Program-made: the position numbers and the translations under genes
DNA from: Dysgonamonadaceae bacterium
GTDB taxonomy: Bacteria; Bacteroidota; Bacteroidia; Bacteroidales; Dysgonomonadaceae
Assembly (NCBI GenBank): GCA_031269865.1
Contig: JAISYO010000091.1
Coordinates: 1 to 35,409, forward strand
DNA: 35,409 nt
Direction: 5' to 3'
Notes under the pieces: model-generated
Told to the model about the DNA's origin: nothing
Database searches by the model: none
Seen by the model: the letters and a program-made list of their open reading frames with translations, nothing else
In this document: one piece after another, positions 1 through 35,409 of the stretch
Layout: the number at the start of each line of letters is the position of its first letter
How positions within the stretch are numbered: the first letter of the stretch is position 1

Positions 1-129
1 TAAATGGAAATACAATGCCCCTCCACCGAAAAATGGCTCGATATACCTACCTTTATATTTCGGTATATGCTTTTCGATATTGGGGATTTCATTGGATTTC
101 CCGCCTCTGTATTTGATTAATGGTTTCAT
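1..129 (-). CDS. D12-class DNA adenine N6-methyltransferase, N-terminal part (runs off window)
   Basis: Reading the minus strand from an ATG at 129 gives 43 open codons up to the window edge. The N-terminus has the KYRGGK signature that opens Dam/D12-class adenine methyltransferases, and residues 31-38 (EPFFGGGA) are the FxGxG AdoMet-binding motif I. The enzyme would methylate adenine in a short recognition site, either as the modification half of a restriction-modification system or as a solitary methylase. It starts 39 nt after the caspase-like gene on the same strand, so it is probably the last visible gene of the XRE-TIR-TIR-caspase operon. The catalytic DPPY motif and any restriction enzyme would lie beyond position 1 and cannot be judged. 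Family assignment is strong for such a short piece; the biological role is inferred. Confidence 0.8.
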   Translation of the reverse strand, partial: MKPLIKYRGGKSNEIPNIEKHIPKYKGRYIEPFFGGGALYFHL

Positions 130-168
130 ACAGATTGCTTTTTATTATATTTTGATTTAATCATACCG

Positions 169-1122
169 CTATATTCTATCTTTTGTAATCAAATTCCAAT
201 AATGTTCGCCTAATATTGTCAATTTACACGATTTGCTCTCCATTGCTGCAAAATACATATGTTCGGCATCAATAGGCACTACTAAATTAATACGATTATA
301 CTTTTGTAATAATTCAAATTTCAGTGTGTTTTCTTTATTTGGCTCTTCGCTCGTTGGTTCAAAACTTGGGTCAAGTTTAAAGTCTTGTCCTTTTTCAGGG
401 AACAATTCCGTCAATTTTTTCAAGTCAGATAAAGAAATTGGCGGTTGAACTTTCCGTAAAGTTATAAAACTACGAACATTCGTTTTGAAAATTGGGCGTT
501 GTTCCCATGCGCCTAACGATTGGTCAATATGTGCATAAATACTACCCGGCGTTATATCACCGACTAAATTTGCAACGCTACCATTCATTGCATCAACAAA
601 TAAATTTGTAAAAACTCCGTTTCCACCTTCTTCAATTGCATATTGATTTTCACTTGAAGCCGTTAAAATGGTAGTTCCTTCTGTAAGTATTGACTTGTCT
701 TCTTGCGGGGACGATTTACCCATTACTCCTGCATGACAACAATCTAAAATAATAACTTTGTTTCTTGCCTGCGAATTATTGACAATATGTAGCAATTCAT
801 TCATCGGCAATCCATCATCGCCATCTTTGCAGTCGGAAGTAATCAAATAACCGCCTGTATTTTCAATATAACCGTGTCCTGAGAAATAAAATAACGCTAT
901 ATCGCATTGGTCTTTAAATAGTTCTTCAATTTTGTTTTTCAAATCTTTTCTATTGATAGAAGTAGAAGAACTCGTGGCAATTTCAATATCTACATCAAAG
1001 TTTTTCGTGCCATCGCCGTGCCTGTCAAGCACTTGCTTGATAGCATACGCATCATTAACGCAACCTTTTAATAGGCTTATGTTTTCGTAATAATCAATGC
1101 CAACGACTAATGCTTTTCTCAT
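169..1122 (-). CDS. Caspase-like (peptidase C14) protease, candidate effector of a type IV Thoeris-like system
   Basis: This is a 317-aa protein with a caspase/metacaspase fold at residues 1-220. It opens with a typical first strand (ALVVGIDYY), has the catalytic histidine in FYFSGHG (His83), and the catalytic cysteine in LDCCHAG (Cys129, directly before His as in metacaspases). Residues about 225-317 form a second region, with a conserved-looking stretch near 283-306 (VPIDAEHMYFAAM, then LTILGEHYW), that may sense a signal. There is no signal peptide or membrane segment, so it is cytosolic. The gene begins 2 nt after the second TIR gene and is clearly co-transcribed with both TIR genes. In type IV Thoeris a TIR protein makes a cyclic ADP-ribose isomer that switches on a caspase-like protease, which then degrades cell proteins. 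That role here is inferred from context and catalytic residues. Confidence 0.85.
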   Translation of the reverse strand: MRKALVVGIDYYENISLLKGCVNDAYAIKQVLDRHGDGTKNFDVDIEIATSSSTSINRKDLKNKIEELFKDQCDIALFYFSGHGYIENTGGYLITSDCKDGDDGLPMNELLHIVNNSQARNKVIILDCCHAGVMGKSSPQEDKSILTEGTTILTASSENQYAIEEGGNGVFTNLFVDAMNGSVANLVGDITPGSIYAHIDQSLGAWEQRPIFKTNVRSFITLRKVQPPISLSDLKKLTELFPEKGQDFKLDPSFEPTSEEPNKENTLKFELLQKYNRINLVVPIDAEHMYFAAMESKSCKLTILGEHYWNLITKDRI

Positions 1123-1124
1123 AA

Positions 1125-1535
1125 TTATTTGTTTTTACCTTCTTTCATTACTTGGTCTATTGCAGAAGCAATTTTATCCCAGTCCCAATCACTGGTTCTA
1201 TTTCTCTGTAACCCTGTTGGCAATAGAGTAATTGTATTTGCTCCACCAACATAAACTCCAAAGATTGGAACATTTTGTGTTTTTGCAAAATCAATCTCTT
1301 TAATTACACCTGTTGCAATGTATGTTTTTTTGCCAACAAGCACAATTAATATATTACATTTATTTATTTTTGATTTAATTAGTTCTTCCCACTCTTTTGG
1401 GGGAAGAGATTCTTTTGATGACCAATCTTCAATATTGAAAGGGGTGCGTGAGTTTTTTGCTTGACCTATAAATAGATTTTTTTCAGTGCTATTATTGTCA
1501 AAATCAAAACTTATAAATGCTCTTGGATTTGCCAT
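1125..1535 (-). CDS. TIR-like (DUF1863/ThsB-type) domain protein, second copy
   Basis: This is a 136-aa protein made of a single TIR-like domain of the MTH538/DUF1863 type found in ThsB proteins. The first strand and loop read RAFISFDFD (residues 5-13), the central strand ILIVLVGKKTY lies at 62-72, and the helix that carries the catalytic glutamate in TIR NADases reads GVIKEIDFA (Glu80). It should consume NAD to make a nucleotide signal or sense infection; this is inferred from family. It lies 23 nt after the first TIR gene and 2 nt before the caspase gene. It is clearly divergent from the neighbouring TIR protein, so this is not a recent duplication. Confidence 0.82.
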   Translation of the reverse strand: MANPRAFISFDFDNNSTEKNLFIGQAKNSRTPFNIEDWSSKESLPPKEWEELIKSKINKCNILIVLVGKKTYIATGVIKEIDFAKTQNVPIFGVYVGGANTITLLPTGLQRNRTSDWDWDKIASAIDQVMKEGKNK

Positions 1536-1558
1536 CTTTTATTTTTAAAATTATTATT

Positions 1559-1957
1559 TTATCCTAATTCTTCAATAGCCTTTACAATAGAACTACCTTG
1601 CCATTTGACAATTTTATCTGCATTATCTTTTACTACTTTGGAAGTTCTTTCAGAACCCCACGGTTCAATTGCAATAATAGGTTTACCATATGACTTAGCA
1701 ATGTCAATTTCTTCGTTAATCCATTTGCTATAAGAAGCATAAACACCTGCCAAAATTAAAACACAACTTGTTCCTCTCATTTGGGCATCAATTGCTTCTC
1801 TTAATTGTTTTTGTGTTCCATTCGTATGAATAGGGTCATTTTGGGGAACAGAGTGATTATAATAATCCAACCCTTGTTCATCAAGCATTTCCACAATTCT
1901 GTCATAAGCATCTCCGTATGCCCATGAATGACTAATAAATAATCTGTATGTTTTCAT
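1559..1957 (-). CDS. TIR-domain protein, first copy (candidate ThsB)
   Basis: This is a 132-aa single-domain TIR protein. It has the BB-loop-side first strand YRLFISHSW (residues 4-12), the core strand CVLILAGVYASYSKW (65-79) and the helix WINEEIDIA in which Glu83 matches the catalytic glutamate of NAD-cleaving TIR enzymes (W then four residues on to E, followed by I). It would act in the cytosol as the signal-producing partner of the caspase-like protein. Its ATG overlaps the stop of the XRE gene by 4 nt (ATGA), which indicates translational coupling. The region is visibly more A+T-rich than the mobilization genes next to it. Family call is firm; the product molecule and trigger are unknown. 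Confidence 0.85.
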   Translation of the reverse strand: MKTYRLFISHSWAYGDAYDRIVEMLDEQGLDYYNHSVPQNDPIHTNGTQKQLREAIDAQMRGTSCVLILAGVYASYSKWINEEIDIAKSYGKPIIAIEPWGSERTSKVVKDNADKIVKWQGSSIVKAIEELG

Positions 1958-2277
1958 ATCTCAAAATTTTTATTACTGTTATTATCTTTTGTTTGATATT
2001 TCACCTTTTCCTCTGCCACTTTCAACGCTTGTAATGCAATGTCTTCATCTAAAACTTCATAAACGACTTTATCGGAAAGCCATGCTACTAATAATTCATT
2101 TTCGCTTACATTAAAGTATGCAGCAAGTTTAATAATCTGTTCCCGTGAGGCTTTTCGCTGTCCACGTTCGATTCGGCTCATTATAGCTGGGTCAATATCA
2201 AGGTAAGCAGCAATCACTCGTAATGGTAACTGCTTGCTTTCTCTCAATTCTCTTAGTATTTCGCCTATATTTTTCAT
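1954..2277 (-). CDS. XRE/Cro-type helix-turn-helix regulator
   Basis: This is a small regulator of about 107 aa. The start chosen is the ATG at 2277, giving MKNIGEILRELRESK. A longer frame from 2361 would add a hydrophobic, unrelated N-terminus that lies over the likely promoter. Residues 5-62 are a classical lambda-repressor-like HTH, with recognition part YLDIDPAIMSRIERGQRKAS, followed by a short C-terminal helical tail ending in AEEKVKYQ. Regulators of this form are often found beside type II DNA methyltransferase genes in Bacteroidetes. It is the first gene of the run XRE-TIR-TIR-caspase-methyltransferase and overlaps the first TIR gene by 4 nt. It probably represses its own operon. Confidence 0.85.
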   Translation of the reverse strand: MKNIGEILRELRESKQLPLRVIAAYLDIDPAIMSRIERGQRKASREQIIKLAAYFNVSENELLVAWLSDKVVYEVLDEDIALQALKVAEEKVKYQTKDNNSNKNFEI

Positions 2278-2341
2278 CACGATAAAATTTTCTTGACTAT
2301 TTTTGACAAAGATACAAACTATATTAGATACCACGATATAA
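2278..2341 (-). promoter_or_regulatory. Candidate promoter and operator of the XRE-TIR-caspase operon
   Basis: On the minus strand, TATCTTTG at 2307-2314 matches the Bacteroidetes -7 box TAnnTTTG and lies about 30 nt before the XRE start at 2277. Two copies of a short motif, CACGATA as read on the plus strand (2278-2284 and 2332-2338), flank the -7 box, about 54 nt apart. They could be binding sites for the XRE protein. I see no clear TTTG -33 box at the usual distance, so the promoter call is moderate and the operator call is weak. Confidence 0.4.
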
Positions 2342-2373
2342 ATGAAAGAAAAAGTTATCAACAGTTGGGTATC

Positions 2374-3594
2374 CTATATCTTAATCCCCTTGTTTTTATT
2401 CACTTCCGATTTCTTTTCGATATTGAATCTTTGCTGTACCTCCTGATATTTCTGCTTAAACCATTCTAAAATATCCATCCCATTGAGATTCAGCCTCAGT
2501 TTATTCGGATTATTCGATTCTTTCTCGATTTTCAGTTTAACATCTTCCGCTGCAAACTTCCGGTTGTGTTCAGGCGAAAAGAAAGAAAAAGATTTGACTG
2601 TTAGAGTTTTACCATCAAACAGCGACTTTATATTTTCAACAGCAAGCCCAATTTTCCGGCAAAGTCCGGCAATGCGGAGTTGTTCTTTCATCATCGGGAA
2701 CAAACTGTGAATCAAGTTCAGCTCTTCCTGCGCCTTGTACGGCTCGTATTCCTGTTTTGCCTTTTGGAGTTTGGCTTCTACGGTTGCCAATTCTTTTGTT
2801 TTATCTTTTACATGCCTGTCCATATCAAGAAATTTTTCCCTTGCCTCATCTTTGCGGTCGTACAAATCCCGAACCTTTTCATAGACTTCCTGATGTTCCT
2901 GCTTTTGTTCCTGAATGTCTTCTTTCAGATGCTCGTTTTCGACAAACAGTTCCCTGTAATACTGCTGTGTTGTGATATTTCTTGCCTCTGAACCCCTGAC
3001 GCCCCGTTGCAATCCATATTTCTGCATCCGCTCTGCGTAACTGTCCTGATAGCCTTCGAGTTTATCCCTTGCCATCACATCATCGGCGCACAAGCGGGCG
3101 GCGTTGGGATTCTTTTTCCGATACTTTTTCTTACCATCCTCCGGCTTTGTCGCTTTAGCTTTTCTTCTTTCACCGGTAACAATCGGGACTACGGTAGCAT
3201 GGATATGGGGCGTCTTTTCGTCCAGATGCAGGACAGCCGATACAAGATTATCCTTACCGAATGTTTCCCTTACCCAATTGAGACTGTCCCGACACCAATC
3301 ATCCAGTTTGCCGGAAGCCTCAATGCGTTTCATATCTTCCGGACTGCCGGTGAGCATAAACCGCAAGGCGCGAACTTGTTTTTCATTAATCTTGCGGGTG
3401 ATACCGGCGTGTTCTATCCGGTATTGGATTGCTTCCGTCCGGTTGTTTACCCCATCGGGAAAATGAATCAGTTCTTTATTCAGGTGTGTACGGGTTTTGT
3501 CCGCGTTTTTCGGGTCGATTGTCCGCTCAATGTGTGCCGACGTTGCGGCATCATTGCCCGACGCTTTTTTGATATTGAGTACTGCATATCCCAT
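2374..3594 (-). CDS. mobV: MobV-family relaxase (plasmid mobilization / Pre-type protein)
   Basis: This is a 406-aa protein. The N-terminal relaxase domain shows the MobV motif 1 (HIER, His21/Arg24), an HLNKEL segment near residue 39 and the metal-binding three-histidine motif HLDEKTPHIH (123-132). Residues about 220-310 are a charged coiled coil, as is usual in Pre/Mob proteins. It would nick one strand of oriT and pilot it into a recipient, using a conjugation channel supplied by another element. A long inverted repeat directly upstream (3691-3749) is the likely nicking region. The gene is downstream of the primase-like and ATPase genes on the same strand. Length is typical and the gene looks intact. 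Confidence 0.93.
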   Translation of the reverse strand: MGYAVLNIKKASGNDAATSAHIERTIDPKNADKTRTHLNKELIHFPDGVNNRTEAIQYRIEHAGITRKINEKQVRALRFMLTGSPEDMKRIEASGKLDDWCRDSLNWVRETFGKDNLVSAVLHLDEKTPHIHATVVPIVTGERRKAKATKPEDGKKKYRKKNPNAARLCADDVMARDKLEGYQDSYAERMQKYGLQRGVRGSEARNITTQQYYRELFVENEHLKEDIQEQKQEHQEVYEKVRDLYDRKDEAREKFLDMDRHVKDKTKELATVEAKLQKAKQEYEPYKAQEELNLIHSLFPMMKEQLRIAGLCRKIGLAVENIKSLFDGKTLTVKSFSFFSPEHNRKFAAEDVKLKIEKESNNPNKLRLNLNGMDILEWFKQKYQEVQQRFNIEKKSEVNKNKGIKI

Positions 3595-3638
3595 TTTAGA
3601 TTATTTTACTGTTAATAATTTGATTGGAAATTTTATCC

Positions 3639-3658
3639 GGCTTCCGTTTCGGGAAGCC
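3639..3658. other. Small stem-loop near the MobV start
   Basis: GGCTTCC (3639-3645) and GGAAGCC (3652-3658) can pair as a perfect 7-bp stem with a 6-nt loop. It sits between the relaxase start and the long inverted repeat. There is no T-tract on either strand, so it is not a convincing terminator. It may be part of the oriT region or of the relaxase leader. Confidence 0.4.
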
Positions 3659-3690
3659 TTCAGGAGGAGTCCAGAGGGGGAACACCTTTG

Positions 3691-3749
3691 GCTTATTGGG
3701 GCATTTTTAGCGTAGAGCAACGGAGCGTTAAGAAAATGCCCTAATAAGC
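3691..3749. other. oriT: Candidate oriT: long inverted repeat upstream of the relaxase gene
   Basis: The left arm GCTTATTGGGGCATTTT (3691-3707) pairs with 3733-3749, broken only by one G-T wobble. After a small bulge the stem continues with 3708-3712 against 3726-3730. The loop is about 13 nt. The hairpin lies 97 nt upstream of the mobV start, in a 192-bp spacer that otherwise holds no gene. MobV relaxases normally act at an inverted repeat next to their own gene, so this is the best oriT candidate in the window. The nick position is not identifiable by eye. Confidence 0.6.
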
Positions 3750-3786
3750 TACGGCAATTTTTAAATTGTCCCTGCGGCACGTTCGC

Positions 3787-4683
3787 TCAAAGTTTGAAAC
3801 CCTTGCGTACCTGCTTTTGAGGAAGCTGTTTTTTGTTGCACAAATATTCATTCAGGTCTTTATGCTTGGCGTAGAACTCCGACTGGTCAGTAACATTTAG
3901 GTAACAGAGTTTCAGTTCCTGAACTGCACGTTTTCCTGCTTCGTCATTATCTAAAAAGGTGGTAATGCTTCCGTATCCGGTCAGAGAACTTTTTATTTTT
4001 GCCAGATTGCTCAACGAATTGAGGATTATCACATCGGCTTTGGCTTGCTGCCAATTCTTCATCGTCAGGAACGAAAGGTAGTCCATAAAACCTTCGAACA
4101 GTTGGCAGGTATTGTTATTGCCGGCTGCTTTTATTGTTGTGGTGTTTTTTGAGGTACATCCTTTGAAATACCTGTTCCGCAACTCATAGCCTCCGGTATC
4201 GTTTCTGAACCCAACAGCAAAATAGGGTTTGCCGTTTACGCTGTAATGTACTTCCTGACAATGCAGCCGGGCGATTTCAGTGTTTATACTCCGTTCATTC
4301 AGGTAAGTGAGTAAACTTGGATTAGTCAGCACATCAATTCTCTGAATAGAAATTGTCTGTTGGTGTGGAATTTTCGGGACAATCTCTTTTTCCTTTTGAA
4401 AAGAAAAAGAGGCTGTCCCGGCAATCTTTTGCTCCAGTAATTGCATGGCTCTACCGTTGGAACAGCTTTCGATACGCATAACAAGGTCGATGAGCGTTCC
4501 GCCTTCGCCTGTCCCGTAATCTATCCACAGGTTTTTATTGTAATCCACTTTCATGCTTGCGTTATGGTCTTCCCTGAATGGAGAATGATACATGCCATAA
4601 CTGACGTTGTCTTTTGCCGGATAAATGCCTGAACCGGCAAGATAATCCCGTATCGGGAACTGATTGATTATTTTTGAGTTCAT
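3787..4683 (-). CDS. Toprim/primase-like protein of a mobilizable element, degenerate zinc finger
   Basis: This 298-aa protein resembles the CHC2-Toprim primase proteins of Bacteroidales mobile elements. Residues 28-67 follow the zinc-finger layout (HSPFREDHNASMKV, then WIDYGTGEGGTLIDLV), but the usual cysteines are replaced by His, Ser, Asp and Gly, so zinc binding is probably lost. The Toprim core has LFEGFMDYLSF (metal-binding glutamate) and FLDNDEAGK (acidic pair). It would prime DNA synthesis of the transferred or excised element. It lies between the iteron-like hairpins and the oriT candidate, on the same strand as the ATPase and relaxase genes. Confidence 0.8.
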   Translation of the reverse strand: MNSKIINQFPIRDYLAGSGIYPAKDNVSYGMYHSPFREDHNASMKVDYNKNLWIDYGTGEGGTLIDLVMRIESCSNGRAMQLLEQKIAGTASFSFQKEKEIVPKIPHQQTISIQRIDVLTNPSLLTYLNERSINTEIARLHCQEVHYSVNGKPYFAVGFRNDTGGYELRNRYFKGCTSKNTTTIKAAGNNNTCQLFEGFMDYLSFLTMKNWQQAKADVIILNSLSNLAKIKSSLTGYGSITTFLDNDEAGKRAVQELKLCYLNVTDQSEFYAKHKDLNEYLCNKKQLPQKQVRKGFKL

Positions 4684-4750
4684 GAAATTTAATACTTAAT
4701 TGATTGATATTTTTTCTTCACAGGAATAGTCATATCCCGTTAAATACTGC

Positions 4751-4860
4751 TTTACTTTATCATGTGTATATAGAATACAGGGTAAAGTAAAGCGTTTCCG
4801 GTAATCCCCGCCGGAAACTTTACTTTACTCTATTATCTATGCACCCGAAGTAAGGTAAAG
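4751..4860. repeat. Iteron-like repeat cluster with a large hairpin
   Basis: The 183-bp spacer between the ATPase and primase-like genes has four copies of a TTTACTTTA-like unit in alternating orientation. These are 4751-4760 (plus), 4782-4791 (minus), 4819-4828 (plus) and a variant around 4850-4860 (minus). The middle pair forms a hairpin: GTAAAGTAAA plus GTTTCCGG (4782-4791, 4794-4801) pairs with CCGGAAAC plus TTTACTTTAC (4811-4828), with a 2-nt bulge and a 9-nt loop. There is no T-tract. The position beside a RepA-like ATPase and a primase-like gene suggests a replication origin or a binding site for an element-encoded protein. A role as transcription attenuator is also possible. Confidence 0.55.
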
Positions 4861-4866
4861 CGATTA

Positions 4867-5916
4867 TCAGTAATGATAGTCGGGATTTAAGCCGTATTTC
4901 TTGGCGGTATCCTTTACTATCATGCGCTTGTTCTCAAGAAAAGTTTTTAACTTACATAACTTGTTTTCGCCATAGATACAGTTGATTGTGGCATATCCTC
5001 GTTTAAGGGCTTTCATCAACTCACTGTAACCGTACCGTTCCGATTCGGGAAAAGTCGCTTCTAATGCTTGCCTGTGCTGCTCTTCTTTCAACTCTGAATA
5101 GTCAAAAAAATGAGATTCGCTTTTATTCTTATCGAAACTGTATCCATCAACTAATTCGGGAAAAGCGTCTTCATTAATCCGGAACGCAAACGGTTCAAAG
5201 TCCATTGCGCGGATATGGACCGCCTGAACGGTACTAATATTGCTGTCCAGTTTGTCTTTGGCAACTTCCAAAACCGTTTCAGCCTTGTTGTTTAACTCCG
5301 TTCCGATATGTCCACGTGCATTTTCATCCGCCTTGTTCTGGTGCAGGATAGTATGAATGTGGATTTGCCTCTCATCCGTCCACTGCATAAGTTTGGAAAT
5401 GATTTTGGTCGATTCGCTTGGACTGTTAATGTCGTAAACCATGTCCCGGATGCCGTCGATAATGACCAATCCCAGACCCTCCGTATGATAAATGGCTTCT
5501 TCCACAATAGCTATCCTGATTTCCGGCGTATGTCTGCGCAATGATAGGAACTCTAAATTTTTCGGTTCTTTATCCAACGGCAAGCCTGCCATGCGGACTA
5601 TACGCTTCATTACCTTTTGGCAATGGTAAGGGCTTTGTTCAGTATCCACATACAGGATTTTTCGCTTGTTTTCGGGAAGTTCGGCGGCGTATTGCAATAC
5701 TGTTCCATTCTTCAATGATGCAGCCACAATCGCCGATACGTTAAACGTCTTTTTACTCTTAGCCTTGCCGATGGAAGCGCTGAAATTACCTAATGTCCCG
5801 ATGGCTGAACCATGTACTTTAAGAATTTCAGGGGCTACTATATATTCTCCGGTAAGCGTCAAACGGGAAGCCTGCCAAAGAATAATGACTTCCTGATTTT
5901 TCGTTTGCTCTGCCAT
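4867..5916 (-). CDS. RepA-like AAA family ATPase (RecA-fold helicase/loader type)
   Basis: This is a 349-aa protein with a RecA-like ATPase core in residues about 15-250. The phosphate-binding loop reads SASIGKAKSKKTF (near 46-58), a variant of Walker A in which the usual GxxGxGKS is altered. ILYVDTEQSP follows, then Walker B LGLVIIDGIRDMVYD, and a sensor strand IHTILHQNKAD with GTELNNKAETV. This layout is that of plasmid RepA/AAA_25 proteins common in Bacteroidales mobile elements. The C-terminal about 80 residues look like a DNA-binding or partner module (YGYSELMKALK). It starts 3 nt after the HTH gene ends and is followed by the iteron-like cluster, which points to a role in replication or excision. 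Confidence 0.82.
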   Translation of the reverse strand: MAEQTKNQEVIILWQASRLTLTGEYIVAPEILKVHGSAIGTLGNFSASIGKAKSKKTFNVSAIVAASLKNGTVLQYAAELPENKRKILYVDTEQSPYHCQKVMKRIVRMAGLPLDKEPKNLEFLSLRRHTPEIRIAIVEEAIYHTEGLGLVIIDGIRDMVYDINSPSESTKIISKLMQWTDERQIHIHTILHQNKADENARGHIGTELNNKAETVLEVAKDKLDSNISTVQAVHIRAMDFEPFAFRINEDAFPELVDGYSFDKNKSESHFFDYSELKEEQHRQALEATFPESERYGYSELMKALKRGYATINCIYGENKLCKLKTFLENKRMIVKDTAKKYGLNPDYHY

Positions 5917-5919
5917 AGC

Positions 5920-6234
5920 CTATTTCTTTAAAAGTTTGTTCGACATCACATACTGCTGCGCTTCCCTTGCAATCTGCATTTGCGTTTTCACCGGATTTTG
6001 GCGTAACCATGCCTCCAATTCTTCCTTTTCAAAATACAGCATTTTCCCCTGCGGTTTGTAATGGGGAATCAGGTTACCCGACGTTAATTTGTACAGGTAA
6101 CTTTTCGACAGGTTGAGGAACTTGCTCGCTTCATCAAAGCTAAGAATGTTTTTTACCATAAATACCATTTGTTCGAGTTCGGAAACCCGGTCTTCAATAC
6201 TTTTCATTTCAAAATATTTTTTGTAATTGAACAA
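5920..6234 (-). CDS. Excisionase-type helix-turn-helix protein
   Basis: This 104-aa protein has an HTH_17/MerR-like winged helix in residues 29-80: ILSFDEASKFLNLSKSYLYKLTS then IPHYKPQGKMLYFEKEELEAWL. The wing with LYFEKEELEAWL is diagnostic. The start may be the ATG at 6234 or the internal one at 6207 (MKSIEDRVSELEQM); the N-terminal residues form a short coiled coil. Such proteins act as recombination directionality factors or as regulators of mobile-element operons. It is the first gene of a pair with the ATPase, 3 nt apart. Confidence 0.85.
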   Translation of the reverse strand: MFNYKKYFEMKSIEDRVSELEQMVFMVKNILSFDEASKFLNLSKSYLYKLTSGNLIPHYKPQGKMLYFEKEELEAWLRQNPVKTQMQIAREAQQYVMSNKLLKK

Positions 6235-6246
6235 ATGGAGTGTGCA

Positions 6247-6284
6247 CCCTCCGTAACTTGTAATCGACTACGGGGGCAAAAGTA
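6247..6284 (-). promoter_or_regulatory. Candidate promoter and leader hairpin of the HTH-ATPase operon
   Basis: On the minus strand TACTTTTG (6277-6284) fits the TAnnTTTG -7 box about 43 nt before the ATG at 6234. Directly downstream is a hairpin: CCC-CCGTA (6247-6249, 6251-6255) pairs with TACGGGGG (6269-6276), leaving one bulged base. The transcript would carry this hairpin close to its 5' end, where it could affect translation or stability. No -33 box is evident. Confidence 0.4.
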
Positions 6285-6336
6285 ATTCAGTAAAAATCAA
6301 CGGAAATTGAGCTTTGTTTGAGGTATCAACCTATGC

Positions 6337-7230
6337 TCAATGTTTTTTCAGTTGTTTGACGTAGCTGTCAATGATTTCCGATTTTCTGGGAGAGATGTAT
6401 TTGATGCTGTCGTTGGCGGATGACAAATCGCTGTTGTTAAGGTATTTTTCTTTCTTCGGGGCGAGTACCAGCCTATTGTTGGCGATGACGGACTGCCATT
6501 CGTAGGTGATATAATCATGTGCACTCAGTTTCATCATGAAATACGCAAGCAAACGGTTATTGTCGGACTTCAAAGCCCCATCCAGACGGCAATAAAAGAA
6601 GTCTTCAAGGATTTTAGGCGTGATTTCGGTGGTAAAGATATGAGCATCATTAACACAGTCGGTCAGAATCCGAATAGCTTCATCATCCAGCTTGCAGTTA
6701 AACGGATTGTCTTTGCCGACTATCTTTTTTGATGGGGTATTTTTTTCTTTTTCATTGGATTCTTCTACGGTATTGACTATCGGTGGCGGCTGTAACCGTT
6801 CCTGTTCTTCGTTTTGCAGGAGTTCCAAATACCTGCTGTAAACAACCAACTTGATAATAATGGAAAAATAAGGTAGTTGTTCGTCATACGAATCCGGATT
6901 TTCAAAATATAATCTGTCATCGAAATTGTTATATGGAAAAGCGATGTACTTCTTGCGTACTTCCGGCAAAAGATTTTCTATGAATGTGGTTTCCCAAATG
7001 AAGTTAGGCGTTTTCCAGTCGAAAGCAAAAGATTGGATAGCCGGAACTTGTTGATTCATGGATACAAGCTCTTCCGTAATCCTGAAAATCTCTTTTCGGA
7101 TATAGTCCGGGCGTTGCTTGCTATTAAGGTATGCCTTTTTCAAAGACAATGCATCCCTAAGTGCGTCGTAGTCGTGTTGGGCGCACCGATCTATAAGTTT
7201 TTGAAGTGATTCAAACTGTTTTTCAATCAT
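6337..7230 (-). CDS. Hypothetical protein of the mobile element (297 aa)
   Basis: I do not recognise a family. The protein is soluble and mostly helical, with no signal peptide. A low-complexity linker rich in Pro, Glu and Lys (about residues 145-170) separates an N-terminal half from a C-terminal half that looks like a small winged-helix-like fold. It is the gene closest to the tRNA attachment end of the element. A -7 box TATCTTTG at 7251-7258 (minus strand) and a short palindrome GTAC-5-nt-GTAC lie directly before its start, so it has its own promoter and possibly an operator. Confidence 0.6.
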   Translation of the reverse strand: MIEKQFESLQKLIDRCAQHDYDALRDALSLKKAYLNSKQRPDYIRKEIFRITEELVSMNQQVPAIQSFAFDWKTPNFIWETTFIENLLPEVRKKYIAFPYNNFDDRLYFENPDSYDEQLPYFSIIIKLVVYSRYLELLQNEEQERLQPPPIVNTVEESNEKEKNTPSKKIVGKDNPFNCKLDDEAIRILTDCVNDAHIFTTEITPKILEDFFYCRLDGALKSDNNRLLAYFMMKLSAHDYITYEWQSVIANNRLVLAPKKEKYLNNSDLSSANDSIKYISPRKSEIIDSYVKQLKKH

Positions 7231-7235
7231 CTGCC

Positions 7236-7258
7236 GTACTTTTTGTACTGCAAAGATA
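7236..7258 (-). promoter_or_regulatory. Promoter of the 297-aa gene with small palindrome
   Basis: TATCTTTG on the minus strand (7251-7258) matches TAnnTTTG and ends about 20 nt before the ATG at 7230. GTAC-TTTTT-GTAC (7236-7248) lies just downstream and could be an operator half-site pair. Confidence 0.42.
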
Positions 7259-7383
7259 GTGAAAGGTTGGTTTTTAAGAAAATAGGAGTAGAAAACGGAA
7301 GAAATCGACAGGATTGTCGTTAATAATATCTAAAAGTTGTCCTATTAAAATAGGAAAGTACGCTTTATCCTTGTTTTCGCCAG

Positions 7384-7403
7384 TTAGTACACTTTTAGTA
7401 CAC
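7384..7403. repeat. Short direct repeats near the element end (candidate recombinase sites)
   Basis: TTAGTACAC occurs twice in tandem (7384-7392, 7395-7403). TTAGTAC recurs at 7451-7457 at the 3' end of the tRNA gene. Their position between the element genes and the tRNA target suggests arm or core sites for a tyrosine integrase. This is inference from location. Confidence 0.35.
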
Positions 7404-7414
7404 CTTTTAAAAGC

Positions 7415-7452
7415 AAAAACTCCTGACAATCATTGATTTATCAGGAGTTTTT
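7415..7452 (-). terminator. Perfect 12-bp stem-loop terminator after tRNA-Leu
   Basis: AAAAACTCCTGA (7415-7426) and TCAGGAGTTTTT (7441-7452) form a perfect 12-bp stem with a 14-nt loop. Read on the minus strand it lies right after the tRNA 3' end and its second arm ends in a run of T, so it should terminate the tRNA transcript. By symmetry it may also work on the plus strand. Confidence 0.75.
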
Positions 7453-7454
7453 AG

Positions 7455-7538
7455 TACCCAGAGCCGGGATCGAACCGGCATGGAAGTGAATCCACTGGTG
7501 TTTGAGACCAGCGCGTCTACCAATTCCGCCATCTGGGC
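7455..7538 (-). tRNA. tRNA-Leu (anticodon CAA)
   Basis: The reverse complement folds as a class II tRNA of 84 nt. The acceptor stem pairs GCCCAGA with TCTGGGT (one G-U at the end). The anticodon stem pairs CTGGT with ACCAG around the loop CTCAAAC, giving anticodon CAA. A long variable arm GTGGATTCACTTCCAT follows, and the T arm is GCCGG-TTCGATC-CCGGC. No CCA is encoded. The mobilizable element lies directly downstream of its 3' end, so this gene is the probable integration target, as known for the Bacteroides element NBU1, which also uses a tRNA-Leu 3' end. Confidence 0.95.
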
Positions 7539-7557
7539 TTCTGCCGAAAAGCGACTG

Positions 7558-7587
7558 CAAAATTACTCATATTTTCGGGATTTCAAA
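7558..7587 (-). promoter_or_regulatory. Promoter of tRNA-Leu
   Basis: On the minus strand TTTG (7584-7587), an 18-nt spacer and TAATTTTG (7558-7565) match the Bacteroidetes -33/-7 promoter at near-ideal spacing. The tRNA 5' end (7538) follows 19 nt later. This is the best promoter match in the window. Confidence 0.65.
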
Positions 7588-7783
7588 ATAGTAAAGTCTT
7601 TTTTTCGCCCTTCGGATAAGAAAAAATTGAATATCCCAATTTTTTTCATTAACTTTAATGCCCGAAACCAACAAGAAAAAAGAACAAAGCGTTTCGTTTG
7701 CGTGTTATTATTACAAATCAAATGGACGCTTTACCAAAGAAAAGACCATCAAACAAAGTTGAACGAAATAAATGCAGATTAGA

Positions 7784-8866
7784 ATGGAAAACAACAACTT
7801 TTGCGTTATTATGAGCGGCGGGATAGGAAGCCGTTTCTGGCCTTTCAGCAAAGAAGGATACCCCAAACAATTCCTCGATTTTTTTGGCACCGGACGCTCG
7901 CTGCTTCAAAACACATTCGACAGATTCAGCAAAATTGTCCCTGCCGAAAACATCTTCGTGGTTACGAACGATGCTTATAAGGACTTGACACGTGAGCAGT
8001 TGCCCCAATTAACCGACGGGCAGATATTGCTCGAGCCCATTCGCAGGAACACCGCCCCAGCAATCGCTTTCGCCACCTACCACATCAAAGCAATCAACCC
8101 CGACGCCAATATCGTGGTGGCGCCGTCGGATCATCTCATCTTGAAAGAAGATCAATTCATCGCCGACATAAACAAGGGCTTGAATTTCGTGGCGACACAC
8201 CCCGTGCTGATGACGTTGGGCATCAAACCGAACCGCCCCGAAACCGGATACGGCTATATTCAGATGGGCGAAGATTCGGAAAACGGCATCCACAAAGTGA
8301 AAACGTTTACCGAAAAGCCCAATCGGGAAATTGCCGAGGTATTTATGAAAAGCGGCGAGTTCGTTTGGAATTCGGGGATTTTTTTGTGGAATGTCAATTC
8401 CATCGTGGACGCTTTCCAAAAATACCTGCCCGATATTTTTGTCAAGTTCAACGACGGTGCAGACTATTTCAACACGCCACGGGAAAAAGAATTTATCGAC
8501 TCGGCATTCCCCTTCTGTTCGAGTATATCCATCGACTACGGCATTCTCGAAAAGGCGGACAACGTTTTTGTGAACGTTTCCGATTTCGGGTGGAGCGATC
8601 TCGGCACTTGGGGTTCGTTGCACGAAATGGCGAAAAAAGACAGTAGCGGCAACGCCGTCCTGCACGACAAAGTGCTGTACGTTGAAAGTTACGACAATAT
8701 CGTGGCGGTAAAAGACAAGAACAAATTGGTTGTTTTGCAAGGGCTTGAAGGCTATATCGTCGCCGAGGCGGATAACGTGCTGCTGATCTGTCAGAAAAAC
8801 GAAGAACAACGCATCAAGCATTTCGTTACCGACGTGAAATTTCAGTTTGGGGACGAGTATGTTTAA
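7784..8866 (+). CDS. manC: Mannose-1-phosphate guanylyltransferase (GDP-mannose pyrophosphorylase)
   Basis: This is a 360-aa nucleotidyltransferase that makes GDP-mannose from mannose-1-phosphate and GTP for surface polysaccharides, acting in the cytosol. The N-terminus has the signature SGGIGSRFWPFSKEGYPKQF (GxGxRxWPxS...PKQF), then LEPIRRNTAPAI, APSDHLI, and FTEKPN, all typical of GMP enzymes. It lacks the C-terminal phosphomannose isomerase cupin, so it is the single-function form. I chose the ATG at 7784 (MENNNFCVIMSGG) over the one at 7772 because homologs start just before CVIM. It is transcribed alone, convergent with the next gene. Confidence 0.93.
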   Translation: MENNNFCVIMSGGIGSRFWPFSKEGYPKQFLDFFGTGRSLLQNTFDRFSKIVPAENIFVVTNDAYKDLTREQLPQLTDGQILLEPIRRNTAPAIAFATYHIKAINPDANIVVAPSDHLILKEDQFIADINKGLNFVATHPVLMTLGIKPNRPETGYGYIQMGEDSENGIHKVKTFTEKPNREIAEVFMKSGEFVWNSGIFLWNVNSIVDAFQKYLPDIFVKFNDGADYFNTPREKEFIDSAFPFCSSISIDYGILEKADNVFVNVSDFGWSDLGTWGSLHEMAKKDSSGNAVLHDKVLYVESYDNIVAVKDKNKLVVLQGLEGYIVAEADNVLLICQKNEEQRIKHFVTDVKFQFGDEYV

Positions 8867-8873
8867 TCCCCCC

Positions 8874-10085
8874 CTAAAACCCGGTCAAAAACAATCCGAG
8901 ATCGTTCACGGGCAGGTTGAACCAATTTCCGACGTATGAATTGACGGGTTTCCCCGAAAACAGGTAGAACCCCGATGCGAAGCCCCTATCCGCCTTCGCT
9001 AAACCGCCGATTCCGCCGTATTCGCCCATCGAGGCGAACATCGAAGCGAAAATGTTGCTGATAGCCATCGAGCTTGTCCGTGCGACACGCGAACTGACGT
9101 TCATCTCGCAAAAATGAAGCACCCCGAAGCGTTCAAAAACGGCAGGGGCATCGGGCAGGCAGGCTTCCGCCGTGGTTTCGAAACAACCGCCGTATGCCAT
9201 TCGCAAGTCGATGATGAGCGCACCCTTTTTCAATTCCCGCACCAAATCCGCAGAGATGACGTAGCGGTGCGTTTGGTTCACATACTGCATCGCGCCGATA
9301 ACCACGTCCGCCGAGCGGAAGGTATTGCGCAAAACGTTGGGGTGGAAGGTGGAAGTAAAAAACGTGCGCCCCAAGGTTCGCTGAATCGTCCGCAGCTTGT
9401 TCACGTCGTCGTCGAAAACCTTAACCATCGCGCCGAGTGCAAAGGCAGCCCGCGCAGCAATGGTTCCGGCTACCCCCGCGCCAATAATGACGACTTCGGT
9501 GGGCGAGATGCCCGGCACGCCCCCCAACAAGATGCCTTTTCCCCCGTGGGCATTGCTCATCAGTTCAGAGGCGAGCGTGATGGCGGTTGCGCCTTCAATC
9601 TCGGAAATCGCGGTAACGAAAGGGGACGCGCCCGTGCTCGTGTCGTACATCAATTCGTAGGCTATCGCGCTGATGCGCTTTTCGAGCATCAATTCAATGG
9701 TTTGCTTCGAAAACAAAATCAGTTGCAGGAACGAAAAAACGGTTGTGCGCGGCTTCATCATCAACACCTCGGCGTAAGTCGGCGTACCTATTTTAACGAT
9801 AATGTCCGCTTGAAAAACTTCTTCCGGCGAATCGACGATAAGCGCACCCGATTCGGAATAATAGCGATCGGAATAATTGATGCTCAACCCGGCTTCGCGC
9901 TCCACCATTACGCGGTGTCCCGCGTCCACAAGCAACGAAACGGCTTCGGGCGTGAGCGCGAGGCGTTTTTCCGACGGGTTCGTTTCTTTGGGAACGCCAA
10001 TCAACAACGAAATCTTGGTTTTCTCTATTTTCAACAGCAGTTCGCGTGCGAAAAACGAAGTGCTTTTCAGTGGTTCGTACATCAT
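8874..10085 (-). CDS. Alanine dehydrogenase/transhydrogenase-family protein with altered active site
   Basis: This 403-aa protein has the two-domain AlaDH/PNT fold. The N-terminal substrate domain begins IGVPKETNPSEKRLALTPEAV (Arg41 matches the substrate-binding Arg15 of AlaDH) and the NAD-binding Rossmann domain has VIIGAGVAGTIAARAA. But the residues that match catalytic Lys75 and His96 of characterised AlaDH are Gly100 (VKIGTP) and Gln121 (FSFLQLI). Bacteroidetes often carry such a divergent paralog labelled alanine dehydrogenase. It may bind NAD and act on another substrate. It has an extra 25-residue N-terminus, and its ATG overlaps the stop of the shikimate kinase gene. Confidence 0.78.
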   Translation of the reverse strand: MMYEPLKSTSFFARELLLKIEKTKISLLIGVPKETNPSEKRLALTPEAVSLLVDAGHRVMVEREAGLSINYSDRYYSESGALIVDSPEEVFQADIIVKIGTPTYAEVLMMKPRTTVFSFLQLILFSKQTIELMLEKRISAIAYELMYDTSTGASPFVTAISEIEGATAITLASELMSNAHGGKGILLGGVPGISPTEVVIIGAGVAGTIAARAAFALGAMVKVFDDDVNKLRTIQRTLGRTFFTSTFHPNVLRNTFRSADVVIGAMQYVNQTHRYVISADLVRELKKGALIIDLRMAYGGCFETTAEACLPDAPAVFERFGVLHFCEMNVSSRVARTSSMAISNIFASMFASMGEYGGIGGLAKADRGFASGFYLFSGKPVNSYVGNWFNLPVNDLGLFLTGF

Positions 10086-10615
10086 TTCGTTATGTTTTTT
10101 AATTTTTCGGCAATGCCATCTACGGTTAAGTGGACTTCTTTTTTCGTCAGCAACTTATCGGTTTTGTGCACGATACGCGCTTGTTTATAATAACGCTCGC
10201 GAGCGGACAAATGTTGTGCGATGAAGGGAACAAGTTCCTCCCGCGATTTTCCGGCGATGAGCGGACGCACGGTTTTTGACGCCAACAGGCGGTCTGCCAA
10301 CTCTTCCGGCTCGGCTTCGATATAAACCGTGATGCCTGCCGCGTTCATCTTTTCCATATTGTCGAAAAAGCAGGGTGCGCCGCCACCGGTGGAAACAATC
10401 ACGTTTTCGAAAGCGGCAACTTCTTCCAATGCCCTGCGTTCGACGGCGCGAAAGCCATCTTCGCCTTTTTCCTCAAAAAGTTCGGCGATGGTTTTGCGGT
10501 ATTTGTTCTCGATATATTTGTCTAAATCAATAAATTCAACGTTCAACAACTTGCCCAAGCTTTTGCCGATCGTCGTTTTCCCCACGCCCATATATCCTAC
10601 GATAAATATCCTCAT
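10082..10615 (-). CDS. aroK: Shikimate kinase
   Basis: This is a P-loop kinase of 177 aa from the ATG at 10615 (MRIFIVGYMGVGKTT). Upstream in-frame starts would add 17 residues that families lack. Walker A is GYMGVGKTT; the shikimate-binding residues are in FIDLDKYIE, FRAVERRAL and VSTGGGAP; the lid has RPLI. It phosphorylates shikimate for chorismate and aromatic amino acid synthesis. It sits between the cardiolipin synthase and AlaDH-like genes on the minus strand, with a 4-nt overlap with the latter. Confidence 0.95.
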   Translation of the reverse strand: MRIFIVGYMGVGKTTIGKSLGKLLNVEFIDLDKYIENKYRKTIAELFEEKGEDGFRAVERRALEEVAAFENVIVSTGGGAPCFFDNMEKMNAAGITVYIEAEPEELADRLLASKTVRPLIAGKSREELVPFIAQHLSARERYYKQARIVHKTDKLLTKKEVHLTVDGIAEKLKNITK

Positions 10616-10666
10616 CATTTCAAATTTAAGCATCAATACACTATCTTTCAATATTTTACAAGACAT

Positions 10667-12085
10667 TTACAGCAAAGGCGCAAACAAGCGCATAAACGAT
10701 TCGAAGAACCGCCTCGTCCTTGGACGCCTCAACCATTCGCGCAACGACACGATTTCCGCGTTGCGCTGATCTATCAGGAATATATTTTTTGCCTCTGTCG
10801 TTTTTTCCTCGTCATAGATGAACGCTTCCACCTCGAAATTGCTTCCGAAACTGCGAAAATCGAAATTCACGGATCCCACGAGTGTCAGCCCATCATCGAA
10901 AATCATCATTTTAGAGTGCAGGAATCCATTTTTGTACAGGTAAACCTTCACGCCCGACTTCAACATTTCCTTCACGAAAGAAAGGGAAGCCGCCTGCACG
11001 AGATGCACGTCCGATCGTTCCGACAACATAATCCGCACGTCCACACCGCGCACGGCAGCCGCTTGCAGGGCTTCAACCATATTGTCGGGCGGAAGGAAAT
11101 AGGGCGTTTGTATGAAAATCGACTTTTTGGCATTGTAGATGGCGTGCAGCACGCCATTTGAAATGTCCCATTCTTCCATAAACGGACCGCTGTTGATCAT
11201 CTGCACGGCAGCCGTCCCCGCACTTTCGAGGACGGGGAAATACTTTCGGGAAGTAATTAGGGTTTGGCTGACGAAACACCAATCAATGAGGAAGATAGAT
11301 TGCAATCCCTGAACGCCTTTCCCCTCAACGCGGACGTGCGTATCGCGCCACGCGCCCCAACTTACGCCGTCCACGTAGCGATCGGCAATGTTCATTCCGC
11401 CCACGTAGCCGATTTGGCCGTCGATGACCACAATTTTCCGGTGGTTGCGGTAGTTAAGCCTCGACGTGATGATGGGCAGAACCAATTTGAGAAAGGATTC
11501 CGCTTCAATTCCCGCCTTGCGCATATCTTCAAAAAAACGTTTTTTCGTGTGCCGCGAGCCGAAGCTGTCGTAAATCACGCGCACTTCCAAGCCCTCTTTC
11601 GCCTTTCGGATTAGCGCGTCTTTCAGTCGGTTTCCCATTTTGTCGTCCTCTAAAACATAGTATTCGAGGTGGATATGCTTTTTTGCGTGGGCGATGTCCG
11701 ACAGCAAGGCTTCGAATTTATCGCCACCCTTGGTAAAAAATTGCAGGGCGTTCCCGCCGAGCAACGGCGTGTGATCGAGGTTCTTCAAGAGCTGCACCAA
11801 CTGCCCGTAGCCTTCGGGGGTGTTCACTTCCTCAACGGCGCCCACCTCGTCCAACGGACGTTTTTTGAGTTTGCTGTACATTCGTTTGGAAATAACCTGT
11901 CTTTTTGTAATGTCCTGTCCGACGATCAAATAAAACAACAAACCGATAATCGGCAAGAAAATCAGCACCAAAATCCACGAAACCGTTTTTATCGGGTTCC
12001 GGTTTTCAGAAATGATGACGACAATCATACCCACAACCGTGATTGCGTACAAAATTTGAAGCAGATACACCAAAAATTGGCTCAT
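10667..12085 (-). CDS. cls: Cardiolipin synthase (phospholipase D family)
   Basis: The protein is 472 aa. Two N-terminal transmembrane helices (about 5-25 and 33-54) anchor it to the inner membrane. The two HKD motifs are NHRKIVVIDG (His215, Lys217, Asp222) and HSKMMIFDDG (His390, Lys392, Asp397). It condenses two phosphatidylglycerols into cardiolipin and glycerol. Length and layout are those of bacterial ClsA-type enzymes. It is followed at 51 nt by the shikimate kinase start. Confidence 0.95.
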   Translation of the reverse strand: MSQFLVYLLQILYAITVVGMIVVIISENRNPIKTVSWILVLIFLPIIGLLFYLIVGQDITKRQVISKRMYSKLKKRPLDEVGAVEEVNTPEGYGQLVQLLKNLDHTPLLGGNALQFFTKGGDKFEALLSDIAHAKKHIHLEYYVLEDDKMGNRLKDALIRKAKEGLEVRVIYDSFGSRHTKKRFFEDMRKAGIEAESFLKLVLPIITSRLNYRNHRKIVVIDGQIGYVGGMNIADRYVDGVSWGAWRDTHVRVEGKGVQGLQSIFLIDWCFVSQTLITSRKYFPVLESAGTAAVQMINSGPFMEEWDISNGVLHAIYNAKKSIFIQTPYFLPPDNMVEALQAAAVRGVDVRIMLSERSDVHLVQAASLSFVKEMLKSGVKVYLYKNGFLHSKMMIFDDGLTLVGSVNFDFRSFGSNFEVEAFIYDEEKTTEAKNIFLIDQRNAEIVSLREWLRRPRTRRFFESFMRLFAPLL

Positions 12086-12116
12086 AAGCAGGTTTATCTA
12101 TGGGATAATGAACTCA

Positions 12117-12142
12117 TCTATCTATATCTATATCTATATTTA
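12117..12142. repeat. Hexanucleotide microsatellite at the 3' end of rsgA
   Basis: About four units of TATCTA (plus strand) run across the end of rsgA. On the coding strand they give three Tyr-Arg pairs and then the stop TAG, itself formed by the repeat. As the unit is 6 nt, changes in copy number would add or remove Tyr-Arg pairs without shifting frame. Confidence 0.75.
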
Positions 12143-13053
12143 TCTTCATCTACGTCTTCGAGGATATTCAGGTACGAGGTGTAGCGGCTTTCGCTGATGT
12201 AATGTTTTTCCACCGCTTCCCGCACCGCGCAACCCGGCTCGTTGATGTGCAGGCAGTTGTTGTAATGGCAAGCCGCCGAAAAACGGAAAATTTCGGGGAA
12301 ATAGTGCGAAAACTCGTTTTTCTGCATATCAATGACGCCGAAGCCTTTTATCCCCGGCGTGTCGATGACGAAGCCGCCGCCATTCAGTTCGAGCATTTCC
12401 GAAAACGTGGTGGTGTGCATACCCTTGTGGTGGTAATCGGAAATTTTGCCCACTTTTTGCGATGCGTTTCCTTGCAAACTGTTTATCAGGCTTGATTTCC
12501 CAACCCCCGAATGTCCCGCGAAAAGCGTTATTTTACCTTTTATCAGTTCCCTCACGGCATCGATTCCGGTATTTTCCGCCACCGATATTTTCAAGCAGGG
12601 GTAGCCGATGGACGTGTATAGCGCAACCAAGCCGTCGATGTATTCAAGATCCTCGGCATCAAACAAATCCATTTTGTTGAATACCAAGCAAATCGGCACG
12701 CGGTAAGCCTCTGCCGTAACGAGGAAACGATCAATGAAAACCGTACTTGTTTCCGGGAAGCGCGGGGTTACGAACAGCAGCGTCAAATCGACGTTCGCCG
12801 CCAAAATGTGTGAATGTTTCGACAAATTTGACGCGCGGCGGACGATGTAATTTTTACGATCGCCGATTTCGGTTATGAAAGCCGAACCGTCGCCGTTTAC
12901 GCTGATCGCCACGCGATCGCCCACCACGACAGGGCTTGTGCTGCGAATGCCTTTCAGCCGGAAACTCCCCTTGGCTTTACAGAGGACGTCGCCGTTGTCC
13001 GCAGTCCGCACCAAATAAGAATTTCCGGTGTTTTTGATTACCAATCCCTGCAT
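12118..13053 (-). CDS. rsgA: Ribosome small subunit-dependent GTPase A
   Basis: RsgA is a circularly permuted GTPase that checks maturation of the 30S subunit. The N-terminal OB fold ([12 protein letters not shown] through GDRVAISV) is followed by the permuted G domain with FNKMD (G4), [15 protein letters not shown] (G1) and DTPGI (G3), then a zinc finger [15 protein letters not shown] chose the ATG at 13053 ([10 protein letters not shown]); a GTG at 13086, overlapping the end of frr, would add 11 residues. The C-terminus ends in KYRYRYR, encoded by a hexanucleotide microsatellite. Confidence 0.95.
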
Positions 13054-13082
13054 ATCGCCCGTTGTCCGAAACCGTAAAATGC

Positions 13083-13643
13083 TCACACCGTGAGGATTTC
13101 TTTCTCTTTCGCGGCAAACATTTCGTCCACTTTCTTCACGTATTTGTCGTGGATTTTTTGGATGTCGGCTTCCCCGTCTTTTCCCATATCTTCGGGCAAA
13201 CCGTCTTTCACGGCTTTTTTCACTTCGTCGATGGCTTCGCGACGCGCGTTGCGAATGCTGATTTTGGCTTCCTCCGCTTCCTGCTTGGTTTGTTTTACCA
13301 AATTGCGACGGCGTTCCTCCGTCAGCGGCGGAATGCCCAAGCGGATAATTTCGCCGTTATTTTCGGGCGTGATGCCTACGTCGGAATCCAAGATGGCTTT
13401 TTCCACCACTTTGAGCATCGTTTTTTCCCAAGGCTGTATCACGATGGTTTTCGCATCGGGCGTGTTCACGCTGGCGACATTGGAAAGCGGCACGTTGCTG
13501 CCGTAATACTCCACGCGCACGCCGTCGAGGATATGCACGTTGGCACGTCCGGCGCGAATGCGGGAAAAAGTTTCTTCCAAAAATTCGAGGGTCATCTGCA
13601 TTTGCTCCTCGGCATCTTTCTTGATGGTTGTAAGATCACTCAT
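13083..13643 (-). CDS. frr: Ribosome recycling factor
   Basis: The 186-aa length is exactly that of the family. The signature [23 protein letters not shown] near the N-terminus and the long C-terminal helices ([19 protein letters not shown]) are typical. With EF-G it splits post-termination ribosomes. It lies between pyrH and rsgA, an order usual in Bacteroidales. A TATTTTTG -7 box is at 13665-13672 on the minus strand, 22 nt before the ATG. Confidence 0.97.
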
Positions 13644-13664
13644 ATTCGTCGGGTTTTAAAGAAG

Positions 13665-13672
13665 CAAAAATA
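13665..13672 (-). promoter_or_regulatory. -7 box before frr
   Basis: TATTTTTG on the minus strand fits TAnnTTTG, 21 nt upstream of the frr ATG, in the 98-bp spacer between pyrH and frr. No -33 match is visible at the usual distance. Confidence 0.4.
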
Positions 13673-13741
13673 GTGAAAATTTTCGACTTATTAAAATTAT
13701 ATTTGGAATAATGCAAATCAATTGTCTTCCGTCCTAATCTC

Positions 13742-14449
13742 TCACACGTGCACCAAGGTGCCGATATTCTCGCCCCCGACTACTTTTTTCAGGTTTCCGT
13801 AGGTATCCATATCGAAAACCACGATAGGAAGGTTGTTTTCTTTGCATAATGTGGTGGCTGTTAAATCCATCACTTTCAGTCCGCGACGATAAATTTCATC
13901 GAAGGAAATGTCGCTGAATTTCGTGGCGGAAGGATCTTTTTCCGGATCGGCGGTGTAAATGCCGTCCACACGTGTGCCCTTGAACATAGCATCTGCCTCG
14001 ATTTCGATGCCGCGCAGGGCAGAGCCTGTATCCGTCGTGAAAAACGGGTTTCCGGTGCCACAAGAAATGATGGCGATTTCGCCGCCCTCCATCGCTTCGA
14101 TAGTCTTCCACTTGGTGTAAAATTCGCCGACGGGTTCCATACGAACAGCCGTGAAAACGCGGTTTTTTTGCCCGATGGCAGTCAGCGCAGAGCTGAGCGC
14201 GAGGCTGTTGATGACGGTTGCGAGCATTCCCATTTGATCGCCTTTCACACGATCGAAGCCTTTGGACGCGCCGCTCAGCCCGCGAAAGATATTTCCACCG
14301 CCGATGACGATTCCAATCTGCACACCCATTTGCGCCGCCTCTTTTATTTGTTCCGCGTACTCGCCGAGACGTTTTTCGTCTATCCCGTACTGTTTTCCGC
14401 CCATCAGCGATTCGCCGCTAAGTTTCAATAGTATTCTTTTGTACTTCAT
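13742..14449 (-). CDS. pyrH: UMP kinase
   Basis: The protein is 235 aa with the amino-acid-kinase fold. It starts KRILLKLSGESL, has GIVIGGGNIFRG, a DQMGMLATVINSLAL segment and GNPFFTTDTGSALRG, all hallmarks of bacterial PyrH. It phosphorylates UMP to UDP as a hexamer and is usually GTP-activated and UTP-inhibited. It is upstream of frr in the same orientation. Confidence 0.97.
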   Translation of the reverse strand: MKYKRILLKLSGESLMGGKQYGIDEKRLGEYAEQIKEAAQMGVQIGIVIGGGNIFRGLSGASKGFDRVKGDQMGMLATVINSLALSSALTAIGQKNRVFTAVRMEPVGEFYTKWKTIEAMEGGEIAIISCGTGNPFFTTDTGSALRGIEIEADAMFKGTRVDGIYTADPEKDPSATKFSDISFDEIYRRGLKVMDLTATTLCKENNLPIVVFDMDTYGNLKKVVGGENIGTLVHV

Positions 14450-14470
14450 AATTAACGATTTATATGGATT

Positions 14471-15223
14471 TTATATGATAAATTTCACTTCCTTAAAAGC
14501 GTAAACGCGATCCTCTTTTTCGTCCGGCGTGCGCAGCACAAGGTGTCCCGACGGACGGACAGCCACGATTTCCGCCTGAAAACGCCCGGCAGAATCCTCG
14601 AAGCCGTAAAAGCCATCCGCCCGATAAAGATTTGCCATATACTCTTTTTCGATGGGGGACGTTTCGCCTTGCGACAACCGATCGTAAAGGACAAAAAACT
14701 CCTGCAATATCCTGTCGAAGACGACATTCCTATCCGAATCGACATACAAAATCTGCTTCAACGAAACGGGGTTGGGCAAGTCCGCCGGAAAATCGTCCTG
14801 ATTGATATTCAAGCCAATGCCGATGATTGACGATTGTATATGGTTGTCTTGCAGATAGTTCTCAATTAAAATGCCCCCCAACTTTTTGTCCTGCCAATAA
14901 ATATCGTTCGCCCATTTGATGCGGACGTCCTCCACATAACGCTCGAACGTTTTTTTCACGGCGAGCGAGGCGATGCGCGACAAGATGAATTGTTCCTTTG
15001 CCAATAAGCCCTTGGGATAGACGAGTATGCTGAACAGCAAATTTTTGCCTTTGTCGCCAAACCACGAATTGCCCTGCTGTCCCCTACCCGCGCTCTGAAA
15101 TTCGGTTGCCACCACAGTTCTGTCGGCGAGCGCATCTTCTTTCAACAATTCTTTGAGGTAAGAATTGGTTGATGCGGTTTCCTGCAACCGGATAATCTGC
15201 CACGCTTTATTTTCTCTCTCCAT
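14471..15223 (-). CDS. birA: Biotin-acetyl-CoA-carboxylase ligase (monofunctional)
   Basis: The protein is 250 aa. It has the biotin-binding loop SAGRGQQGNSW, the catalytic KWANDIYW and GGILIE motifs, and a short C-terminal SH3-like domain. There is no N-terminal HTH, so it is a group I ligase that does not repress biotin genes. It links biotin to the carrier lysine of carboxylases via biotinyl-AMP. The start overlaps the end of the MmcQ/YjbR gene by 17 nt. Confidence 0.93.
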   Translation of the reverse strand: MERENKAWQIIRLQETASTNSYLKELLKEDALADRTVVATEFQSAGRGQQGNSWFGDKGKNLLFSILVYPKGLLAKEQFILSRIASLAVKKTFERYVEDVRIKWANDIYWQDKKLGGILIENYLQDNHIQSSIIGIGLNINQDDFPADLPNPVSLKQILYVDSDRNVVFDRILQEFFVLYDRLSQGETSPIEKEYMANLYRADGFYGFEDSAGRFQAEIVAVRPSGHLVLRTPDEKEDRVYAFKEVKFII

Positions 15224-15569
15224 AATAGGCTTCCTGTTGTTTTTTCGGCAATTTTTTCATCACTTCGTCCACCGAATGGCGAATCCATTGCCTCAATTCG
15301 TCATCGTTCATATCCGCGTTTACGTAAACGGCGTTCCAATACGTCTTGTTCATGTGGTAGGCGGCGACAACCGAGGAATAGCGTTCCCGCAATTCGAGGG
15401 CTTTTTCCGGATCGCATTTCAACACGATGCGCAAGCCTTCCTCGTCGAGCGGGATAAACGCGAACATTTTTCCGCAGATTTTCATCACCAGCGTTACCTC
15501 ATCAAAGGGGGTGGTAACTTCCGCCCCGGGAATCGACAAGCAATAATCGTATAGTTCCTCCACGTTCAT
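15207..15569 (-). CDS. MmcQ/YjbR family protein
   Basis: This is a 120-aa protein with the CyaY-like/YjbR DNA-binding fold. Diagnostic parts are ELYDYCLSIPGAEVTTPFDE, LVMKICGKMFAFI, LKCDPEKALELRERY and HMNKTYWNAVYV. The cellular role of the family is not established; a nucleic-acid link is assumed from structure. It overlaps birA by 17 nt and starts 14 nt after the YraN gene. Confidence 0.9.
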   Translation of the reverse strand: MNVEELYDYCLSIPGAEVTTPFDEVTLVMKICGKMFAFIPLDEEGLRIVLKCDPEKALELRERYSSVVAAYHMNKTYWNAVYVNADMNDDELRQWIRHSVDEVMKKLPKKQQEAYYGERK

Positions 15570-15583
15570 ACGGTGATGTTTTC

Positions 15584-15949
15584 TTAATTTACAGGCGGCA
15601 AAAAAGCATCGTCAATGTGTTCCATCTCGAAGCATTTGCCGTCCCAAACAACGCCAACAATATCGAAACGCGCGGGTTTGTCCACGTCGTTTTCTTTCAG
15701 GTAATAATCGGCTGCCTGCACCATACGCCTGATGCGTGCGTTGCCAACAAAATCCTCAGGATTACCCCATTGCAACGAGGTGCGCGTCTTCACTTCCACG
15801 AACACGATGAAATCGCCGTCTTCCGCAATAATGTCGATTTCGTGTCCCGAAAATCGCCAGTTGCGTTCCAGAATCCGGTACTTTTTCGATTCGAGCAAAC
15901 TCGCGGCTGCATCTTCCCCGCGCTTCCCAAGTTCGTTGTGTTGTGCCAT
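15584..15949 (-). CDS. YraN/UPF0102 family endonuclease-fold protein
   Basis: This is a protein of about 121 aa from the ATG at 15949 (MAQHNELGKRGEDAA); the ATG at 15958 adds three residues. The restriction-endonuclease-like core is visible: GEDAAASLLE, HEIDIIAEDGDFIVFVEVKTR (the D-ExK active-site pattern) and a C-terminal RFDIVGV strand. The family is linked to DNA processing but poorly defined. A TAATTTTG -7 box at 15966-15973 (minus) lies just upstream, so this gene probably opens the run towards birA. Confidence 0.92.
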   Translation of the reverse strand: MAQHNELGKRGEDAAASLLESKKYRILERNWRFSGHEIDIIAEDGDFIVFVEVKTRTSLQWGNPEDFVGNARIRRMVQAADYYLKENDVDKPARFDIVGVVWDGKCFEMEHIDDAFLPPVN

Positions 15950-16056
15950 AAACTGCATAAAAATACAAAATTATGCAATAATTCTTTCGTTTTCGCGAAA
16001 AAATTTTGTTTTTTTGCAACGCGAAACAAAATGACATCACACCGCAAACGAAAAGG

Positions 16057-16284
16057 ATGAAGACATCGAAGACATACAAAGCGCAGACGAAAGCGAAACC
16101 GCGCCAAAAAAAAGCCATGTTTATGCTGAGCGACGAAGAATACAACCTGATCCTTTTCTACCTGAAAAAATACAAGATAGCCAACCGCTCGCGTTGGTTC
16201 AGGGAAACGGTTCTGACTCACGTCCTCAAAAATATGGAACACGATTACCCTACCTTGTTCGAGGAAAATGAGATGAGAAGATAG
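16057..16284 (+). CDS. Small basic protein, possible ribbon-helix-helix type (conserved hypothetical)
   Basis: The protein is 75 aa from the ATG at 16057 (MKTSKTYKAQTK). A longer frame from 16006 begins in the divergent promoter region and is unlikely. The N-terminus is rich in Lys, and the rest (FMLSDEEYNLILFYLKKYK, then RSRWFRETVLTHVL) resembles the short helical DNA-binding proteins kept next to tadA in Bacteroidales. No firm function. It is divergent from yraN and immediately upstream of tadA. Confidence 0.7.
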   Translation: MKTSKTYKAQTKAKPRQKKAMFMLSDEEYNLILFYLKKYKIANRSRWFRETVLTHVLKNMEHDYPTLFEENEMRR

Positions 16285-16317
16285 ATGAGAAAATTGAAAA
16301 TTGAAAATGATGATGCG

Positions 16318-16761
16318 ATGAATACCCCAAACGCGGACGAATATTTTATGAAACAGGCACTTGCCGAAGCCCACAAAGCCTTCGACAAGGACGAAGTACC
16401 CATCGGGGCGGTAATTGTGAGCAACGGACGCATCATCGCTCGCGCACACAACCTTACCGAAACGCTGAACGACGTAACCGCGCACGCCGAAATGCAGGCG
16501 GTTACGGCGGCGGAAAACAGCATCGGCGGAAAATACCTGCCCGACTGCACGCTCTACGTTACCGTGGAACCCTGCCCAATGTGCGCCGGCGCCTTGGGTT
16601 GGGCGCAGATTTCGCGCATCGTTTACGGCGCAACGGACGAGAAACGGGGTTTTTCGAAACTCGCCCCGCAGGTTATCCACCCGAAAACGACGGTGGATTC
16701 GGGCATCTTGTCCGATGAGTGCGCCGAATTGATGAAAACGTTTTTTGAAAAGAAAAGGTAA
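16318..16761 (+). CDS. tadA: tRNA-specific adenosine deaminase
   Basis: TadA converts A34 to inosine in tRNA-Arg(ACG). The zinc site is complete: HAEMQA (His67 and proton-shuttle Glu69 counted from an upstream start at 16285) and PCPMC (Cys97, Cys100). I place the start at 16318 (MNTPNADEYFMKQAL) because homologs begin a few residues before YFMKQAL; the ATG at 16285 abuts the previous stop and would add 11 residues. It is probably co-transcribed with the small basic protein. Confidence 0.95.
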   Translation: MNTPNADEYFMKQALAEAHKAFDKDEVPIGAVIVSNGRIIARAHNLTETLNDVTAHAEMQAVTAAENSIGGKYLPDCTLYVTVEPCPMCAGALGWAQISRIVYGATDEKRGFSKLAPQVIHPKTTVDSGILSDECAELMKTFFEKKR

Positions 16762-16770
16762 TGGATAATT

Positions 16771-16797
16771 AGAAGCTGTTTAAATTTTACAGCTTCT
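16771..16797 (+). repeat. Palindromic repeat, copy 1 (terminator-like)
   Basis: AGAAGCTGT (16771-16779) and ACAGCTTCT (16789-16797) form a perfect 9-bp stem with a 9-nt A+T loop, 10 nt after tadA. Nearly the same sequence recurs at 26711-26738. It may end the tadA transcript, but a T-tract is poor, so it is better seen as a dispersed palindrome. Confidence 0.7.
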
Positions 16798-16854
16798 TAA
16801 AGGTCGGAATATTATGAACATTATCAAACGATTTTTTTATTTCCTTTTTGATAA

Positions 16855-17130
16855 ATGGTAGAAAATACTGATTTACAGTATAATATTTACCGCATTGTCT
16901 TTTATTCCACTTCTTTTTATTACTTCAAAAGACCCAATTATGAATGGGACCGCTATGAGATGACGCTACGGTTATTGCTTTTGGGATTTCTCTTCCTGTT
17001 TGCTTCAATTTTCTACAAGAAACATCGGGGATGGACTATATTTACTATTGTGTTGAATTTGGGATATGTTTTTGTCTTTTCTGCGTATTTGTTTCTCATA
17101 GCATTTGCTATTGTATATGGAAATGTTTGA
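16855..17130 (+). CDS. Hypothetical membrane protein (91 aa), possibly truncated
   Basis: I do not recognise a family. Two hydrophobic stretches (residues about 37-53 and 60-87) predict two membrane helices with a short basic loop KKHRG between them. A separate ATG at 16814 opens a 15-codon frame (MNIIKRFFYFLFDKW) that ends just inside this ORF in another frame. That could be the true N-terminus separated by a frameshift, or a leader peptide. The surroundings (palindromes, a broken toxin gene) fit an accessory patch. Confidence 0.45.
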   Translation: MVENTDLQYNIYRIVFYSTSFYYFKRPNYEWDRYEMTLRLLLLGFLFLFASIFYKKHRGWTIFTIVLNLGYVFVFSAYLFLIAFAIVYGNV

Positions 17131-17147
17131 CAAATTAAAGAAAGGTT

Positions 17148-17164
17148 GCATCCCTACGGGATGC
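17148..17164. repeat. Short palindrome GCATCCC-TAC-GGGATGC
   Basis: A perfect 7-bp stem with a 3-nt loop lies just after the 91-aa gene. A related palindrome with the core ATCCCTAACGGGAT lies at 20892-20907. It may act as a weak terminator or be a dispersed repeat. Confidence 0.55.
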
Positions 17165-17250
17165 GAAAATTGGAGGCAACCGTGGATAAATCTTCATTCA
17201 ACAAGGGCAAATTTCCAAATAAAATCACTACATTTGCAGATAGAACATTT

Positions 17251-17258
17251 TATATTTG
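17251..17258 (+). promoter_or_regulatory. -7 box before the antitoxin gene
   Basis: TATATTTG matches TAnnTTTG and ends 5 nt before the antitoxin ATG at 17264. The leader would be very short or absent. A TTTG lies at 17233-17236 but the 14-nt spacing is shorter than usual. Confidence 0.35.
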
Positions 17259-17263
17259 TTTTT

Positions 17264-17446
17264 ATGCTGGCACGAACACAAGTTTTTGATACGCTCGAAA
17301 AAATGCCGGAACATTTTTCCATTGACCAGCTTTTTGATAAATTGCTTTTTATCAATAAGGTAGAAATTGGTTTGGCGCAGTCCGAAAACGGACAGGTTAA
17401 TACCAAAAAACAAGCTAAACAAAAGATTTCCAAATGGTTAAAGTAA
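17264..17446 (+). CDS. Antitoxin of a ParE/RelE-type toxin-antitoxin pair
   Basis: This is a 60-aa protein from the ATG at 17264 (MLARTQVFDTLEKMPEHFS). A longer frame from 17105 runs back into the previous gene and is not credible. The composition, the IDQLFDKLLFINKVEIGL core and the lysine-rich tail are typical of the small antitoxins encoded before RelE/ParE toxins in Bacteroidetes. It overlaps the toxin frame by 13 nt, the usual arrangement. The antitoxin looks intact although the toxin is broken. Confidence 0.65.
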   Translation: MLARTQVFDTLEKMPEHFSIDQLFDKLLFINKVEIGLAQSENGQVNTKKQAKQKISKWLK

Positions 17447-17732
17447 AATGGACGGATTTTGCCCTTGAAAATTTAGTTGCCATTGGTGATTACATCGAAA
17501 GGGACAGTTTTATGCCCAAAGGGTTATTAATTTTCTTTTCAATTCCGTCGATATTTTGGAACAGCACCCGCTTGCGGGTAAGATTGTTTCCGAATTTAAC
17601 AATAAGAATATCCAGGAATTGATACGTGGGAATTACCGTATCGTCTATAAATTGGTTAGTGAAATAGATATTGATATTATTACTGTTCATCATTCTGCAA
17701 GGCTTTTAAAAGACCTACCGGAGGAAGAATGA
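17434..17732 (+). pseudogene. ParE/RelE-family toxin, disrupted by a 1-nt frameshift
   Basis: The frame from ATG 17434 gives the toxin N-terminus (VKWTDFALENLVAIGDYIERDSF) and then loses similarity. From 17514 another frame supplies the rest: AQRVINFLF, ILEQHPLAGKIV, ELIRGNYRIVYKL, and a C-terminal VHHSARLL, all ParE/RelE signatures, ending at TGA 17730-17732. Restoring one T in the run TTTT at 17508-17511 joins the two frames as DSFYAQRV. So this is a recent single-base deletion in a homopolymer, or a sequencing error. If genuine the toxin is inactive. Confidence 0.85.
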
Positions 17733-17787
17733 AACTTAATTTTCTTTTCATACTATTTTTTGCAGTTCCGATAAAATATCTTGACGA

Positions 17788-18810
17788 ATGAAAAAGCTCC
17801 TATTTTTCTATCTGTTCTTAGCCCTGTTTTCAAGCGGGCTAAATGCGCAGTCGAACCTGCGCGTAATGTTTTACAACGTGGAAAATCTTTTCGACACGAA
17901 AAACGACCCCCAAAAAAACGACGAGGATTTCCTTCCCGAAGGCTCTATGAAGTGGATGTCATGGAAGTATTGGGAAAAGTTGAAAAACATTTCGCGCGTG
18001 ATTACCGCCGTGGGCGAAATGCAATCGCCCGGATTGGTGGGCTTGTGCGAAATAGAGAACGACAGCGTGATTTTCGATCTTACCAAACGCTCGCCCCTGC
18101 GCAACCAACAATACGAGTACATCGTTACCAATTCGCCAGACGAACGCGGCATCGACGTCGCCCTACTCTACCAACGGCATCAGTTTAAGCCCGTTGAACG
18201 GCGGGAATACAAAATTGCGTTCCGCAACAAATCCACCCGGCCCACGCGCAATATCCTGCACGTAACCGGAAAATTAGTGAACGGCGAAAACCTCGACGTT
18301 TTCGTCTGCCATTTCCCCTCGCGCAGCGGCGGACAAAAAGAGAGCGAACCGGCGCGGATTGCCGCGGCAACCTTGTTGCGAAGCAAAACGGACAGCCTTT
18401 TCAAGCTGCGCAAGAACGCCAACATCATCATTATGGGCGATTTCAACGATCACCCCGACGACGTGAGCATCTTCAAAACGCTGAAAGCACGCAGCCTGAA
18501 CGACCACCGCGCCAACGACGAATTATACAATTTATTTTTCCACCGAATGAAAGAGCGGGATTTCGGTTCGTATAAATACCGCGGGAATTGGGAAGTGTTG
18601 GATCAATTCATCGTGAGCGGACACCTGGTTTCGGGCGAAAGCAGGGTAAAGATAAAGGACGAGAAGGGCAATGTGTTCAAAGCCAAATTCCTACTGCAAG
18701 ACGATGAGAAAAACGGCGGCGAGCAACCTTACCGCACCAATCTCGGCCCGCGATACATTGGTGGTTTCAGCGACCACCTGCCCATTTATCTCGATTTGGA
18801 TGTTAAATAG
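17788..18810 (+). CDS. Secreted endonuclease/exonuclease/phosphatase-family protein
   Basis: The protein is 340 aa. It starts with a signal peptide (MKKLLFFYLFLALFSSGLNAQ), so it is exported. The EEP fold motifs are present in order: MFYNVENLFD, LCEIEND (metal-binding Glu), CHFPSRSGG, GDFNDHP (catalytic Asp and Asn) and FSDHLPI (catalytic His). It should cut a phosphodiester or phosphomonoester bond in the periplasm or outside; the substrate is not clear. It is a stand-alone gene after the TA remnant. Confidence 0.9.
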   Translation: MKKLLFFYLFLALFSSGLNAQSNLRVMFYNVENLFDTKNDPQKNDEDFLPEGSMKWMSWKYWEKLKNISRVITAVGEMQSPGLVGLCEIENDSVIFDLTKRSPLRNQQYEYIVTNSPDERGIDVALLYQRHQFKPVERREYKIAFRNKSTRPTRNILHVTGKLVNGENLDVFVCHFPSRSGGQKESEPARIAAATLLRSKTDSLFKLRKNANIIIMGDFNDHPDDVSIFKTLKARSLNDHRANDELYNLFFHRMKERDFGSYKYRGNWEVLDQFIVSGHLVSGESRVKIKDEKGNVFKAKFLLQDDEKNGGEQPYRTNLGPRYIGGFSDHLPIYLDLDVK

Positions 18811-18883
18811 CTGACAATTATCCTGTCCCTGATGGGCGCACGAGGGGCGGGAAGAATTATTTTTGAAACTTTATCATAATTTT

Positions 18884-18915
18884 ATTGCGTTTTTGCGCAA
18901 ATAACCCTACATTTG
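18884..18915 (+). promoter_or_regulatory. Promoter of tatA
   Basis: TACATTTG (18908-18915) matches TAnnTTTG. ATTG (18884-18887) lies 20 nt upstream as an imperfect -33 box. The tatA ATG is at 18963. Confidence 0.5.
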
Positions 18916-18962
18916 TAGAATGTATCGTACCTAAAAATAATTTTATAATAAAACCCAGTTTT

Positions 18963-19166
18963 ATGAATCCATTACTTTTTAATTTAAACGGATGGGAAAT
19001 TCCCATTCTTCTTATCGTAGTTCTTCTTTTGTTTGGGGGGAAAAAAATTCCTGAACTGATGAGTGGTTTGGGAAAAGGTATCCGCAGCTTCAAAAAAGGA
19101 ATGAACGATATTGAAGACGACATTAAAGCCGACGTTTCAGACAAGCCCGGCAAGTCTAATTCATAA
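18963..19166 (+). CDS. tatA: Sec-independent translocase subunit TatA
   Basis: The protein is 67 aa from the ATG at 18963 ([13 protein letters not shown]); upstream in-frame codons lie over the promoter. There is one membrane helix ([12 protein letters not shown]), then the hinge FGGKKIPEL and an amphipathic helix ([13 protein letters not shown]), followed by an acidic tail. It forms the pore of the twin-arginine pathway with TatC. There is no TatB gene here, as is usual in Bacteroidetes. Confidence 0.95.
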
Positions 19167-19203
19167 TCGGTAAGCGATATTTTACGAACAATTTTTTGTA
19201 AAC

Positions 19204-19241
19204 CTCGGATTCGGACATCATTGGATTGAGCCGAATTCGAG
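19204..19241 (+). other. Stem-loop between tatA and tatC
   Basis: CTCGGATTCGG (19204-19214) and CCGAATTCGAG (19231-19241) pair over 11 bp with one G-T wobble and a 16-nt loop. TTTAAAA follows. It may act as a partial terminator that sets a higher tatA than tatC level, or as a processing site. Confidence 0.5.
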
Positions 19242-19265
19242 TTTAAAATGTATTGTAACAGACAG

Positions 19266-20102
19266 ATGAGGAACGAGAATGAAATGTCCTTTTGGGACCA
19301 CCTTGAAGAATTTCGTTGGACTTTGATACGGATTATCGCCGCCTTGATGGTCCTTACCGTCGTGTGGCTTATTATAACACCCTACATATTCGATTCCATC
19401 ATTTTGGCACCGCGCTCATCCGATTTCGTCACCTACCGTTTTTTCGAAAACGCAGGGCGATACATTCCTTTCCTCCCCGATTTTTCGGGCGAAGCCTTCA
19501 ACGTGAAGATGCTGAATATCAATATGGGCACACAGTTTATGACTTACATTTCGTCGTCTTTTGCCTTTGCCGTGCTATTCACGATCCCCTATATTTTGTT
19601 CGAGCTTTGGCGTTTCATCGGTCCCGCGCTCTACGAGAAAGAAGCCAAAGGCATGAAGAAAGCTTTCGGTTTCGGCGGTTTTATGTTTTTGGTGGGCTGT
19701 TTGGTGGGTTATTTCATCGTGTTTCCCCTTATTTTCCGCTTCCTCATCACGTTTGAACTCAGCGAGAACATCGAAAATCAGATTTCCCTCGATTCGTATA
19801 TGAGTAATTTCTACACGCTCATCCTCATTATGGGGGTTGCCTTTGAGCTTCCGCTCGTTTTTTGGCTGTTGTCGAATTTGGGGCTTATCCACCGCTCGTT
19901 TTTCAAGAAATTCCGCCGCCACGCGGTAGTCGGCTCATTGTTGGCAGCCGCCATAATAACGCCGTCGGGGGATCCGTTTTCGCTGTTTGTGGTAACGATA
20001 CCGCTCTATATGCTTTGGGAAATCAGCGCGTTCTTGGTAAAAAAAGATCCGGTTGAGGAAGAGGACGAAGCGGAAGACAACCTGCCAGCCGAAGCCACCT
20101 AA
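19266..20102 (+). CDS. tatC: Sec-independent translocase subunit TatC
   Basis: A protein of about 278 aa with six predicted membrane helices. The N-terminal SFWDHLEEFRW with its conserved Glu is the twin-arginine recognition site, and the P-helices and FELWRFIGPALYEKE loop are typical. The start may be the ATG at 19266 or 19284 (MSFWDHLEEF); a start at 19248 is less likely. The C-terminal tail is very acidic (EEEDEAEDN). It receives folded Tat substrates together with TatA. Confidence 0.96.
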   Translation: MRNENEMSFWDHLEEFRWTLIRIIAALMVLTVVWLIITPYIFDSIILAPRSSDFVTYRFFENAGRYIPFLPDFSGEAFNVKMLNINMGTQFMTYISSSFAFAVLFTIPYILFELWRFIGPALYEKEAKGMKKAFGFGGFMFLVGCLVGYFIVFPLIFRFLITFELSENIENQISLDSYMSNFYTLILIMGVAFELPLVFWLLSNLGLIHRSFFKKFRRHAVVGSLLAAAIITPSGDPFSLFVVTIPLYMLWEISAFLVKKDPVEEEDEAEDNLPAEAT

Positions 20103-20111
20103 ATTATTATC

Positions 20112-20486
20112 TCACCCATTCACTATTCGTTTCCCGAAGGGGCAAAACGCCAAGCGCATCAGTTTGAAATGTTGCAAACCGAAAGGTATGCCGACGATAC
20201 TGATGAAAAACAGCACGCCAAACAGCAAGTGCGTGAGCACGATGGGGATACCTCCGACAAAAAACCATACCACATTCATTATCAACGATAAACAGCCAGA
20301 AGCTGTTGCGCTCGGCACGATTTTTTTATCGAAGGGCAACAGCGCGACTTCCGCCAACTTCAAGGTTTGCAAGCCGAAAGGAATGCCGACGATGGTTACC
20401 ATCATCGCCACGCTCGAAACCACATATTCGATGGCGATGAAAATCCCGCCGAAAACGAGCCAAACGATATTTCCCAACGTCTTCAT
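20112..20486 (-). CDS. YccF-domain inner membrane protein
   Basis: The protein is 124 aa with two copies of the YccF unit: NIVWLVFGG...GIPFGLQTLKLAEVALLPF and NVVWFFVGG...GIPFGLQHFKLMRLAFCPFG. There are about four membrane helices. The family function is unknown. The ATG overlaps the ridA stop by 4 nt, so the two are co-transcribed; the gene is convergent with tatC. Confidence 0.9.
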   Translation of the reverse strand: MKTLGNIVWLVFGGIFIAIEYVVSSVAMMVTIVGIPFGLQTLKLAEVALLPFDKKIVPSATASGCLSLIMNVVWFFVGGIPIVLTHLLFGVLFFISIVGIPFGLQHFKLMRLAFCPFGKRIVNG

Positions 20487-20860
20487 CTCGCGGCAATCAG
20501 TTCAATTTCCACCAGCGCGTTTTTGGGAAGCGATTTCACGGCGAAAGCCGAACGTGCAGGAAAGCTACCCGAAAATTGCGCGGCATACACCTCGTTCATC
20601 TCGGCGAAGAGCGACATATCCGCCAGGAACACGGTGGTTTTCACAATGTTGTCTGTCGTTAATCCGACTTCCGAAAGAATCGCCGCAATGTTTTTGAACG
20701 CCTGAGCCGTCTGTTCCTTCACACCGCCGGGAGCAAATTCCCCCGTTGCCAGAACGATGGGCAACTGTCCCGAAAGAAACACGAAGCCGTTGGCTTCAAT
20801 CGCCTGACTATACGGTCCGATGGCAGCAGGCGCGTTGTTGGTTGAGATTACTTTTTTCAT
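20483..20860 (-). CDS. ridA: RidA family enamine/imine deaminase
   Basis: The 125-aa length is standard. The protein reads PAAIGPYSQAIEANGFVFLSGQLP and ends ARSAFAVKSLPKNALVEIELIAAR, with the conserved substrate-binding Arg and Glu. RidA removes reactive 2-aminoacrylate made by PLP enzymes. It is upstream of the YccF gene with a 4-nt overlap. Confidence 0.95.
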   Translation of the reverse strand: MKKVISTNNAPAAIGPYSQAIEANGFVFLSGQLPIVLATGEFAPGGVKEQTAQAFKNIAAILSEVGLTTDNIVKTTVFLADMSLFAEMNEVYAAQFSGSFPARSAFAVKSLPKNALVEIELIAAR

Positions 20861-20891
20861 TCTTCTTATTTCTAATTTTCTACCGAGCTTA

Positions 20892-20907
20892 AATCCCTAA
20901 CGGGATT
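20892..20907. repeat. Short palindrome AATCCC-TAAC-GGGATT
   Basis: A 6-bp stem with a 4-nt loop in the 76-bp spacer between ridA and rlmB. Its core resembles the palindrome at 17148-17164. Confidence 0.45.
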
Positions 20908-20936
20908 AAAAATACATAATTCCCCATTTCTAATTT

Positions 20937-21671
20937 CTAACTTCTCTGCCTAATCACTTCATAAATCAGCACCCCAGCAGCCACCGACACGTTCAGCGAC
21001 TGAATAGTGCCGAATTGCGGAATCCGCACCAGCTCGTCGCAAATTTTGAGCAAATCGGGGGAAACGCCCATATCTTCCGAACCCATCACGAGGGCGACAG
21101 GCACCGACATATCGACGGCGGTATAGTTCTGCGCCGCCTTTTCGGTGGCGGCAACCGCCTTTATGCCACTGTTTTTCAGGAACTGAACGGCTTCGCGCAG
21201 GTTCTGCTCGCGACACACCGGAAGGGTGTGCAACGCACCAGCCGAAGTCTTTATCGCATCGGCATTTACCGTTACGCTGCCGCGGGCGGGAATCACGATG
21301 GCGTCCACCCCGGCAACCTCGCAGCTGCGGGCGACGGCGCCAAAATTGCGCACGTCGGTTATCCCATCCAGCACAAGGATAAAGGGGTTTTTCCCTTCCT
21401 CGTAGAGCCAAGGGACAATCTGCTCCAATTTTTGATAGGTAACGGCGGACGTGAAGGCGACGACTCCCTGATGGTTTTTCCGCGTGATGCGATCGATGCG
21501 TTCCAAGGGCACTTTCTGCATCGGGATTTCGTAGCGTTGCAGCACCGATTGCAGTTCCTTGAACAATTCGCCCTGCAACTCGCGCTTAACAAGCACTTTG
21601 TCAATGTCTTTCCCTGCCTCGACTGCTTCAATCACGGCACGGATTCCGAAAATCATTTCTTTTTCTTTCAT
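20937..21671 (-). CDS. rlmB: 23S rRNA (guanosine-2'-O-)-methyltransferase RlmB (SpoU/TrmH family)
   Basis: A protein of about 244 aa from the ATG at 21671 (MKEKEMIFGIRAV); the frame from 21716 would add residues across the promoter. The N-terminal substrate-binding domain is followed by the SPOUT knot with NFGAVARSCEVAGV, VMGSEDMGVS and IPQFGTIQSLNVSVAAGVLIYE. It methylates G2251 of 23S rRNA. A TACCTTTG -7 box lies at 21690-21697 (minus), 18 nt before the ATG. Confidence 0.93.
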   Translation of the reverse strand: MKEKEMIFGIRAVIEAVEAGKDIDKVLVKRELQGELFKELQSVLQRYEIPMQKVPLERIDRITRKNHQGVVAFTSAVTYQKLEQIVPWLYEEGKNPFILVLDGITDVRNFGAVARSCEVAGVDAIVIPARGSVTVNADAIKTSAGALHTLPVCREQNLREAVQFLKNSGIKAVAATEKAAQNYTAVDMSVPVALVMGSEDMGVSPDLLKICDELVRIPQFGTIQSLNVSVAAGVLIYEVIRQRS

Positions 21672-21689
21672 ATTCCTTTCTAATGCGAA

Positions 21690-21697
21690 CAAAGGTA
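21690..21697 (-). promoter_or_regulatory. -7 box before rlmB
   Basis: TACCTTTG on the minus strand fits TAnnTTTG and gives a short leader before the ATG at 21671. It supports that start over the upstream one. Confidence 0.45.
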
Positions 21698-21743
21698 ATG
21701 CTTTTTTCGCAAACACACGAATTTTCAGCCTGACAAAGCGGTA

Positions 21744-21910
21744 TTTTCATAACCGTAACGCCAACGGCTTGCGGCGTGAGGCAACTCGCCAACAACTGCC
21801 TGAGGCAGGATTTTCTGAAACAAAACCCTTTATCCTGCCTTTCAGGCGGTTGTGCGTGATGTGTTCTTTTCCGCAGGTTACGGCTTGCGCCTTATCTGCG
21901 GTTATGAAAA
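21744..21910. repeat. Structured intergenic element between rlmB and xerD
   Basis: The 339-bp spacer holds no credible gene. It has an outer inverted repeat TTTTCATAACCG (21744-21755) and CGGTTATGAAAA (21899-21910). An inner one pairs GCCTGAGGCAGGAT with ATCCTGCCTTTCAGGC (about 21800-21848, two extra bases in the right arm). A direct repeat ACGGCTTGCG occurs in both flanks. It could be a MITE-like or REP-like insertion or a structured RNA. The remainder to 22010 is A+T-rich with nothing recognisable. Confidence 0.55.
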
Positions 21911-22010
21911 TCATGGCTTTCAGCCGAAAATTTTTGAATACGGTTTGGCGCAGAATTTTATTTGATACATATTCCTTTCCTTTTCAACTTTCAATTCTTC
22001 CCCTGCAAAT

Positions 22011-22919
22011 TCAGCGCGGTTTTTTATTCCGCGGGTGGTGTTCGATGATTTCCTGACGAAGAAAATTCCTGTCGATATGCGTGTAAATTTCTGTCGTCGT
22101 TATTTTTTCGTGCCCCAGCATCTCTTGTATCACGCGGATATTCGCGCCCCGTTCCAACAGGTGCGTGGCGAAGGAATGGCGGAAAACGTGGGGGCTGATT
22201 TTCTTTTGTATGCCAGCCTCGGCAGCGTATTGCTTGATGAAATGAAAAATCGTGATGCGCGACAGAGCCGTTTTGCGCGAACTGACGAAAACGAAATCCT
22301 CGTTGCCTTTGCCGACGGCGATGCGGCTGCGGTAGGTCAGCCAATTCTTGATTTTTTGGACTGCCGTTTCGGAAATGGGCACCAGCCGCTGCTTGCTGCC
22401 CTTCCCCTCCACGCGAATGAAACCTTCGTCGAAATAGAGGTTCGAAAATTTGAGGTTGGCAAGCTCCGACACGCGAAGCCCGCAACTGTAAAGCGTTTCG
22501 ATGATGGCGTGGTTGCGCGTGCCTTCGGCAGTGGAAACATCGATGACGGAAAGAATGGCGTCAATCTCTTCGACGGACAACACCATGGGCAATTTCAGCC
22601 CGATGCTGGGGGCTTCGAGCAGTTCGGTGGGATCGTCGTCGATATAATGATCGAGCACGAGAAAGCCAAAAAACGATTTGATGCCCGAAACTACTCGCGC
22701 CACCGATCGGGGCGATATGTTCCGCTCGTACAGCCCCACCAAAAAGGATTCCAAATCAGGCAGGCGGACTTGTTGGACGGGCAGGGATTTTTCTTGCAGG
22801 AAGGCGAGCAGTTTTTGCAAGTCGTCGCCGTAAGCCTCAATGCTGTTTTTCGACAAGCCTTTTTCCAACAGCAGGTAGTGCCTGTATTTTTTCACGATTG
22901 CCTCTTCTCCCATTTTCAA
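22011..22919 (-). CDS. xerD: Site-specific tyrosine recombinase XerD
   Basis: The protein is 302 aa with an N-terminal SAM-like core-binding domain and the catalytic domain. The catalytic residues are complete: Arg149 (CGLRVSEL), Lys173 or Lys176, His244 and Arg247 (SPHVFRHSFATHLLERGA), His270 (LGHEKI) and Tyr279 (IYTH). Length and sequence fit chromosomal XerD for dimer resolution rather than an element integrase. Its ATG overlaps the stop of the sensor kinase gene by 4 nt. Confidence 0.92.
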   Translation of the reverse strand: MKMGEEAIVKKYRHYLLLEKGLSKNSIEAYGDDLQKLLAFLQEKSLPVQQVRLPDLESFLVGLYERNISPRSVARVVSGIKSFFGFLVLDHYIDDDPTELLEAPSIGLKLPMVLSVEEIDAILSVIDVSTAEGTRNHAIIETLYSCGLRVSELANLKFSNLYFDEGFIRVEGKGSKQRLVPISETAVQKIKNWLTYRSRIAVGKGNEDFVFVSSRKTALSRITIFHFIKQYAAEAGIQKKISPHVFRHSFATHLLERGANIRVIQEMLGHEKITTTEIYTHIDRNFLRQEIIEHHPRNKKPR

Positions 22920-25390
22920 CGAGTGCTTAGGTGGTTCCTCAGCTTTTCAGCTTCCGACAGATAATGGCGGACGAGGGCAACAGCCCTTTGCGTGTCGGCT
23001 TCGGGAAGGCGTTGCCCTTTTTCCAAGGCGGTAAACACCTCCACAATATCGCTATCCCCCATCATCTGAAAAACGGGGATCATTTTGTGCGCGAGCGACG
23101 AGGCGGTGGGCGCATCGGCGGTGTCCAAGGCTTGTTGCAACTTGTCGATATTCGCCGTGCTTTCCGCCACGAAGGAACGAAGTATCTCGGCGACAGCCTT
23201 CGTGTCATCTTTCACGAAATCAATCAATTTCTCAACCTTCCCCCCTGCCTCCGCCGGCAAAGATTGACGGGATTGGGGTTTTTGGCGTGCCGCAGCCGTG
23301 TGTTTGTGTATCGTTTCGTAGAGGGTGTGCGAGCTGAACGGCTTCGTCAGGTAGGCGGTGTAGGATTCGTCGCCCGACGTTTGTTCGGGCAAAGTATTGG
23401 CTGACAAGATGATAATCGGCAGGTTCAGGCAATGGGCGATTCCCGATTCGCGAATCGTATCCGCCAATTTGAAACCGCTGATGCCGGGCATCTGCATGTC
23501 CACGAACACAATGTCGAAGCGGTTTTCCGCGATGAGCGTCAAGGTGTTTTCGGGATTGGTTTCGGTGCTGACACGCGCCCCCTTCAACTTCAACATTTCC
23601 GCCGCCATCGTCAATAGAATGGGATCGTCGTCCATCAACAAAACGTTCAGGTTCGTGAAATCGTAATCGTTTTTCGGCTTCGCCTGCTGTATCGGCAACA
23701 AAACCGAGAATTTCGCCCCCCGCCCTTTTTCCGATTCCAAGCTCAGCTCGCCGTTCAATTCCTGCACCAAACCGCGTGTGATAGCCAATCCCAATCCGCA
23801 ACCTTCCCCAAAATGATCGGGGTTGTCGGTTTTCAGTTGGTAAAATTCCCGAAAAATAATGTTGCGTTCTTCCTCGTCAATCCCCGGTCCCGTGTCCCGA
23901 ACCGAGAAACGCAGGAAATGCGCCGCACCCTTCCCCTTCTCTATCGAGGCTTTGAGGCACACCGAGCCGGAAGGAGTGTATTTGATGGCGTTTGACACGA
24001 GGTTGCCCATTACCTGCCGCATCACGTAGGCATCGCCAAAGCCAAAAAAGTGCTTGGGAATGCCGTTTTCGATGGAAAAGGCGAGCTTTTTGCGCAGAGC
24101 CGCCGGCTCGAAACTCAACGCGGTTACTTCCACCAAGTCGTGCACGTTGAAATTGATTTCTTTGAAGAGCCACGTACCCGATTCCAACTTGTGGTAGTTC
24201 AGCAAGTTGCCCAATAATTGCAGGATATGCTCGCCCGACTGCCGCATATTTTCGAGGTAGAGTTCTTTTTTCTGCGGCGGCACATCGCCCTCCATCAGTT
24301 CGGTGTATCCCAAAATGGAACCCATCGGGGCTTTTATGTCGTGCGAAATGGTAAGCATCAGTTTTTGGCGCGAATCCAACAAGTCGGAAATGCGCCGATT
24401 GGACTCTTCGAGCTGTTTTCTGTACCGGAAATTGCGGTTGATATTCAAGAGCGAAACGATGCCGAAAGCCATCGCGATCAGCACCGCCAACATAGAGGCG
24501 AAATAGATGGTGCGTTGGGACGAAACGAGCATCGCGTTTTTGTTTTGCAACAACTGCACATATTTGTTGTATTCCTCTATTTCGATGACAGTCAGCAGGT
24601 GATTGATCCTGTCGGTTAGCATATTGTTCATATCCGTCATCTTCGTCTGCCGCCTGAACAAAATTTGTTGCAATTCCCGTTGCCGAGCAAAATTCAACCT
24701 TTCGGAAACGCGCACCATATTTATCACGGTGTCCACCACCAACTTAAACTCCGTTTCTTGCAGTATGGGCTGTCGGTTTACCACGATGGTTGAGTCTGCC
24801 TTGCCCGCAATGGCGTCGCCAAGACGGGAAAAAAGCCCTTTGCGCTGCCCTTTCACAACGGTGGTGTCGTCGTTCAGCATTGTCCGATTGATATTTTTGC
24901 TCTCTAAAAAATTCCGCAAGTCCTCATTCAATACATTGGGTATCAACGAATAAGCTGTTTGCTGTTCGACAAAAGGGGCTTTGTGGATAGAATCTATCAA
25001 GACGGCTATTTCTTTCAGGTTTTTGTTTTTCTCGCTCAACAGCAAACCGATGCTGTCCAAAGTATGAATGCGCAGAGAGTCAGTCGATAAGATTTTCAGG
25101 GAATCCAAGTTCCGTTCGATGGACGGCAGTATGGAATCGTACTTCGAGAAATACAGCAGAGCCGTTTCGGACGAAAACAGATTTTGGGAATTTTCCATCT
25201 CGTAGAGTTTCGAGATGGTGTTTCCCACGATGATGAGTTCCGAGCGGTTTTCGTCCCTCATCTTCTGTTCGGAAAAATCCCGCAGGTTATTGTAAATCGT
25301 TACTAACCCCACAATCATAATCGCCATCACTAAAATGTAACCGGCAACGATGAAAGTTTTCGCGCTTGACAATGATTCCGTTATCTTCAT
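22916..25390 (-). CDS. Hybrid sensor histidine kinase with receiver and HPt domains
   Basis: The protein is 824 aa. TM1 is at about 11-33 and TM2 at about 293-316, bounding a roughly 260-residue helical sensor region in the periplasm. HisKA has the phospho-acceptor His350 (TISHDIKAP); the ATPase domain has MGNLVSNAIKYTP (N box), RDTGPGID (G1) and GCGLGLAI (G2). A receiver domain follows with Asp631 (FVDMQMPG) and the KPF lysine. A C-terminal HPt domain has His768 (SLAHKMIP). The full His-Asp-His relay is thus in one chain and its likely final target is the response regulator gene 12 nt upstream. The signal is unknown. Confidence 0.93.
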   Translation of the reverse strand: MKITESLSSAKTFIVAGYILVMAIMIVGLVTIYNNLRDFSEQKMRDENRSELIIVGNTISKLYEMENSQNLFSSETALLYFSKYDSILPSIERNLDSLKILSTDSLRIHTLDSIGLLLSEKNKNLKEIAVLIDSIHKAPFVEQQTAYSLIPNVLNEDLRNFLESKNINRTMLNDDTTVVKGQRKGLFSRLGDAIAGKADSTIVVNRQPILQETEFKLVVDTVINMVRVSERLNFARQRELQQILFRRQTKMTDMNNMLTDRINHLLTVIEIEEYNKYVQLLQNKNAMLVSSQRTIYFASMLAVLIAMAFGIVSLLNINRNFRYRKQLEESNRRISDLLDSRQKLMLTISHDIKAPMGSILGYTELMEGDVPPQKKELYLENMRQSGEHILQLLGNLLNYHKLESGTWLFKEINFNVHDLVEVTALSFEPAALRKKLAFSIENGIPKHFFGFGDAYVMRQVMGNLVSNAIKYTPSGSVCLKASIEKGKGAAHFLRFSVRDTGPGIDEEERNIIFREFYQLKTDNPDHFGEGCGLGLAITRGLVQELNGELSLESEKGRGAKFSVLLPIQQAKPKNDYDFTNLNVLLMDDDPILLTMAAEMLKLKGARVSTETNPENTLTLIAENRFDIVFVDMQMPGISGFKLADTIRESGIAHCLNLPIIILSANTLPEQTSGDESYTAYLTKPFSSHTLYETIHKHTAAARQKPQSRQSLPAEAGGKVEKLIDFVKDDTKAVAEILRSFVAESTANIDKLQQALDTADAPTASSLAHKMIPVFQMMGDSDIVEVFTALEKGQRLPEADTQRAVALVRHYLSEAEKLRNHLSTR

Positions 25391-25402
25391 ACTTTCCGCG
25401 TT

Positions 25403-26692
25403 TTAATCCAGTGTATCGACGTGATACGCCCTGATTTTATTGTACAGCGTTTTCCTGTCGATATTCAAAATGGAAGCCGCCAACGTCTTGTTGCCCTTCG
25501 CGAGTTCGAGGGCTTCAAGGATTTTCATCTTTTCGTAATTTTGCTTTTTCATCGCTTCCATTTCGGCGTCGGAAACACGGCGTGTCGCGCTGAGAGCCGT
25601 AGGCGCAAACAATCCGGGCACGATGCAGGCTTTTATTTCAGAATCGTCCGACAGCAAAACCGCTTTGATGATGATATTTTTCAGTTCCTGTATATTTCCT
25701 TGCCAAGCGTAATTCACTAAACTGTCCGTAAATTCCGTCGCGATTTTTTTGATGCTTTTTCCAAATTCCAAATTGGCAAAAGAGAGGAAATGATCGGCGA
25801 AAAACAAGATTTCCTTTTTCCGCCCTTTCAGGGAAGGAAGATGCACCGTGTTTTCCTTGAACAAATCCAAAAACTTGGGAATCAGCAGTTCTTTCAGCTT
25901 GTCAAGCCCTTTTGTTGATGAGGCGACGACACGGACGTAATGGGCGTCGTTTTTCTGCGACCGCAAGAAGCACAACAAGTCGTTTTGCAGGTTTTTGCTC
26001 AAATTTTCGATTTCGCAAATGCAAAAAACGCCGCCTGCCGCCTCTTTCAAGGCTTCCTGCAACAACTCTTGCTCGCTTTTTTCCCCGATTACTGTATAAG
26101 GCAGGTTTCCGGGGATATACTCGTCCATTTGCACAAAAGATTGCTCTGCCCCGTAGCCTTTCTCGTAAATGTACCGTGCCGTCAAGTTTTTGCCCGTCCC
26201 CCTGTCGCCGACGATCAACACCGGAACGTCTTGGGTGGCAATAGCATCGAGGCGTTCAACCAACGCCTTATACTCGTCGAAGGGCGGTTTTGCCATCGTT
26301 ATGCAACGCTGTTCGTTTTGCCGACGGTTTTCCTGCAATTTGAAGGCAGCCTCAATTTTTTGGAAAAAAATTTGGGGCTCGATGGGTTTCGCGATATAGT
26401 CCACCGCCCCTTTTTTCATCGACTCCACGGCTGTTTCCACATCGGAAAAGCTCGTCATCATAATAACCAAAATGGCTGAATCGTACTTTTTTATCCACGA
26501 GAGAAAATAAAAGCCGTCGGTACCCGGCATTCTAATGTCGGACAAAATGAGATCGAAAGGCTTCTCTTTTATCAATGTTTTAGCCTCTTCCACGCTTGTC
26601 GCAATTTCAGCCTCGTAGTTCTCTTTCGTGAGCCACGATTTCAGCATCAGACAAGTCGTCAGGCTGTCGTCAAGAATCAAAATTCGTTTCAT
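25403..26692 (-). CDS. NtrC-type response regulator with degenerate AAA+ domain
   Basis: The protein is 429 aa. The receiver domain (1-120) has Asp8/Asp9, phospho-acceptor Asp52 (LSDIRMPG) and a KPIEP lysine. The AAA+ domain has an intact Walker A (GDRGTGKN) but the sigma-54-contacting GAFTGA loop is missing and the region is shortened. Walker B reads GGVFCICEI, with Cys for the usual Asp. A C-terminal Fis-type HTH (GNKTLAASILNIDRKTLYNKI) is intact. It is probably the partner of the hybrid kinase. It may regulate by DNA binding without activating sigma-54 RNA polymerase. Confidence 0.9.
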   Translation of the reverse strand: MKRILILDDSLTTCLMLKSWLTKENYEAEIATSVEEAKTLIKEKPFDLILSDIRMPGTDGFYFLSWIKKYDSAILVIMMTSFSDVETAVESMKKGAVDYIAKPIEPQIFFQKIEAAFKLQENRRQNEQRCITMAKPPFDEYKALVERLDAIATQDVPVLIVGDRGTGKNLTARYIYEKGYGAEQSFVQMDEYIPGNLPYTVIGEKSEQELLQEALKEAAGGVFCICEIENLSKNLQNDLLCFLRSQKNDAHYVRVVASSTKGLDKLKELLIPKFLDLFKENTVHLPSLKGRKKEILFFADHFLSFANLEFGKSIKKIATEFTDSLVNYAWQGNIQELKNIIIKAVLLSDDSEIKACIVPGLFAPTALSATRRVSDAEMEAMKKQNYEKMKILEALELAKGNKTLAASILNIDRKTLYNKIRAYHVDTLD

Positions 26693-26710
26693 CGAGAGTA
26701 TATTTCATTA

Positions 26711-26738
26711 AGAAGCTGTTTAAATTTAAACAGCTTCT
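26711..26738. repeat. Palindromic repeat, copy 2 (perfect 28 bp)
   Basis: AGAAGCTGTTTAAA followed by TTTAAACAGCTTCT is a perfect 28-bp palindrome directly upstream of the response regulator gene. Copy 1 at 16771-16797 is the same apart from the centre. A dispersed repeat family in intergenic spacers is the simplest reading. Confidence 0.75.
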
Positions 26739-26779
26739 AAGACAAATCGTTTTCACAACTATCCCAATTCGCGCATTGT

Positions 26780-27127
26780 TCATTTCGTCTTTTTTTCCTT
26801 TTCGAACTCTTTTGGCATAGCTATCGATGCGTAGAGCAACAATATCGCGCCCACAATCAACGCCAAAAACCACTCGTTCCGCAGGATAAACATCAGGTAG
26901 GTTGCCACGCCAAAACACACACACGCCAGCAACTGAAAATTGAACAACCTTCTTCCCCTCAGGCTCTTGCCAGGGTAGGGCGACGAGGCGATGACGGTTG
27001 AAAATGCCACTACCGCCACTGCCATTACCCAAGGCACCACCGCCAAGGGAAAGAAAAAATATATCATCGCCGACAGTAAAATGAGGACTGCCGAGATTCG
27101 CAACGTCAATTCTTTTAAGTTCCGCAT
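26780..27127 (-). CDS. Small integral membrane protein, function unknown
   Basis: A protein of about 115 aa from the ATG at 27127 (MRNLKELTLRISAVL). Four hydrophobic stretches predict four membrane helices; the N-terminus is basic and the C-terminus ends KEFEKEKKTK. I recognise no family. It lies between the response regulator and the FtsB-like gene on the same strand. Confidence 0.65.
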   Translation of the reverse strand: MRNLKELTLRISAVLILLSAMIYFFFPLAVVPWVMAVAVVAFSTVIASSPYPGKSLRGRRLFNFQLLACVCFGVATYLMFILRNEWFLALIVGAILLLYASIAMPKEFEKEKKTK

Positions 27128-27234
27128 CAGCAAAAAATTATATCAGATGAAAAATAGAGTTTCTATAGTTTATCCATAAATACCATCGTTTATTTCTGAC
27201 ATTCAGCATATTACAAATCGAGGAGCGACGGCGG

Positions 27235-27564
27235 TCATTCTATGACGAAAACGTCTTCGTTCTCTTTTTTCATCAGGTAATTTTCACGGGCAAATTTTTC
27301 GAGGTTGTCTTTGTCAGAGCGCAATTCCTGCAACTTTTTCTTGTCGCTTTCCGTCAGCGAGCGGTAATACTCGATTTCCTTCTTGATTTCTTTTATCTTC
27401 GCATCGTTTTTCACACGCTCAATGACGCTGCTGTCGCTGAAAAAAAACAACATCAACACCAACACCATCATCGCAAGAATTTGGTATCCGCTCAACCCGA
27501 AATACCGCTTTTTTGCGGAATTTGCCTTTTCGTCGATAAATTGCCGAACATTAAACGTCTTCAT
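27235..27564 (-). CDS. FtsB/DivIC-like septum formation initiator protein
   Basis: The protein is 109 aa. A short basic cytoplasmic part (1-25) is followed by one membrane helix (about 28-43, YQILAMMVLVLMLFFF) and a periplasmic coiled coil with the family signature LEKFARENYLMKKENEDVFVIE. FtsB-type proteins bridge FtsL and FtsQ in the divisome. The assignment rests on layout and the C-terminal motif. Confidence 0.85.
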   Translation of the reverse strand: MKTFNVRQFIDEKANSAKKRYFGLSGYQILAMMVLVLMLFFFSDSSVIERVKNDAKIKEIKKEIEYYRSLTESDKKKLQELRSDKDNLEKFARENYLMKKENEDVFVIE

Positions 27565-27652
27565 CTTGCAAAAATAAGAAATTTTTGTGTCAATACGCTA
27601 CTGAATAGACGAAAATATCACGTATCATTGCGATTATTTGAACAAAATAATC

Positions 27653-27660
27653 TATCTTTA
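27653..27660 (+). promoter_or_regulatory. -7-like box before the C69 dipeptidase gene
   Basis: TATCTTTA differs from TAnnTTTG only in the last base and lies 36 nt before the ATG at 27696. Confidence 0.3.
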
Positions 27661-27695
27661 CACACTGGTAGAATAGGTAAAATAAAAAAATCAGT

Positions 27696-29342
27696 ATGAA
27701 AAAATTTATCGCTCTGCAAGTTACGTTGTTTATGATTTCTGCGACAACGGTTTATCCTTGCACAAATCTTTTGGTGGGGAAAAAAGCTTCCACCGACGGC
27801 TCAACCATCATCTCTTACGCAGCCGATTCGTATGCCCTCTACGGCGAATTGTACCATTGGGCGACACAATCCTACGGGCCCAACGAGATACTGAAAGTAT
27901 ATGAATGGGATTCGAGAAAATTTCTGGGGGAAATCCCGCAAGTACGGCAAACCTACAACGTCATCGGGAACATCAACGAACACCAATTAGCGATCGGCGA
28001 AACCACCTTTGGCGGACGTCCCGAATTGGTGGACAGCACTGGTGTAATCGACTACGGAAGCCTCATTTACATTACGTTGCAACGTGCAAAAAATGCGCGT
28101 GAGGCGATACAAATTATGACGAAGCTCGTTGCCAACTACGGATATTGCAGCTCGGGGGAATCGTTCTCGATTGCCGATCCCAACGAAGTGTGGATTTTGG
28201 AAATGATCGGCAAGGGCGTGGGGAACAAAGGCGCGGTTTGGGTAGCCGTCCGCATTCCCGACGACTGCGTGGCGGCGCACGCCAACCAAGCGCGTATCCG
28301 TCAGTTTCCGCTCAAAGATGCCGAAAACTGCCTCTACTCGCCCGACGTGATTTCTTTCGCCCGCAAAAAAGGCTATTTCAAGGGGAAAGACGCCGATTTT
28401 AGCTTCGCCGATGCTTATGCGCCGCTCGATTTTGGCGCGATGCGCTTTTGCGAAGCCCGCGTATGGTCGTTTTTCAACAAGGCGAACAAAGATATGGCAC
28501 AATACGTTTCGTATGCCGAAGGCAAAACCATCAACCCGATGCCGCTCTACATCAAGCCCGATCGCAAATTCAGCGTGCAGGACATACAAAATATGATGCG
28601 CGACCATTACGAAGGGACGGAACTCGATTGGCGTTACGATTCGGGCGCGGGTCCTTTCAACTCGCCCTACCGTTGGTCGCCCCTTACGTTCAGCGTGGAC
28701 TCGGTGGAATACTGCAACGAACGCCCCATCGCCACCCAACAAACCGGATTTTCTTTCGTGGCGCAGATGCGCTCGTGGCTTCCCGACGAAATCGGGGGCA
28801 TTCTTTGGTTCGGGGTGGACGATGCCGCACAAACCGTTTACTACCCCATTTATTGCGCCAACACCACCGTACCGCCCGAAATGGCAGTGGGGAACGGCGA
28901 TTTGCTCACTTTCTCGTGGACGTCGGCTTTTTGGATTCACAATTGGGTGTCCAATATGGTTTACAACCGATACAGCGATATGGTAACGGATATGAACAAG
29001 GTGCAGGGCAAGCTCGAAACGCAATTCAAGGAACACGGCGCGGAAGTGGAAAAGGAAGCCTTGGCGCGATCCAAAAAATCGAAGGACGAAGCCGTGAACT
29101 ACCTGACACAATACAGCAACTCATCTGTAAAAGAAGGCGTTGCCGAATGGAAACAATTGGGGGAATACCTTATGGTAAAATATATGGACGGCGTGGTTAA
29201 GCGCGAAGAAAACGGAAAGTTCACACGCAACCCCCACGGAAACCCCGAATTTCCTATCCGTCCGGGATACCCTGTCGAATTTCGCCGCAAGGTGGTGGAA
29301 GAAACCGGGGACAAATACAAAGTATTGGATATAAGCAAATAA
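27696..29342 (+). CDS. C69 family dipeptidase (Ntn-hydrolase), exported
   Basis: The protein is 548 aa. A signal peptide (MKKFIALQVTLFMISATTVYP) precedes Cys22, the N-terminal nucleophile exposed after cleavage (CTNLLVGKKASTDGS is the family start). QLAIGETTFGGRPEL and GYCSSGESFSIADPNEVWILEMIG are further C69 hallmarks. Such enzymes cut dipeptides in the periplasm and are common in amino-acid-using Bacteroidales. It is upstream of the phospho-sugar mutase but separated by 60 nt. Confidence 0.93.
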   Translation: MKKFIALQVTLFMISATTVYPCTNLLVGKKASTDGSTIISYAADSYALYGELYHWATQSYGPNEILKVYEWDSRKFLGEIPQVRQTYNVIGNINEHQLAIGETTFGGRPELVDSTGVIDYGSLIYITLQRAKNAREAIQIMTKLVANYGYCSSGESFSIADPNEVWILEMIGKGVGNKGAVWVAVRIPDDCVAAHANQARIRQFPLKDAENCLYSPDVISFARKKGYFKGKDADFSFADAYAPLDFGAMRFCEARVWSFFNKANKDMAQYVSYAEGKTINPMPLYIKPDRKFSVQDIQNMMRDHYEGTELDWRYDSGAGPFNSPYRWSPLTFSVDSVEYCNERPIATQQTGFSFVAQMRSWLPDEIGGILWFGVDDAAQTVYYPIYCANTTVPPEMAVGNGDLLTFSWTSAFWIHNWVSNMVYNRYSDMVTDMNKVQGKLETQFKEHGAEVEKEALARSKKSKDEAVNYLTQYSNSSVKEGVAEWKQLGEYLMVKYMDGVVKREENGKFTRNPHGNPEFPIRPGYPVEFRRKVVEETGDKYKVLDISK

Positions 29343-29402
29343 AATATCCATTATGGATTTTGCAATTTCAGATTTAAGAATAAACGAATTTACATCACAA
29401 TT

Positions 29403-31151
29403 ATGGAAGACAAAACGTTATTCGCCCAAGTGATTGATAAAGCCCAAACTTGGCTCGATGGCAATTACGATGCCAACACGAAAGCCGAAGTGAAGCAAAT
29501 GCTTGAAAGCGAAGATAAAAAGCCTCTCATCGACGCTTTTTACCGAGATTTGGAATTTGGAACGGGCGGACTGCGCGGAATTATGGGCGCGGGAACCAAC
29601 CGAATGAATATCTACATCGTAGGGGCTGCTACGCAAGGGCTGTCGAACTACTTGTTGAAGGAATTTTCGAAACTGGATCGGATAAAGGTAGTCATCGGAC
29701 ACGACTGCCGAAACAACAGCCGGAAGTTCGCCGAAATATCCGCCGACATTTTCAGTGCCAACGGCATCAAGGTGTATCTGTTTGAGGCGTTGCGCCCCAC
29801 CCCCGAAATTTCCTACGCCATTCGCAAATTCGGCTGCCAGAGCGGCATTATGATTACCGCATCGCACAACCCGAAAGAATACAACGGCTACAAAGCCTAT
29901 TGGAACGACGGCGCACAAGTGCTTGCGCCTCACGATCGCAACATCATCGCCGAGGTAAACCGCATCTCGTCGGTGGACGACATCAAGTTCAAAGGCAACC
30001 CGAAGCTCATCGAAACCATCGGCAAGGATATGGACAAGGCGTTTATCGAGGAAGTGCAGAAATTAGTCCTCTCGCCCGAATCCATCGCACGCCATCGCGA
30101 CACAAAAATGGTGTACACCCCCATTCACGGAACGGGCAGCACCCTCATCCCCAACGCGCTGAAAGCGGTGGGATTTACCAACGTGATCAGCGTCCCCGAA
30201 CAAGACGTGATCAGCAGCGACTTCCCAACTGTCGTCTCGCCCAACCCCGAAGAACCCGCCGCCTTGGAATTAGCCATCAAGAAGGCTATTGAAACCGGCG
30301 CGGAAATCGTGATGGCTTCCGATCCCGACGCCGACCGCATCGGGACAGCCATTCGCGACGACAAAGGGGATTTTATCCTTGTGAACGGCAACCAAACGAT
30401 GCTCATCTTCCTTTACTATATCATCACGAAACGCAAAGAATTGGGATTGATTACCGGAAAGGAATACGTGGTTAAAACCATCGTAACCACCGAATTGGTT
30501 AAAACCATCGCCGCGAAAAACGGCGTTGAGATTTTCGACTGCTATACCGGCTTCAAGTGGATCGCCGACATTATCCGCAAAAACGAAGGACTCAAAAAAT
30601 ACATTGGCGGCGGCGAAGAAAGCTACGGTTTCCTCGCGGGCGACTTCGTGCGCGACAAAGATTCGGTGTCGGCTTGCGCCTTGTTTGCCGAGATTACCGC
30701 GTGGGCAAAAGACAAGGGCAAAACAATGTACCAACTTTTGCAGGACATTTACGTTGAATACGGCTACTCGAAAGAAAAAGGGATTTCGCTCGTGCGGAAA
30801 GGCAAAGAGGGCGCGGACGAAATAGAAGCGATGATGAAAAAATTCCGCAGCAACCCCCTGAAAAGCATTGGCGGTTCGCCCGTTACCTTCCTCAAAGATT
30901 TCGTGAAGCTCGAAACCGTTGATTTCGCCGCCAACGAAAATATCGCCATCGAAATGCCGACGACTTCCAACGTGTTGCAGTATTTTACCGAAGACGGCAC
31001 CAAGCTATCCATCCGCCCTTCGGGAACCGAACCCAAGATAAAATTCTATATCGAGGTGCACGGCACAATGAAATCGCGCGAGGAATTTGACAAGGCGGAA
31101 GAAGCTGCCAACGAGAAAATCAACGCCATAAAAAGCGAATTGGGCATCTGA
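29403..31151 (+). CDS. Phospho-sugar mutase (phosphoglucomutase/phosphomannomutase)
   Basis: The protein is 582 aa with the four-domain alpha-D-phosphohexomutase fold. The phosphoserine loop is TASHNPKEYNGYK (Ser154), the metal loop DPDADR (Asp307, Asp309, Asp311), the sugar-binding loop GGGEESYG and the phosphate-binding loop RPSGTEPK. Length fits the PGM2-like group that converts glucose-1- and glucose-6-phosphate. Exact sugar preference cannot be read from sequence. Its product could feed both manC and galE pathways. Confidence 0.93.
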   Translation: MEDKTLFAQVIDKAQTWLDGNYDANTKAEVKQMLESEDKKPLIDAFYRDLEFGTGGLRGIMGAGTNRMNIYIVGAATQGLSNYLLKEFSKLDRIKVVIGHDCRNNSRKFAEISADIFSANGIKVYLFEALRPTPEISYAIRKFGCQSGIMITASHNPKEYNGYKAYWNDGAQVLAPHDRNIIAEVNRISSVDDIKFKGNPKLIETIGKDMDKAFIEEVQKLVLSPESIARHRDTKMVYTPIHGTGSTLIPNALKAVGFTNVISVPEQDVISSDFPTVVSPNPEEPAALELAIKKAIETGAEIVMASDPDADRIGTAIRDDKGDFILVNGNQTMLIFLYYIITKRKELGLITGKEYVVKTIVTTELVKTIAAKNGVEIFDCYTGFKWIADIIRKNEGLKKYIGGGEESYGFLAGDFVRDKDSVSACALFAEITAWAKDKGKTMYQLLQDIYVEYGYSKEKGISLVRKGKEGADEIEAMMKKFRSNPLKSIGGSPVTFLKDFVKLETVDFAANENIAIEMPTTSNVLQYFTEDGTKLSIRPSGTEPKIKFYIEVHGTMKSREEFDKAEEAANEKINAIKSELGI

Positions 31152-31193
31152 AAGCCCTGCTCGGCGTAAACAAACATAAAACAGACACAAAAA

Positions 31194-31652
31194 ATGAAAC
31201 GCAAATTAAATATCGCACTGGTAGCCCACGATCACCGGAAATCGGATATGGTGGACTGGGTAATTTTCAATTCCGATTTCTTGTCGCAACACCGCTTGGT
31301 GTGTACCGGAACAACCGGGGGATTGGTAAGGGAAGCCATTCAAAAAGAGGGCATTGAGCCTACCATCACTTGTATGAACTCAGGACCGATGGGGGGCGAT
31401 GCGGAAATTGCGGCGTTGGTTGTCCGCAAAGAAATAGATCTGGCGGTTTTCCTTATCGACGACTTGAACCCGCAACCGCACGAAGCCGACATAATGATGC
31501 TTCTTCGCCAATGCCGTGTGCACAACGTCCCTATCGCCTGCAACCGGTATAGTGCCGACTTGATGATAACAAGCACCTTGTGGGACGACGACAGCTATGT
31601 GCCGATGGAGCCGCACTACGAAAAGTTCGACAGGAAAAAAATTGATTTGTAG
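31194..31652 (+). CDS. mgsA: Methylglyoxal synthase
   Basis: The protein is 152 aa. Catalytic Asp69 sits in NSGPMGGDAEIAALV; the phosphate-binding segment is CTGTTGG (37-43), and FLIDDLNPQPHEADI and the CNRYSADLMITS segment are fully conserved. It turns dihydroxyacetone phosphate into methylglyoxal, a by-pass of lower glycolysis that relieves sugar-phosphate stress. It follows the phospho-sugar mutase by 42 nt on the same strand and may be co-transcribed. Confidence 0.96.
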   Translation: MKRKLNIALVAHDHRKSDMVDWVIFNSDFLSQHRLVCTGTTGGLVREAIQKEGIEPTITCMNSGPMGGDAEIAALVVRKEIDLAVFLIDDLNPQPHEADIMMLLRQCRVHNVPIACNRYSADLMITSTLWDDDSYVPMEPHYEKFDRKKIDL

Positions 31653-32015
31653 GTTTTTATCCACAACAGCAGAGCAACAGTAACTATTCCTGATGCTGTT
31701 TTAGGTAGTGAGACCTTTCTTCCGTTGCATCATTATTGTAGCAACCTGTTTTCTTATGTTTTAGGCGGAATTGCCGTTCCTCTTTTCTTTTTTATATCAG
31801 GATTCCTCTTTTTTCTGAATATAGAAAATTTTAATTTGCAAAGTTATGGAAACAAATTACAAACGAGAGGAAAAACACTGCTCATCCCATATCTGTTTTG
31901 GAATTTGTTTGCAATCGCAATTTATTCCCTAATTACAGCAATCCCCGCATCGAAAGCGTTTGTTAATCACGATATGGAATTTAGCGGACAAGCGCTTTTT
32001 CCAATATTTCAGTGA
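31653..32015 (+). pseudogene. Acyltransferase-3 family fragment, truncated at both ends
   Basis: Directly after the mgsA stop the same frame is open and reads VFIHNSRATVTIPDAV, then GGIAVPLFFFISGFLFFL, LIPYLFWNLFAI and GQALFPIF, which is the first third of an OafA/WecH-type membrane acyltransferase. The N-terminal start and the catalytic RxxxR region before VFIH are missing, and the frame stops at 32013-32015 just where WFIRDL would be expected. Both ends are therefore deleted. Confidence 0.75.
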
Positions 32016-32280
32016 AATACAAAATAGCACAAGTAGATTTGTACTTCAACGAAGCGTGTCCCGATGTTTCCTCAATAGACAAAAACCGCACTTCAATAAA
32101 TGCGTTCAACGACTTATTGAAAATGTGTGTTTCGGGATTTTGAGCAATCCACCGACCGTAGAATTTTTGAATAAACTCTTTGCGCTATTTCTTGTCTTCT
32201 TTGCTCTCGCCAAGTGCAATTTTATCGTTATCGTATTGTAAATCAGCTATTTTCGTTTGATTAAATTTTCGTAAAAGTAG
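31981..32280 (-). pseudogene. Degenerate reading frame on the minus strand (unknown conserved gene)
   Basis: The minus strand has one frame that reads KIADLQYDNDKIALGESKEDKK, an in-frame TAG at 32185-32187, and then RKEFIQKFYGRWIAQNPE, SLNAFIEVRFLSIEETSGH and LEKALVR before TAA at 31981-31983. The amino-acid composition is that of a real protein and the frame has no ATG. It looks like a remnant of a gene that I cannot name. It overlaps the end of the acyltransferase fragment, marking a deletion junction. The rest to 32345 is A+T-rich and empty. Confidence 0.5.
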
Positions 32281-32345
32281 CTAAAATTTGGACGCAAAAC
32301 AAAGAAAATTTCGGAAAACTATCTCCTATTTTTATTTTGCCCCTC

Positions 32346-33380
32346 TCACATAATCCCCTTTTCGCGCAAGCGTTGCTGCCATTTCCACGCCGAGGCAACC
32401 GTGTCTTCGAGCGTTTCTTGGGCTTTCCAACCCAACACGCTGTTTGCCCTGTCGGGGTTCGCCCAAATTTTCTCGATATCGCCTTCGCGTCTGCCGACAA
32501 TCTTATGGTTCAGAGGTTTACCGGAAACTTTTTCGAAAACACGCACCAATTCCAACACCGAAACGCCGTTCCCTGTTCCGAGGTTGAAAATTTCCACGTT
32601 TTGTTTCGATTTTCCGCCAAGCATACGCTTGATGGCGATAACGTGCGCCTTCGCCAAATCCACCACGTTGATGTAATCGCGAATGCAAGATCCGTCGGGC
32701 GTGTTGTAATCGTCGCCGAAAACGCTCAGTTGCTTGCGGATACCCATTCCCGTTTGCGTAACGTAAGGGACGAGGTTTTGCGGAACGCCCAAGGGCAACT
32801 CGCCGATTTCGGCAGACGAATGCGCACCGATGGGGTTGAAATAGCGCAGGATAATGCTTTTGATATTTGCGCCGGAATGAATGAAATCCTGAATGATTTC
32901 CTCGTTGATTTGTTTGGTGTTGCCATAAGGCGACGTCGCTAGTTTTATCGGCGCGTTCTCATCAATGGGGTTGCTGTCCGGCTCGCCGTAAACGGTGCAC
33001 GACGACGAGAACACGATTCCTTTCACGCCGTGCACTGGCATCAGTTCCAATAGGTTAAGTAGCGAAACAATGTTGTTGCGGTAATACAGCAAAGGTTTCT
33101 GCACCGATTCGCCCACCGCTTTGCTCGCCGCGAAATGAATGATGCCATCGATGCCTTCGTGCTTGTTGAAGAAGGCTTTCAACGAATCCATATCCGTCAA
33201 GTCAAACTTTTCAAACACCGGACGAATACCCGTGATGCGTTTGACGCCCTCAATCACTTCGGCGTTTGAATTGGATAAATTGTCGATGATAAGCACCTCA
33301 CAACCCGATTGTTGTAGTTCCACTACCGTGTGCGAACCGATGTAGCCCGTCCCACCCGTTACAAGAATTTTTTTAGCCAT
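32346..33380 (-). CDS. galE: UDP-glucose 4-epimerase
   Basis: The protein is 344 aa, an extended short-chain dehydrogenase. It has NAD-binding GGTGYIGSH, the DNLSNSN segment, FAASKAVGESV, the SSSCTVYG serine loop, the catalytic YxxxK as YGNTK, and RYFNPIGAH. It interconverts UDP-glucose and UDP-galactose for polysaccharide synthesis. It is a single-gene unit; a TATTTTTG box at 33428-33435 (minus) is the likely -7 element. Confidence 0.97.
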   Translation of the reverse strand: MAKKILVTGGTGYIGSHTVVELQQSGCEVLIIDNLSNSNAEVIEGVKRITGIRPVFEKFDLTDMDSLKAFFNKHEGIDGIIHFAASKAVGESVQKPLLYYRNNIVSLLNLLELMPVHGVKGIVFSSSCTVYGEPDSNPIDENAPIKLATSPYGNTKQINEEIIQDFIHSGANIKSIILRYFNPIGAHSSAEIGELPLGVPQNLVPYVTQTGMGIRKQLSVFGDDYNTPDGSCIRDYINVVDLAKAHVIAIKRMLGGKSKQNVEIFNLGTGNGVSVLELVRVFEKVSGKPLNHKIVGRREGDIEKIWANPDRANSVLGWKAQETLEDTVASAWKWQQRLREKGIM

Positions 33381-33427
33381 ATTGTTCTATTTTATGTTTT
33401 TGTTTTATGTATTTCTTTATGCTCTTG

Positions 33428-33435
33428 CAAAAATA
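33428..33435 (-). promoter_or_regulatory. -7 box before galE
   Basis: TATTTTTG on the minus strand fits TAnnTTTG, 47 nt upstream of the galE ATG at 33380. Confidence 0.4.
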
Positions 33436-33529
33436 CACAATGTAAACCGAAATTTTGGCGTAGAACGCAAATAATTCGACAATATATTATTTTAACCCAC
33501 TAAAAAGGGGGAAAAACAAAAAAATAGCC

Positions 33530-33537
33530 TATATTTG
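33530..33537 (+). promoter_or_regulatory. -7 box before the FemAB-like gene
   Basis: TATATTTG fits TAnnTTTG and ends 18 nt before the ATG at 33556. It argues against the alternative TTG start at 33535, which lies inside this box. Confidence 0.45.
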
Positions 33538-33555
33538 CATAGCTTGATTTTAAGT

Positions 33556-34542
33556 ATGGAATACGCGACACGAACATATTATCGCAAAGAGGATCTGCCC
33601 GAACTTCCCGACACGCGGTTTTATCATTGCGCCTCTTTTTTCGACTGGTACGGCAACATTTCGTATTATCGTCCGCTGATGATTGTCGCTTTCGATGCCG
33701 ACAACCGCCCCCTTGCCGCCATGTCGGCACTCATTATGCGCATCAATCGATTTTTATACGGCTCGGCGTTCAAACGTTGCTACGTGTCGCAAATCCCGGC
33801 TTATTTCGACGAATCCGTTTCGCAATCCGAAGTTTTTGAAGCCTTGCTGGGCGGCTTGCTGAAAGAAGTCGGGAACAAAGTTTTTTTTATCGAATACCGT
33901 AATCTGGGCAATGCCATTTTTGGCTACAAGGCTTTCCGCGAGAACCATTTTTACTCGGTAAAGTGGATCAACATACGCAATTCGCTGCGAAGGAAAACCG
34001 GTGCTTGGAATCAACTTTCGCGAACGCGGAAAAACCAAATCAACAAGGCTAAAAGGAAAGGCGCGACTGCCGAAGAACTGACGACGACGGAAATGCTTCC
34101 CGAAATATACCTGCTTATCGAAAAGGCAAAAAAATGGAAAATCAGCAACCGTTTTCCACCCTACCGCTACTTCGAGAATTTTTTCAATCGTTACGTGCAG
34201 AATGGGAAGGGCAAAATCATCTTGACACGCTTTCAGGACAAAATCATTGGCGGAGCCATCATCGGATTCGAGGGGAAAAACGCCTACTGCCTTTATTATT
34301 GGGGGAAAAACAAAACCTACAAACTGCTCAACCCTTCGGTTTTCAGCATCTGGGCGGCTATGGAAATCGCCTCGAAATCAGGTTATGAGCGTTTCGATTT
34401 TATGGATTCGGGCTTCCTGAACGAAAACGCCGGAAAACCCCGTTTCCTATTGCAATTTGGTGGCATACAGAAAGCTACGCGCCGTTGGTACCGCATCAAT
34501 TGGCAATGGCTCAACTTTTTTGCCAACAAGATTTACGATTGA
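33556..34542 (+). CDS. FemAB/GNAT-like acyltransferase
   Basis: The protein is 328 aa from the ATG at 33556 (MEYATRTYYRKEDLP). It has a tandem GNAT-like layout: an N-terminal half with PLMIVAFDADNRPLAAMSALI and a C-terminal half with ILTRFQDKIIGGAIIGFEGKNAYCLYYWGKN and FDFMDSGF. The basic segment RTRKNQINKAKRKGATAEE matches the FemX/PEP-CTERM-associated and BioF2-like group. It probably transfers an amino-acyl or acyl group in cell-envelope synthesis; the substrate is unknown. No signal peptide or membrane helix is seen. Confidence 0.75.
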   Translation: MEYATRTYYRKEDLPELPDTRFYHCASFFDWYGNISYYRPLMIVAFDADNRPLAAMSALIMRINRFLYGSAFKRCYVSQIPAYFDESVSQSEVFEALLGGLLKEVGNKVFFIEYRNLGNAIFGYKAFRENHFYSVKWINIRNSLRRKTGAWNQLSRTRKNQINKAKRKGATAEELTTTEMLPEIYLLIEKAKKWKISNRFPPYRYFENFFNRYVQNGKGKIILTRFQDKIIGGAIIGFEGKNAYCLYYWGKNKTYKLLNPSVFSIWAAMEIASKSGYERFDFMDSGFLNENAGKPRFLLQFGGIQKATRRWYRINWQWLNFFANKIYD

Positions 34543-34620
34543 TTTTCTGCGCGAAGCGAGAAGTTTATACACGCCCAAGCGACATTCAAGCAACAGAAAA
34601 CTAATCCAATATAATTTGTT

Positions 34621-34628
34621 TATCTTTG
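34621..34628 (+). promoter_or_regulatory. -7 box before the MarR gene
   Basis: TATCTTTG is an exact TAnnTTTG match, 23 nt before the ATG at 34652. It supports that start over the much longer upstream frame. Confidence 0.5.
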
Positions 34629-34651
34629 CACCCATAATAACATTTAGAATT

Positions 34652-35089
34652 ATGGTACAGGAAAATTTACTGTTCAATATCTCTTTTGCCGTAAAGGTAA
34701 TGAACATTGCTTTCAAGCAAATTTCAAAGGATTTCAGCGTGAAAGTTCCCGCCGAGGAATTGGGAATTTTATTGACTATCAGTTTGCAGGACACTGTTAT
34801 ACAGCAAGATATTGCAAAATATCTGCAAAAGACAAAATCTACGGTTTTGCGGCAAATTGACAAGTTGGAACAAAAGGGATTATTGACAAGAACTATTTCA
34901 GAAAACGACCGCCGAAGCAATGTTATTCAAATTACAGAGAAAGGAAAAAAACTTTTAGAAGAAGTTAATATCAAGTCAAATGAATTTTTTCATTCATTGT
35001 CAAATGATTTGAATGACAATGATTTAGATATTTTTTTTCAAAGTGCTGACACATTTGCGTCAAAAATCCAATATGCTGTAAATCTTTGA
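34652..35089 (+). CDS. MarR-family winged-helix regulator
   Basis: The protein is 145 aa from the ATG at 34652 (MVQENLLFNISFAVKV). The winged helix is clear: TVIQQDIAKYLQKTKSTVLRQIDKLEQKGLLTRTISENDRRSNVIQITEKGKKLLEEV, with the wing DRRS-N. MarR proteins bind as dimers to palindromes and respond to small ligands, often controlling efflux or stress genes. No clear target gene lies next to it; the upstream 66 codons in the same frame belong to the FemAB-like gene region and are not coding. Confidence 0.93.
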   Translation: MVQENLLFNISFAVKVMNIAFKQISKDFSVKVPAEELGILLTISLQDTVIQQDIAKYLQKTKSTVLRQIDKLEQKGLLTRTISENDRRSNVIQITEKGKKLLEEVNIKSNEFFHSLSNDLNDNDLDIFFQSADTFASKIQYAVNL

Positions 35090-35161
35090 AAATTGCGCAG
35101 AAAGTTGAAATAAAATCAACTATCTGAGAAAAAATCACTGTCTTTGCGGCGTGAATTTTTA

Positions 35162-35409
35162 ATGTTTATTAAGATGAATGTACTCGAAAAGTTTGGAAAT
35201 ATACCGATTGACAATGCTGTCGGAAATTTTGAATATATCACCGTTCCGCAGGATTATTATTCCATTGGGATAAGTCAGCAAACCGTTAATAATGAATATA
35301 CTTACCTGCTTGCCACGCCCGAAAAGGCATTGTGCGACTTGATTTTGGCAACGCCGAATTTGCGTCTGCAATCCGTCAAGGCAATGCAGATTTATCTGGA
35401 AGAAGATAT
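35162..35409 (+). CDS. AbiEi-like antitoxin/transcriptional regulator, partial (runs off window)
   Basis: From the ATG at 35162 the frame is open to the window edge (82 codons). The part FEYITVPQDYYSIGI, LLATPEKALCDLI and LRLQSVKAMQIYLEED matches the C-terminal half of AbiEi-type antitoxins of type IV toxin-antitoxin systems. The N-terminal winged helix seems absent: the start is only about 24 residues before FEYI. So the protein may be 5'-truncated. A toxin (AbiEii) would be expected to the right of the window. Confidence 0.6.
   Translation, partial: MFIKMNVLEKFGNIPIDNAVGNFEYITVPQDYYSIGISQQTVNNEYTYLLATPEKALCDLILATPNLRLQSVKAMQIYLEED

What the first reader, a model, noticed from the sequence alone, without database searches (positions are those of the whole stretch)
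1125..1957. Two divergent TIR proteins feed one caspase effector
The TIR proteins share only the fold and differ throughout, including in the first loop (SHSW against SFDFD) and in the helix before the glutamate. Known Thoeris loci sometimes have several ThsB proteins that sense different phages but share one effector. Here one TIR may be the sensor for one phage class and the other for another, or one may be a regulator.
Basis: inference. Interest (0 to 1): 0.6.

Follow-up and report, generated by a model that had tools for sequence, protein, structure and literature searches.

The report
Two swappable TIR sensors, one caspase
A bacterial anti-phage operon carries two different infection-alarm (TIR) genes in front of one caspase-like executioner gene, and relatives across bacteria show each alarm type occurring alone with the same kind of executioner, so they look like exchangeable, independently sufficient alarms rather than halves of one sensor.

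Summary
Two PF08937 (ThsB_TIR) proteins, TIR1 (1559-1957, SHSW) and TIR2 (1125-1535, SFDFD), precede an intact caspase (169-1122) in one tight operon of the type IV Thoeris (TIR-caspase) kind. Among 93 dereplicated caspase loci with both flanks held, 61 have one detected TIR: 12 of TIR2's class (A), 18 of TIR1's class (C), 28 of a third class (B), 3 of class D. Twenty-five have two or more; only the window pairs C with A. Caspases 86-89% identical are served by class A, B or C in different genomes, with DNA similarity beginning at the caspase start codon, so whole sensor genes have been exchanged. In the nearest relative (caspase 81% identical) the upstream TIR is a pseudogene while the class A TIR and caspase are intact. 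Both window TIRs keep the TIR fold and catalytic Glu. Best reading: two independently sufficient sensor-synthases share one effector (inferred, not assayed). A heteromeric sensor, as in S. aureus Thoeris, is disfavoured but not excluded. Several ThsB genes per effector are already known in Thoeris, so the locus is a new member of a known kind; the sensor exchange is the interesting part.

The parts
1559..1957 (-). TIR1, class C ThsB_TIR protein (132 aa, FISHSW); catalytic Glu E83 codon 1709-1711, conserved F7 codon 1937-1939
   Evidence: ORF; PF08937 5.4e-18; class alignment with E83 and F7 invariant in 26 rows; AF2 model pLDDT 89.5 and TIR/ThsB fold matches
1125..1535 (-). TIR2, class A ThsB_TIR protein (136 aa, FISFDFD), directly 5' of the caspase; catalytic Glu E80 codon 1296-1298, conserved F7 codon 1515-1517
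   Evidence: ORF; PF08937 8.3e-11; E80 and F7 invariant in 27 rows of classes A and B; AF2 model pLDDT 84.3 and TIR fold matches
169..1122 (-). Caspase-like protease (317 aa), the shared effector; dyad H83 (codon 874-876) and C129 (codon 736-738)
   Evidence: PF00656 2.9e-20; H83 and C129 in 103 of 103 aligned relatives
1954..2277 (-). Small HTH (XRE-type) regulator overlapping TIR1 by 4 nt; the ORF can also be read from a TTG at 2361
   Evidence: PF01381 1.9e-9; homologues in 53 of 198 genomes of the class, several directly before methyltransferase or TIR genes
1..129 (-). Start of a D12-class adenine methyltransferase gene downstream of the caspase, cut by the contig end; probably a neighbour, not part of the defence unit
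   Evidence: PF02086 8.5e-10; the window starts at base 1 of contig C143

Best explanation
The locus is a TIR-caspase (type IV Thoeris-like) abortive-infection operon with two independently sufficient sensor-synthases. After phage infection TIR1 or TIR2, each on its own cue, converts NAD+ to a cyclic ADP-ribose signal (N7-cADPR in the published type IV system). Either product activates the one caspase-like protease, which degrades cell proteins and stops the phage. Shown here: gene content, operon layout, intact active sites, separate occurrence of each TIR class with related caspases, and exchange of whole TIR genes in front of conserved caspases. Inferred: that both TIRs are active, make the same signal and sense different phage cues.
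For: Each class occurs alone: 12 class A and 18 class C single-TIR loci among 93 with both flanks held. Caspases of L010 (A), L071 (B) and L101 (C) are 86-89% identical while their TIRs are 25-28% identical or unalignable, and DNA similarity starts at the caspase ATG. In L021 a TIR1 homologue abuts the caspase; in L014 a TIR2 homologue does; the window has both in series. In L014 the upstream TIR is a pseudogene but TIR-A and caspase are intact. Adjacent TIR class changes at least 21 times on the caspase tree. Both window TIRs keep Phe and catalytic Glu. Precedent: the second thsB of B. cereus MSX-D12 is dispensable (PMC7272460).
Against: No activity, signal or phage data. A retained Glu does not prove activity: S. 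aureus ThsB1 has one that is not needed. Class-level independence elsewhere does not prove independence of these two proteins, which could have become co-dependent. L014 is a metagenome assembly. L071's TIR has no ATG/GTG/TTG start at the expected place.
Confidence: 0.65

Rival explanations
1. Heteromeric single sensor: one TIR (for example TIR1) binds the phage component and recruits or activates the other (TIR2), which makes the signal, as ThsB1 and ThsB2 do with the capsid protein in S. aureus Thoeris.
For: Direct precedent in PMC12578639. Two-TIR operons are common (25 of 93 loci), tightly spaced in the window, and the second TIR is often of a different class.
Against: Both classes in the window are found as the only detected TIR with related caspases; partner classes vary freely (C+A, B+A, B+C, B+B, A/B/C+D); the upstream TIR is decayed in L014 and lacks an intact frame in L090.
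Confidence: 0.2
2. Sensor turnover snapshot: a new TIR has been captured next to an old one and one of the two is redundant and on its way out, so that single-TIR loci of different class arise by gain followed by loss.
For: Whole-gene exchange before the caspase; decayed upstream TIR in L014; TIR1 groups with class C proteins of other phyla, not with the main Bacteroidota class C group.
Against: Neither window TIR shows decay; TIR1 has one of the shortest branches of its clade. The rival is compatible with independent sensors at present.
Confidence: 0.1
3. The two TIRs make different signals and only one (TIR2, adjacent) activates the caspase; TIR1 serves another effector or none.
For: Classes A and C also occur with 8xMP or DUF4231/SLATT_1 membrane effectors, so TIRs of these classes are not tied to caspases.
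Against: No other ThsB_TIR gene is in the (86% complete) genome and no second effector gene lies in the operon; the nearest relatives of TIR1 sit directly before caspases.
Confidence: 0.05

Closest known systems
Type IV Thoeris (TIR + caspase-like protease, N7-cADPR; Rousset et al. 2025, doi 10.1126/science.adu2262, read only through PMC12847820)
   Same: TIR gene(s) and a caspase-like protease gene in one operon.
Type I Thoeris with several ThsB genes (B. cereus MSX-D12; PMC7272460)
   Same: Several divergent TIR proteins around one effector (18% identity there, about 25% over 48 aa here); one TIR reported sufficient there.
   Different: The effector is a SIR2-SLOG NADase, not a caspase.
S. 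aureus Thoeris ThsA/ThsB1/ThsB2 (PMC12578639)
   Same: Two divergent TIR proteins and one effector in one operon.
   Different: There the two form one capsid-triggered complex with ThsB2 as synthase, and the effector is a NADase; here each class is found alone with related caspases.

Membership tests
Type IV Thoeris | TIR-domain gene and caspase-like protease gene in one operon | tested here: met
   PF08937 twice and PF00656, gaps 23 and 2 nt, same strand
Type IV Thoeris | Caspase His-Cys dyad and TIR catalytic Glu present | tested here: met
   H83/C129 in 103 of 103 relatives; E83 and E80 invariant in the class alignments
Type IV Thoeris | Homology to the experimentally tested TIR and caspase proteins | not testable with these tools
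   The paper is not held and no curated type IV model matched in NCBIfam or PADLOC
Type IV Thoeris | TIR makes N7-cADPR, which activates the caspase, and the operon protects against phage | not testable with these tools
   Needs biochemistry and phage assays
Heteromeric ThsB1/ThsB2 sensor (S. aureus type) | Both TIRs always kept together | tested here: not met
   Each class occurs as the only detected TIR with related caspases: 12 A and 18 C loci; note this tests the classes, not these two proteins
Heteromeric ThsB1/ThsB2 sensor (S. aureus type) | A phage protein bridges the two TIR proteins into one active complex | not testable with these tools
   Needs pull-down during infection
Type I Thoeris | SIR2-SLOG (STALD) ThsA effector | tested here: not met
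   The effector is a caspase; the only other gene between the HTH and the caspase is a TIR

The most novel reading that the evidence does not exclude
The bacterial TIR-caspase system is a plug-in platform: at least three divergent TIR families are exchanged as whole genes in the slot directly before a conserved caspase, must therefore converge on one activating signal, and composite operons such as this one add sensors without changing the effector.
Probability: 0.55. Interest if true: 0.6.

Novelty: new member of a known kind. Interest (0 to 1): 0.45.

Why it matters
If right, one caspase can be armed by several divergent TIR sensors. Loci with nearly the same effector but different sensors (L010, L071, L101) would let one ask directly what each TIR family detects and whether all make the same signal.

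Tried and rejected
Regulator role for one TIR: not favoured, both keep the active site and class-invariant residues. A fixed two-TIR unit: rejected, each class occurs alone. Chance ORFs: rejected by Pfam E-values and fold matches. A ThsB_TIR gene elsewhere in the genome: only these two match. Attachment-site duplication at tRNA-Leu: no second copy found in the (incomplete) genome. Promoter and terminator scans gave no more than shuffles. L036 against L043/L045/L057: labelled A against B, but their adjacent TIRs are 61-64% identical, so I do not count these as swaps. The Rousset 2025 paper is not held. Two Pfam calls failed on coordinates and were mostly redone.

Full report
What is there. The minus strand of window 169-2277 carries HTH - TIR1 - TIR2 - caspase, with a 4-nt overlap, a 23-nt gap and a 2-nt gap. 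Both TIRs match PF08937 ThsB_TIR above its cut-off and the caspase matches PF00656. The TIRs are TIR-only proteins of 132 and 136 aa with weak but detectable similarity to each other (25% over 48 aa). AlphaFold2 models from class alignments (pLDDT 89.5 and 84.3) match TIR, ThsB and nucleoside-deoxyribosyltransferase-like folds in the PDB. The caspase dyad H83/C129 is present in 103 of 103 aligned relatives.

Collecting relatives. Relatives of the caspase occur in Bacteroidota, Pseudomonadota, Actinomycetota, cyanobacteria, Bacillota and archaea, on chromosomes, plasmids and viral contigs. I classified the TIRs near 119 such caspases with HMMs built here. The TIR directly 5' of the caspase is usually one of three classes: A (like TIR2), B (FAIEDE motif) or C (like TIR1). 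A fourth group, D (TIR_2-like), mostly appears as an extra. After removing near copies (95% caspase identity) 110 loci remain, 93 of them with at least 1.4 kb upstream and 1.0 kb downstream; the window was admitted although only 168 bases are held downstream of its caspase. Of these 93, 61 have one same-strand TIR within 3 kb (12 A, 28 B, 18 C, 3 D), 25 have two or more, and 7 have none detected. The window is the only C+A pair. A Pfam scan of 135 neighbouring ORFs of single-A and single-C loci gave three matches to PF13676 and two to PF01582 (members not named in the output), so 'single' means that no further TIR was detected by my classes, with a few possible misses.

Do the two TIRs belong together? 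Caspases with different adjacent TIR classes are interleaved on the caspase tree: at least 21 changes among A, B and C (a quick tree with some long branches). Of caspase pairs 85-90% identical, 9 share the adjacent class and 5 differ (pairs are not independent). The sharpest case: the caspases of L010 (A), L071 (B) and L101 (C) are 86-89% identical, their TIRs are 25-28% identical or unalignable, and DNA similarity begins at the caspase ATG. Against the window, L014 is similar in DNA from just before TIR2 to the caspase end, with nothing matching TIR1. In L021 the TIR1 homologue abuts the caspase, with nothing between (only 549 bases are held upstream of L021's caspase). The window is therefore either C placed before an A-caspase unit, or A placed between C and caspase. 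TIR1 groups with class C proteins of Desulfuromonadaceae, Marinomonas, Photobacterium, Arcobacter, a cyanobacterium and others, apart from the class C group of Flavobacteriia-type genera and of two genomes of the window's own order (L093, L094). TIR2 and the caspase group with L013, L014 and L015. So TIR1 was probably acquired separately (inference).

Natural loss. In L014, whose caspase is 81% identical to the window's, the upstream TIR is a class B gene broken by at least two stops and a change of frame, while TIR-A and the caspase are open. In L090 the upstream class B gene has no intact start-to-stop frame. This suggests that the upstream TIR is dispensable, with the caution that L014 is a metagenome assembly.

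Wider use of the same TIR classes. Class A TIRs (L134, L140) and class C TIRs (L127, L173) also sit by 8xMP membrane proteins, and class C by DUF4231/SLATT_1 proteins (L128, L183). A pair of ThsB_TIR genes behind an HTH gene of the same family occurs in L146.

Comparison with what is known. Type IV Thoeris (TIR plus caspase-like protease, N7-cADPR) is published (doi 10.1126/science.adu2262, seen only through PMC12847820). Multiple diverse ThsB genes occur in more than half of Thoeris systems and were proposed to sense different phage components; in B. cereus MSX-D12 the second one appears dispensable (PMC7272460). In S. aureus two ThsB proteins form one capsid-triggered sensor (PMC12578639). 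The window fits the first idea better than the second, but only an experiment can decide. None of the open-access papers I found describes exchange of TIR classes in front of this caspase, but the key paper itself could not be read, so the novelty of that point is uncertain.

Verdict. Observation confirmed. Interpretation partly supported: separable sensors sharing an effector are well supported by comparative evidence, phage-class specificity is untested, and the regulator idea is not favoured.

Noticed in passing
window 1954-2277; L143-L162: The small HTH gene before TIR1 belongs to a family found in 53 of 198 genomes of the class; in the loci read, homologues directly precede D12 and Eco57I methyltransferase genes (L149, L153) and a pair of ThsB_TIR genes (L146), often with overlapping or abutting ends. 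It may be a general regulator of defence operons.
   Followed up: partly
L127, L134, L140, L173 (8xMP); L128, L183 (DUF4231/SLATT_1): TIRs of the window's two classes also sit next to small membrane proteins of Pfam 8xMP or DUF4231/SLATT_1 with no caspase beside them (L134 has a separate class B TIR-caspase unit), suggesting other effectors for the same sensor classes.
   Followed up: partly
L020:1170-5954: One locus holds a TIR-like 177-aa protein, a class A/B-like TIR, an 8xMP membrane protein, two class D TIRs, a class C TIR and the caspase in a row on one strand.
   Followed up: no
window 2374-7538: The operon lies beside MobV relaxase, primase-like, AAA and excisionase-type genes that end at a tRNA-Leu (CAA) whose 3' end faces them, as in an integrative mobilizable element; the other end and any integrase lie beyond the contig start, and no second attachment-site copy was found.
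   Followed up: partly
L013:4156-4584, L015:4124-4573: The upstream class B TIRs in the nearest relatives of the window's operon carry N-terminal extensions, hydrophobic in L015 (MWPLLLLGVGALLIKAF), which may anchor that sensor to the membrane.
   Followed up: no
L069, L078, L080: Caspases of this family (54-56% identical) with no TIR of classes A-D detected nearby; L078 has only about 1.3 kb upstream.
   Followed up: no
L071:4690-5001: The class B TIR next to a caspase 88% identical to L010's has no ATG, GTG or TTG at the expected start although the domain is open; a rare start codon or an assembly error.
   Followed up: no

Follow-up and report, generated by a model that had tools for sequence, protein, structure and literature searches.

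A review from 2017 noted that the replication of excised integrative mobilizable elements (IMEs) had never been studied (PMC5704250), and the locus considered here raises the question of where on such an element replication might start. Between the ATPase and primase genes of one element lies a spacer (4684–4866, delimited by the list of open reading frames and by homologous spacers in relatives) that contains an array of repeated units in alternating orientation. We propose that this array, at positions 4749–4861, is probably the double-stranded, iteron-type replication origin (oriV) of the excised circle of the element. In the open-licence literature on IMEs of Bacteroidetes, searched by title and the start of the abstract, we found no description of such an array or origin.

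The host element and its genes

The window, by which we mean the whole 35,409-nt stretch of DNA under analysis, is one contig of a 202-contig genome, and a mobile element occupies its left part. The genes of the element all lie on the minus strand and encode a caspase-like protein, two TIR/ThsB-like proteins, a MobV relaxase, a CHC2/Toprim primase, an AAA_25 ATPase and an HTH_17 protein. The element is a MobV IME inserted at the 3' end of a tRNA-Leu (CAA) gene (7454–7538, minus strand). We place its boundary at this 3' end because synteny with the sole other genome of the genus starts exactly at 7454, as befits a site-specific chromosomal insertion; the element's own relaxase (2374–3594, minus strand) matches the MobV model NF041497 with 216 bits at a cut-off of 100. 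Relaxase and boundary together bear out the mobile-element setting that had been proposed in an earlier note on this DNA. No integrase was found within positions 1–7453 of the window, where the contig ends at position 1; integrase domains are present on other contigs.

The first gene of the replication operon encodes a small DNA-binding, excisionase-like protein with an HTH_17 domain (5920–6234, minus strand). Upstream of it, TACTTTTG (6277–6284, minus strand) is likely to be the operon promoter, as it fits TAnnTTTG, which we take to be the −7 type promoter motif of Bacteroidetes. The ATPase gene (4867–5916, minus strand) comes next, followed by the spacer and the gene for a DnaG-type primase with CHC2 and Toprim domain matches (3787–4683, minus strand). 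The predicted structure of the ATPase (pLDDT 89.8, from a 73-row alignment) consists of a RecA-type core at residues ∼ 30–256 and a C-terminal winged helix at ∼ 278–343. Its Pfam match to AAA_25 scores 38 bits (cut-off 27) and the RSF1010 RepA chains 1nlf, 1g8y and 1olo are among the top fold matches (TMt 0.65–0.71, 12–14% identity). RSF1010 RepA ranks second among the solved structures, with RadA above it and Rad51 and RecA entries below, so that the fold of the ATPase is clear and its exact family less so; a profile search against the sequences of solved structures gave no credible match. The two flanking proteins are thus of the kinds named in the earlier note, a RepA-like ATPase, here the proposed origin helicase, and a Toprim primase.

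Elsewhere in the element, a caspase-like peptidase (PF00656) and two small TIR/ThsB-like proteins (PF08937) are encoded at 169–1957 (minus strand) and may form a defence cassette carried by the element; an HTH regulator gene lies beside them at 1954–2361. The 297-aa protein encoded at the tRNA end (6337–7230, minus strand) has no match in Pfam, NCBIfam, PHROGs or PADLOC.

Architecture of the array

The array is 113 nt long and lies 3' of the ATPase gene and 5' of the primase gene. Its four alternating units, which had been recognized previously, are CTTTACTTTA at 4750–4759 (plus strand), 4783–4792 (minus) and 4818–4827 (plus), and CTTTACCTTA, with one mismatch, at 4851–4860 (minus). Matches to the unit with at most one mismatch number seven in the entire 35.4-kb window, five of them within 4750–4860, compared with 2.55 expected from shuffled sequences; one of 100 shuffles reached seven.

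The four units make up two dyads of ∼ 44 bp each, in which facing units flank an A/T core (ATAGATAA or CTATATACA). Both dyads, assigned to the minus strand, were delimited by an inverted-repeat scan and by within-clade alignment. Dyad A (4818–4861) has facing units at 4849–4860 and 4818–4829 around the core TCGGGTGCATAGATAATAG and reads CTTTACCTTACT-tcgggtgcatagataatag-AGTAAAGTAAAG on the minus strand, and dyad B (4749–4793) has facing units at 4777–4793 and 4749–4765 around the core ATTCTATATAC and reads GCTTTACTTTACCCTGT-attctatatac-ACATGATAAAGTAAAGC. The inner arms of the two dyads are joined by a bulged 18-bp hairpin (4782–4828, plus strand) formed by 11 bp, a 2-nt bulge (CG, 4793–4794) and 7 bp around a 9-nt loop. 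This is the hairpin with two units in its stem that the earlier note had described and on which it had laid its stress. That stress was misplaced: the linker (4793–4817) varies in the within-clade alignment and the central GC-rich hairpin is clade-specific, whereas the feature that is conserved in relatives is the pair of A/T-cored dyads.

Taken as a whole, 4749–4861 is a single imperfect palindrome with arms (4749–4792 and 4818–4861) that are 73% complementary. The 131-nt array fold has a predicted energy of −48.3 kcal/mol on the plus strand (z −7.5) and −42.7 kcal/mol on the minus strand (z −5.4), and none of 200 shuffles was as stable on either strand.

Stable hairpins between genes could belong to a transcription terminator, an attenuator or another mRNA element, and our scan did return a terminator-like site at 4794–4818, though on the plus strand, antisense to the genes. 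We consider this reading very unlikely. The sense strand has no terminator call at the array and no Rfam family matches there. Among 998 arm pairs, mismatches of the G/T kind (31) are about as frequent as those of the A/C kind (34), so that the transcribed strand shows no bias towards G-U pairs, nor any hint that RNA pairing has been selected for. A terminator would also not be expected to have both dyads of an element identical, which is the pattern described below. A strong transcript end combined with a lack of conservation, the case in which a terminator would have been accepted previously, is not what we observe, as the architecture is conserved and terminator-type evidence is missing from the sense strand.

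The array in relatives of the ATPase

Relatives of the ATPase were gathered from genomes and from viral and prophage contigs, which gave 186 loci with a complete ATPase end. Removal of near-duplicate spacers left 121 of these, 58 with at least 45% ATPase identity and 63 below that level; L001 and L002 (own copies) and L168, L178 and L179 (which ran off) had been dropped ahead of the counts. In most of the 58 closer loci the array begins right after the stop codon of the ATPase gene (median 10 nt), and in L120 and L110 it overlaps the gene end.

Conservation in related elements, which had been suggested as a check, gave a divided answer: the layout is strongly conserved, but the letters of the repeats are not conserved across the family. 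Most of these 58 relatives share the layout with units that read CTTCACTTTATT, GGTTTAGTTTAG, GGTTCGGTTCGG, TTGGTCGGTCGG or otherwise, and those of different element groups contrast with each other, as do TTTACTTTA and GGTTTAGTTTAG. A nucleotide search of plasmids with positions 4600–4960 found no match, as expected if the letters of the array diverge fast. In many relatives the units are tandem sub-repeats of ∼ 5 bp (CTTTA-CTTTA, GTTTA-GTTTA, GTTCG-GTTCG), which look as though a single protein touched each of them at two similar points, spaced by half a turn.

The position of the array is conserved as well. Within the 160 nt that follow the ATPase gene, TATATA is present in 48 of the 58 loci, compared with none before the gene, two at the coding end and two at 600–760 nt further on; the pattern is weaker in the 63 distant relatives (29 after the gene, 6 before it, 11 at the coding end and 4 further downstream). 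At least four copies of a 10-mer are found in the 200 nt after the ATPase gene in 24/58 loci, and in 0/58 both before the gene and at the coding end. Under our own scoring scheme, on which the dyad scores and mean iteron counts depend, a TATA-cored dyad with a score of at least 9 follows the ATPase gene in 33 of the 58 loci (0 and 1 in the controls), and dyads with a score of at least 11 are ∼ 85-fold denser after the gene (26 in 15,080 bp) than elsewhere (11 in 544,176 bp). In 42 of the 58 loci the score was never reached by 20 shuffles of the locus' own sequence; 16 were indistinguishable from their shuffles, and several of the latter (e.g. L012, L040, L110, L113 and L120) have an array that can be recognized on inspection or that extends into the end of the gene. 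The GGG..YATAKA core of dyad A is conserved in 32 of the 58 relatives, and the dyad starts are 61–75 bp apart in 22 of the 24 loci with two scored dyads.

Among the distant AAA_25 ATPases of elements and phage-like contigs (e.g. L014, L019, L020 and L134–L151), unit arrays are often found after the gene as well, with direct or inverted units, such as TGACGGT or TTAACACAG, around a CCCCTATATATAGGGG-type palindrome.

Co-inheritance of the units with the ATPase

When dyad arms are compared across seven ATPase clusters, dyad A agrees better with dyad B from its own element (11.4) than with that from other elements (6.5; permutation p 0.0005). The same comparison over 23 loci, from which L092 was omitted for its spurious second dyad, gave 11.1 within and 8.0 between elements (p 0.0001). 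This agreement points to several copies of one protein-binding site; a hairpin by itself would not be expected to show it. Two close relatives of the window element, L040 and L113, have units that moved together to the CCTTGCC/CCTTACC type at all four sites.

Mantel tests were run on 43 of the 58 loci, those lacking a core dyad or a primase being excluded. Similarity of the units tracks that of the ATPase (rho 0.44, p 0.001); with the ATPase controlled for, no correlation with the primase remains (−0.04, p 0.70). Individual loci show the same: L034 has the window-type unit and ATPase (L003/L034 N-part 0.91) with a primase only 42% identical to that of the window, whereas in L008 the primase is 64% identical (L003/L008 0.64) and the units differ. 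The units keep a small partial correlation with the HTH protein (0.114, p 0.021). Co-inheritance of the array and the neighbouring ATPase gene could also result from linkage alone.

We also asked whether unit identity is set by the winged helix alone. With the rest of the protein accounted for, the C-terminal part of the ATPase shows no correlation with the units (partial −0.075, p 0.85). This leaves the idea unsupported, and we make no claim that the winged helix reads the unit by itself.

The array is likewise independent of the relaxase. Dyads accompany MobV relaxases in 27 of 29 loci and MobP relaxases in all five; they are present in 8 of the 11 loci that match neither family and have more than 3.5 kb of room, and a dyad also scored in 8 of 13 loci whose sequence is too short for the relaxase to be judged. 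L093, whose sole scored dyad is spurious, far downstream and below 9, is outside the counts at a score of at least 9 yet is counted among these 'short' loci. Inverted repeats close to the relaxase gene of a mobilizable element could in principle be the nick region of the relaxase (oriT). We regard this as highly improbable for the array, which is unchanged whether MobV, MobP or neither is present and which follows the ATPase. Moreover, another inverted repeat, between the primase and relaxase genes (3691–3749, minus strand), lies directly upstream of the relaxase gene and, judged by its sequence, is the better candidate and a plausible MobV oriT.

A further reading makes the dyads an operator, bound by the HTH protein or the ATPase, through which the downstream primase and relaxase genes would be autoregulated. 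Proteins typically bind at dyads, the operon encodes an HTH protein, and plasmid iterons often double as operators. Yet the array is intra-operonic. Of 41 relatives, 34 have the TAnnTTTG motif upstream of the operon, whereas a single one of 43 array spacers contains it (2.5 expected). The array is also kept where no primase follows, and an operator has no need for melting-type TATATA cores. Operator function as the explanation of the array thus appears quite unlikely to us.

Finally, the array could be a single-strand origin (sso or ssi), its palindrome folding on the transferred or displaced strand so that the primase starts the second strand after conjugation. Such sites have precedents in sso1 of ICEBs1 (PMC4595007) and, in the passages cited, in ssiA and ssiB of IncQ plasmids (PMC4234260, PMC6925257). 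The long and stable fold and the adjoining primase gene agree with this reading, which we nevertheless judge unlikely: folding does not require units repeated between both dyads, the units track the ATPase and not the primase, and arrays persist without a neighbouring primase homologue, as in L092 and L107. An ssi is better matched by the small hairpin and A-rich element next to the primase gene (4708–4739, minus strand), where the hairpin (4723–4738) is followed by GTGAAGAAAAAA just 5' of the gene. In 31 of 47 loci a hairpin followed by G(T/C)GAAA(A)GAAAAA directly precedes the primase gene; the corresponding numbers are 13 of 47 for the ATPase gene and 2 of 23 for the relaxase gene. The element comes in two main types that follow the primase clades, L034 included. 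The leader that holds it correlates with the primase (partial correlation 0.28) and also with the C-terminal part of the ATPase (0.26), which makes its association with the primase less clean. The GTGAARAAAAA-type element may be a primase start site or an mRNA leader.

Two of the loci, L128 and L129, carry TraG-type conjugation ATPases and are probably integrative and conjugative elements (ICEs). The presence of the array in these two ICE-like elements and in the absence of a primase, its independence of the relaxase and its tracking of the ATPase together speak against a role as oriT, terminator, RNA element or operator of the primase gene. An iteron-type oriV accommodates the conserved position and layout, and the site indicated in the earlier note is the right one; the function that it suggested, a replication origin of an excised circle, is probably right too, and the phenomenon is broader than it described.

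A model of the origin and its relation to known systems

In the model that we favour, the HTH-ATPase operon would be transcribed from the promoter upstream of the HTH gene, and an initiator encoded by the element would bind the four facing units as two dyads. The most likely initiator would be the ATPase, with its C-terminal winged helix as the binding domain, or else a combination of the ATPase and the small HTH protein. The A/T (TATA) cores between the units would then open, and the ATPase, a presumed ring helicase of the RepA fold, would be loaded and unwind the DNA. The co-encoded Toprim primase would prime synthesis, possibly at the adjacent hairpin and GTGAARAAAAA element. In this way the excised circle, or a strand received by conjugation, would be copied and not lost.

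The closest parallels are the IncQ plasmids, which, in the passages cited, have a helicase, a primase, an iteron-binding protein and ssi sites (PMC4234260, PMC6925257). Like the IncQ/RSF1010 oriV with its RepA, RepB' and RepC, the module described here combines a RepA-fold ATPase (an AAA_25 match with RSF1010 RepA fold matches), a separate primase, repeated units and a relaxase on the same element. It may share a primase-linked hairpin too, as the hairpin and A-rich element 5' of the primase gene vary in type with the primase clade. IncQ iterons are direct repeats bound by RepC, whereas the units of the array, of alternating orientation, form dyads around TATATA cores. The primase here is of the CHC2/Toprim DnaG type and not RepB', which belongs to another family; besides, the ATPase bears its own winged helix and the element integrates into the chromosome.

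In pRN1, according to the passages cited, a stem-loop of ∼ 100 nt directly 3' of the winged-helix replication gene is required for replication, and within the pRN1 family its structure is highly conserved and its sequence little (PMC4234260). The array resembles it in length, in its place 3' of a replication gene (a median of 10 nt after the stop codon), in the C-terminal winged helix of the gene product and in having a structure better conserved than its letters. The pRN1 protein, as described there, joins a prim-pol and an SF3 helicase with the winged helix in one chain, whereas here a RecA-like ATPase and a Toprim primase are separate; the pRN1 origin is described in the same passages as having no iterons, unlike the clearly repeated units of the array. 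By analogy, the array would work like the origins of IncQ and pRN1, as a member of neither group.

Rep-ori modules of the SaPI/PICI type and of the type of phage P4 (mentioned in PMC4234260) belong to integrated elements with their own initiator and a short iteron origin, and their specificity differs between related elements. Unlike these, the element in the window has helicase and primase as separate genes and a relaxase in place of phage packaging. SGI1 and SXT/R391, as far as the sources cover them, are likewise integrative elements that replicate as excised circles, with different modules: the initiator of SGI1 is of the Rep_3 type (PMC5704250), and the elements are helper-dependent and belong to a different phylum.

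Distribution and implications

Beyond this element, we tentatively suggest that 'HTH – RepA-fold ATPase – dyad array – primase' is a widespread and modular replicon common to IMEs and ICEs of Bacteroidetes. In it, the spelling of the array might be a self/non-self (incompatibility) code that evolves with the ATPase, while its exchange between elements would be independent of both the primase and the relaxase. We find this generalization possible, if somewhat doubtful. If it holds, the 'non-replicating Bacteroides units' would replicate once excised, among them NBU1, which presumably carries the module, judging by its gene order. Excision of NBU1 has long been known to need extra genes (review PMC5704250). 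That need might in part be a need to amplify the excised circle.

The array supplies a precise 113-bp candidate origin and a rule for finding others, namely to look immediately behind the ATPase gene for a pair of TATA-cored dyads built from facing units. Units swapped between element groups provide a built-in control. With candidate, rule and control in hand, the origin question becomes directly testable in laboratory Bacteroides. The proposed code would also predict incompatibility groups among the elements by which genes for antibiotic resistance and defence spread in gut bacteria.

Two closed circular records contain the module, L192 (OY726037.1; 9,171 bp) and L193 (NZ_OY725959.1; 15,723 bp). 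These records are consistent with excised circles and may also be transient forms or assembly products. The L193 circle additionally carries an integrase, cfxA and a second AAA ATPase, and the two circles come from two strains labelled TSDC17.2-1.1.
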